Assembly (NCBI GenBank): GCA_021817455.1
Contig: JAKAUW010000082.1
Coordinates: forward strand, 1 to 42,903
Direction of reading: 5' to 3'
DNA from: Thermoplasmata archaeon
GTDB lineage: Archaea > Thermoplasmatota > Thermoplasmata > Thermoplasmatales > Thermoplasmataceae
DNA length: 42,903 bases
Both the position numbers and the translations under genes were made by a program. The notes below the pieces were generated by a model. It was not told the origin of the DNA. It worked only from the letters and a program-made list of their open reading frames with translations, and did not search any database. Shown here piece by piece: positions 1 to 42,903 of the stretch; position 1 is the first letter of the stretch, and the number at the start of each line of letters is the position of its first letter.

Positions 1-1
1 T

Positions 2-649
2 TCAATCTTTGATGGGCAGATCTATAGAGACTTTTTCAATGCGGGTTACAGTCTCCACTTTTGCACTGGGAGATATGTTTGCAGATTTGACATATCTAAC
101 CTCCTTTATTTCAGCATTCCTTTCCACGGTAATTTCATTGCATTCAATGATGCCGCAGTCTCCATCTTTCTCTACGTTCACCTTGTCAGCAAATACATCG
201 TCGACCTCTGATCCCTTCTCAAGTTTCAGTGTTCCGCATACAATGGTGCCCTTGATTCTTGAATCCTTTTCCACGTTGATTTCATAGGCCCTGACTTCTT
301 TTGCACTCATCTTTCCTGCCAGATCTACCCTGTTAGATTCTATTTTATCAGCTTCAAACTTGCCTGAGACATCCAGTGTTCTTGATTTAAGCGTTGATTG
401 AACCTCACAGGAACCGCTTATCACAAGTTCATTGCATTCACAGGTTTCCCCTATTTTGAGGCTTCCGCTAACATCTATTGTGTCGACTTTCACCTGCCCG
501 GTAATCCTCCCTGAACCGCTTATTTCCAAGCTTCTTCCTTCTGCGTTGCCATCGATGTTCAGCGAGCCGGCAAGATCTATTCTTCTGAATTTTACGGGTC
601 CAGTCAGTTTTATCGATCCTCCAATGGAGAGTTCTTCTATTTCCTGCAT
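2..649 (-). CDS. bactofilin-like repeat (beta-solenoid) protein
   Basis: This 215-residue protein is built almost wholly of a regular repeat. A heptad of the form hydrophobic-x-hydrophobic-(A/S)-G-(S/K)-hydrophobic recurs at residues 7, 24, 41, 58, 75, 92 and 108 (for example IDLAGSL, LEISGSG, IDVSGSL). It continues at about 124, 141, 157, 173 and 190 with EKD/EKG/ERN at the turn. The period is 16-17 residues, as expected for one rung of a right-handed beta-helix. Bactofilins (polymer-forming cytoskeletal proteins) have this architecture and self-assemble into filaments; that family assignment is my inference. No signal peptide or membrane segment is seen. I chose the ATG at 649 because the upstream in-frame extension runs through the divergent promoter and shows no repeat. 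It is divergent from a winged-helix gene. Confidence 0.8.
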   Translation of the reverse strand: MQEIEELSIGGSIKLTGPVKFRRIDLAGSLNIDGNAEGRSLEISGSGRITGQVKVDTIDVSGSLKIGETCECNELVISGSCEVQSTLKSRTLDVSGKFEADKIESNRVDLAGKMSAKEVRAYEINVEKDSRIKGTIVCGTLKLEKGSEVDDVFADKVNVEKDGDCGIIECNEITVERNAEIKEVRYVKSANISPSAKVETVTRIEKVSIDLPIKD

Positions 650-701
650 GATTATATATTCCAACGATATAATTAAGTACGACTCACAACTTGTTAGTTG
701 A
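650..701. promoter_or_regulatory. bidirectional AT-rich promoter region
   Basis: The 52 bases between two divergent starts hold two TATA-like blocks, ATTATATATT at 651-660 and the palindromic TATAATTA at 668-675. The second sits about 22 and 30 bases from the two starts and could serve both directions. Both mRNAs would then be leaderless or nearly so. Confidence 0.5.
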
Positions 702-950
702 ATGAACAGATGCAGGCATGATATTATCAATGAAATGCTAGGCGCTCTCTCGGCCGATTCAAGGCGGATTACTGAACTCTGCATGGCAGGCAACGTCCCA
801 GTGGATAGAGGGAAAGACATTGTTGAGGCACTGGAGAAATATGGCCTGATAATTCACGCCGAAGATTCAGGCGAAATTGACTACAGGATAACTGACAGGG
901 GTTACGAATGGTTGGGGCTCTTCAGGATGATGAGAAAGGCTCTTCCATGA
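702..950 (+). CDS. small winged-helix DNA-binding protein
   Basis: An 82-residue protein with the layout of the archaeal winged-helix family HTH_45: N-terminal helix (RCRHDIINEMLGAL), helix-turn-helix around residues 18-45, then a wing ending in DYRITDRGYEWLG (about residues 62-74), the typical (Y/F)xITxxGxxFL closing motif. It consists of little more than the DNA-binding fold, with no effector domain, so it probably acts as a small transcription regulator. It is transcribed away from the repeat protein gene, and the two share a 52-base promoter region, so self- or neighbour-regulation is plausible but unproven. The ATG at 702 lies about 28 bases after a TATA-like element. Confidence 0.75.
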   Translation: MNRCRHDIINEMLGALSADSRRITELCMAGNVPVDRGKDIVEALEKYGLIIHAEDSGEIDYRITDRGYEWLGLFRMMRKALP

Positions 951-1082
951 CCCAGTTGCACAATAGTGGCCCACGATCACGGCATCGAAATGTTTTCAGC
1001 AGCAACGTTTGCATTTCTATGCCATTTCTTAAAGCCATTTAAGGCAAAGTTATATTAAACGAAGGGAATAACGCCTGATATC

Positions 1083-1598
1083 TTGAACGGCAGTGTCTAT
1101 GAAAGGGAGCTGGCAGGTATTTTTGCCGGGACAGAAAATGTGTTGAACAAGTATGCCAAGCGCCTGCCGGTATCTGACAGGGGAATTGCCATGGGCATGT
1201 TCTCCAAGCCTTTCTTTGTGACAAGATCTGCTGGTTCACTTGGTGCTGACCTCATAGCAATGAGGCATGATTATTCGCTTGTGATCGAAGTCAAGTCCTC
1301 TATAAATGAATCCCTTCTGTTCACAGAGGCATCGGGGAGGATGCAGGACCAGGCCAACCGGCTGAGGGACCTTTGCCAGAGGGCAGGGCTCTTTGTTGTT
1401 TATGCTTACAGGATGAAGAGTGTTCCGGGCGATCCGTGGAGAATGTTCACCATACCTGCAGAGCCTACGGGGAGAATCAGGCACCTTTATGACGTTCTCC
1501 CGAAAGTCGGGGAAACAAAAAACGGCAATTTCAGTTTAAAATGGAAAGAAGGGATGCCCCTTTCTAAACTTCTTGACTATATGAACCAGGAAATTTAG
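1083..1598 (+). CDS. hjc: Holliday junction resolvase Hjc family
   Basis: Archaeal Hjc is a homodimeric, metal-dependent endonuclease that cuts four-way DNA junctions during recombination. The family core is visible: YERELAGIF near the N terminus (metal-ligand Glu), then TRSAGSLGADLIA with the conserved Asp, and LVIEVKSS carrying the E-x-K pair of the PD-(D/E)xK nuclease fold. At 171 residues it is longer than the usual 120-140. About 30 extra residues lie between the first helix and the TRSAGS strand, and there is a C-terminal tail (MPLSKLLDYM). The start is TTG at 1083; the TATA-like TTATATTAA at 1050-1058 is the right distance for a leaderless message. Its end overlaps the convergent aminotransferase gene by 4 bases. 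Confidence 0.85.
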   Translation: MNGSVYERELAGIFAGTENVLNKYAKRLPVSDRGIAMGMFSKPFFVTRSAGSLGADLIAMRHDYSLVIEVKSSINESLLFTEASGRMQDQANRLRDLCQRAGLFVVYAYRMKSVPGDPWRMFTIPAEPTGRIRHLYDVLPKVGETKNGNFSLKWKEGMPLSKLLDYMNQEI

Positions 1599-2956
1599 AG
1601 AGAAGCCTTGAGGGCTTTCTCTATCACTTCAAGGCCCATGTCAGCCTGTTCCTCAGTTAGATTGAGCGGCGGAATGAACCTCATTGCACTGAGTCCGGTG
1701 GGAAGCGAAAGAAGGCCATTCTTGAAAGCATTCATTTCGAAGGCATCTCTCAGCTTTGCATTTGGCTCCTTGGTCTTCCTGTTCTTGACGAAGTCAATTG
1801 CTAGCATGAGCCCAAGCCCCCTTACGTCTCCGATGGCATCGTATTTGTCTGAGAGGTCCTTTAGTCCGGTCTTGAGGTAGTTTCCAACCTTTGTTGCGTT
1901 GTCAAGAAGCTTCTCCTTCCTTATGACTTCAATTGTAGCAACACAGGCAACGCTTGCAAGTGCGTTTCCCCCAAAAGTGTTAGAGTGAAGCGCCTGTTCT
2001 GGGAAGTCAAGGCTGTCCTTTACTACAACTGCGCCCATTGGTATTCCCGAGGCAATAGATTTTGCAAGTGACATTATTTCCGGCTCAACGCCGAAATGTT
2101 CCGATCCATAGAATTTGCCTGTTCTTCCGAAGCCCGTCTGGACTTCGTCCATTATTACCACTGCATTGTTCTCATCGGCCAGTTTCATGAGTTTCTTGTG
2201 GAACCCCTTCGGTGGAACTATGTATCCTCCCTCTCCCTGGATAGGCTCAACAATGAAACCAGCTAGATTATCCGGGTGTACATAGGTGTGGAGCATGTAA
2301 TCCTCGATGAAATCCATGACCCTGTTCTCCAGTTCTTCTGGTTCCTCATACCCATCTATTCCAAACGGGTTCCTGTACGGGTTGGGGAACGGTGCATGTT
2401 CTACCCCTGGCATTGTGGGGAATAAACCCTTCCTCTGTATTGCCTTGGAGGCTGTAAATGCGAGAGACCCCTGCGTCCTTCCGTGGAATCCGCCTATGAA
2501 TGCGATGAATTCCTGCTTCCTGGTGTGCACTTTCGCCAGCTTTATGGCAGCTTCGTTTGACTCAGTTCCACTGTTGCTGAAGAATACCTTCTTGTGGAAG
2601 GAACCTGGCGTGCTTTCTGCGATGGCCCTGGCCGCGTCAACCTGTTCCTTGTAATAATAGTCTGTACCTGCAAAGTGCCATAGCTTGTCAAGCTGTTCAG
2701 CTACCCTGTCCCTCACGTACGGATGAATATGTCCAACATTGGTGACGCTGATGCCTGTGGAAAAATCAAGATAGACATTGCCGTCAACATCTTCAACGAA
2801 TGCTCCTTTCGCCCTTTCAGCAACGATAGGAAGCGATTTTGTTGTTGTAACCAGATATTTCGTATCCTCATCAACAATTTTTCTGGCATTTGGTCCCGGT
2901 GGTGTGACTTTTATGGATATTCTGCTCATTTCTCCCTTAGGATGTGCTTCATTCAT
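1595..2956 (-). CDS. class III (acetylornithine/GABA-type) aminotransferase
   Basis: A PLP-dependent fold-type I enzyme of about 453 residues. Landmarks in order are the GTESNEAAIKLA motif (phosphate binding), GGFHGRT, the VIMDEVQTGFGRTG stretch (PLP-pyridine Asp), SLAKSIASGIPMG containing the probable Schiff-base Lys, and the SNTFGGNALA region. It would transfer an amino group from the end of an amino acid such as GABA, ornithine or acetylornithine to 2-oxoglutarate. Archaeal members of this clade also include broad-specificity amino-acid racemases, so the substrate is open. ATGs at 2959, 2956 and 2929 are possible; the AT-rich TATA-like tract at 2985-3000 fits the upstream pair. It is divergent from the VIT1-type gene. 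Confidence 0.85.
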   Translation of the reverse strand: MNEAHPKGEMSRISIKVTPPGPNARKIVDEDTKYLVTTTKSLPIVAERAKGAFVEDVDGNVYLDFSTGISVTNVGHIHPYVRDRVAEQLDKLWHFAGTDYYYKEQVDAARAIAESTPGSFHKKVFFSNSGTESNEAAIKLAKVHTRKQEFIAFIGGFHGRTQGSLAFTASKAIQRKGLFPTMPGVEHAPFPNPYRNPFGIDGYEEPEELENRVMDFIEDYMLHTYVHPDNLAGFIVEPIQGEGGYIVPPKGFHKKLMKLADENNAVVIMDEVQTGFGRTGKFYGSEHFGVEPEIMSLAKSIASGIPMGAVVVKDSLDFPEQALHSNTFGGNALASVACVATIEVIRKEKLLDNATKVGNYLKTGLKDLSDKYDAIGDVRGLGLMLAIDFVKNRKTKEPNAKLRDAFEMNAFKNGLLSLPTGLSAMRFIPPLNLTEEQADMGLEVIEKALKASL

Positions 2957-3069
2957 CATGTTGATCAGTAACTTATATGAGACAATATTATATATTTTAT
3001 CTAATGAAAACCGAATATTTGATACGTATTTCGTAATTTGAATATACAATCATCATAGATTTCTTTTTA

Positions 3070-4080
3070 ATGTCCTTTGAATTCTACGAGGTACTCATGC
3101 CTGGCAATCTTAAGGAAATAAGGGATTTTTGCAGTGACGAACTCACAGATCTCGAATTCTACAAGGGCCTCTCCGAGAGAGTCAGGGATGAAGACCTTAA
3201 AAAAAGCCTCCTGAGGCTATCGGATGTTGAACGAGAACACTCGCAGTTCTGGATTTCATATCTCCAGAAGCATGGAGTTGACACCTCCAGAATTAAGCCA
3301 AAGAGAATGAAGATAAGACTCATGTACCTCGCTTTCAAGGTTCTGGGAATTGGGTTAGCTGTGAACCTTCTTGAATATGGTGAAGTGGAAACAGTTGCAA
3401 AATACAGGGAATATGCCGCACGAACCGGTGAGGGCGAGGAATTCAGGAAGGGTATTGAGAAGATCATCAATGAGGAGATTGAGCATGAAGATGTGTTCAG
3501 CTTTACCCTGGAGCAGAACAAGGAAAAGATTGACCGCAACAGGGACATAATTTACGGAATCAGCGATGGCCTGGTTGAAGTTCTGGCGGCCATTGCCGGT
3601 TTGACTGCCCTGCTCACCAACCATCTGGATGTTGCACTCGGCGGCCTAGTTGTTGGGGTCAGCGGTACCATGAGCATGAGCGTTGGGGCATACCTTGCAA
3701 AGGACTCAGAATCACAGTACAAGATCGCGAGCATCAGGAGAAATGCCATACTCAAGAATAGGGCACATGACAGGGATAAATTGGCCCAGTATAAAGGGGA
3801 ATCGAGAAGGTCCGCCTTGAATGTAGGCATGTTCTACATTCTGGGAGCCGCTATACCAATACTGCCCTTCCTGTTTCTCCAGAGGGACACAGCACTGGTT
3901 ATCTCAATCATTCTCGTCGCAGTTACCCAGGGACTTGCAAACTCTATTATAGCTATTTCCATGAACATGGGGATACTGAAGGAGGCTTTGAAGGCTTCAG
4001 CCCTTGCATTGCTGGCTGCGCTTGCATCCTATGTAATAGGGCAGGTTTTCCACCTCATCCTGCATGTATCTCTGGTATAG
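3070..4080 (+). CDS. rubrerythrin-VIT1/CCC1 fusion, iron/manganese transporter
   Basis: A 336-residue two-domain protein. Residues 1-150 form a ferritin-like four-helix domain with the expected di-iron ligands: E24, E54-x-x-H57, E105 and E136-x-x-H139. Residues 160-336 are a VIT1/CCC1 membrane domain with about five helices, including GISDGLVEVLAAIAGLTALL and the GTMSMSVGAYLA segment typical of the family. VIT1 proteins export or sequester Fe2+ or Mn2+; the same fusion occurs in MbfA, where the ferritin-like part senses or delivers iron. An ATG at 3097 is a credible alternative start, since a TATA-like CTTTTTAA lies about 30 bases ahead of it. The ABC genes follow after 31 bases. Confidence 0.85.
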   Translation: MSFEFYEVLMPGNLKEIRDFCSDELTDLEFYKGLSERVRDEDLKKSLLRLSDVEREHSQFWISYLQKHGVDTSRIKPKRMKIRLMYLAFKVLGIGLAVNLLEYGEVETVAKYREYAARTGEGEEFRKGIEKIINEEIEHEDVFSFTLEQNKEKIDRNRDIIYGISDGLVEVLAAIAGLTALLTNHLDVALGGLVVGVSGTMSMSVGAYLAKDSESQYKIASIRRNAILKNRAHDRDKLAQYKGESRRSALNVGMFYILGAAIPILPFLFLQRDTALVISIILVAVTQGLANSIIAISMNMGILKEALKASALALLAALASYVIGQVFHLILHVSLV

Positions 4081-4111
4081 AGAATGAATCTCTGGGCAAC
4101 AGGTTGGCAAA

Positions 4112-4894
4112 ATGTCTGATAATTCTATAACAATAAGGGATCTCTACAAGAACTACGGTGAGGTCAGGGCACTTGATGGGATAAACATAGAAATACCCGG
4201 TGGGCAGATTTTTGGCATCCTTGGCCCCAATGGTTCTGGTAAGACCACCATGCTGAAGATTATTTCATCCATTATGGAACCCACTTCCGGACTCGTTTCA
4301 GTAAACGGGATCAATGTCATGGGCGATCCAATGAAGGTAAAATCCATTATAGGCTATGTTCCTGAGACCCCAAATCTCTATGAATCACTGACTCCCATAG
4401 AATTCCTTGGTTTTGTAGGTTCAATCAGGAAGATAAACCATGAGATCCTCACTGAAAGAATCTACAGGTTTGCAAAGGCCTTCGAGATTGAGGACAACCT
4501 GAACAATTTCATCGGCTCCCTTTCATTCGGCACGAAGCAGAAGGTTGCCATCATATCCGCGTTCATCCATGATCCAGAGATTATCATACTGGATGAGGGT
4601 ATGAACGGACTTGACCCAAGATCCGCCAAGATACTCAAGAACCTGCTCCTGGAATATGTTTCCTCGGGGAGGACCGTATTGTTTTCCACCCACGTGCTCG
4701 AGGTCGCAGAAAGTGTTTGCCATCGGATGGCAATCATCTACAAGGGGCGCATTATGGATGTTGGCACGCTAAAGGAACTCCGCGAGTCCGCAGGGAGGCA
4801 TGATGCAAACCTTGAGGACATTTTCCTCAATGCCACTGGGGACAGCGACCTGAAACCGGTGATCGACTCACTTAGAGAGACAATGAACAGATGA
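4112..4894 (+). CDS. ABC transporter ATP-binding protein
   Basis: A 260-residue ABC ATPase with Walker A GPNGSGKTT (38-46), Q-loop near 84-90, signature LSFGTKQ (137-143), Walker B IIILDE (157-162) and switch His194. The C-terminal 40 residues resemble those of ABC-2 exporter ATPases (Ccm/Nod/Drr type). The gene overlaps the next by 4 bases (ATGA), so it is translationally coupled to the permease and they form one exporter. The substrate cannot be read from sequence. It starts 31 bases after the VIT1-type gene, so shared transcription with an iron transporter is likely. Confidence 0.9.
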   Translation: MSDNSITIRDLYKNYGEVRALDGINIEIPGGQIFGILGPNGSGKTTMLKIISSIMEPTSGLVSVNGINVMGDPMKVKSIIGYVPETPNLYESLTPIEFLGFVGSIRKINHEILTERIYRFAKAFEIEDNLNNFIGSLSFGTKQKVAIISAFIHDPEIIILDEGMNGLDPRSAKILKNLLLEYVSSGRTVLFSTHVLEVAESVCHRMAIIYKGRIMDVGTLKELRESAGRHDANLEDIFLNATGDSDLKPVIDSLRETMNR

Positions 4895-6504
4895 AGAGCC
4901 TTATTTGGGAATTGAGCAGCAGAATCGTCAGCGAGCAGAGATATCTCGCGTTGAAGGATTCAACTAAGTTCCAGGAAAGGGCAAGCGCTTCAACAAGGCA
5001 GGGGTACAGGTACATCAGGCGGCTCATAAGGACAAGCTATGCCCTAACTTCTGTGATGATGTTCCTCTTTTCCTATTTCCTGGTCGTTGCAAACAATGGC
5101 GTGGGTAACCCTGTTGCACATGTTCAGATCATTTCCTTTGTGATTTATGCCTACATTTTCATCTTCAGCCTTTACAGCGTTATCATGTTCATCAACATCA
5201 TACGGAGTTACGGCCTGTTCGAGCCCATAAGGCCCCTTCCCACAAGCATAGGCCACCAGGTCCTGCACATTTCCTGGTTCCTTTATAATGGTTCAAGCAG
5301 CCTATTTATCGTGATTCCCCTGATCTTCGAGTATGTGTTCCTGACCCACTCATACTATGCTATACCTCTTGGTCTACTATGGGCATTTGCCACCATGGCA
5401 CTGGGCTACATGCTTGGAATCATCCTTGCAACTTACCTGGGTGGACGGCATAAGGCTTCCAAGGGGGGAAAACTTGGGGCCCTGGCCAATATAGCAAGAA
5501 TTCTTGGGGTAATAGTTGCCTTCGTAATATTTGAGGTTGCGCTGCAGGAACCAGGCAGCCTCCCGGCTTTGCCTGCTATCTCATTCCACCAGTATTTCAT
5601 GTTTCTGCCTCTGATCAATATCCCATACACTGCATTTCCCGTTTCGTATCTGTACGGGAGCATCCTGCCGGAAATTTTTGTCACTCTCCTGTATATTTCT
5701 GCCATTGCAATCCTTTTCCTGAAATTCAACAGCATCATCTTTGGGAGGATTACAAACCAGGAGAACTTATCAAGGCCAGTATCAGAAAGCACCGGAAAGA
5801 AGACAATTGTACACGGCTTCTACAGGAACACTTTCATTAAGGACATGAGGAACATTTTCAGAAAACCACAGAACGCGACCCTCATAATCGTACCCATAAT
5901 ATTCGTGACTCCTACCCTGTTTCAGATATTCTTCTACTCCTCCAGCGTTTCATTCGGCTCTGTCTCCCTGTACTACGCCCTGATGTCCATTGTTGTGGTA
6001 TCATCATCCTTCTACGCCATAGCCCTGATCATATCTGAGGGAAATGGAATCAGTGTCCTGCAGTCGCTACCCCTTAAACTGAGTGAAATCATATATTCCA
6101 AGAATATTGTGGGAACAGCCATATTTGCAGCAATCGTCACGCCCATTTCTATTCTGTTCCTGTTCAAGGAGTCTCCAGGCATAGCTGTGATGTTCCTGCT
6201 GCCCGCAAACCTCGTCGTGGTCTACGTCTACACATCACTGTTCAACATACGCAGGCTTGTGAAGAAGTTGCCAAAGGGCGTATCAACAGTGAACTTCTAT
6301 TCATTCGGAGGAGGAGTTGCACTGACCATAATGTTTCTCATAACAATGGCCATGGCGGTAGTACCAACAGGAATTGCCACAGCTATCTCCCATGTATTAG
6401 TGTTAGGAACATTCTCCCATCCCCTGTTCTTTTACCTTTCCACTCTGGCGCTCAATCTATGCGCACTTTTCATAGTGATGAATGTTGTGAACAGGTCGCT
6501 ATAG
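4891..6504 (+). CDS. ABC transporter permease (multi-pass)
   Basis: A 537-residue, strongly hydrophobic protein with about a dozen predicted membrane segments. It has a charged N-terminal stretch of about 50 residues before the first helix and a central polar region near residues 290-320 that separates two membrane halves. It is the partner of the ATPase encoded just upstream with an ATGA overlap. The length and two-halved layout suggest a single polypeptide supplying the whole membrane domain, or a dimer of it. I recognise no specific family; a bacteriocin, multidrug or metal-linked export role would be a guess. Confidence 0.75.
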   Translation: MKSLIWELSSRIVSEQRYLALKDSTKFQERASASTRQGYRYIRRLIRTSYALTSVMMFLFSYFLVVANNGVGNPVAHVQIISFVIYAYIFIFSLYSVIMFINIIRSYGLFEPIRPLPTSIGHQVLHISWFLYNGSSSLFIVIPLIFEYVFLTHSYYAIPLGLLWAFATMALGYMLGIILATYLGGRHKASKGGKLGALANIARILGVIVAFVIFEVALQEPGSLPALPAISFHQYFMFLPLINIPYTAFPVSYLYGSILPEIFVTLLYISAIAILFLKFNSIIFGRITNQENLSRPVSESTGKKTIVHGFYRNTFIKDMRNIFRKPQNATLIIVPIIFVTPTLFQIFFYSSSVSFGSVSLYYALMSIVVVSSSFYAIALIISEGNGISVLQSLPLKLSEIIYSKNIVGTAIFAAIVTPISILFLFKESPGIAVMFLLPANLVVVYVYTSLFNIRRLVKKLPKGVSTVNFYSFGGGVALTIMFLITMAMAVVPTGIATAISHVLVLGTFSHPLFFYLSTLALNLCALFIVMNVVNRSL

Positions 6505-6606
6505 GGGATGGCAGTCAACACGGAAAAACATGGGATGGAGGAAGTTCAGGCGATCCCAGAAAGGATTATAAGCAGTTTTCAAATTCACCCCTATTCGTGA
6601 TGTTTA

Positions 6607-7056
6607 ATGGTAAATGTTAGGGAAGTACCTCCAGAACTCCTCATGAAACAACTAACTGAGGAATTCAAGAAGAAGAATTTAGAGGTTCCAGAATGGGCCG
6701 ATTACCTTAAGGCAGGGATTCACAAGGAAAAGTCATGGGACGATCCCGATTGGTTCTACACCCGGCTGGCCTCGACCCTCAGAAAGGTGTATGTGAAGGG
6801 TCCAATAGGAATATCCAAACTGAGTGAGGACTACGGCGGAAGGGTGGATAGAGGTTCCCAGAGGTACCATCCTGGAAAAGGAAGCAGGTACATAGTCAGG
6901 CAGATGCTGCAGACCCTGGAAAAGCTCGGATATGTCAAAAAGGACAAAAAAGGAAGATCAATCTCCCCTGAAGGGGCATCAATCCTGGACAAGGCATCAA
7001 AGGAGGCTATGAAAGCACTTGTCCAGTCAGATCCTTCGCTCGAGAAATACCTTTGA
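6607..7056 (+). CDS. rps19e: 30S ribosomal protein S19e
   Basis: This 149-residue protein matches archaeal/eukaryal S19e from end to end: VREVPPELLMKQL at the start, then WADYLKAGIHKE, the DWFYTRLASTLRKVY block, the hallmark GRVDRGSQRYHPGKGSRYIVRQ, and LEKLGYVKK. S19e binds the head of the small subunit and has no bacterial counterpart. It opens a five-gene translation cluster, with about 10 bases to the next gene. A TATA-like GATTATAAG lies at 6564-6572. Confidence 0.95.
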   Translation: MVNVREVPPELLMKQLTEEFKKKNLEVPEWADYLKAGIHKEKSWDDPDWFYTRLASTLRKVYVKGPIGISKLSEDYGGRVDRGSQRYHPGKGSRYIVRQMLQTLEKLGYVKKDKKGRSISPEGASILDKASKEAMKALVQSDPSLEKYL

Positions 7057-7066
7057 GTGATGGGAA

Positions 7067-7408
7067 ATGGACAACGAAGACGAACTTGAAGCATTAAGAA
7101 GAAAGAAGCTTCTTGAGATGCAGGGTAACCTTGCAGAGCAGAAGCAGGCAGATGAGCAGCAGAAAGCCCAGGAGGCAGAAAGGGCAAAGAGGGCCCAGAT
7201 CCTGAGGCAGATACTTGCTCCTGATGCAAGGGAACGTCTTTCCAATGTGAGGCTCGTGAGGCCTGACATGGCAGAAAATGTGGAAAACCAATTGATTCAG
7301 CTGGCTTCAATGGGCAGGATAAACCGCCTGCTTACTGATTCAGACATAAAGGACATCCTTGCCAGGTTGACTGAAACAAAAAGAGAAACAAAGATAGAGA
7401 GGAGATAA
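7067..7408 (+). CDS. PDCD5-type DNA-binding protein
   Basis: A 113-residue member of the PDCD5/TFAR19 family (archaeal double-stranded-DNA-binding protein). The N-terminal third is a charged helix rich in Glu, Gln and Lys ([15 protein letters not shown] to about residue 48). The conserved core follows, [20 protein letters not shown], and then the helical [15 protein letters not shown] and the DIKDILARL segment. The molecular role in archaea is poorly defined; linkage to S19e, L39e and L31e is common in archaea and suggests a link to translation. The ATG at 7067 is preceded by TGATGGGA, a weak ribosome-binding site. Confidence 0.9.
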
Positions 7409-7410
7409 CT

Positions 7411-7566
7411 ATGAGCAGAAACAAGGAACTTGGTCGAAAGACAAGGCTAATGAAAAGAGTAAAGGAAAACAGGAGAGTGCCTGGCTGGGTCATGATGAAG
7501 ACCGCCAGAAGGGTTACTTCAAATCCAAAGAGAAGGAACTGGAGAAGAAACAGCCTTAAGCTGTAA
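7411..7566 (+). CDS. rpl39e: 50S ribosomal protein L39e
   Basis: A 51-residue very basic protein: [16 protein letters not shown] at the start, [17 protein letters not shown] in the middle and [11 protein letters not shown] at the end. This is the classic L39e length and composition, including the conserved P-x-W and the N-(P)-K-R-R-x-W-R-R motif. L39e lines the peptide exit tunnel of archaeal and eukaryal ribosomes. GGAGAT lies 5-10 bases ahead of the ATG as a ribosome-binding site, and the previous stop is only 2 bases away, so this is clearly one operon. Confidence 0.95.
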
Positions 7567-7577
7567 AGGTGGCAATT

Positions 7578-7847
7578 ATGGTAGAGAATGAACTGACCAA
7601 CGAAATAGTGCTTAATGTCCCGCTCAGGGCTGCAAAGAGGTCATCATCAAAAAGGAGAGCTGACACGGCCATAGAGATACTCAAGGAATACGTGTCAAGG
7701 AACACGAAGGTCGAGAAATCCAAGATATGGATTGACAACCGCGTGAACGAATCAGTATGGGCTCAGGGCAGGGGAAAGATAAAATCTAAAATTTCCGTCA
7801 AAGTTATAAAATTGCAGGACGGAACGGCAGAAGTAATTCTGCCATGA
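7578..7847 (+). CDS. rpl31e: 50S ribosomal protein L31e
   Basis: An 89-residue L31e with ELTNEIVLNVPLRAA, then KRSSSKRRADTAIEILKEYV, IWIDNRVNESVWAQGRG and the C-terminal KISVKVIKLQDGTAEVILP. It is an archaeal/eukaryal large-subunit protein near the tunnel exit. A GTG nine bases upstream also opens the frame, but AGGTGG at 7567-7572 has proper spacing to the ATG at 7578 and homologues start there. It lies 11 bases after L39e and 11 before aIF6. Confidence 0.95.
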   Translation: MVENELTNEIVLNVPLRAAKRSSSKRRADTAIEILKEYVSRNTKVEKSKIWIDNRVNESVWAQGRGKIKSKISVKVIKLQDGTAEVILP

Positions 7848-7858
7848 AACCATCATAA

Positions 7859-8512
7859 ATGATACAGAAAATCTCAATTTTAAGAAGCAATTTCATTGGG
7901 GTCTACGGTAGGGCCTGGGAAGATGTGGTGTTTCTGCCTGGCAATGTTGAGGATGATGTTGCCTCTCAGATATCTGAGGGCCTTCGAGTTCCTGTCGAAA
8001 AGCTTTTCATAGATAATTCAAGCCTTATAGGGACTTTTATCTCACTTAATTCCAATGGTATTGTGGTATCAAGGAACGGTTCCGACAACAAGTTCTCCGA
8101 CCTGCTCCAGGGAAGGAACATCCTTGTTCTAAAGGACAAGGTAAACGCCATTGGAAATGATGTAATCACCAATGATAAAGCGGCAATGATCCACAGAGCC
8201 TTCACTGCCTCCTCTCAGAAAAAGATAGAGGACGCCCTCGGGGTAGAAGTAGTTAAGGGAACAATCGGTGGCATAAAGACCGTGGGAAGCGCAGCAGTTC
8301 TTACTAACAAGGGGATGCTTGTTACACCTGAAGCAACAGAAGATGAAATGAGGGGGTTGTCCGAGCTTTTCAAGGTCCCGGTGAAGGAAGGTACTGCCAA
8401 CTTCGGGAACATGTATGTTGGCTCATCCATTCTGGCAAACAGCAAAGGCGTATTTGTTGGAAAGGATACCACCCCGATAGAAATTGGAAGAATTGACGAT
8501 ATCCTTTCCTGA
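7859..8512 (+). CDS. eif6: translation initiation factor aIF6
   Basis: A 217-residue homologue of eIF6, the anti-association factor that binds the large subunit and keeps it from joining the small subunit. The five-fold pseudosymmetric fold shows as recurring strands: IGVYGRAWEDVVFLP, NSSLIGTFISLNSNGIVV, VNAIGNDVITNDKAAMIH, IGGIKTVGSAAVLTNKGMLV and NMYVGSSILANSKGVFVG. Length is normal for archaea (about 220). It closes the S19e-PDCD5-L39e-L31e operon; the convergent pyrE ends 16 bases on. Confidence 0.95.
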   Translation: MIQKISILRSNFIGVYGRAWEDVVFLPGNVEDDVASQISEGLRVPVEKLFIDNSSLIGTFISLNSNGIVVSRNGSDNKFSDLLQGRNILVLKDKVNAIGNDVITNDKAAMIHRAFTASSQKKIEDALGVEVVKGTIGGIKTVGSAAVLTNKGMLVTPEATEDEMRGLSELFKVPVKEGTANFGNMYVGSSILANSKGVFVGKDTTPIEIGRIDDILS

Positions 8513-8527
8513 TTATTCCTCAGGAAG

Positions 8528-9058
8528 TTAAGGTGTGCCTGCAGGCATAATTTCCGATATACGGATAAGAGGCTCAAGCGTTACATTGTTAGCCTCAAGA
8601 AGTTCCTTTCCGCCCTCCTCACGATCAACAACGCAGTAGGCCCTGTTTACAATTGCGCCATTTTCCCTGAGATAATTCACCGCTTTCAATATTGATCCTC
8701 CTGTGGTCACAACGTCCTCAATGATCTCAATCTCCTCACCATGGGTGATTTCGCCGATGGTGAGTTTCCCCGTGCCGTGTTTCCTTTCCTTCCTTATGAT
8801 GATATATGGAAGCCCTTTCAAGACTGCAGTTGCAACCAGCAACGGAACTGCACCGAGTTCGACCCCTGCAATCTTGTGGTTTCCGATCCTGCTGATGAAA
8901 ATTTTGGAAATGAGGCTGAGAATTTCTGGATTCGTGGCGGCATCCTTAATGTCGACGTAGTACTTTGAACGCTTCCCCGAAGTAAGTAAGAAATCGCCGA
9001 ATTTGATTGCCCCCGACTCAAGAAGTTTCTGAGAAAGTTTTTTGTTAAGCTCTTCCAT
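8528..9058 (-). CDS. pyrE: orotate phosphoribosyltransferase
   Basis: A 176-residue enzyme that makes OMP from orotate and PRPP, the fifth step of UMP synthesis. Visible motifs are LTSGKRSKYYVDIKDA (residues 26-41, substrate loop), GVELGAVPL (65-73), IIIRKERKHGTGK (86-98, the catalytic flexible loop Lys) and the PRPP-binding IIEDVVTTGG (112-121). The frame is open for 113 more codons upstream, but that extension has no OPRT similarity and crosses the MFS gene. ATG 9058 has a TATA-like CTTATACAT about 27 bases ahead. Its pathway partner pyrF lies 2.9 kb away rather than adjacent. Confidence 0.93.
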   Translation of the reverse strand: MEELNKKLSQKLLESGAIKFGDFLLTSGKRSKYYVDIKDAATNPEILSLISKIFISRIGNHKIAGVELGAVPLLVATAVLKGLPYIIIRKERKHGTGKLTIGEITHGEEIEIIEDVVTTGGSILKAVNYLRENGAIVNRAYCVVDREEGGKELLEANNVTLEPLIRISEIMPAGTP

Positions 9059-9233
9059 GAAAAAGTGATCCACAGGATATGTATAAGCCATTTGCGGGGC
9101 TGCAACCCCCCAAGAACTCATTGAATGCGACTGCACTTGTCCGGCGTAGGCATGTAATTGAGCTGGTTCATTATATCCGTGGGAGGTACTGAACACGGAT
9201 TCATACGGCAAAAAGATAATCTCAGTTACAGGG

Positions 9234-10604
9234 ATGGGAACTTTCCTGTCGGTAGTCAATTCATCATCCCTGATCATTGCAATCCCCACCATAATCTCTG
9301 AACTCAGGATTTCCTTCTTCCTGGCAATATGGATAATTGTTGCATATTCACTTGCACTTACAGTCCTCACACCGATCCTTGGAAAATATTCCGACATCGT
9401 GGGTAGGAAGAGGCTTTACTCACTGGGGTATCTGGTCTTCCTTGCCGGTTCCATCATATCCTTTGCTGCAACTGGCGGAGAAGTCCTGCTGGCAGGCAGA
9501 ATCATTCAGGGAGTCGGAGGGGCGTTTCTTTTTTCAAACAGCCTCGCAATAATCACTGATACTTTCAAGTCTGTGGAACTTAGGGGCGCGATGGGGGTAA
9601 ATGCTGCCATCCTCGCGGTGGGAACTTCCATCGGTCCGCTGCTTGGAGGTATACTTACAGATGTTACCTGGAGGGCCATTTTTATTTTCAACATGCCAAT
9701 TGCTCTTTCAGGCTACATACTGTCAAAAAGGTACATAAGGGAAGTAAGTCCCGGAGGTAAAGGTGAAATTGACGGAAGGGGTGCACTTTTCCTGTCTCTG
9801 ACAATTGTTACCGGCATTGTATTCCTGACAGTCCTCCCAGGATCAGGCATTTTATCTGATGTCACATTGATTCTGCTATCCGGACTCATCGTGTTTTTTG
9901 CCCTGTTCTGGTACCAGGAAAGGATCTCCCCAAGGCCCATACTCAATCCGGGTATAATGAAAAACCATGTCATAGCCGTTTCCACGCTTGCGCTGGTAAT
10001 GGCTTCTGTTTCCAGGTTCTCTGTGATATTGCTCTACACCCTGTTCTACCAGGGGCCTATGAGATTCTCAGCATTAGTGGCAGGGATACTTTTGATCCCA
10101 CTTGCAGGTTCAATGGGTGTACTGAGCTACCTGTCGGGACACCTCAAGGAAAAGTTTACTGACACGTTTCTTGAAAACCTGGGTCTGGCAATGACAGGGA
10201 TTGGGTCATTTATTGCTGCGGCTATGATACTTTTGAGGCTGCCGTATCTGCTCTTCATTGTTCCCATGATAATTATTGGGAGTGGCAATGGGCTTTTCTT
10301 CACGCCAAACAGCACTGTGATTATGCTCTCGGCTCCAGCGCAGCTCAGAGGTGAGACCGCCGGAGTCAGGACACTGATGATCAATCTTGGTTCTGTCATG
10401 GGTCTCACTATAGTGTTCCTCATAATCACCGCCATGATCCCGCCCGGAATTGTGGACGCAATATTCCTCGGATTAGGACAGGCCGTTTCAGGAGCTTACA
10501 GTTCACTCTTCTATACAGCCTCAGCTATTGTATTGCTGGTTTCTGGGATAATTTCCTTCATACCGGTTCCACTTATAATTGGCCACAGAGGTCGAAAGGA
10601 ATAG
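9234..10604 (+). CDS. MFS exporter, DHA2-like
   Basis: A 456-residue major-facilitator protein with about 13-14 membrane helices. The loop-2/3 motif A is clear (GKYSDIVGRKRLYSLG, residues about 49-64), and AGRIIQGVGGAFLFSNSLAI matches the motif-C-like helix 4-5 region of proton-driven drug exporters. The ATG at 9234 leaves the first helix (GTFLSVVNSSSLIIAIPTI) without the usual short cytosolic lead. The frame is open back to 9162 with convincing family-like sequence but no ATG, GTG or TTG. Real translation may therefore start further upstream at a rare codon, or the protein is slightly short. The substrate is unknown. Confidence 0.85.
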   Translation: MGTFLSVVNSSSLIIAIPTIISELRISFFLAIWIIVAYSLALTVLTPILGKYSDIVGRKRLYSLGYLVFLAGSIISFAATGGEVLLAGRIIQGVGGAFLFSNSLAIITDTFKSVELRGAMGVNAAILAVGTSIGPLLGGILTDVTWRAIFIFNMPIALSGYILSKRYIREVSPGGKGEIDGRGALFLSLTIVTGIVFLTVLPGSGILSDVTLILLSGLIVFFALFWYQERISPRPILNPGIMKNHVIAVSTLALVMASVSRFSVILLYTLFYQGPMRFSALVAGILLIPLAGSMGVLSYLSGHLKEKFTDTFLENLGLAMTGIGSFIAAAMILLRLPYLLFIVPMIIIGSGNGLFFTPNSTVIMLSAPAQLRGETAGVRTLMINLGSVMGLTIVFLIITAMIPPGIVDAIFLGLGQAVSGAYSSLFYTASAIVLLVSGIISFIPVPLIIGHRGRKE

Positions 10605-10711
10605 ATTTTGTCTGACAACCACAGACAGATGCATGTTTAATCACAGATCAAATATTTGTTTATTCGTCAGACAAAAAAATTATATAACCTAGTTATTATC
10701 TTATCAGACAT
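10605..10711 (+). promoter_or_regulatory. ftsZ promoter with 11-bp inverted repeat
   Basis: TTTTGTCTGAC at 10606-10616 is the exact reverse complement of GTCAGACAAAA at 10666-10676. The second arm runs into the TATA box (AATTATATAAC, about 10678-10688), which is about 28 bases before the ftsZ ATG. A partial third copy, TCAGACAT, lies at the start codon (10704-10711). Arm centres are 60 bases apart. This looks like a pair of operator half-sites for a repressor or activator of ftsZ; a terminator stem for the upstream gene is the alternative. Confidence 0.55.
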
Positions 10712-11860
10712 ATGGTAGACATAGTTGACCTTCTCTATCGATCCGCAATGGAGAATTCAGAACAGCCCCACATCAACGTGGTAAGTGAAGAAGACAGCTT
10801 CATCTCCCCCGAAGACCGTGAAATTCTCGAAATAGCCAAGAGGCTAAGAGTCAGAATCAAGATCGTAGGGTGTGGAGGCGGCGGTTCCAACACAATCAAC
10901 AGGCTTTCCAGCGAAGGCATAGATGGCGCTGACCTCATCGCAGTCAACACCGATGCAAATCATCTCACGACCATCAGATCAAAATACAGGATGCTCATAG
11001 GAAAGAAAAGGACCAGGGGCCTTGGCACTGGCGCTATCCCAAAGATTGGCGAAGAAGCTGCAATAGAAGACCTCCCACAGATCCAGAGGCTTGTCCAGAG
11101 AACTGACATCGCATTCATCACATGCGGACTCGGCGGTGGAACGGGAACAGGTTCCGCCCCAATCATTGCCAAGGCAGCCAAGGATTCCGGTTCCCTTGTG
11201 ATTTCAATAGCAACACTCCCATTCTCAGCCGAAGGGCACATAAGAATGGAAAATGCGATAGCAGGGCTCGAGAAGCTCTCTCTATATTCAGACACAGTCA
11301 TTGCAATACCAAACGACAAGCTGCTCAAGGAAGTCCCGAAGAGGCCTATCCAGGAAGCTTTCCAGTACGCAGATTCAGTGCTTTCGGAAGCAATGAAAGG
11401 AATCACCGAACTCATAACAAAGACCGGGCTCATAAACCTGGATTATGCTGATATAAAGACCATCATGAAGGATGGCGGTGTGGCCATGGTTGGAATAGGG
11501 GAAGCTTCAGGCGGAGGCAACCGCGTCCTTTCAGCAGTTAATGATGCAATTTCCTCACCCCTTGTTGAAGCTGACATCTCTGATGCCAAGAACTGCCTCA
11601 TAAGGGTAATAGGCGGCCCCAACATGACAATGAGTGAGGCAGAGAACGCCATGTCAGAGATTCAGAAGAGAATAGACAAGGATGCCCGCATTATATGGGG
11701 AGCTAGCATAGAGCCTGACATGGGAGACAAGATCAAGGTCCTGGTTCTCCTTACAGGCGTTAAATCCCCTTACATGATTTCAGGCAGGAACGAGGCCAGG
11801 AACATACGAAAACTCCTTGGCGGATTTGACGAAGACCTGGGCATAGACGTAATCCAGTAA
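10712..11860 (+). CDS. ftsZ: cell division GTPase FtsZ
   Basis: A 382-residue tubulin-superfamily GTPase that forms the division ring. GTP-binding motifs are VGCGGGGSN (52-60), VNTDANHL (78-85), the tubulin signature GGGTGTGSA (141-149), SIATLPFSAEG and IPNDKLL. The catalytic T7 loop follows as NLDYADIKTIM. The C-terminal domain carries DMGDKIKVLVLLTG. An N-terminal extension of about 45 residues precedes the core, and no bacterial-type conserved C-terminal tail peptide is apparent. The ATG at 10712 is about 28 bases after a TATA box. It appears to be transcribed alone, with a T7 tract 38 bases after the stop. Confidence 0.96.
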   Translation: MVDIVDLLYRSAMENSEQPHINVVSEEDSFISPEDREILEIAKRLRVRIKIVGCGGGGSNTINRLSSEGIDGADLIAVNTDANHLTTIRSKYRMLIGKKRTRGLGTGAIPKIGEEAAIEDLPQIQRLVQRTDIAFITCGLGGGTGTGSAPIIAKAAKDSGSLVISIATLPFSAEGHIRMENAIAGLEKLSLYSDTVIAIPNDKLLKEVPKRPIQEAFQYADSVLSEAMKGITELITKTGLINLDYADIKTIMKDGGVAMVGIGEASGGGNRVLSAVNDAISSPLVEADISDAKNCLIRVIGGPNMTMSEAENAMSEIQKRIDKDARIIWGASIEPDMGDKIKVLVLLTGVKSPYMISGRNEARNIRKLLGGFDEDLGIDVIQ

Positions 11861-11897
11861 TATTTTAAGCTGAAAATCCCACCTTTCCCTCCATTTA

Positions 11898-11904
11898 TTT
11901 TTTT
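11898..11904 (+). terminator. T7 tract after ftsZ
   Basis: Seven consecutive T residues follow the ftsZ stop by 38 bases in a pyrimidine-rich stretch. Archaeal RNA polymerase commonly stops at oligo-T runs without a hairpin. Confidence 0.45.
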
Positions 11905-11952
11905 ACAGCAAGATTTAACTATGGTTGGAGATTATGTAAATCCTGGAACTAA

Positions 11953-12618
11953 GTGAATTCAAAACTCGTAGTTGCAGTGGACGTTTTTGATTGTGATTTT
12001 GCCCTGGATCTTGCCAGGGAAATAGGCAGGGAAGTTTTTGCCATAAAGGTCAACTGGCCCCTTATCATGGTCAGGGGCTCTTCAATAGTATCAGAACTTT
12101 GCAGGTACACCAGGGTAATCTGTGATCTTAAGATTGCTGATATCCCCAACACCAACAGCCTGATTGCAGGAAGGGTGTCTGAGGAGGGAGCCTGGGGGGT
12201 AATAAGCCAGTCATTCCCCGGTGAGGACTCCCTTAGAGCAGTTGTAGAGGCGGCAGGAAGTACCAGAGTTTTCTCCGTGGTTGCTATGAGCCATCCAGGT
12301 GCAAAGCAATTCATTTACCCGAATACAGAAGAACTGATAGATATGTCATTGAGGGCAGGAGTTTATGGCCTCATAGCTCCAGGAAACGATTATTCAATGC
12401 TTTCCAGAATCAGGTCAAAAACCAGAGACCTGACCATAATGACGCCAGGAATAGGTGCGCAGGGGGGATCGCCGGAAGAAGCCCTGAAGAATGGGGCGGA
12501 TCTCCTCATAGTTGGGAGGGCTATATACAACGCGGAAAGCCCTATTGGGGAAGTGAAAAAGCTTAACTCTTCCATTTCAGCCTTTACAGCAGCGGCAGGA
12601 AATAAACAATTATCATAA
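11953..12618 (+). CDS. pyrF: orotidine 5'-phosphate decarboxylase
   Basis: A 221-residue TIM barrel that decarboxylates OMP to UMP. The catalytic tetrad motif D-x-K-x-x-D is present as DLKIADI (D58, K60, D63), with the first Asp in VVAVDVFD (D10). FAIKVNWPLI follows barrel strand 2, and the phosphate-binding GIGAQGGSPEEA and LLIVGRAIY are near the C terminus. The start is GTG at 11953. The last 35 bases overlap the convergent cobD gene. Confidence 0.93.
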   Translation: MNSKLVVAVDVFDCDFALDLAREIGREVFAIKVNWPLIMVRGSSIVSELCRYTRVICDLKIADIPNTNSLIAGRVSEEGAWGVISQSFPGEDSLRAVVEAAGSTRVFSVVAMSHPGAKQFIYPNTEELIDMSLRAGVYGLIAPGNDYSMLSRIRSKTRDLTIMTPGIGAQGGSPEEALKNGADLLIVGRAIYNAESPIGEVKKLNSSISAFTAAAGNKQLS

Positions 12619-13528
12619 TCGGGATAACAAAAATAATCAGGTAGATGTAAAAGGACATGTAATATGCCCTAAGAGCTCTTTTGATGTCCCCGACTGACGG
12701 TTCAAACCCGTTTTCATTGATGATGTAATAGCCGCTCTTTTCAAGCCTCAGGTTGAGAGATGATGCCATTGCGCCCATTGCCCATCCGTTGTTCGGGCTG
12801 TCCGTGGAGGTCCTGGCTGCTATGAAGGAAATGCTGTTTACCCTGTAATTGAGAAGCTCAGTGCCCATCATTATGAAGAGGGCCTCTATCTTGGCCGGAA
12901 TGTAGTTGACCAATGTATGAATGATGGCAGGCCACTTGCCAAAGTCAACGTTCCTGCGGTTCCTCTGGCCCACAAGTGTGTCAAGCACGTTGGTGACCCT
13001 TGAAATGAAGGCCCCGGCTATGCCGAAGAGTGCAAAGTAAAAAAGTGGGGAAAAAACGTCATTCAGAAGAGTTACAGATATGGTCTCTATGACAGCAGAG
13101 GAAATCCCCGGTGCATTAAGGCCTGTGGTGTCTCTCTTGATGATTCTAGAAGCAAATGTCCTCGCCTCATCAATTCTTCCTTCTTCCAGCGCCTTTACAA
13201 CAGGGCTGATGTCCTGCCCAATGGATGTGAGCGAAAAAGACGCCTTGAGAAGTATGATGGCTATGATGACATATGCAATTGTGAAAGTGTAAGTTGCATA
13301 CAGGAGCGCATATATGAGCCCCCCAAACATTGCACTAATAATGACAACGTAAAGGAACCCGCCCGCCTGCTTGTCGGAAATTGACCTAAGGTAAGGATCA
13401 AGTGCCTGACCCGCCTTTCTTATAACAGTCACCGGATGAACGTATTTCCTCGGTTCGCCGAAGAGAAAGTCTATGGCGATTGAGCCTAGAAGAATGGCAA
13501 GCGATATTTCCAGTGAGGGCACTGACAT
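12584..13528 (-). CDS. cobD: adenosylcobinamide-phosphate synthase CobD/CbiB
   Basis: A 314-residue membrane protein that attaches the aminopropanol phosphate arm to adenosylcobyric acid in B12 synthesis. It matches the family at the N terminus (IAIDFLFGEPRKYVHPV, residues 18-34), at GQDISPVVKALEEGRIDEAR, at the RDTTGLNAPGISSAVIET block and at the late NNGWAMGAMASSLNLRLE. About five or six membrane helices are evident, with a final one at 290-312. No other cobalamin gene is in the window. The convergent overlap with pyrF would give antisense-overlapping transcript ends. Confidence 0.9.
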   Translation of the reverse strand: MSVPSLEISLAILLGSIAIDFLFGEPRKYVHPVTVIRKAGQALDPYLRSISDKQAGGFLYVVIISAMFGGLIYALLYATYTFTIAYVIIAIILLKASFSLTSIGQDISPVVKALEEGRIDEARTFASRIIKRDTTGLNAPGISSAVIETISVTLLNDVFSPLFYFALFGIAGAFISRVTNVLDTLVGQRNRRNVDFGKWPAIIHTLVNYIPAKIEALFIMMGTELLNYRVNSISFIAARTSTDSPNNGWAMGAMASSLNLRLEKSGYYIINENGFEPSVGDIKRALRAYYMSFYIYLIIFVIPIMIIVYFLPLL

Positions 13529-13818
13529 ATTAACACTGATTCCCGGTTATTTCACAATATCTAAGACAATAAAAGTTTTGGTAGTATGTATTGTATAGAA
13601 ATTTCTCCTTTTCAGTGGGGAGCCGAAGACAGCAGTCAAGCCTTCTGCAATTTCCATTGCTGCAAATTGCCTATTTTGTGGAACAGCCAATACTCTAAAA
13701 AGCCTTCGAAAAATTAACTGCAAGGACGATTTACAGAACTAGGGGAATTCACTTGCAAGTACCAAAAGTATTTATTTAAATCGGGCATCCTGAAAAAGCT
13801 TTTGCGTGATTGGTGAGT
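13529..13818. other. intergenic region with promoter and inverted repeat
   Basis: These 290 bases separate divergent cobD and the coiled-coil gene. I see no ORF or tRNA. A perfect 7-bp inverted repeat, GCAATTT (13647-13653) and AAATTGC (13664-13670) with a 10-base loop, lies in the middle. A strong TATA-like TATTTATTTAAAT at about 13769-13781 faces right, giving a short leader before the start at 13819. Confidence 0.4.
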
Positions 13819-14706
13819 ATGAGCGAGCTTCTAGAAGACTTTGAGCAAAAACGTGAACTTATCAGAAAGATAGTGGAAGAACACATTGAAAAGAGAGACG
13901 AAGCTGCTGGTGAGAGCCACAGGTTCGCTGAGGAAAGAGACATACTTAACAACAAAGTTCGCGAGATGCGTGAAGAAGTAAAGAAGAAGATTGCCGAGAA
14001 GAACGATCTTATTGAGCAGGTCCAGAAGCTTCGCGCAGAGAAAGAAGAACATTATAAGGAATTATCTGAACTCAGGAAAGAATATCGGAAGGTCAGGGAA
14101 GAGACCAACGTCGAGGGAGTGGACCGCAGGAACCTCAGGGTAAAGGAGAAGGAACTCCAGAGGCTTGAGACAAGGCAGCAGACTACCCAGCTTGACAAGA
14201 AGGAAGAGGCAAAGGTCGTTTCCGAGATAAGAAAACTCAGCAATGAGATCAAGCAGATGAAGAACTTCAGGGAAAAAGAGTTGGAGAGCAACGATTCCAT
14301 AAGGGATCTCAGCCAGAAGATCAACGGAGAAAGAAAGAGTGGCGAAACCCTGAAGAAGGATATTGACGAGATTTCCAAGAAGATAACCTCAATTAGTGAG
14401 GATATCAACAAGAGCCTTCAGGAACTTGATGAAACAAGGAAGAAGGCGGATGACTTCCATGAGCAGTTTGTAAAGTTCAGCCAGGAATCCACCAAGGAAC
14501 ACGAGGCATTCATCCAGGCGAAGAACGACCTCAGGGACCTTGAGAAAGTCATTTCAAGCCTTCGTACAAAGGCCAGGGCCTCAAAGAAGAAGGAAAAGGA
14601 GGGAGAACTCCAGAAGAAGGCAACCACACTCTTTGACAAGTTCAAGAATGGGGAACAGCTTACTACTGAAGACCTCCTGATCCTGCAGAAAGCCGGTTTC
14701 CTTTAA
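13819..14706 (+). CDS. archaeal coiled-coil protein (COG1340-like)
   Basis: A 295-residue, highly charged protein that is almost entirely predicted coiled coil from residue 1 to about 265 (runs rich in Glu, Lys, Arg with heptad Leu and Ile). It ends in a short different segment, LFDKFKNGEQLTTEDLLIL, then QKAGFL. That layout, including the C-terminal KxGExLTxEDLLxLQ-type tail, matches the uncharacterised archaeal coiled-coil family COG1340. No enzyme motif is present; a structural or tethering role is likely. I prefer ATG 13819 (GGTGA just ahead) over the in-frame TTG at 13810. The convergent nucleotidyltransferase ends 5 bases on. Confidence 0.75.
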   Translation: MSELLEDFEQKRELIRKIVEEHIEKRDEAAGESHRFAEERDILNNKVREMREEVKKKIAEKNDLIEQVQKLRAEKEEHYKELSELRKEYRKVREETNVEGVDRRNLRVKEKELQRLETRQQTTQLDKKEEAKVVSEIRKLSNEIKQMKNFREKELESNDSIRDLSQKINGERKSGETLKKDIDEISKKITSISEDINKSLQELDETRKKADDFHEQFVKFSQESTKEHEAFIQAKNDLRDLEKVISSLRTKARASKKKEKEGELQKKATTLFDKFKNGEQLTTEDLLILQKAGFL

Positions 14707-14710
14707 TATT

Positions 14711-15814
14711 TTAAATTCCGTTCTCATCTTCAATAATTTCTGAAGAGAGAGACACATTATACACTCTGGAATTGCTCTGAAGATTCAGTTTTGGCGCAAG
14801 CACACTTTCGTGGATCTCGCATTTCTGCCCTATTACTGTGCCTTTCATTATTACAGACTTTTCAATTCTGGCTCCATCCAGGACCTTGACCCCATCCATG
14901 AGTATTGAGTCGGTAATAGTAACATCATGCCCAATCTGTACCCCGTCATAAATGGCGGATCCTTCGATCACTGTTCCATTCATCGATGTAACTCCCTCGC
15001 CGATGAATGTTGGGCCCTTCAGTGTTGCGCCATTGAAGTGCCTCAATGAAGAGTTCAAAATAAGCTTTCCCGATGTACCACTTTCTGAGAAAGTGTAACC
15101 ATACTTCTCTGTCATGAGCTGGTTTGCCCTTATCATGTCGTTGGGCCTACCAGTATCCAGCCAGGTACCTTCGCCCACATAACCATTTATCTTTACGCCA
15201 CTTTCCAGAAGCTTGGGGAAAAGCTGCTTTGCAAAATCATATGGTTCTCCCTCTGGTATTAGGTCAAGGATTTCCGGTTCCACGATGTAAAGACCAGCAT
15301 TGATCAATTTCGAAAATGCCTTGTCTGGGGTAGGCTTTTCCATGAATCTCGTGATGGCACCATCTTTCATCTCCACAATGCCAAATTGCGACGGGTCGTC
15401 GACGGTGGTTAGGGCAATGGTGAGCTTGGACTTCCTCTCTCTGTGGAACTTCAGTATATTTGTTATGTTGAAGTCAGCCAGTGTATCTCCGCTTCCAACG
15501 ATAAATGTGTCGTCAATGAATTTTGAGACAAGCTTGATGCTACCGGCAGTTCCGACCGGTTCCCTTTCAACCGAAAAAAGAATGTTCTGGTCGGAGTGCT
15601 TGAACTTGCTCACGCCGTTTATGAGGGCTTCAAACTTGTATCCGGCAGTTATAATGGCATCCTTGATTCCGGCCTCATAATATGAGTCTAGCACATAGCC
15701 GATGCAGGGCTTTCCTGCGATGGGCACCAGTGGCTTCGGAATGGAATATGTGATAGGCCTGAGGCGTGTCCCCTTCCCTCCTGCCATTATTACTGCTTTC
15801 AATGACACGGGCAA
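14711..15814 (-). CDS. sugar-phosphate nucleotidyltransferase with hexapeptide tail
   Basis: A 367-residue enzyme of the NDP-sugar pyrophosphorylase type. The N-terminal Rossmann-like domain begins KAVIMAGGKGTRLRPIT followed by KPLVPIAGKP. It includes VGSGDTLAD (metal-binding Asp), FMEKPTPDK and GTWLDTGRPNDM. From about residue 245 on there are left-handed beta-helix hexapeptide repeats (FIGEGVTSM, IYDGVQIGHDV, VLDGARIEKSV). It would make an activated sugar such as GDP-mannose or UDP/dTDP-glucose for glycosylation; the sugar and base are not determined. The start could be TTG 15814, GTG 15808 or TTG 15802. A TATA-like AATATTAAAG about 28 bases away favours 15808. Confidence 0.85.
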   Translation of the reverse strand: MPVSLKAVIMAGGKGTRLRPITYSIPKPLVPIAGKPCIGYVLDSYYEAGIKDAIITAGYKFEALINGVSKFKHSDQNILFSVEREPVGTAGSIKLVSKFIDDTFIVGSGDTLADFNITNILKFHRERKSKLTIALTTVDDPSQFGIVEMKDGAITRFMEKPTPDKAFSKLINAGLYIVEPEILDLIPEGEPYDFAKQLFPKLLESGVKINGYVGEGTWLDTGRPNDMIRANQLMTEKYGYTFSESGTSGKLILNSSLRHFNGATLKGPTFIGEGVTSMNGTVIEGSAIYDGVQIGHDVTITDSILMDGVKVLDGARIEKSVIMKGTVIGQKCEIHESVLAPKLNLQSNSRVYNVSLSSEIIEDENGI

Positions 15815-15948
15815 CTATGGGAATTAACCACTTTAATATTTGTTTGCGGGTCTATATAGGTATATTAAATATAATATAGTATTATAATAGGCACCAATGG
15901 GGCTTTTCTCTACATAAATTATTATTAATATTAATCTTAACCGTCTAA
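15815..15948. promoter_or_regulatory. very AT-rich divergent promoter region
   Basis: The region between the nucleotidyltransferase and the MFS gene contains a dense run of TATA-like words (about 15853-15892) and a second run at about 15915-15937. The latter ends 12 bases before the MFS start and overlaps the position expected for its TATA box. I see no ORF. Confidence 0.5.
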
Positions 15949-17148
15949 ATGAACAGAACAGCCTGCCTGGTTCCATATTGGATCCTGAACTTTACTATTG
16001 GATTTGGATGGTTCTCACTTGCTCCTCTGGTGCCAAGCCTCATCTCACAATTTTCAGTAGGGCTTTCATCCATCACGCTCCTCATATCAATATACGGATA
16101 CACCATGGTCGTTTTCGCTCTTGCCTCAGGTTACCTGTCAGCACGATTTTCCGTATCCATTTCGCTCGTTTCTGCTGCAATCATATCAAGCCTGGGCTTA
16201 TTTCTCAGGGCATTCTCCCCGAATTATGATTTCCTGCTTGCTGCGCAGATCATAGCAGCAATTGCATATCCACTGGCTCTTGGCCCTGTTGGGTCCCTTG
16301 CCCAGTCCATCAGCAGGGAAAGAAGCCATATGATTGTGGGTATTAGCGTGGGAATTCTTTTTCTTGGAATGTCAGCGGGCGCTTTCCTTACACACTCCAT
16401 TCTGGTTTCACTAGGTTCTGTCAGGAACGTATTCCTCCTGGATGCAGGTCTCTCACTTCTCGCACTTGCGACCCTGCCCTTGGTTACAAAGAAATGCCCT
16501 GCAGATTACGCCGGGCGCTCCCTCAAGGGGGTATTCAAGGCAGGAATGTTCAAGAACTGGTATGTTGGCCTGATTATTTCCTCATTTTCCGTCATGTTTG
16601 GAGGAATAGCTGCAGTGGCACTTGGAGCATTCCCGGCACTTCAGGCAAATGCTGAATCCTATTCCGGGGTCCTTACGGGACTTTCCTTCCTTGGTTCAGC
16701 ATTTGGAGCCATCATACTTCCGCCCATATTCGAGACTTTGAGAAGGGTCAGAACCGGCATGATCGTCACCTCACTGGTGGCTATGCTGTCCATGGCACTT
16801 CTTGGGTACGGGCTGGCGTATTCCGGCAACTATGTGATCCTCATGGCCGCATTCTTCATATTCGGGTTCTTCGGAAACGCATACTGGTCAATGGCTATGA
16901 CCTCAACCACGAGATATTCTCCGGACCCGGCACAGGCAGGTTTCGCAACATCCATGTACAGTGTTGCAACCAACCTTGGAGTGGCTTTTATACCAACATT
17001 CCTAGGACCATATTTCCTCGGAAATCACGGCCCTGGAGTGGGCATTGTAGTTGGTGCTGTGGCACTTGGATTCATCCTGTCTTTCTTCCTGAAGGTTTCT
17101 TCCGATTCACGGGGAGGAAAACAGGAAGTGCCTGCAAGCCAGGCATGA
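15949..17148 (+). CDS. MFS transporter (12-helix type)
   Basis: A 399-residue protein with about 12 membrane helices, beginning directly with helix 1 (WILNFTIGFGWFSLAPLVP). A motif-A-like loop (SGYLSARFSVSISL) is weak, lacking the usual Asp and Arg-Lys. Helix 4-5 reads LALGPVGSLAQSISRERSHM, and the short C terminus is polar. The substrate is not evident. It faces the same way as the small membrane protein gene 119 bases downstream. A GGGTT/AACCC stem-loop with a T-rich tail follows its stop. Confidence 0.8.
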   Translation: MNRTACLVPYWILNFTIGFGWFSLAPLVPSLISQFSVGLSSITLLISIYGYTMVVFALASGYLSARFSVSISLVSAAIISSLGLFLRAFSPNYDFLLAAQIIAAIAYPLALGPVGSLAQSISRERSHMIVGISVGILFLGMSAGAFLTHSILVSLGSVRNVFLLDAGLSLLALATLPLVTKKCPADYAGRSLKGVFKAGMFKNWYVGLIISSFSVMFGGIAAVALGAFPALQANAESYSGVLTGLSFLGSAFGAIILPPIFETLRRVRTGMIVTSLVAMLSMALLGYGLAYSGNYVILMAAFFIFGFFGNAYWSMAMTSTTRYSPDPAQAGFATSMYSVATNLGVAFIPTFLGPYFLGNHGPGVGIVVGAVALGFILSFFLKVSSDSRGGKQEVPASQA

Positions 17149-17149
17149 C

Positions 17150-17170
17150 GGGTTCCCTAAACCCATATTT
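17150..17170 (+). terminator. short stem-loop after MFS gene
   Basis: GGGTT (17150-17154) pairs with AACCC (17160-17164) around a 5-base loop, followed by ATATTTTCC. It is a weak five-pair stem, two bases after the stop codon. Confidence 0.35.
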
Positions 17171-17267
17171 TCCATTTTCTTCCTTTTTGGGAAGCTGGCT
17201 GACGAATATTTAAATCGTTGTAATCATAGGCATTATCAGTGTTGAAATGCCATAATGGGGGAACCTA

Positions 17268-17573
17268 ATGGTTCTCAGTTACCCGCCCTTCCTCACGCCA
17301 TATGCCGCCGAGGTGACAATTATTCTTGTTTTCATAGACGGGCTCCTTTTCGGGCTCGCCCTGAAGAAGGCATTTGTTTCTGTGGTGCTTATAATGGTGG
17401 CTCTAGTAATTGCCTACTTTCTGGGACTCACATTTGTTCCCAATATTTCGTTGGGGACAATTGTACAGCAGGTCATGGCTTATTCCTCTTCGGTACATTT
17501 CGGCACCCTGATAGTCTCTTTCACAATAGTGGTTTTCTTCATCGGGCTGGGGTTGGGTCTCTGGAAGGGATGA
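17268..17573 (+). CDS. small membrane protein, unknown function
   Basis: A 101-residue hydrophobic protein with three predicted helices: about residues 13-31 (AAEVTIILVFIDGLLFGLA), 34-54 (KAFVSVVLIMVALVIAYFLG) and 79-98. The loop between helices 2 and 3 holds LTFVPNISLGTIVQQVM. It carries no charged functional motif and I do not recognise a family. A TATA-like ATATTTAAAT lies at about 17204-17213, giving a leader of some 30 bases. A good hairpin-plus-T terminator follows, so it is probably a one-gene transcript or the end of one with the MFS gene. Confidence 0.65.
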   Translation: MVLSYPPFLTPYAAEVTIILVFIDGLLFGLALKKAFVSVVLIMVALVIAYFLGLTFVPNISLGTIVQQVMAYSSSVHFGTLIVSFTIVVFFIGLGLGLWKG

Positions 17574-17609
17574 TCCTGACTTAAGGCTAAAAATGAAATG
17601 CAAATAGAA

Positions 17610-17640
17610 GCACCTGGGAAACAGGTGCCGTTTTCCTTTT
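17610..17640 (+). terminator. hairpin plus T-rich terminator
   Basis: GCACCTG (17610-17616) and CAGGTGC (17622-17628) form a perfect 7-bp stem with a GGAAA loop, followed by CGTTTTCCTTTT. It lies between convergent genes and looks like a bacterial-style intrinsic terminator, which is unusual for archaea, where T-tracts alone often suffice. Confidence 0.55.
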
Positions 17641-19354
17641 ACTCCCGGAAATAAGGGACCTTGAACTTTGTTCCCTTGAGAATTAAGCTCTTCGAGCTTC
17701 TGTATCCTGCATCTGCATGCCTGATCACACCAATTCCAGGGTCAGCGTTCAATACCCTGGTGATCTTTTCAGCTGCCTCATCAGTACCGTCAGCAACCAG
17801 GACAAAGCCTGAGTGGATTGAATTTCCTATTCCTGTTCCGCCGCCGTGATGCACGGAAACCCAGGTGGCGCCAGAGGAAGCATTGAGCAGAGCATTGAGG
17901 ATGGGCCAGTCTGCAATTGCATCGCTGCCGTCAAGCATGCCTTCTGTTTCCCTGTATGGCGATGCAACTGACCCGGTGTCGTGGTGGTCCCTGCCAATGG
18001 CAACTGGTGCAGAGAGTATCTTCTTCTTCACCATATCATTGATGAGGAGCCCGATCTTCTCCCTGAGCCCGTAACCAGCGTAACATATCCTTGCAGGAAG
18101 TCCCTGGAACTTCACCTTTTCCCTTGCCAGCTTCAGCCACTTAACAAGGTGCTCGTCGTATCCGAAGTTTGCAATGATGGCCTCATCGATCTTGTAGATG
18201 TCTTCCGGGTCGCCGCTGAGTGCAACCCACCTGAACGGCCCCGACCCTACAGCAAACAGGTCCCTGATGTACCCGGGAACGTAACCGGGAATGTCAAATG
18301 CATTCTGCAGGCCTCCTTCCATAGCTCTTGTCCTGAGGTTGTTCCCATAGTCAAAGACCTTGGAGCCCTTCTCCTTGAACCAGATCATGGACTTTACTTC
18401 CTTTACTATTGACTGGTAAACGGCTTTCCTGTAAGCTTCTGGTTCTTTCTCCCTGAATGCCTCTGCCTCCTGGATTCCGTACCCTTCCGGTATGTAGCCC
18501 ACATTGATGTCATGTGCAGCGGTCTGGTCAGTGATTATGTCCGGTATAATTCCTCTCTTCTGAATCTCAGGGTAAATGGTCGCAGCATTTCCAAGAAGCC
18601 CTATTGACAGTGCCTTCCCTTCCTTTAGTGCCTTATCCTTGAGTTTCAGTGCGTCATCGAGGTTATCGACCCAGGTATCCAGATACTTCCCGTTGATTCT
18701 ACGGTCTATTTTGGTCCTGTCGACTTCAACTATTATCCCCACACCGTCATTCATCGTTATTGCAAGAGGTTGGGCTCCGCCCATCTCTCCCAGCCCTGAG
18801 GAAAGGATCCATTTTCCCTTCAGGCCCTCCTGGTTGAAATCCTTGGTTCCAATTGCCGCCAGTGTTTCATAAGTTCCCTGCAGTATCCCCTGGGTTCCGA
18901 TATAAATCCAGCTCCCTGCAGTCATCTGGCCGAACATTGTCAGTCCCTTTCTCTCCAGCTCCCAGAATATGTCATCTGTAGCCCATCTTGGTACGATCTG
19001 TGCATTTACTATGAGAACCCTTGGGGCATGCTTGGTCGTCTTGAATGCCCCCACAGGCTTCCCTGACTGAATGAGAAGCGTTTCATCATTGTACAGTTCC
19101 CTGAGCATGTTGGTAATTTCGTCAAAGCACTTCCAGTTTCTTGCAGCTTTGCCCTTTCCACCATAAACAATAAGATTGTCGGGATCCTTGGCCACTTCCG
19201 GGTCAAGGTTATTCATCAAAAGCCTAAGAGCCGCTTCCTGCCCCCAGCCACGGCAGCTGATCTCTTTTCCCCGTGGTGCTTTAACGACTCTTTTCCCTTG
19301 CGACTTGCTTTCTGCGGACTCCATTCTTATCAACCTGCCCATGCCTGAAATCAT
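17639..19354 (-). CDS. hutU: urocanate hydratase
   Basis: A 571-residue urocanase, full length for the family. It converts urocanate to imidazolonepropionate in histidine breakdown, with tightly bound NAD+ acting as an electrophile. Blocks seen are [35 protein letters not shown], the [16 protein letters not shown] segment, [14 protein letters not shown], and the late [20 protein letters not shown] and [17 protein letters not shown], which hold the conserved NAD-site residues. Possible starts are 19354, 19342 and 19324; homologues favour a short lead before APRGKE. No other hut gene is in the window, so the pathway is completed elsewhere. Confidence 0.95.
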
Positions 19355-19415
19355 GATTAATCTTTTCCATGGGTAGAGAAAGAAAGATTATTGGCTCAAA
19401 GCCAATGCACTCATA
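19355..19415. promoter_or_regulatory. hutU/xth divergent promoter with palindrome
   Basis: The 61-base gap between divergent genes contains TTGGCTCAAAGCCAA (19391-19405), a perfect 6-bp-arm palindrome with a 3-base centre. It lies between the place expected for the xth TATA element (AGATTATT, about 19385-19392) and the xth start, and 37 bases upstream of the first hutU ATG. It is a candidate operator. Confidence 0.45.
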
Positions 19416-20180
19416 TTGCCACTTAAGCTAATATCATGGAATGTCAACGGAATCAGGGCAGCCTTCAGGAGAGGACTCCTTGACTTCATATTGAAGGAGG
19501 ATGCCGATATTTATGCATTCCAGGAAGTCAAGAACCATGACTTCCAGATGCCCATGGAGCTTACCGGCAAAGGTTATATTGCATACGCAAACCCAGCAGA
19601 GAGAAAAGGTTACAGTGGGACCCTTATCATTACACGACTCAAGCCCTTGTCGCATTTCACAGGCTTTGGCGAATCAGGTGATGAAAGAGAGGGAAGGGTT
19701 CTTTGCATCGAGTTCCAGGATTTCTGGTTCCTGAACATATACTTCCCAAACTCCCAGAGGGATCTCAACAGGCTTGATTACAAGCTGGAATTCAATAACA
19801 GGGTCCTGCAATTGCTGGAAAATCTCAGGAAGACAAAGCCAGTGGTAATCTGTGGGGACATGAACGTCGCCCACAAGGAGATTGACATTGCAAGGCCTAA
19901 GGAAAATGAGCACAATGCAGGCTTTACCAGGGAAGAAAGGCAATGGTTCACAGAGTTCCTGGATCATGGATATGTGGATACTTTCCGTATCTTCAACAGC
20001 GAAGCGGGCCAGTACACATGGTGGTCTTACAGGTTCAATGCGAGGGCAAAGAATATTGGGTGGAGAATAGATTATTTTGTGGTTTCGTCTGAGATGAAGG
20101 AGCGGGTTGTTTCGTCAGATATACTGCAGGATGTAACAGGATCGGACCATGCGCCAATACGCATGGTCATAGGGAATTAA
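19416..20180 (+). CDS. xth: exodeoxyribonuclease III / AP endonuclease
   Basis: A 254-residue member of the exonuclease III (endonuclease-exonuclease-phosphatase) fold that incises DNA at abasic sites for base-excision repair. It has SWNVNGIRAA (metal and Asn site), the FQEVK catalytic Glu motif, IYFPNSQ, VVICGDMNVAHKEIDIA (catalytic Asp and Asn), TWWSYRFNARAKNIGWRIDY and the final GSDHAP with the catalytic His. Start is TTG at 19416; there is no in-frame ATG nearby upstream of the first motif. The 3' end overlaps the convergent purA by 14 bases. Confidence 0.94.
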   Translation: MPLKLISWNVNGIRAAFRRGLLDFILKEDADIYAFQEVKNHDFQMPMELTGKGYIAYANPAERKGYSGTLIITRLKPLSHFTGFGESGDEREGRVLCIEFQDFWFLNIYFPNSQRDLNRLDYKLEFNNRVLQLLENLRKTKPVVICGDMNVAHKEIDIARPKENEHNAGFTREERQWFTEFLDHGYVDTFRIFNSEAGQYTWWSYRFNARAKNIGWRIDYFVVSSEMKERVVSSDILQDVTGSDHAPIRMVIGN

Positions 20181-21462
20181 GCCTCGATCCCTGGGTTACA
20201 ATGGTGTTTTCCCTGCCTTCTCCGAGTGACAGGACTTCCACTGGAACCCTGAGTTCATTTTCGATGATCCTGATATAATCTTTCATTTTCTGAGGCAGCA
20301 GGTGATAATCGTGTTTCTTCAGTATTTCAGGGTCCAGTTTTCCCCACGATTCAACCTCCATGAAAGTCAGTTCCAGCTCCTCAAGTTCCTGAAAGCTTCT
20401 TGGTATGTAGTTAAGTTCCTTGCCGTTCTTCTTGTAGGAAGTGCATATCCTTATTTTGTCCATTTCCCCCAGCGTGTCAAGCCTGGTGAGTGCAATTGCG
20501 TCTACATCATTCATTCTGATGGAATACTTGAGCATGGGAAGATCAAGCCACCCCACTCTTCTGGGCCTGCGGGTTACTGTTCCATACTCGTCGCCGAACT
20601 CCCTCAGCTTATCCGCCTGTTCGCCATGAATCTCTGTGGGAAAGGGCCCGGCTCCGACCTTTGACATGTATGCTTTGACCACGCCAATGACATAATCAAC
20701 TTTCCTGAAGGGAAAACCAGCGCCAAGTGACAGTGCCCCTGCCAGTGCGTTGGACGAAGTGACAAACGGGTACATGCCAAAGTCGATGTCAAGCATAGTT
20801 CCCTGTGCGCCTTCAAAGAGTATGTTCTTGCCCTGCTTGTAGAGGTCATATATTGTGGATTCTGTATATTCAAGGAACGGTTCAAGTTCCTTGCCTGCCC
20901 TGTGGAGGTCCTGAGCAATCCTTTCCCTGGTTGCAGCATCAGAGAACTCAGTTCCAGAAAGCAGGTTAAGCTTCATCCTGTATATTATCTCAATTTTCTC
21001 CCTGAGAATCTCAAGGTTCTGGAGATCGGTCATCCTGATGCCTGATCTGGCGTACTTGTCTTCATATGTGGGGCCGATTCCCTGGGCTGTTGTGCCAAGG
21101 CTCAGTTTTGACCTTACCTCCTCCTCTTTCTTGTCAAGTTCCTTGTGCATAGGCGTTACAACGTGAGCAAGTTTGCTGATCTTTATTTTGGCCCTGCATT
21201 TGGACGACATGAGATTGTTGATCTCAACAATAAGGGCGAGAGGGTCGATGACCATTCCATTGCCAAGGATCACGGTTTCGCACCTCAGTGATCCGGAGGG
21301 AACAAGCCTGAACTTGTATTTCTCACCGTTTGCAACAACAGTGTGGCCAGCATTGGCTCCTCCATTGAATCTGACCTCAACCTGGAACTTGTCGCTCAGG
21401 AAGTCTGATATCTTTCCTTTCCCCTCGTCTCCGAACTGGAGACCCAGGACTGCCCCTATCAT
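20167..21462 (-). CDS. purA: adenylosuccinate synthetase
   Basis: A 431-residue enzyme that joins IMP and aspartate using GTP, the first committed step to AMP. The P-loop-like GDEGKGK is at residues 11-17. It is followed by the NGGANAGHTVV substrate loop, GNGMVIDP, TTAQGIGPTYEDKYARSG, LFEGAQGTMLDIDFG, PFVTSSN, TVTRRPRRVGWLD and RLDTL. At 431 residues it is of the full-length bacterial/eukaryal size; several archaea instead have a shortened form of roughly 340. It is transcribed divergently from icd. Confidence 0.95.
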   Translation of the reverse strand: MIGAVLGLQFGDEGKGKISDFLSDKFQVEVRFNGGANAGHTVVANGEKYKFRLVPSGSLRCETVILGNGMVIDPLALIVEINNLMSSKCRAKIKISKLAHVVTPMHKELDKKEEEVRSKLSLGTTAQGIGPTYEDKYARSGIRMTDLQNLEILREKIEIIYRMKLNLLSGTEFSDAATRERIAQDLHRAGKELEPFLEYTESTIYDLYKQGKNILFEGAQGTMLDIDFGMYPFVTSSNALAGALSLGAGFPFRKVDYVIGVVKAYMSKVGAGPFPTEIHGEQADKLREFGDEYGTVTRRPRRVGWLDLPMLKYSIRMNDVDAIALTRLDTLGEMDKIRICTSYKKNGKELNYIPRSFQELEELELTFMEVESWGKLDPEILKKHDYHLLPQKMKDYIRIIENELRVPVEVLSLGEGRENTIVTQGSRLNSL

Positions 21463-21725
21463 TCAGGAACACTCCCCGGGGAAAATACCCTCACGGTGGA
21501 GGAAAACTGTTTTTCTGGCTTTATGGCGACCGCTAAAACATTCTTTTGGATAAAACAGTGAATGCCTGCTTTAGTATTCACTCAAGTTTTATGGTATCTA
21601 TCCTAATAACATTTCTGCCTTTCTTGAAGTGAATAGACTGATTTTTAACCATTATGACCTAAGCCTGGTTATATAAAAGAGAATAGAAAGTATAAGACCT
21701 TCAAGCAAATTACAGGTTTGATACC
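21463..21725. other. purA/icd intergenic region
   Basis: 263 bases without an ORF or RNA gene that I can support. A clear TATA-like GTTATATAAAAG at about 21668-21679 points toward icd, leaving a leader of about 25-30 bases. The purA side has only a weak GGTATTTTC about 25 bases from its start. Confidence 0.4.
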
Positions 21726-22946
21726 ATGGCTTACATCAAAATAGTCGACGGACAGGGTATAGATGTGCCAAGCAATCCTACCATAGGTTACATTGAAGGA
21801 GACGGAATTGGCCCTGACATTACAAAATCATCAATTGCTGTTATTAACGCAGCACTGGAAATCGCATACAACGGCGAGAAGAACATTGTATGGGAGAAGA
21901 TCCTGGCAGGTGAAGAGGCAATGGAAACCACGGGAAAACATCTCCCGCAGGAATCCCTTGACCAGCTCAAGAAGTGCATTGTATCCATCAAGGGGCCGCT
22001 CACAACACCAATTGGCCAGGGGTTCAGGAGCCTTAATGTAACATTGAGGCAGTACTTTGACCTCTATGCAAATATCAGGCCTGTGAAATTCTTCCCCGGT
22101 GTACCTTCTCCTGTAAAGGCACCAGAGAAAATGAACATGGTAGTCTTCAGGGAAAACACTGAGGACCTTTATGTTGGAATAGAGTGGAAATACGACTCTC
22201 CGGAAGCACACATGGTGAGGAAATTCCTTTCAGATAATTTTGAGATCTCACTCACGGACGACACCGGAATAGGCGTCAAGCCTATCAGCAGGTTCAAATC
22301 ACAGAGGCTTGTGAGAAAGGCTATTGAATATGCCATCAAGAACAAAAGAAAGAATGTAACCCTTGTCCACAAGGGCAATATCATGAAGTACACGGAAGGT
22401 GCATTCAAGGAATGGGGATATGAGCTTGCTGCAAGCGAGTTCAAGGACACCACAGTTACGGAAGAGGAATACAATAAATCCCCGGATTCATATGATGGTA
22501 AGGTCATTGTCAAGGACAGGATAGCAGACAACATGTTCCAGCAGGTTCTTACCAGGACAGAGGACTATGATGTCCTAGCGACCACAAACCTGAATGGCGA
22601 CTATATTTCTGATGCACTGGCAGCACAGGTCGGCGGGCTTGGCATTGCTCCGGGGGGAAATGTAGGAGATGTCTACGCTATATTCGAGGCGGTCCACGGC
22701 ACTGCACCCAAATATGCAGGCCTTGATGTTGCGAACCCCACGTCCCTCATGCTTTCTGGTGAAATGATGCTCAGGCACCTTGGCTGGATCGAGGCTGCTG
22801 AAATCCTCGAAAGCGCCATAATGTCTGCCTACAGGGACCAGAAAGTAACACAGGACCTTGCAAGGATACTCAACATAAAGCCACTCAAATGCTCTGAATT
22901 CGGAGACGAAGTAATAAAGAGAATGAGGGCTAAGAAACCAGAGTAG
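21726..22946 (+). CDS. icd: isocitrate dehydrogenase (NADP+)
   Basis: A 406-residue TCA-cycle enzyme converting isocitrate to 2-oxoglutarate. Substrate residues are in FRSLNVTLRQYFDLYANIRP (Ser, Asn, Arg, Arg) and VFRENTEDLYVGIEW. NVTLVHKGNIMKYTEGAF and the Asp-containing VKDRIADNMFQQ line the metal site. The coenzyme loop HGTAPKYAG with the Lys-Tyr pair is the NADP-specific form seen in E. coli Icd. Full length for the family. ATG 21726 follows a TATA box by about 50 bases. Confidence 0.95.
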   Translation: MAYIKIVDGQGIDVPSNPTIGYIEGDGIGPDITKSSIAVINAALEIAYNGEKNIVWEKILAGEEAMETTGKHLPQESLDQLKKCIVSIKGPLTTPIGQGFRSLNVTLRQYFDLYANIRPVKFFPGVPSPVKAPEKMNMVVFRENTEDLYVGIEWKYDSPEAHMVRKFLSDNFEISLTDDTGIGVKPISRFKSQRLVRKAIEYAIKNKRKNVTLVHKGNIMKYTEGAFKEWGYELAASEFKDTTVTEEEYNKSPDSYDGKVIVKDRIADNMFQQVLTRTEDYDVLATTNLNGDYISDALAAQVGGLGIAPGGNVGDVYAIFEAVHGTAPKYAGLDVANPTSLMLSGEMMLRHLGWIEAAEILESAIMSAYRDQKVTQDLARILNIKPLKCSEFGDEVIKRMRAKKPE

Positions 22947-22964
22947 GTTTTTTACCTCTATCCA

Positions 22965-24332
22965 TTATTTTTTCAGCTTTATAATCCTTGTTCGTGAAAA
23001 CTCCTCTCGGAGCTCAACAATTTTTTCGTTTTGTCCCTCAGGTTGCCCGCATATCCTGTGCCAGAGCCCGCTATACTGGCCTGGCGCCTCATTTATAAGC
23101 ACTTCTGCAAAATCCAGCTTTTCTGATGCACTTGTTGCAAGATCAATGTCAGAGGTAAACACAGATGCCTGTGAATGGGTGCTGAATCTGTTCGCAGCCT
23201 TTATGGCGGCATCCATGGAACTGACCTGTTCAAGGCATACAACCGGAATGCAGGGATAACCCATGAGAAGAGGAGAATCAGGGGGAAGGTATTCTATAAC
23301 TGTTGGTGAAAAGAAGTTTCCTGAGATGTCGCCTCCGTAAGCCAGGAATGCTCCTTTTCCCAAGGCTTCTTCAAGATGCCTGGAAACTTCTGAAGCATAG
23401 GAACCGTCTGGCAATGGCCCTAAGTCTGTCTCTTCCTCCACGGCGTTTCCAACACTTATTCTGGAGGCCAGCTCCACGAGCCTGTTCCTGAAATATTCAT
23501 AGGAATCTTCCCTCAGTATAATCTTCCTTGCAGCGGCATAGCCACCGTTGTAACTTGTAAAGGCGGATTGGGCAACACATTCTGCAGCGGCGTCAAGGTC
23601 AGAGTCATCCCAGACGATCACCGGTGAAGCTGACTTGCCAGAAATCATGGCTCTAATGCGTGTGGCTCCTCCCATGACTTTCTTGAATTCAGAATGAGAG
23701 CCTAGAAAGACGACCTCACCTATATGCTCGCTTTTCAATATTTTCTTTAGGGGCTTAGATTCATTCTTGAGAAAGAGGAGCTGGAGTGTGTTTTTTGGGA
23801 GCCCAGCTGAGTCCACTATCTTCTTGAGTTCCTCAAATGGCCCCGGGGCGAGGGGAGGAGGTACACATACGACAGAATTGCCGCTGGAAATTGCAGCAGC
23901 AATCACCTTTGCAGTGTGGGAGAAATCCTCAACTGGGGATGCCGAGATAAGGACTGTTCCCAGCGGATACCTCCTGTAAAATGACAGGAGTGATGTGTCA
24001 AAAGGACCCGTGGGCAATGCTGTGTAGTTGGCCATGGATGCGGAAAGAAGGCTTGATGCAGCCATGAACTCCTGGGCAGCACGTGAGACATCATCCCTTG
24101 AGCTTTTAAGTGCTATGCCAGTTTCGACTGAAATGGATCTGGAAATCGAGTCCAGGAAATTGCCTGTTGATAGGGAAATTGAAGCCAGGCCCCTTGCAAG
24201 ATCCGCCCCTGAAAGCGAAGCAAGTTCTGCACTGGCAACCTTTCCCGCATCCAGGATTCTTAAAGATTCTGAAAGTGTGTTTTCACTGACTTCACGCAAA
24301 ACATTTCCAGTGGATTTGTCCCGTATTTCCAT
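22965..24332 (-). CDS. ALDH-superfamily protein lacking catalytic residues (pseudoenzyme)
   Basis: A 455-residue protein with the full aldehyde-dehydrogenase layout: N-terminal helical part, an NAD-domain stretch (AAAISSGNSVVCVPPPLAPGP), the ISGKSASPVIVWDDSDLD segment and a C-terminal oligomerisation region. The active site is gone. The PWNFP motif with its oxyanion Asn reads SPVEDF (E135). The Lys that binds NAD ribose is missing (VPPP, 157-160). The general-base Glu of LELGGK is replaced (MISGK, 229-233). The nucleophile Cys motif GQxC is GGYA (263-266), with no Cys nearby. The EExFGP loop is MGYPCIP. The frame is intact, so this is not a decayed gene. It follows the MoaE-like gene by 94 bases on the same strand. 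Function is unknown; a binding or structural role is an inference. Confidence 0.75.
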   Translation of the reverse strand: MEIRDKSTGNVLREVSENTLSESLRILDAGKVASAELASLSGADLARGLASISLSTGNFLDSISRSISVETGIALKSSRDDVSRAAQEFMAASSLLSASMANYTALPTGPFDTSLLSFYRRYPLGTVLISASPVEDFSHTAKVIAAAISSGNSVVCVPPPLAPGPFEELKKIVDSAGLPKNTLQLLFLKNESKPLKKILKSEHIGEVVFLGSHSEFKKVMGGATRIRAMISGKSASPVIVWDDSDLDAAAECVAQSAFTSYNGGYAAARKIILREDSYEYFRNRLVELASRISVGNAVEEETDLGPLPDGSYASEVSRHLEEALGKGAFLAYGGDISGNFFSPTVIEYLPPDSPLLMGYPCIPVVCLEQVSSMDAAIKAANRFSTHSQASVFTSDIDLATSASEKLDFAEVLINEAPGQYSGLWHRICGQPEGQNEKIVELREEFSRTRIIKLKK

Positions 24333-24426
24333 GCCATGGAAATGCGTTCAAAGTACAAAACAGGAATTGAACTTTACAAAAAGCAAAAGAAGCGGCAATA
24401 TGGGGTACTGGAATTTAACCTGGTTT

Positions 24427-24819
24427 CTATAGATCCTGGCCATCCTTTACTTCGAATTTCCAGACAGGCAGTTCAGCATTCATCTCGTCCACAATGAACT
24501 TGCACGCAGAAAGCGCATCCTCCACTCTCCTTGCAGCGACCGTAACAAGGAGGGCACATTCACCAACAGGGATTTTTCCCACTCTCTGCACAACCTTGAC
24601 ATCAGAAATGTGAAACCTTTCTGTTACATCTTTCTGGATTCTTTCCATGAGTTCTGCGGCAAGGTCCTCATAAGTCTCAAAAACAACCGATCTTACGTCG
24701 GAAGCATCCGAGAACTTAGTGCTTCGGACCATCGCAGTGATTACGTTCCTTGCTTCCGGTTCACAGGATTCCGCCTCCTGGGAAACATCGATCTTTTTGC
24801 TCACGATTCTGATACTCAT
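24427..24819 (-). CDS. divergent MoaE-like protein
   Basis: A 130-residue homologue of the large subunit of molybdopterin synthase, which carries sulfur from MoaD onto the pterin precursor. The family backbone shows at VRSVVFETYEDLAAELM (43-58), VKVVQRVGKIPVGECALLV (75-92), ALSACKFIVDEM (102-113) and LPVWKFE (117-123). It departs at key places: the catalytic Lys of E. coli MoaE (K119) is Asn114, although the second Lys (K126) is kept as Lys121. The usual HRxG is QRVG, and the GAxxxFxGxVR loop is altered. ATG 24819 has a TATA-like ATTAAATAT about 30 bases ahead; an in-frame upstream ATG adds 19 residues. Active MoaE is possible but doubtful. Confidence 0.7.
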   Translation of the reverse strand: MSIRIVSKKIDVSQEAESCEPEARNVITAMVRSTKFSDASDVRSVVFETYEDLAAELMERIQKDVTERFHISDVKVVQRVGKIPVGECALLVTVAARRVEDALSACKFIVDEMNAELPVWKFEVKDGQDL

Positions 24820-24960
24820 GAATAGAGACCAGTTTTCATGAACATGGTCATATTTAATAATGTCCATTGTTGGCATGAAGTATCAATAACGCTGGGAATT
24901 TTAGCTTTATAGAGCAATCCCAATTATTTTTAAGCGTTTGTCAAATCCTGTGAACATCTC

Positions 24961-25911
24961 ATGACTAAGATTCTTGTAACTGGTGCACTGGGGCAGATTG
25001 GTACTGAACTTGCTGGGGAGCTTGCAGCAAGATATGGAAAATCGTCTGTGCTTATATCAGACGTCAGGAAGCCCCAATCTTTCGCCGGGGAACTGGAGTT
25101 TGTGGGGCTGGATGTTACCAATCCCGATGCTATTGGCAGCATTATCGCAGAACATGGGATTACAGACATTTTTCACATGGCTGCCATTCTGTCAGCTTCC
25201 GGGGAGAAGAATCCTGCCCTGGCATACAGGGTCAACTCTGACGGGACCTTCAATATCCTTGAGGAAGCAAGGAAGGCAGGCGTAAGGAAGGTCATGATAC
25301 CAAGCACAATTGGTGTCTTTGGCGCTGAAACCCCAAGGATCAACACACCGGACATCACTGTTCTGAGGCCAACCACCATGTATGGGATAACCAAGGTTAA
25401 TGCAGAACTCCTGGCCCTATATTACAGGGACAGGTACGCCCTTGATGTACGGGGCCTCAGGTTCCCCGGAATCATCAGTTACCTGACCCCGCCTTCCGCA
25501 GGAACTACCGACTATGCAGTGGACATCTTCTATCATGCAGTTCAGGGCAAGGACTACCAGTGTTACCTGAAGAAGGACACTGCCCTTCCCATGATGTATA
25601 TGCCGGATGCTCTCCATTCTCTGGTCAAGCTCTTTGAGGCCAAGGGTGACAAACTGAGGCACTGCCTTGAGTACAATGTTTCCGCCTATTCATTCACTCC
25701 TGAGGAGATATATGGGGAGATCAGGGAAGTATATCCAGAATTCAGGATTACCTATGAGCCCGACTTCAGGCAGAAAATTGCCGAGACCTGGCCTGCTTCC
25801 CTTGACTCACATTTTGCAAGAGAAGACTGGGGGTTCGCACCTGAGTACGATCTCAAGCATACTGTTCAGGACATGATACAGAACCTGAGAAAGATCCTGG
25901 TTCACCAGTAA
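24961..25911 (+). CDS. tdh: L-threonine 3-dehydrogenase, SDR type
   Basis: A 316-residue extended short-chain dehydrogenase of the UDP-galactose-epimerase-like group that oxidises threonine to 2-amino-3-oxobutyrate with NAD+. The NAD motif TGALGQIG is at 7-14, D51 lies in GLDVTN, and MIPSTIGVFG carries the catalytic Ser/Thr. The Y-x-x-x-K pair is Y141 and K145. The tail YDLKHTVQDMIQNLR is typical. Thermoplasma volcanium has a characterised enzyme of this type, and family features such as GLRFPGIIS and TTDYAVD are present. It starts 30 or so bases after a TATA-like TTATTTTTAAG. Confidence 0.9.
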   Translation: MTKILVTGALGQIGTELAGELAARYGKSSVLISDVRKPQSFAGELEFVGLDVTNPDAIGSIIAEHGITDIFHMAAILSASGEKNPALAYRVNSDGTFNILEEARKAGVRKVMIPSTIGVFGAETPRINTPDITVLRPTTMYGITKVNAELLALYYRDRYALDVRGLRFPGIISYLTPPSAGTTDYAVDIFYHAVQGKDYQCYLKKDTALPMMYMPDALHSLVKLFEAKGDKLRHCLEYNVSAYSFTPEEIYGEIREVYPEFRITYEPDFRQKIAETWPASLDSHFAREDWGFAPEYDLKHTVQDMIQNLRKILVHQ

Positions 25912-25986
25912 GTTCTGAGGAAAACAATCAAAATAATTAGTTACCTCGGAATGGTGCGTGCTGCTGGGGAGAAGTGAAACATAATC

Positions 25987-26904
25987 ATGCCAATACCGCT
26001 TGAATCAAATTCATTGAAGAAAATTTACCGAAACAGGGGAAGGACCACCACTGCCATAAACAATTTCACATTTTCAGTCAAAGATAAGGGGGTCTTCTCC
26101 CTGCTTGGCAGAAATGGCTCTGGAAAGACCACATTCGTGAAGGTGTCAACCACCCAGCTGACTCCTGATGAGGGATATGTAAAGGTTTTTGGCAAGGATG
26201 TGGTGAGCGACGAGAAGGAACTCCGCCACATGATCTCGCTAGTGCCACAGGAGAGCAGGCCATTTCCGCACATGAATCCTTACGAGCACGTTTACCTTTT
26301 CCAGAAAATGAACGGCAACAGCCGGGAAGAATCAAAGGACAGGGCTGAGAGCGTTATCGGCCTGCTTGGCATGGAGGACTTTGCAAAGGTTGAATGCGTG
26401 AACCTCTCTGGAGGGCAGAAACAGCTCACCATGGTGGCAATGGCCCTTTCACTCGACACTCAGATTTATTTCCTGGACGAGCCCACCATAGGTCTTGACA
26501 TAATCACGCGAAAGAGGGTTTGGAATGCCATAAACAAATACAGGAACGCTGGAAAATCCATTCTTCTTACCACTCATTACCTGGATGAGGCAGCCATTCT
26601 CAGTGACGAGATAGGTATTGTGAGCCATGGAAATTTCATAAAGCAGGGTACGCTGGATGAGCTTCGATCCGGGCTCGAATATGATACGCGGGTTGCGCTC
26701 AGAGGGAGAACAGACATAAAGGAATTTGAGCAGTATGGCAGGGTCTTCAGCGATGAAAGTGGCATGGTCCTGTTCACTAACCAGGAAAACGTGGAAAAAA
26801 TCCTTTCTGACAGTTTTGTCAGGAAGGAAAGGATTGAAGTTGGCCCAATTGGGCTGGATGATGTTTTCATCTCCCTGGTTGGGGAAGATATAGAGGTTGA
26901 TTAG
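25987..26904 (+). CDS. ABC-2 exporter ATPase (DrrA-like)
   Basis: A 305-residue ABC ATPase with Walker A GRNGSGKTT (41-49), Q-loop VPQES (86-90), signature LSGGQKQ (140-146), Walker B YFLDEPT (161-167) and switch His197. A C-terminal extension of about 90 residues ending in GPIGLDDVFISLVG matches daunorubicin-resistance-type (DrrA) proteins. The permease gene begins 2 bases after its stop, so the two make one exporter. Substrate unknown. Confidence 0.9.
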   Translation: MPIPLESNSLKKIYRNRGRTTTAINNFTFSVKDKGVFSLLGRNGSGKTTFVKVSTTQLTPDEGYVKVFGKDVVSDEKELRHMISLVPQESRPFPHMNPYEHVYLFQKMNGNSREESKDRAESVIGLLGMEDFAKVECVNLSGGQKQLTMVAMALSLDTQIYFLDEPTIGLDIITRKRVWNAINKYRNAGKSILLTTHYLDEAAILSDEIGIVSHGNFIKQGTLDELRSGLEYDTRVALRGRTDIKEFEQYGRVFSDESGMVLFTNQENVEKILSDSFVRKERIEVGPIGLDDVFISLVGEDIEVD

Positions 26905-26906
26905 AA

Positions 26907-27647
26907 TTGATAAAGGAACTTTATCGCACAATTACGAGCCTGACTGCATTGAATGGCTTCATTCCCCTATGGAGGCGCCCCATCGCACTTATAGCGGTCA
27001 TATCGACTCCATTTTCATTCCTCTTTTTCATATACCTTTTCGGCGGGCCATCCAAGATCCTTATTGGGGCAATTGGTGGAATCCTCTTTACAATCGTCAA
27101 CGCCTCAACCATGCTTCAGACTGATCTGCTGTTCTACAAGCTGGACCTTAAATTCCAGCAGGTGGTGGCATCGACCCCGATAAACCCGCTGGTCTACATG
27201 TTCGGGTTGGCAACGGGAAATATTGTGTTCACGCTGCCGGGACTTGCAATATTCATGGGCATAATCGTATTTCAATCTCATATTGGCATTATTCAGATCC
27301 TTGCCGTAATTGGAACCTTGATTACAACCTGGGTGATATTTTCAATGTTCTCTTTCCTGGTATCAACCAGGGTCAGGGAAATGAGGGATATCTGGCCTAT
27401 ATCTGTGATGTTCTCAATCATTTTTGGAGTCGTGCCCCCCATTTACTACTCTATTTCGGCCCTTCCTGGCCCTGTACAGTATTTCGCCTATATTGTGCCC
27501 ACCACTTGGGCCGCGATCCTCCTCAAGGGGATCGTGATCCATAACTTTGCTGGCGTGGCCATTCCTGCCCTGGTCTTCGTTGTGGAGATGTTCTGCGTCC
27601 TGGCATTCACAAGCCGGTTTTCCGACTGGAGACTCAACAGAACATAA
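26907..27647 (+). CDS. ABC-2 type exporter permease (DrrB-like)
   Basis: A 246-residue membrane protein with six predicted helices. It has the ABC-2 family feature of a polar segment before the last helices (SISALPGPVQYFAYIVPTTW, about 185-204), where the conserved Pro-rich loop LP...P..TW lies. The start is TTG at 26907, directly after the ATPase stop (coupled translation). It pairs with the DrrA-like ATPase. The interrupted phosphotransferase frame begins 40 bases further on. Confidence 0.88.
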   Translation: MIKELYRTITSLTALNGFIPLWRRPIALIAVISTPFSFLFFIYLFGGPSKILIGAIGGILFTIVNASTMLQTDLLFYKLDLKFQQVVASTPINPLVYMFGLATGNIVFTLPGLAIFMGIIVFQSHIGIIQILAVIGTLITTWVIFSMFSFLVSTRVREMRDIWPISVMFSIIFGVVPPIYYSISALPGPVQYFAYIVPTTWAAILLKGIVIHNFAGVAIPALVFVVEMFCVLAFTSRFSDWRLNRT

Positions 27648-27686
27648 GGTATCGAAATGGGTTAAGGCCCTTACAAATCTGCATCA

Positions 27687-28538
27687 GTGCTTCATGACCT
27701 GATAACATCTTCTTTCCCAGAATTTAAGATAAATGGGCTGCAAGTGATTACTGAAGGCTGGGACAATCTGGCGGTGAAAGCGAACGGCGACAACATATTC
27801 AGGTTTCCAGGGGTGCAGGAGGGCAAGGAGAGACTTCGGCGTGAAATAAGGCTGCTATGGAAATTTAATGATTTTCCTGTTCGTGTTCCCAAGTATCTCA
27901 ATATTTCTAAGGGGAGCCATTTTTTTGCGGGTTACGGTCCCATCCCCGGAGTGAGTCTGGGCACTGCGTCGGATCTCAAGCCTCATCTTCTGAATGATAT
28001 GGTCAGAGATCTTCACAAGCCGAGAACATTCAATGCCGAATGCCTTAAGGATGTCGGATTGCCTGTTTACACTTGTGAAAACTGGATTGACAGGCAGAGA
28101 AAAGTTGTGGGTAATTTCGAAGCGGGGCTTTCCCCATATATTTAAAAGAATCAGTTCATTGAGACCCGTAATCTCCCGGGGTCGACAATGAACGGAATCC
28201 CCGAAAGCTCTATCAATCTCGTGCATGCTGACATGTTTCGCGGAAATGTCATAATCAATTCTTCTAAGGATAGAATAGTGGGCATAGTAGACTGGGAGGA
28301 CGCCCTTGTTGCGTACATGGCCCTTGATATTGCCGCACTTGGCCTGGACTTTGGATCCGAGGGCACTGATAGGTTGCTGGATGCCTTATCCCTTGGCATA
28401 GACGACCCGGGATTGGGGGACAGAGTCAGATTTTAACAGAAAATAGAGTTCCTTTGCCATGCTGAACACCTTGTCAGGACAGGTAAGATTGAACAGGCAA
28501 GCAAATTGCTCAAGTTATGGACGAAGAATATCAGATAA
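27687..28538 (+). pseudogene. aminoglycoside-phosphotransferase-like kinase, two in-frame stops
   Basis: One reading frame of 284 codons from GTG 27687 to TAA 28536-28538 shows a complete choline/aminoglycoside-kinase-like protein but for TAA codons at 28143-28145 and 28434-28436. Landmarks appear on both sides. The first part has NLAVKANGDNIFRFPG (nucleotide-binding strand) and a lobe-linking region. The second has LVHADMFRGNVII, with the catalytic Asp and the metal-binding Asn, and IVGIVDWEDA with the metal-binding Asp. The third, after the second TAA, is a helical tail (HAEHLVRTGKIEQASKLLKL). There is no frameshift. Substrate is unknown; position behind a Drr-type exporter could suggest drug or metabolite modification. 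It ends 12 bases from the convergent sufR. Confidence 0.75.
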
Positions 28539-28549
28539 AGTGGGAAAAT

Positions 28550-29227
28550 CTACTCTATATTAACTTCAACAACACACTTGTTGTTTCCGTCAGAGAACCT
28601 TTCCTTTATGTCAAATTTCTGGTTGATGGAGTTCTTGATGATCTCCGAGCCAAGGCTGCTGCAGATGATCTTGCTGTTGTTCTTGGCAAGCTCATAGAAA
28701 ATGCAGTTGTGCCTGATTATCCTCACAACATCATCGGTAACCTCGAGCCTTGCATAATAGCCAAGCTTGTTCAGTGTTGACACAAAGTCATTGAGCTTCG
28801 AAATCTTGTCTTCCCGGGAAAGCTTCACGCCGCCATCTACCTTGGTCCATCCAGACTCACTCACGATCTTGTCGGCAACTTTGCCCAATATTTCATTTAC
28901 CTTGTTCCTTCCAAACTCGCTTTCAATCTCTTCAACAAGCATAGTTGCAAAGGAAACGTACTTCTTTGGAAGCAGGTTCATGCCTTTCTCTGTAAGTTCG
29001 TAGAACTTCCTTGGCCTTCCTGCCCCGCCGCCACGAAAGAAGGACCTCACATAGCCCTTTAGCTCAAGGGTTTCCATGTGCTCCTTGACTGCGTTCTTGT
29101 TGATCTTCAGAAGGTGTGACAGGTCGTCCATGCTCCTCTCTGAGTAGCTCAACTCAGTAATGATATTCCCCTTAACCTTGCCTAGAAGCGTGTTAAGGTC
29201 ATCATTTACGTCATGGACAACTTCCAT
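28550..29227 (-). CDS. sufR: SufR-like Fe-S-sensing transcription regulator
   Basis: A 225-residue regulator. Residues 18-85 are a winged helix (YSERSMDDLSHLLKINK and VKEHMETLELKGYVRS, then GGGAGRPRKFYELTEKG, the wing). The C-terminal half has three Cys, C175, C189 and C218 (C-x13-C-x28-C). This spacing fits the cluster-binding end of SufR proteins, which repress suf genes when carrying a [4Fe-4S] cluster. It lies head-to-head with sufCBDSU, 99 bases apart, as SufR usually does in cyanobacteria. Function is inferred from motif plus context. A TATA-like ATTATAAATA is at 29259-29268. Confidence 0.8.
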   Translation of the reverse strand: MEVVHDVNDDLNTLLGKVKGNIITELSYSERSMDDLSHLLKINKNAVKEHMETLELKGYVRSFFRGGGAGRPRKFYELTEKGMNLLPKKYVSFATMLVEEIESEFGRNKVNEILGKVADKIVSESGWTKVDGGVKLSREDKISKLNDFVSTLNKLGYYARLEVTDDVVRIIRHNCIFYELAKNNSKIICSSLGSEIIKNSINQKFDIKERFSDGNNKCVVEVNIE

Positions 29228-29326
29228 CTAATATCACTAATATTGCATGCCAGGGAGGTATTTATAATTTAGTCAATTTAGACATAAGAAAGTGTTTAAA
29301 TATAGTTACCCCATATTCCACCAAAG
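29228..29326. promoter_or_regulatory. sufR/sufC divergent promoter
   Basis: Two TATA-like boxes face outward: ATTATAAATA (29259-29268, read leftward, for sufR) and TTTAAATATA (29295-29304, for sufC, about 27 bases before its GTG). Between them GTC-AATTTA-GAC (29272-29283) is a short dyad, and TTTAG recurs nine bases apart. A SufR operator here would control both directions; the dyad itself is weak evidence. Confidence 0.5.
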
Positions 29327-30073
29327 GTGCAAACAGTGCCGGAACTAAAGATTAAGGATCTAAGAGCCTCCGTGGAGGACAAGGAAATACTGAAGGGAGT
29401 AAACCTTACTGTCAGGGGCGGAGAAATGCATGCCCTGATGGGCCCCAATGGAGCTGGAAAGAGCACACTTGGAAACGTTCTAATCGGCCACCCTAACTAT
29501 AAGATCACAGGTGGCTCAATTGTACTTGACGGAATCAACCTTACAGACAAGACACCTGAAGAAAGGGCAAGGGCAGGATTGTTCCTTGCATTCCAGAGCC
29601 CTGTTGCAGTAGTTGGGGTAAAGCTTTCTACATTCCTCAGGACTGCTTACAGGCAAACCCACCCAGAGGACAAGGTTACGTTGACAGAATTTTATGACAG
29701 GATGAAAGTCCACATGAAGAAGGTCGGGCTCGATGAATCATTCATGTCAAGATCAGTAAACGATGGCTTCTCAGGCGGAGAGAGGAAGAGATTTGAGATT
29801 CTCCAGATGGTCATGCTCAGGCCCAAGATCATAGTACTGGATGAAATTGACTCAGGATTGGATGTGGATGCATTGAAGCTCGTCGCCGACGAGATCAGGG
29901 ACTACTACAGTGATGATGTGGGATTTCTCATCATTACGCACTACCAGAGGATTCTTAAGAACATAGAACCTCAATTTGTTCACGTACTGAAAGATGGTAA
30001 GATAGCTGTCGATGGGGACAACAACCTTTCTCTTCGCATTGAAGAGGAAGGCTACGACTGGATCAAGAATTAA
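29327..30073 (+). CDS. sufC: Fe-S assembly ATPase SufC
   Basis: A 248-residue cytosolic ABC-type ATPase of the SufBCD scaffold. Walker A GPNGAGKST is at 39-47, the SufC-specific FLAFQSPVAVVGV at 86-98, signature FSGGE at 148-152, Walker B IIVLDE at 168-173 and switch His205. Start GTG 29327 puts the mRNA end at the start codon; a second GTG at 29336 is also possible. It is the first gene of the suf operon, 12 bases from sufB (GGAGG ahead of the sufB start). Confidence 0.96.
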   Translation: MQTVPELKIKDLRASVEDKEILKGVNLTVRGGEMHALMGPNGAGKSTLGNVLIGHPNYKITGGSIVLDGINLTDKTPEERARAGLFLAFQSPVAVVGVKLSTFLRTAYRQTHPEDKVTLTEFYDRMKVHMKKVGLDESFMSRSVNDGFSGGERKRFEILQMVMLRPKIIVLDEIDSGLDVDALKLVADEIRDYYSDDVGFLIITHYQRILKNIEPQFVHVLKDGKIAVDGDNNLSLRIEEEGYDWIKN

Positions 30074-30085
30074 GGAGGAAAAAAC

Positions 30086-31534
30086 ATGGAAGTAGAGTAC
30101 AGCAAAGATGCTGAAATGGAAAAACTGCTGGAAGACCTTAAGAATTCCAATATTAAGAAGGAAGACTGGGAATTCCATGACAACTACAAGCCAGTATATT
30201 CCACGGGCAATGGCCTTAACAGGAAAGTAGTTGAAGAGATTTCTGATATTAAGAAAGAACCGGACTGGATGAGGAGATTCAGGCTCAAGGCACTTGAGAT
30301 ATTCGAGTCTAAGCCTGTGCCAACATGGGGTCCGGACCTCTCAGGCATTGACTGGGAGAACACTAACTATTACAACAGGCCGGACGATGTCAACTCAACT
30401 AAGTGGGAAGACGTTCCGGACGAGATCAAGGATACATTCAACAAACTTGGCGTTCCGGAAATGGAACAGAAATATCTTGCAGGTTCGGTGGCGCAGTATG
30501 ACAGTGAAGGCGTATACCACAGCCTCAAGAAAGTCTGGGAAGACAAAGGCGTCGTGTTCATGGACCTGGATTCAGCTCTCAGGGAACACCCTGATCTGGT
30601 TAAGGATTACTTCTGCAAGGCTGTTCCGGCAACGGACAACAAGTTTGCAGCACTTAACGGCGCAGTATGGAGCGGTGGCTCTTTCCTGTACGTTCCAAAA
30701 GGCGTCCAGATCGACATGCCTCTACAGACCTATTTCAGGATGAATGGAGAAGCTACGGGCCAGTTCGAGCACACGATCGTTGTTGCTGATGAAGGCTCAA
30801 AGGTCCATTACATCGAGGGATGCACCGCCCCAAGATATGACAGAAACTCCCTTCACAGCGCAATCGTGGAAATTTACGCCAAGAAGAATGCACATGCAAG
30901 ATACACCAGCGTACAGAACTGGTCAAAGAGTGTTTACAACATGCCCACAAAGAGGGCATGGGTGGACGAGAATGCAAAGATGGAGTGGGTTGGTGGCTCA
31001 CTTGGCTCAAAGGTCACAATGCTTTACCCGTCTTCCTACCTCAGGGGCCCATATGCAACCACGCACAACCTCAATGTATCTCTTGCAGGACCCGGGACAG
31101 TGAAGGATACAGGGGCGAAGGCACTTCACCTTGCACCACACACAAGTTCAAGGATCATCGCAAAGAGCATCAGCATTGAGGACGGAAAGGCCATATACAG
31201 AGGTCTGCTCAGGATGAACAAGGGGGCAGAGCACTCCAAGAGCCATGTCCAGTGCGACGCGCTTCTCATCAACGACAATTCAACAAGCTTTACTTACCCA
31301 CACGATGAGATATATGAACCCACAGCAACCTTCGGGCATGAGGCAACCGTTGGAAGGATTGGAACTGATGAACTCACCTACCTGAGGTCAAGGGGCCTCA
31401 GTGAGGACGAGGCAAGCTCAATGATCGTCCTCGGTTTCCTTGACGATGTCATGAAGGAAATCCCCATGGAGTTTGCCGTGGAAATGAACAGGCTCATCAA
31501 GCTTGAAATGGGCAAGCTTGGCGCAGTAGGATGA
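30086..31534 (+). CDS. sufB: Fe-S cluster assembly protein SufB
   Basis: A 482-residue scaffold subunit on which the SufBCD complex builds the nascent cluster. N-terminal helical region, then the beta-helix core with VPKGVQIDMPLQTYFRMN, VHYIEGCTAPRY and EWVGGSLGSKVTMLYPSS. C390 in SHVQCDALLI corresponds by alignment to the functionally important Cys405 of E. coli SufB. The tail HEATVGRIGTDELTYLRSRG is the SufB/SufD signature. Length equals the usual 465-495. It is 6 bases from sufD. Confidence 0.96.
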   Translation: MEVEYSKDAEMEKLLEDLKNSNIKKEDWEFHDNYKPVYSTGNGLNRKVVEEISDIKKEPDWMRRFRLKALEIFESKPVPTWGPDLSGIDWENTNYYNRPDDVNSTKWEDVPDEIKDTFNKLGVPEMEQKYLAGSVAQYDSEGVYHSLKKVWEDKGVVFMDLDSALREHPDLVKDYFCKAVPATDNKFAALNGAVWSGGSFLYVPKGVQIDMPLQTYFRMNGEATGQFEHTIVVADEGSKVHYIEGCTAPRYDRNSLHSAIVEIYAKKNAHARYTSVQNWSKSVYNMPTKRAWVDENAKMEWVGGSLGSKVTMLYPSSYLRGPYATTHNLNVSLAGPGTVKDTGAKALHLAPHTSSRIIAKSISIEDGKAIYRGLLRMNKGAEHSKSHVQCDALLINDNSTSFTYPHDEIYEPTATFGHEATVGRIGTDELTYLRSRGLSEDEASSMIVLGFLDDVMKEIPMEFAVEMNRLIKLEMGKLGAVG

Positions 31535-31540
31535 TATTCC

Positions 31541-32788
31541 ATGGAGAGCTACCCGGAAACACTAAAGACACGGCTTCACGACGGGGCCTATGAATACAGG
31601 AGGGATGCATTCCTTGCATTCCTCAAGTCGCCCGTAAGGGATTACAAAGAAAGCCCCACGGTCAAAGATTACGTTGAGATCACGGACAAGGAGCTCCAGG
31701 AAATGCTCTACGGCGAGATGAAGGAGATAAAGGAATCCCCGGAATTCTCTGAAACTGCAAACATCAGGGTATTCAATGATGAAATAGAAGTGTCAGATGA
31801 ACTGCAGAAACAGGGTGTTTTGGTCACCAGCATGGTGGATGCGCTCAAGTCACAGCCAGAACTTGTGAAAAAGTATGTTTTTCCTAAAATGGGTAAGGAG
31901 AGGATTGAATTCCTAATCAACTCATCATGGAGAAACGGGCTCTTCATTTTCATTCCAGATGGTGCAAAGGTCACAATAAGGGCACACACCATATCAAATG
32001 CCTCCGCTTCTTTTGCATCCAAGACCGTTATCATATACGGAAAGGAATCCAAGGTAAGGTACACTGACACTTATTCTACCGCTGGACAGGGAACTGGAAT
32101 CCAGGGGAAGAACATCTATTTCTTCGGTGAAGAATCCTCGAGGTTCGACTACCTGTATCTTCAGGACAAGGCTGAAGGGGTGAGGGACATCACGTTTGTA
32201 AAACAGTATCTGGAAAGGTATGCAGAATTCCAGTTCTTCCACATTAACCATGGCGGCAGCAAGGTTCTCTTTGTTGACGAATCGCAGCAGATTGGCCTCG
32301 GTTCATCATTCAGGGTCTATGGCGTTAATTTCAGCAACGGAGACCAGAAGATGGATATCAGGGACAGCAGCTGCCAGGACGGTGAAGAATCCAATGCAGA
32401 TATACAGGTGAGAGGCGTAGTCACAGGCAAGAGTTCAACCATACACAGGGGAAACATCGATCTGGAGGAAAAAGCCATCAAGGCGACCGGCTTTTACGAC
32501 TCAAAGATTCTGCTTCTCTCCAAGGATGGTTTTGCCAACAGCAAGCCAGCTCTAGAGATCAAGAACGCCAATACAAGGTCCAAACACGGATCTGCAATCA
32601 GTAATGTGGATGAGGAACAGATCTTTTACCTCAGGTCAAGGGGTATTGAGGATCAGATAGCGCGTGGCATGGTTACCGCAGGGTTTGTAGGAACCATGAT
32701 AGAAAAAGCTAACGACGAAGAGTTTACCCGTAAGGTTTACCAATACGCAGAGAGTCTTGGTGCCAATGCGTTCCTGGCAACAAATTAA
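31541..32788 (+). CDS. sufD: Fe-S cluster assembly protein SufD
   Basis: A 415-residue paralogue of SufB and its partner in the SufB-SufC2-SufD complex. Core segments are FIFIPDGAKVTIRAHT, VIIYGKESKVRYTDTYST and STIHRGNIDLEEKAIKATGF. The C-terminal SKHGSAISNVDEEQIFYLRS carries the His equivalent to the essential E. coli SufD His360. Its last 23 bases overlap the sufS start, implying coupled translation. Confidence 0.95.
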   Translation: MESYPETLKTRLHDGAYEYRRDAFLAFLKSPVRDYKESPTVKDYVEITDKELQEMLYGEMKEIKESPEFSETANIRVFNDEIEVSDELQKQGVLVTSMVDALKSQPELVKKYVFPKMGKERIEFLINSSWRNGLFIFIPDGAKVTIRAHTISNASASFASKTVIIYGKESKVRYTDTYSTAGQGTGIQGKNIYFFGEESSRFDYLYLQDKAEGVRDITFVKQYLERYAEFQFFHINHGGSKVLFVDESQQIGLGSSFRVYGVNFSNGDQKMDIRDSSCQDGEESNADIQVRGVVTGKSSTIHRGNIDLEEKAIKATGFYDSKILLLSKDGFANSKPALEIKNANTRSKHGSAISNVDEEQIFYLRSRGIEDQIARGMVTAGFVGTMIEKANDEEFTRKVYQYAESLGANAFLATN

Positions 32789-34043
32789 GGGGGATTTCCC
32801 CTTTTTTAATGAAAGCGGCAAGAGCCTTACTTTTTTAGACAACGCCGCAACTACACAGAAGCCAAAGAAAGTCATAGACGCAATTGTAGATTATTACACG
32901 CGATGGAACAGCAACGTACACCGCGGCATTTACAGATTAAGCGAAGAAGCCACAGACCATTATGAGAAAGCAAGGGAGAATATTGCAGGGTTCATAGGTT
33001 CACGGGATCCCAGGCAGCTTGCATTTGTTAGGAATGCCACTGAGGCACTGAACCTTCTTGCGTATTCACTGGGTCATGGGCTCCAGCAGGGTGACGAGGT
33101 CCTCCTAACCATAATGGAACACCACTCCAATATTGTTCCATGGCAGTTCCTGCAGGAAAAGGGAGTAAAGGTGAAGTTTGCCGACATAAATCCAGATGGC
33201 ACATTGAATATGGAAGATTTCCAGTCAAAGCTCACAAAGAAGACCAGAATTGTATCGGCCACGCATTGCTCGAACCTCCTGGGAACAGTAAACGACGCCA
33301 GGGAGATGGGCAAACTTGCCCATGACAACGGCTCTATTTTCATACTGGATGCAGCCCAGAGCGTCCCCCATATGCCAGTGGACGTCCATATGCTGGACTG
33401 TGATTTCATGGCATTCTCAGGCCACAAGATGCTCGGCCCCATGGGGATAGGCGGACTTTACGGAAAATATGAACTGCTCAACGGGCTCCCGCCGTTCAAC
33501 GGAGGGGGAGAGATGATCAGAGAAGTGTATACAGACCACTCCACATATGCAGATGCGCCTGAGAAATTTGAGGCCGGAACCCCAAACGTTGAAGGGGCGG
33601 TAGGGCTTTCCGCCGCAGTGGATTATCTGAAGGTTATTGGCATGGAAAATGTACGTGAACATGAAAAGGACCTGATCTCCTATACATTCAGAAAGGAAGA
33701 AGAGTCCGGCATTGTCATGCTGAAGTCATATGGCCCTAAGAATCCCGAAATAAGGGGAGGAATATATACATTCAACCTTGGGGAGATAAGCCCGATGTCA
33801 CTGAATGATAACCTTAAGAACTCCGATATAAGCATTGGGAGCAGTATTCACCCCCATGACGTGGCATCCGGCCTTGACATGGATGACGTGGCGGTTAGAG
33901 CAGGGCACCACTGCGCAATGCCTCTGACACACAGGCTCAATGTTGTGGCAACTTCCAGGGCATCCTATTACATTTATAACTTTAGGGAGGATATTGATAA
34001 GCTCTTTGAATCCCTTGAAAGGATCAGGAGGCTCTACGCATGA
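32766..34043 (+). CDS. sufS: cysteine desulfurase SufS
   Basis: A 425-residue class II (SufS-type) PLP enzyme that removes sulfur from cysteine as a persulfide. LDNAATTQKP is at 24-33, the PLP Lys is K221 in FSGHKMLGP, and the persulfide Cys is C383 in RAGHHCAMPLTH, set in the short SufS-type loop. It begins at ATG 32766 inside the end of sufD (TTG 32757 is an alternative). It overlaps sufU by 4 bases (ATGA). No SufE is seen, so SufU is the likely sulfur acceptor. Confidence 0.95.
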   Translation: MRSWQQIKGDFPFFNESGKSLTFLDNAATTQKPKKVIDAIVDYYTRWNSNVHRGIYRLSEEATDHYEKARENIAGFIGSRDPRQLAFVRNATEALNLLAYSLGHGLQQGDEVLLTIMEHHSNIVPWQFLQEKGVKVKFADINPDGTLNMEDFQSKLTKKTRIVSATHCSNLLGTVNDAREMGKLAHDNGSIFILDAAQSVPHMPVDVHMLDCDFMAFSGHKMLGPMGIGGLYGKYELLNGLPPFNGGGEMIREVYTDHSTYADAPEKFEAGTPNVEGAVGLSAAVDYLKVIGMENVREHEKDLISYTFRKEEESGIVMLKSYGPKNPEIRGGIYTFNLGEISPMSLNDNLKNSDISIGSSIHPHDVASGLDMDDVAVRAGHHCAMPLTHRLNVVATSRASYYIYNFREDIDKLFESLERIRRLYA

Positions 34044-34435
34044 CTGATGAGGAAATCAACACCGAGATTCTTCTTGACCATTACAGGAACCCGCATAACC
34101 ACGGGCAGATAGATGATGCCAGTGAAAAACTCCTGGAGTTCAACCCTGTCTGTGGCGACACAGTGCAACTGACAATAAAGATTGATAACGACACGGTATC
34201 AGACATCAAGTTCATTGGCAGGGGGTGCTCGGTCAGCCAGGGGAGTGCCTCCATGCTTACAGACAAGGTCAAGGGAATGAAGATTGAGGAGATCAAGAAA
34301 ATAAATGAGGAAGACATTATCAGAATGCTTGGCCTGAAATTGGGTCCAAGCAGGGAAAAGTGTGCACTGCTTTCCCTGAACGCTCTGCAGAAGTGCATTG
34401 CAAACCACGAAAAGAAAGCACAAGGAGGTAACTGA
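34040..34435 (+). CDS. sufU: SufU/IscU-type scaffold or sulfur-transfer protein
   Basis: A 131-residue IscU-fold protein with the three conserved Cys plus Asp: C38 and D40 (NPVCGD), C63 (GRGCSVSQGSASMLTD) and C108 (REKCALL). The longer spacing between the second and third Cys than in IscU and the SVSQASASM-like block are SufU features. In Gram-positive bacteria SufU is a Zn-dependent sulfurtransferase to SufBCD, and the same role is likely here. It overlaps sufS by ATGA and the ferredoxin start follows 1 base after its stop. Confidence 0.92.
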   Translation: MTDEEINTEILLDHYRNPHNHGQIDDASEKLLEFNPVCGDTVQLTIKIDNDTVSDIKFIGRGCSVSQGSASMLTDKVKGMKIEEIKKINEEDIIRMLGLKLGPSREKCALLSLNALQKCIANHEKKAQGGN

Positions 34436-34436
34436 A

Positions 34437-34640
34437 ATGTCAACATACAAAGTATCAATCGACAGATCTGCTTGCATTGGGGATGCCATATGCACAGCTC
34501 TTTCCAAGAACTGGTTCATGGACAGTGATGGCAAGGCAAGCTTCCACAGGGAAACAATCGATGACTCCGAGTACGAATCAAATCATGAAGCTGAAATTTC
34601 ATGTCCCGTGGCCATAATAAACATAGAGAAATTATCTTAA
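34437..34640 (+). CDS. small single-cluster ferredoxin
   Basis: A 67-residue ferredoxin with cluster ligands C13-x2-D16-x2-C19 and a distant C56 followed by Pro (CIGDAIC and SCPVAII). This is the same set of positions as in Pyrococcus furiosus ferredoxin, where Asp14 replaces a Cys and the protein can hold [3Fe-4S] or [4Fe-4S]. The disulfide-forming Cys pair of that protein is absent. GGAGGT at 34425-34430 decides the start at 34437. As the last gene of the suf operon it may deliver electrons for cluster assembly or reduce persulfide; that is inference. Confidence 0.88.
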   Translation: MSTYKVSIDRSACIGDAICTALSKNWFMDSDGKASFHRETIDDSEYESNHEAEISCPVAIINIEKLS

Positions 34641-34652
34641 AATACCATGGAA

Positions 34653-34682
34653 AAGGCTGTTCCAAGTTTCGGGTACAGCCTT
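34653..34682 (+). terminator. perfect 8-bp hairpin after suf operon
   Basis: AAGGCTGT (34653-34660) pairs exactly with ACAGCCTT (34675-34682) with a 14-base loop. It sits 12 bases after the ferredoxin stop and just before the end of the convergent gene, with no strong T-tract. It is probably a terminator or an RNA-stabilising stem. Confidence 0.45.
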
Positions 34683-34696
34683 AAGAAATTTAAGAG

Positions 34697-35260
34697 TTAT
34701 CCGGGCTGCATGGAGGATCTTGCCACTAGAAGAAGTATCCCGGTAACAATGCCATTAAAGATCAGGGCAAGGACACCAAGCCCAACCGTGTTTTCCTGAT
34801 ACGCTTCCAGATATTTCCCTTCATTGAGGTAATGCCTGATCCTGTTAACTCTCATGAAACAATAAAGGCTGACAACGAAGAATGCAAGTGGTATGATTGC
34901 AATAAAGGCGAGTACAGGAATTCCGGGGGTAAAGAATAGCCCGAGCATGAAAACGAAGTAGATTCCAAACAGAATCAGGGAAATCAATGAAAATACAAAA
35001 GCTACTGTGATGAGGGTAAAATCTCCTCCTCCCCTGTTGGCTGCATAAGCTTCCCTGTGCCCTACCACAGTGCCTGAAATGTTAACGGTCACAAGGTATC
35101 TTTTCAACGAGTCTGCAGAGTAGCCCTCAATCCCGACTTCATAATCCGCACCTTTCTTCTCGAACTGGAACACATGAAGACCGGCTGAGCTTATTCCAGT
35201 CTGGGTGGAAATCCAGGTCTTGGCAGCGTCCACTATATGTGAAGTGTTCGTGGATTCCAT
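34697..35260 (-). CDS. membrane protein of unknown function
   Basis: A 187-residue protein I do not recognise. Residues 1-75 are soluble and polar with strand-like stretches (VFQFEKKGADYEVGIEGYS, YLVTVNISGTVVGHREAY), reminiscent of a small PepSY-like or lipid-facing domain. About residues 80-105 and 108-135 form two long hydrophobic hairpin helices. After a charged loop (MRVNRIRHYLNEGKYLEAYQ) a third helix (about 158-180) ends the protein. ATG 35260 lies about 27 bases from a TATA-like AATATATATT, so it is likely a single-gene leaderless transcript. Confidence 0.7.
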   Translation of the reverse strand: MESTNTSHIVDAAKTWISTQTGISSAGLHVFQFEKKGADYEVGIEGYSADSLKRYLVTVNISGTVVGHREAYAANRGGGDFTLITVAFVFSLISLILFGIYFVFMLGLFFTPGIPVLAFIAIIPLAFFVVSLYCFMRVNRIRHYLNEGKYLEAYQENTVGLGVLALIFNGIVTGILLLVARSSMQPG

Positions 35261-35362
35261 TGTAAATTATTGGTTTAATATATATTAATGTTTTGAATAA
35301 AAGACCAATGTGTAAAGAAACATGGGGGAGGAAAATCCTTTTAAATTATGTAACGAAATAGA

Positions 35363-36823
35363 TCATTTCAATGAATCCCTGAATTTAATGATGTCAGGAT
35401 TGCCAAGGATACCATGTTGTATCAGGGACTCCATGCTTATCCTGATCTGTTTGGTGCTGTCCCTTTCCCTAACAGTAACGGTCTTCTCCTTGATGGTGTC
35501 CTGGTCCAGGGTGATGCAGTATGGGGTGCCTATCTCATCCTGCCTGGCATATCTCTTTCCAATGGAGCCGCTCTGGTCAAAATAAATATATGGATCTCTC
35601 AAGAGCAGCTTTTCATGAAGGTCCCTTGCCATGTCATCCAGGCCATCCTTGTTCACCAGAGGCAGGACAGCCGAATGGTAAGGTGCCACGCTCTGTGGGA
35701 GCCTGAGTACCTTGAATCCATTCTCCCTTGTATAGTAAGAGTGCATTAGAAGGGAAAGGGTCATCCTGTCTATACCGTAAGCGGGTTCAATTATGGATGG
35801 GATAACATCGCTGTCATCAACTTTAACTGACATGGATTCACCTGTTGCATCCTGGTGCTTCTTCAGGTCGTTCCTGTCAGCAATTCCAACAATCTCGACC
35901 CACGACTCGTCCAGAAGAGCTTCGGCATCCCAGCAATCCACGGAATAGTGCGCAAGTTCATCATCATGCTGCTGCCTGAACCTTATGTTCTCTGGCCGCA
36001 GTCCAATGGACTTGAGTATCATGAATGTCTTGTTTATGAAATATCCCATGGCATTGCTGCTGATTATACCATTCTCGAAAGCGCTCTTTACATCTGAAGA
36101 GACTTCAGGCCCATTCTTCGGGACAAAATTTATTTGTTCTCCAATTGTGAGTTCTTTCCAGTACTTCTTGTCGGGGAGCACAAAAACTTCAACCTCGCCC
36201 ATGTTGAGCTCCTTCATTCTCAGAAGGCTCTGTCTTGGGGAAATTTCATTCCTGAATCCTTTTCCCAGCTGTGCGACAGCCATTGGAAGTTTTCCCCTGA
36301 ACACTGTGTTGAGAAGTTTGAAATTTACAAATATCCCCTGTGCAGTCTCCGGCCTAAGGTAAAGGTTGCCAGAGCTTACCTGTTCCGGGATCTTGAACAT
36401 CTGCTTTGATTCGAAAGCTTTCATTATCCTGGTTCCGCATTTTACGCACTTCACTGTATTGTTCTGGAGGAACTTGTTTGCCTCTTCTTCATTCTTGATT
36501 ACAAGCTCACTTCCTGAAGCTTTCATGACAGTTTCCAGTTTCTCCCTGTTATGGCACTTGGGACACTCTGTTGCAAGATCTGAAAACTTCTCCAAATGCC
36601 CTGAAGTCCTGAACACAGCTTCGGGAACAATGACCGGTGTGTCGATCAATATTCCGCCATCAGCTATGTAAGATTCCTTCCATGTCCTGATGACATTGTC
36701 CTTGAGCATCACTCCAAGCGGACCATAATCATAAAAACCTGATTCACCACCATATATGGAGTAGGAGGGCCAGAAGAACCCCCTTCTCTTTGCCAGTTCA
36801 ATTACCTGTTCGTAAACATTCAT
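35363..36823 (-). CDS. glyS: glycyl-tRNA synthetase (archaeal/eukaryal type)
   Basis: A 486-residue class II synthetase charging tRNA-Gly. It starts with LAKRRGFFWPSYSIYGG and FYDYGPLGVMLKDN. A four-Cys zinc knuckle is at CPKC...CVKC. Motif 2 is FRNEISPRQSLLRMKEL after NLYLRPETAQGIF. Motif 3 is EPAYGIDRM, and the anticodon-binding domain begins near VAPYHSAVLPLV and ends SMESLIQHG. It is shorter than the 550-600 residues common in archaea, mainly through smaller insertions. It overlaps the upstream CBS gene by ATGA, so the two are one operon. Confidence 0.95.
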   Translation of the reverse strand: MNVYEQVIELAKRRGFFWPSYSIYGGESGFYDYGPLGVMLKDNVIRTWKESYIADGGILIDTPVIVPEAVFRTSGHLEKFSDLATECPKCHNREKLETVMKASGSELVIKNEEEANKFLQNNTVKCVKCGTRIMKAFESKQMFKIPEQVSSGNLYLRPETAQGIFVNFKLLNTVFRGKLPMAVAQLGKGFRNEISPRQSLLRMKELNMGEVEVFVLPDKKYWKELTIGEQINFVPKNGPEVSSDVKSAFENGIISSNAMGYFINKTFMILKSIGLRPENIRFRQQHDDELAHYSVDCWDAEALLDESWVEIVGIADRNDLKKHQDATGESMSVKVDDSDVIPSIIEPAYGIDRMTLSLLMHSYYTRENGFKVLRLPQSVAPYHSAVLPLVNKDGLDDMARDLHEKLLLRDPYIYFDQSGSIGKRYARQDEIGTPYCITLDQDTIKEKTVTVRERDSTKQIRISMESLIQHGILGNPDIIKFRDSLK

Positions 36824-37662
36824 AGGAATACACTGAGTATCTGTATGTCGTACAGCATGTCCACAAGCTGTCCAGTACCCTGAAGAACAGGAAGTTGATT
36901 ATAGTTTCCAGCCTCCATCTTCCTTACAGCTATCTCAAGTGTATCATTGTTGTTGGTTACTACTGGCTGAGTGATCATGAATTTCCTGACGGGTTCCCGC
37001 GGGAGAATGATGTTCCTCTTCTCAATGAGGTATGTTACAACGTTCCTTATACCATCCCATGACCATGGATCCTCATCATCCGCCATTCCCGTTTCTGAGA
37101 TATGATGGCTTGTGCCCACGTCTACTTTCTCAAAAAGATCTCTGTCAGTGATGAGGCCCTTGAAATTATCATCTTCATCAACAACCGGGCAGGCGTATAC
37201 CTTAGACAGCCTCATGGTCAATGCAACAACATTCAGGGGAGTTTCCTCCCATACTGGAATTGCGACTCCCTTCAGGACTTCCTTTACCCTCTTCTTTCCG
37301 AACCTTGCCCTTACTTCAGGCAGGAAGTTCTGTGGAGTAAGAATGCCTGTAATCCTGTTATCGCTGTCCAGGACGGTAATGTGCCTCCTGTTCTGCTTGA
37401 TCATCTCCTCCGCAGCATTTTCAATTGGCTGATCCTCATAGACTGAGGAGGCCTTTCTCATGCTCATTGCTGTCTGGTCCTCATCAGGATGGTCGAAAAC
37501 GTCCCTCCTGCTGATAATTCCGGCATATTTCCCTCTTGAATCCGCAAGGGGGAGGCCGGTGATGTTGTTCTTGATCAGGGTCTTTATGATTTCACTGACA
37601 CTGCTGGGCACTTTGTATGTAATGGGATTCTTGGTCATGATTTCAGCAACGGTTTTGGACAT
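36820..37662 (-). CDS. four-CBS-domain protein
   Basis: A 280-residue protein made of four CBS repeats in two Bateman modules. The repeats begin at VAEIMTKNPITYKV, SVYEDQPIENAAEEMI, VKEVLKGVAIPVWEETPLN and VRKFMITQPVVTNNNDTLE, and each closes with a GIISRRDV, GILTPQNF, GLITDRDLF or similar turn. CBS pairs bind AMP, ATP or SAM and usually regulate a partner. No catalytic domain is present. It is co-transcribed with glyS (4-base overlap), hinting at an energy or nucleotide signal linked to translation. I prefer ATG 37662, about 27 bases after a TATA-like AATATATTAA, over the ATG at 37680. Confidence 0.88.
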   Translation of the reverse strand: MSKTVAEIMTKNPITYKVPSSVSEIIKTLIKNNITGLPLADSRGKYAGIISRRDVFDHPDEDQTAMSMRKASSVYEDQPIENAAEEMIKQNRRHITVLDSDNRITGILTPQNFLPEVRARFGKKRVKEVLKGVAIPVWEETPLNVVALTMRLSKVYACPVVDEDDNFKGLITDRDLFEKVDVGTSHHISETGMADDEDPWSWDGIRNVVTYLIEKRNIILPREPVRKFMITQPVVTNNNDTLEIAVRKMEAGNYNQLPVLQGTGQLVDMLYDIQILSVFL

Positions 37663-37805
37663 AGCCTGTAAATGTTCCATTAATATATTAACTAAATCAC
37701 TTCAAGATTTGCTGTGCGGAATTCTGTTTATTCTATGAAAAACCATTCTATTTTGCTGTTCACAAATGGAGCAAGATTTTCCCGAATCCATAGATCAGTA
37801 TTATT

Positions 37806-37813
37806 AAAAAAAA
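37806..37813 (-). terminator. T8 tract after UPF0173 gene
   Basis: Eight A on the plus strand, that is T8 on the transcribed-sense minus strand, directly after the hydrolase stop codon at 37817. It is a typical archaeal oligo-T stop. Confidence 0.5.
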
Positions 37814-37816
37814 TGT

Positions 37817-38479
37817 TTACTGGAGGGTAAACTCCTCTCCAGGCTTCATGACCTTTACAGTGGTCCCACCGGTTACCAAAGCCTTGAATTTCTCAGGGTC
37901 CTGCTTAATGGGCGGAAAAGTGTTGAAGTGCATTGGTATTGTGTACTTGGCACTAACCAACTTTGCTGCAACTGCAGCCTCCTTCGGACTCATGGTGAAG
38001 AACCCGCCAATTGGAAGAAGCGCAACATCAGGGTGGTAAAGCTCGCCGATGAGTTTCATGTCACCAAAGAGTGCCGTGTCCCCAGCATGATAAATGGTCT
38101 TTCCATCTCCCGATACCAGGGCTCCGCACTCATTTCCAGAATGATCGGCGTGTGTGAGTCCCATGCTCACTTCTCCAAACTGTGTCAGGTTTCCCTTGTT
38201 CATTCCGATGAAGTTCTCCTGGGGAACGCCGTGTTCTGCACCCATTGATGAGAGTTCAAACATGCCAACTATCTTTGCCCCGGTCCTCTTGGATATTGTG
38301 AATGCATCTCCTACATGATCCATATGGTTATGCGTTACCATAATGAAATCCGCTTTCAGTATATCCGACTCCTTCATCGCAGCATTGGGATTGTCCGTGA
38401 GAAAGGGATCTATGAGTACTGTCGCCTTGCTGAATTTAAGCATCCAGGCTGCATGTCCTAACCATTTCAGTGTTACCAT
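37817..38479 (-). CDS. UPF0173 metal-dependent hydrolase
   Basis: A 220-residue metallo-beta-lactamase-fold protein of the UPF0173/YtkL family. The zinc motif HNHMDH (H-x-H-x-D-H, residues 50-55) follows VLIDPFLTDNP. Further ligands are in LTHADHSG, YHAGDTALFGDM and IPMHFNTFPP. Length equals the family norm (about 225). The physiological substrate of this family is unknown. It is a stand-alone gene with an oligo-T terminator. Confidence 0.9.
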   Translation of the reverse strand: MVTLKWLGHAAWMLKFSKATVLIDPFLTDNPNAAMKESDILKADFIMVTHNHMDHVGDAFTISKRTGAKIVGMFELSSMGAEHGVPQENFIGMNKGNLTQFGEVSMGLTHADHSGNECGALVSGDGKTIYHAGDTALFGDMKLIGELYHPDVALLPIGGFFTMSPKEAAVAAKLVSAKYTIPMHFNTFPPIKQDPEKFKALVTGGTTVKVMKPGEEFTLQ

Positions 38480-38569
38480 TGATTCACCGACCTATTATTT
38501 TGGATTTCTATAAACTATTTTCTGTATTGGCTGGTCAAGAGCTATCAGTTTAAAGGTAAGGGCCCAGGT

Positions 38570-38612
38570 AAAAAATGTCTAGAGGGCCTCTACAGGAATG
38601 GTTTCAGGCCCT
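38570..38612 (-). terminator. hairpin plus T6 terminator, leftward
   Basis: AGGGCCT (38583-38589) and AGGCCCT (38606-38612) form a perfect 7-bp GC-rich stem. On the minus strand it is followed within about 8 bases by T6 (38570-38575). It lies 24 bases beyond the stop of the zinc-ribbon membrane protein gene. Confidence 0.5.
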
Positions 38613-38635
38613 TGGGGTATTTCTGGACACAGGAC

Positions 38636-39001
38636 TCAGTGTCCATGTGAATTTGAAGCCTCTCCAGCCTTGAGGCGCTTCTTATTCTTGTACCTCACAT
38701 ACAGTGAGCTTCCCAGTAGGCCGAGATAGTATGGTCCGATGAACAGCACGAAGAAATAGTAAATGCTGAAGGTGATGTACAGAGAAAATAACACTATAAG
38801 GCCCCAGGAAGAGGCTGTTATGGCAAGCATCACATACATGCTGTTCCGCTTGATCTGCTTTTCTGGGCCCTCTACTTTTGGTTTCGGCTCTTCCCTGGCA
38901 ACTATGTATCCAAGTCCCCAGCACTTATCGCAGACATCAAGGTGGCCATCAGGATCCGTAACATATCCTGATCCGCGGCAGTTTTCACATAGATAGTTCA
39001 T
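38636..39001 (-). CDS. DnaJ-type zinc-ribbon membrane protein
   Basis: A 121-residue protein. The N-terminal 35 residues hold two CxxCxGxG-like units, CENCRGSGYV and CDKCWGLGYI (C5, C8, C24, C27), the zinc-binding motif of DnaJ's cysteine-rich domain. A charged linker (EEPKPKVEGPEKQIKRN) leads to two membrane helices at about 55-78 and 80-100, then a basic, His-ending tail. No J domain is present. It could bind unfolded polypeptides, or be a redox or zinc element, at the membrane; this is speculation. GGGTGGT ahead of ATG 39001 serves as ribosome-binding site. Confidence 0.75.
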   Translation of the reverse strand: MNYLCENCRGSGYVTDPDGHLDVCDKCWGLGYIVAREEPKPKVEGPEKQIKRNSMYVMLAITASSWGLIVLFSLYITFSIYYFFVLFIGPYYLGLLGSSLYVRYKNKKRLKAGEASNSHGH

Positions 39002-39163
39002 TCTACCACCCTACTTAGTTCATGCAAATCTGGTACCTAAACGCTACCCCTATCTGTTTAACTGGATCTTGGGCATTAGCATGCTGTGGCAGGAATCTGC
39101 GCAATTTATACTCATTGATTCAAAGTTTGAGCATCTGGAATCTTACCCTTTTAAGAATGCGAT

Positions 39164-40438
39164 TCACAGACTCAGGGACAGTAGAGTAAGCGTGAGAACC
39201 GGGAGGCCGATCACAAATCCTACTTTCATATAGTACCAAGGTGATATTTTTATCCCGCTCTTTCTGTTGAGAGTATGCAGCCACACTAGGGTTGCCAGAG
39301 AACCAATGGGGGTGAACTTTGGCCCTATGTCATTCCCAACAACATTGGCGTATGCGAGGTTTATTGGCCCATGTATGGAGGAGAGCGCCAGATTTCCAAG
39401 CATGATAGAAGGGAGGTTGTTCATTATTCCCGCTATTGCAGCGAAGAGATACCCGCTGAGAAGGATCCTTATTGGTGCATAGAGAAAGGCCATAGAATTG
39501 AGAGTTCCTGAAAGAATTGAGGTCACACCTTCTCTTCCCATCCCAAAGACAACAAGATACATCCCCAGTGAAAAGAGTACAATTTGCCATGGCGCTTCCC
39601 TCAATGGCTTGACGACATCAACTTTCCTGTTGGCTCTTGCAATTGCAAGCATAATCACCGATGCGGGCACAGCAATAATTGAAACTGGTATGGAAAATAT
39701 GCCTCCTAGAGAATAAGCCAGGAGAAGAATTACGATTACAGGCAGGCTTAACCTGAATATCAACGGGTCCCTGATGACCCCGGATTCATCCTTCATGTTG
39801 GTCATATCAATGTTTCTTGGTATGGCCCTGAGGTAGAAGAGATAGAGGAAGAAGAGGCTCGCAATGATGCTCACAGCGTCAGGGAATAGCATCTTGAAAG
39901 CGTATTGAAGGAAACTGAAGTTGAAATATCCTGCAGTTATGATATTCACTAAGTTGCTTATTATGAACGGAAGGCTTGATGAGTCTGCTATAAAACCGGT
40001 TGCCATTATGTAAGGGATTATTGCTTTCCTCTCTACATTGGCCCTGTGGAGCAACATATAAATGATGGGTGTCAGGATCAGTGCAGTCCCGTCATTGGAA
40101 AAAATAGCGGAAATTCCGGCGCCCAGCAGGATCACTAAAATAAAAAGGTGGGCGCCCTTGCCTCTTGAAAGCCTGGCTATCTTTATGGCAGCGTATTCGA
40201 AAACCCCCGCTTCATCGAGGACAAGTGAGATTATGATGATTGCCACAAAGGTGAAAGTTGCGTTCCAGACAATTCCCCACACGATGACAACATCTGAGAA
40301 ATTTATTATGCCAACCGCAAAGGCGATGGCAGCACCAATTAATGCAGAATATCCAATGGGTAAATTCTTTGGCCTTAAAATAACAAGGAGTAAGGTGCCA
40401 ATGAAGATTATAATTGAAAGCAGAAAGAAAATGCTCAC
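39164..40438 (-). CDS. arsB: ArsB/NhaD-family arsenite efflux permease
   Basis: A 424-residue ion-transporter-superfamily protein with about 11-12 helices. FSNDGTALILTPII (about 113-126) and GIMNNLPSIMLGN (about 334-346) are the two symmetry-related motifs of ArsB. GNDIGPKFTPIGSLATL is the C-terminal family block. It extrudes arsenite using the proton motive force. It is the last gene of arsR-arsC-arsB, 7 bases after arsC, which supports arsenite over sodium as substrate. Confidence 0.9.
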   Translation of the reverse strand: MSIFFLLSIIIFIGTLLLVILRPKNLPIGYSALIGAAIAFAVGIINFSDVVIVWGIVWNATFTFVAIIIISLVLDEAGVFEYAAIKIARLSRGKGAHLFILVILLGAGISAIFSNDGTALILTPIIYMLLHRANVERKAIIPYIMATGFIADSSSLPFIISNLVNIITAGYFNFSFLQYAFKMLFPDAVSIIASLFFLYLFYLRAIPRNIDMTNMKDESGVIRDPLIFRLSLPVIVILLLAYSLGGIFSIPVSIIAVPASVIMLAIARANRKVDVVKPLREAPWQIVLFSLGMYLVVFGMGREGVTSILSGTLNSMAFLYAPIRILLSGYLFAAIAGIMNNLPSIMLGNLALSSIHGPINLAYANVVGNDIGPKFTPIGSLATLVWLHTLNRKSGIKISPWYYMKVGFVIGLPVLTLTLLSLSL

Positions 40439-40445
40439 CTATCTA

Positions 40446-40832
40446 TCACTGTGCCAGTTCCTTTACTTTCCTCTCTATCTGGTCTCTTATTTCTCTGACC
40501 ATGTCCATGGGCTTGTTCTTCGGGTCACTGATTCCCCAGTCAATGACTTTCTTCTTCATTTCCACTGCAATTGGCCTCGGGCAGGCCTCTTCAATGGAAC
40601 AACCCATTATTACCACAAGATCTGCAGCTCTGACCATATCTTCAGTCATAATTCTTGGTGTATTGCGGCTGATATCAATTCCTTTTTCCTTCATTGCCTC
40701 TATGGCCATAGGGTTGATCTTTTCTCCAGGAAAAGTTCCAGCACTTTCGCAGTCAAGCCCAAGGCTCTTCCCAAAGCCTTCAGCCATTTGGCTCCTTCCT
40801 GCGTTCTCAATGCAAACGAATAGGTATTTCAA
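40446..40832 (-). CDS. arsC: arsenate reductase, thioredoxin-coupled (LMW-PTPase fold)
   Basis: A 128-residue enzyme reducing arsenate to arsenite for export. The P-loop CIENAGRSQMAEG starts at C7, and the further redox Cys C78 and C84 occur in MGCSIEEACP. They correspond to the C10/C82/C89 relay of the Staphylococcus aureus enzyme. The catalytic acid loop is DWGISDPKNKP. The gene overlaps arsR by 4 bases (ATGA) and arsB follows after 7 bases. Confidence 0.93.
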   Translation of the reverse strand: MKYLFVCIENAGRSQMAEGFGKSLGLDCESAGTFPGEKINPMAIEAMKEKGIDISRNTPRIMTEDMVRAADLVVIMGCSIEEACPRPIAVEMKKKVIDWGISDPKNKPMDMVREIRDQIERKVKELAQ

Positions 40833-41212
40833 TCCTGCGCCTTCCCTTGTACGAGTTTCAATAACAGGGGTACAACTTCATTTTCTGCAAGGCGGTAAAA
40901 GTGCCATTTTCCTCTCTGTTTCCTTCTAAGCAGACCTGCTTTCTCAAGTAATCTAAGGGAACTGGAGATTGCTGGTTGCTTCAATTCGGACACAGCAGCA
41001 ATCTGGCAGACACACATCTCCCCTTTGGAAAGGAGCAAAAGCAGCTTTATCCTCGTACGGTCAGAAATGGCTTTCAACACTCGTTCTGCCTCCAGGATCT
41101 TCAACCGGTTCCCCTCCACTTCAAGTTCTTCAGACAGGCGTTTAAAATATTCAATGGACTCCACGGAACAGATCCCTTTCTCGGCTATCTCATCAAGCTC
41201 CTGTTGGGTCAT
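40829..41212 (-). CDS. arsR: ArsR-family metalloregulator
   Basis: A 127-residue winged-helix repressor. The core (residues 42-110) contains VLKAISDRTRIKLLLLL, the metal-binding GEMCVCQIA with C67 and C69, the recognition helix KQPAISSSLRLLEKAGLL and the wing RRKQRGKWHFYRL. An N-terminal arm of about 40 residues carries a further Cys, C15, a layout recalling CadC, whose N-terminal Cys residues complete the site. It heads arsR-arsC-arsB and would release DNA on binding As(III) or a similar thiophilic ion. A palindrome sits at its promoter. Confidence 0.92.
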   Translation of the reverse strand: MTQQELDEIAEKGICSVESIEYFKRLSEELEVEGNRLKILEAERVLKAISDRTRIKLLLLLSKGEMCVCQIAAVSELKQPAISSSLRLLEKAGLLRRKQRGKWHFYRLAENEVVPLLLKLVQGKAQD

Positions 41213-41394
41213 ACAAGCACTCTTTCCAAAGAGTTAAACGTATCATGATATATTAATATGATTATAGCCATAACAAGAATATGAATCATAAAGTTATTTG
41301 GCGAAAAAGGTTTAGAGTGGTCGAAGTAACGTTGACCTAACTGGTTCGCATATTTCTAAGATAAATCTTATAGAATCTGGCAATTCCCATATCA
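41213..41394. promoter_or_regulatory. ars promoter and candidate ArsR operator; divergent promoter
   Basis: Leftward, the TATA-like tract TATTAATATA at about 41249-41258 predicts a start near 41226. CTCTTTCCAAAGAG (41220-41233), a perfect 6-bp-arm inverted repeat with a 2-base spacer, is centred there, just 8 bases before the arsR ATG: an ideal repressor site. Rightward, a weaker GATAAATCTTATAG (about 41360-41373) precedes the nucleotidyltransferase ATG by about 28 bases. Confidence 0.6.
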
Positions 41395-42333
41395 ATGATA
41401 GGAGCAATCCTGGCTGGTGGGTATGGAAAAAGGCTGAAGCCCATTACAGATGAAGTACCGAAAGCCCTGGTCCAGATCAGTGAAAATTATACTATCCTGG
41501 ACAGGCAGATATTTGACTTCCAGAACATGGGAGTCAAGGAGATTTACATTCTTTCAGGTTACCTTGGAGACAAGATTGAGGAAAGATATGGCGAAGAGAA
41601 GTATGGGATCAGATTCCATTACCTGAGGGAATCTAAGCCACTTGGCACACTTTTCTCGGTAAAGAACCTGCTTTCTGAAAGGTCAGATGAGGATGTGGTT
41701 CTGAGAAATGGCGATACAGTCACCGACCTGAACTTCAAGAGGTTCGTACAGTTTGCGCAGGAATCTCCATACTCGCTCACAATGTTCGTCATAAAGATGA
41801 GGAGCCCCTTTGGAATAGTGGATCTGCTGGGCGACCAGGTTACCGAGTTCCAGGAGAAACCTCTTCTCAACCATTTCATCAATGCTGGTATATACTACAT
41901 CAAGAAGAATGCGTTTGAAGCATTCCAGACAGACTATGTTGACAAGGAAATCGAGACAACAGTTTTCCCCAGGCTAGCCAAGAAAAAGCTCACGGGTGCG
42001 TACACAGAGGAGACATTCTGGATGGGAATAGACAGTGAAAAGGATTTAGAGCAGGTCAGGAAGGAGTATTCAAATCGGGAGGACTTTTCATGGGGTTACA
42101 TCAAGAAACTGTATGAAGGAAATGGCAGGAAATTCCAGGAATATTTCATCAAGGCTGGCGAACAGATCTCCATTGATCCCGGTTCAAACAGCATTGTCCG
42201 CATTATTTCGGGACGGGGAACTTATTCCTCAGATGAGAGTTACAAGTACCTCTCACAGGATGTTCTTCAGCTGAAGAGCAATACGAAGTTCGTACCCATA
42301 GAGAACACAAGGTTTGAAATAATATCTTTGTAA
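41395..42333 (+). CDS. sugar-phosphate nucleotidyltransferase, atypical C terminus
   Basis: A 312-residue protein. Residues 1-225 are an NTP-transferase domain: MIGAILAGGYGKRLKPITD with PKALVQI, ESKPLGTLFSV, the metal site VVLRNGDTVTD, FQEKPLLNHFINAGIYYI and FWMGIDSEKDLEQV. Unlike the nucleotidyltransferase at 14.7 kb, it lacks hexapeptide repeats. Its last 80 residues (FQEYFIKAGEQISIDPG onward, with IVRIISGRGTY) look like a small beta-barrel, possibly cupin-like. The activated sugar is unknown. It is divergent from the ars operon and likely leaderless at ATG 41395. Confidence 0.82.
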   Translation: MIGAILAGGYGKRLKPITDEVPKALVQISENYTILDRQIFDFQNMGVKEIYILSGYLGDKIEERYGEEKYGIRFHYLRESKPLGTLFSVKNLLSERSDEDVVLRNGDTVTDLNFKRFVQFAQESPYSLTMFVIKMRSPFGIVDLLGDQVTEFQEKPLLNHFINAGIYYIKKNAFEAFQTDYVDKEIETTVFPRLAKKKLTGAYTEETFWMGIDSEKDLEQVRKEYSNREDFSWGYIKKLYEGNGRKFQEYFIKAGEQISIDPGSNSIVRIISGRGTYSSDESYKYLSQDVLQLKSNTKFVPIENTRFEIISL

Positions 42334-42486
42334 TACGAATTTCTTAAAAATAAAACAGTTTTTCCCATTCTTTTACTTAACTATTTACCATTATTTCCCT
42401 GTTATGATTAAATACGATTATCGAATTCCTCCAAAACAACGAGTGAGAAAGTTTAATATCTAATAGACAATAAATCGTCGGTTTCT

Positions 42487-42846
42487 ATGACCGTTATGAC
42501 TAGGGAAGTGCTTTTCAAGGCACTTGAAAAGACCTATGGGCGTAAGGGGATGGTCAGGAGGGACGTGGAAGACCTTTGCGATTTTATCCTTTCCTTCTTT
42601 GGCTACGAGGATTATGTCCTTGACAATGTCCTGTCTGCACCTGAAAGGGATGTTTTCTACAACCTGGAGGAATACGGTTTCCTGGAAACACACAGAGAAG
42701 AGGTAAATATTATCAAGGGGCGGTCCTGGAGAATCAACCAGTGGACCTACAAGAAGGACAATATTTACAAGGCCGCTGACGGAATCGAGGAAGAGGAGCC
42801 TGAGGCCAACATTTACGACGAGATTTTCAAGGAACTTGAAAGCTAG
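42487..42846 (+). CDS. DUF6015-like conserved protein
   Basis: A 119-residue acidic protein resembling a family known only from Thermoplasmata and relatives (DUF6015, by my recollection of its pattern). It has an N-terminal helical part with LFKALEKTYGRKGM and DLCDFILSFFGYEDYVLDN, then DVFYNLEEYGFLETHREE and the RSWRINQW strand, and an acidic C-terminal tail. The middle resembles a degenerate winged helix, so nucleic-acid binding or transcription is possible, but no function is established. A TATA-like AGTTTAATATCT at about 42450-42461 predicts a leaderless start; ATG 42499 is an alternative. Confidence 0.65.
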   Translation: MTVMTREVLFKALEKTYGRKGMVRRDVEDLCDFILSFFGYEDYVLDNVLSAPERDVFYNLEEYGFLETHREEVNIIKGRSWRINQWTYKKDNIYKAADGIEEEEPEANIYDEIFKELES

Positions 42847-42869
42847 TCTGGGAAACCGGAAGCAAGTGG

Positions 42870-42903
42870 TTTAAATAACCCTCCCTTATTTTGTTGCACT
42901 GTG
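42870..42903 (+). promoter_or_regulatory. promoter of a gene beyond the right edge
   Basis: TTTAAATA at 42870-42877 lies 27-28 bases before the GTG that closes the window (42901-42903). The spacing matches the leaderless promoters seen elsewhere here, so a rightward gene probably starts at 42901. Confidence 0.4.

Follow-up and report, generated by a model that had tools for sequence, protein, structure and literature searches.

An aldehyde dehydrogenase-fold protein with replaced catalytic residues, conserved next to icd in a family of Thermoplasmatales archaea

The window (the whole stretch of 42,903 nucleotides analysed here, contig JAKAUW010000082.1 of the Thermoplasmata archaeon assembly GCA_021817455.1) encodes on its reverse strand a protein of the aldehyde dehydrogenase (ALDH) superfamily in which the residues that define the active site have been replaced. 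The gene lies between icd, with which it is convergent, and a gene for a paralogue of MoaE, the large subunit of molybdopterin synthase, here designated MoaE2. The residue numbers of the reference enzyme used below (Asn169, Lys192, Glu268, Cys302, Glu399, and Phe401) follow the ALDH2 convention. The features of the locus are as follows:

21726..22946, + strand: icd, convergent with the ALDH-like gene and the anchor by which the locus is recognised in the different genera (synteny)
22965..24332, − strand: putative ALDH-fold pseudoenzyme, 455 aa (Pfam Aldedh; 455-aa orthologues in G003, G005, and G004; AlphaFold/Foldseek)
23055..23096, − strand: INEAPGxYSGxWHR, a novel C-terminal motif at the position of FGGxKxSGxGREG (13 residues of a 15-residue window invariant in four orthologues)
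23250..23258, − strand: Tyr359-Pro360-Cys361 replacing the E-I-F of EIFGP (Glu399 to Tyr359, Phe401 to Cys361)
23472..23495, − strand: [YF]xxNRxxE helix, Y280-E287 (genus-weighted conservation over the lost copies of 11 genera: N 0.97, R 0.80, E 0.95)
23538..23540, − strand: Tyr265 at the position of the nucleophilic Cys302 (GQxC); Tyr in G000, G003, and G004, Cys in G005 (alignment)
23640..23642, − strand: Ser231 at the position of the general base Glu268 (MELG to ISGK); S/S/A/G across four orthologues (alignment)
23862..23864, − strand: Val157 at the position of the NAD-ribose Lys192 (KPxS to VPPP); V/V/I/V across four orthologues (alignment)
23931..23933, − strand: Val134 at the position of the oxyanion Asn169; V/V/R/L across four orthologues (alignment)
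24117..24125, − strand: E70-T71-G72, an E-x-G motif found in nearly all members that have lost the catalytic set (genus-weighted conservation E 0.91, G 0.98; alignment)
24427..24819, − strand: MoaE2, upstream MoaE paralogue that lacks the catalytic Lys (K119 to N) as well as the His of SxHR and the C-terminal tail (Pfam MoaE, E 9.7e-18; alignment)

The open reading frame starts with ATG and runs through 455 codons without internal stops. Its sole Pfam hit is Aldedh (PF00171; E 2.1e-54, residues 2-417), and its best sequence matches among solved structures are ALDHs, the nearest being 8hap and 5mz5. The AlphaFold model, built from an alignment of 11 sequences, reached a mean pLDDT of 77.9 and a pTM of 0.79, the final 37 residues falling below a pLDDT of 50. 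Foldseek matched this model to ALDH structures with TM scores of about 0.76-0.81, 5mz5 and 3pqa from M. jannaschii being the nearest folds. Protein scans of viral contigs revealed no relatives; DNA-pattern scans returned a few distant ALDHs, which served only to deepen the alignment used for the model. The initial annotation had described a gene intact in length, fold, and reading frame, and these data agree with it.

The catalytic positions were read from an alignment with motif-intact homologues. Asn, Lys, Glu, and Cys are all absent from the window protein, as had been proposed from the sequence, and the loss of the EExFGP loop was likewise borne out; the SGxGREG stretch is also substituted. 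A cysteine that could stand in for the missing nucleophile was sought among the four orthologues of the genus described below, and no pocket Cys was found to be conserved across them, C366 being the only Cys invariant in all four. The nearest curated model is the lactaldehyde dehydrogenase NF040648, against which the protein scores 161 bits, compared with a cut-off of 650 bits. Judged by these substitutions, the protein presumably lacks dehydrogenase activity, and it probably lacks canonical NAD binding as well.

Syntenic orthologues were found in three congeners (G003, G005, and G004, with 81%, 57%, and 55% identity, respectively), in each case between a convergent icd and a MoaE-like gene. 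Each of them has exactly 455 aa and no stops, and the existence of three independent orthologues of the same length at the same locus rules out chance or sequencing error as the origin of the substitutions. Asn, Lys, and Glu are missing in all four species. The Cys position holds Tyr in three of the four, while G005 retains a Cys (GGSCSAARK) without Asn, Lys, or Glu, an observation that counts against reading the protein as a pseudoenzyme. For the pair formed by the window's genome (G000) and G003, which is the one pair among the four orthologues whose dS is not near saturation, dN/dS is 0.16 (dN 0.104, dS 0.657), in comparison with 0.04 for icd in the same pair. In other pairs of copies without the catalytic set and with measurable dS, the ratio ranges from 0.02 to 0.24, and the dN of the ALDH-like protein is several times above that of neighbouring genes. 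The gene is thus constrained, yet it evolves faster than its neighbours. The proposal of a conserved pseudoenzyme rather than a decaying gene, for which a search for orthologues and a dN/dS estimate had been suggested as checks, is therefore supported at the sequence level: the four species agree in the position of the gene, in its length of exactly 455 aa, and in the losses, and dN/dS is 0.16.

Both flanks of icd were then read in 51 genomes of the family. At 39 of these 51 loci, in 12 genera, icd faces a convergent ALDH-like gene; the genomes of g6 lack it. The full catalytic set is kept in only four copies (G001 and G002, from the window's genus, G013, and G089), and it is lost in the remaining 35, which belong to 11 genera and differ in the residues lost. 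Among the latter, which include the copy of G021, 33 are full-length open frames and the other two are cut only by contig ends. Of the 80 loci returned by a contig scan with icd as the query, only two, L169 and L170, came from this family. The g2 protein encoded in L170 is still modelled as an ALDH fold, with moderate confidence (pLDDT 70.0, TM 0.63-0.74). As to the concern that the window might hold a lone degenerate copy among intact orthologues, orthologues with intact GQNC and MELG motifs do exist in the four genomes named, but the copy is not alone, since degeneration extends to 34 further loci across 11 genera. The coupling of the ALDH-like gene to icd was rejected as functional evidence, because the two genes are convergent and purA and hutU also take part in the shared synteny.

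To our knowledge, the pseudoenzymes described so far go back, as a rule, to one ancient loss each. In this family, the catalytic machinery has probably been lost many separate times. Unrooted parsimony requires at least three changes, and a single clade comprising all the lost copies tested was rejected (AU p=0.010). A clade joining the window group with G001 and G002 was not rejected (AU p=0.226), which allows, but does not prove, a loss within the window's genus. A hand count that assumes irreversible loss and takes the icd+purA tree at face value gives about eight independent losses, a figure that gene replacement and long-branch attraction could reduce. At one locus, in related and partly cultured archaea, ALDHs range from intact copies through partly stripped ones to copies stripped completely, and the losses recur. 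Comparing them opens the questions of which function arose first and what is retained of an enzyme once its chemistry is given up.

What stays conserved lies largely outside the old pocket. The ETG and [YF]xxNRxxE helices are located away from the active site, and the INEAPGxYSGxWHR stretch ranks with the best-conserved 15-residue windows of the four orthologues. Each conservation P value given here comes from one circular-shift test per group and is uncorrected for the number of groups. In the window's group, conservation is lower in the pocket than elsewhere in the protein (0.45 vs 0.62, P=0.022), with the six core pocket columns varying between species, and it is higher in the NRxxE helix than elsewhere (0.92 vs 0.59, P=0.020). 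The motif-intact ALDHs show the reverse for the pocket (0.86 vs 0.58, P<0.003). The NR(xxE) signature is present in every intact icd-locus copy of the family, in nearly all lost copies, and also in g14, and it was absent from the sampled ALDHs of other families or subfamilies. This distribution indicates that the lost copies descend from one ALDH, and that a constraint outside the pocket survived the loss of catalysis.

The upstream neighbour shows a similar replacement of an essential residue. MoaE2 is encoded on the same strand, with 94 bp between it and the start codon of the ALDH-like gene. Its own start is likely at MSIR..., since G003 carries a stop inside the longer frame, which extends to 24876 in the window. 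MoaE2 resembles MoaE in its Pfam match and differs from it in lacking the Lys that corresponds to K119 of E. coli and K240 of Haloferax, a residue that cannot be replaced without abolishing function (PMC4443979). The position is occupied by Asn in all six g1 species and by Ala in G016. MoaE2 evolves under strong purifying selection (dN/dS 0.024-0.10), and each of the 13 genomes of g1, g7, and g12 carries it alongside another MoaE copy; in the window's genome, a second MoaE with the essential Lys is encoded elsewhere (G000:C24). MoaE2 is also found in G001 and G002, next to a motif-intact ALDH, so the change in MoaE is not a consequence of the loss in the ALDH. Going by adjacency only, MoaE2 and the ALDH-like protein may have a joint function; the upstream gene varies by genus (MoaE2, MqnD, and others).

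The reading that we favour, and that we consider probable, is that the gene encodes a catalytically dead ALDH that has been retained for a non-catalytic function by virtue of a second ancestral role. Since the catalytic machinery was lost while the gene stayed intact under selection, its job is probably structural or binding rather than chemical. The locus would originally have held an ordinary ALDH dependent on NAD(P), of which four genomes keep intact copies there, and this ancestor may have combined catalysis with a second role, structural or in partner binding. Different genera would then have dropped catalysis repeatedly, with retention of the fold and of the ETG and [YF]xxNRxxE helices. 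In the window's lineage, the old active site and the cofactor-ribose site would have been freed from constraint, while the new INEAPGxYSGxWHR motif is held fixed at the position of the old FGGxKxSG loop. The release of the pocket and the fixation of the C-terminal motif suggest that the protein acts via its surface, possibly as an oligomeric scaffold or a binding partner, for which MoaE2 is a candidate in g1, g7, and g12. The computations show the homology, the lost residues, the common locus, the purifying selection, and which constraint was retained; the absence of activity and of canonical NAD binding, the second role, the oligomer, any partner, and hence a binding, scaffold, or regulatory role are inferred. 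A pseudoenzyme has been defined by the lack of conserved catalytic motifs (PMC10211241), and the window protein lacks them while being under purifying selection.

Other readings deserve consideration. The protein may be a remodelled enzyme, that is, an ALDH fold whose pocket was rebuilt for a different reaction or for ligand sensing. For g12, this agrees with a pocket that keeps Lys and Glu, bears a fixed TGHHLQR in place of the Cys loop, and shows a dN/dS of 0.02-0.05 within close species. In g2, g15, and g17, the changed pocket is also conserved above the rest (P 0.011-0.023; marginally in g12, P 0.063), and these lineages may have kept a ligand, so that their proteins may bind it or catalyse something else; a single mechanism need not fit all lineages. 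For the window's group, however, the significantly lower conservation of the pocket and the variation of its six core columns make remodelling rather unlikely. Residual aldehyde chemistry is very improbable. Catalytic residues of pseudoenzymes can have migrated (PMC10211241), and a thiohemiacetal or esterase reaction could be imagined either on the Cys at 265 in G005 or on the Cys at 361, at the Phe401 position, which G000, G003, and G004 have instead; nevertheless, neither Cys occurs throughout the four orthologues, and the Glu, Lys, and Asn that would act with it are gone.

ALDHs normally oligomerise, and the retained fold would also suit an inactive subunit that stabilises or regulates an active ALDH in a mixed oligomer. 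Motif-intact ALDHs are indeed encoded in G000 (on contig C89) and, as a second copy, in G032. However, only relatives with about 30-36% identity to the motif-intact family were found in G003, G004, and G005, so that no close active paralogue offers itself as the partner of the dead copy there. The C89 copy, moreover, groups with another family of the order with 99-100% support, for which reason a link to it was set aside. A mixed oligomer is hence improbable, and slow decay of a functionless gene seems more doubtful still. The dN is high relative to the neighbours, and some members have drifted below Pfam detection (for instance, that of G017, E 0.08), both of which favour decay; but all 33 untruncated degenerate copies are full-length open frames, the dN/dS values stay far under 1, a helix has hardly varied over 11 genera, and a new motif has been fixed. 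Returning to the dead ALDH retained for binding, a bolder version can be offered only tentatively: a family-wide protein, whose extreme members are recognisable as ALDHs only by the locus and the intermediates, would have lost dehydrogenase activity about eight or more times while keeping a pre-existing non-catalytic interaction, and in three genera would work with a dead MoaE paralogue. If true, the ALDH-like protein and the MoaE paralogue would form a two-protein module made entirely of former enzymes.

The protein is homologous to the ALDH superfamily over its full length, has the same fold, and derives from a motif-intact ALDH encoded at this locus; it differs in that the Asn, Lys, Glu, and Cys are missing, as are EIFGP and SGxGREG. 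A close parallel is the mammalian ALDH16A1, a pseudoenzyme with protein partners that also has the ALDH fold and none of the catalytic residues (PMC10650815). ALDH16A1 is eukaryotic and, as far as known, belongs to a different ALDH branch, whereas the present protein is archaeal and linked to one locus where loss occurred more than once. The omega and eta ALDH lens crystallins likewise illustrate the recruitment of an ALDH for a structural role; these are dual-function, moonlighting ALDHs (PMC10650815), in contrast to a protein whose whole active site has been stripped. No account of this protein was found in the literature searched, mostly outside subscription journals. The family-wide repeated loss, the identity of the retained parts, and the inactive-looking MoaE neighbour are new. 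Annotation calls for caution, since the name aldehyde dehydrogenase, which some members would receive, and the name 'hypothetical protein', which others would, are each likely to mislead.

Several further observations were made in these genomes. The icd-linked ALDH-like protein of g12 (L038 8800-10215, L130, L131, L132, and L039) has lost Cys and Asn and kept Lys and Glu, and from its sequence it could have a new activity. The motif-intact ALDH of contig C89 (L106 6378-7763), which groups with family f3 of the order, was either acquired horizontally or lies on a contaminant contig. In g5, another ALDH-like protein in which every catalytic residue is substituted is encoded away from icd (L041 823-2220 and L042 7569-8894), where it adjoins a cluster of respiratory-complex-like genes. 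Finally, a phosphotransferase-like gene of the window appears to be split in two frames (27687-28145 and 28188-28436, + strand) and is pseudogene-like; an unsplit relative of 294 aa is encoded near icd in G017 (L151 3011-3895).
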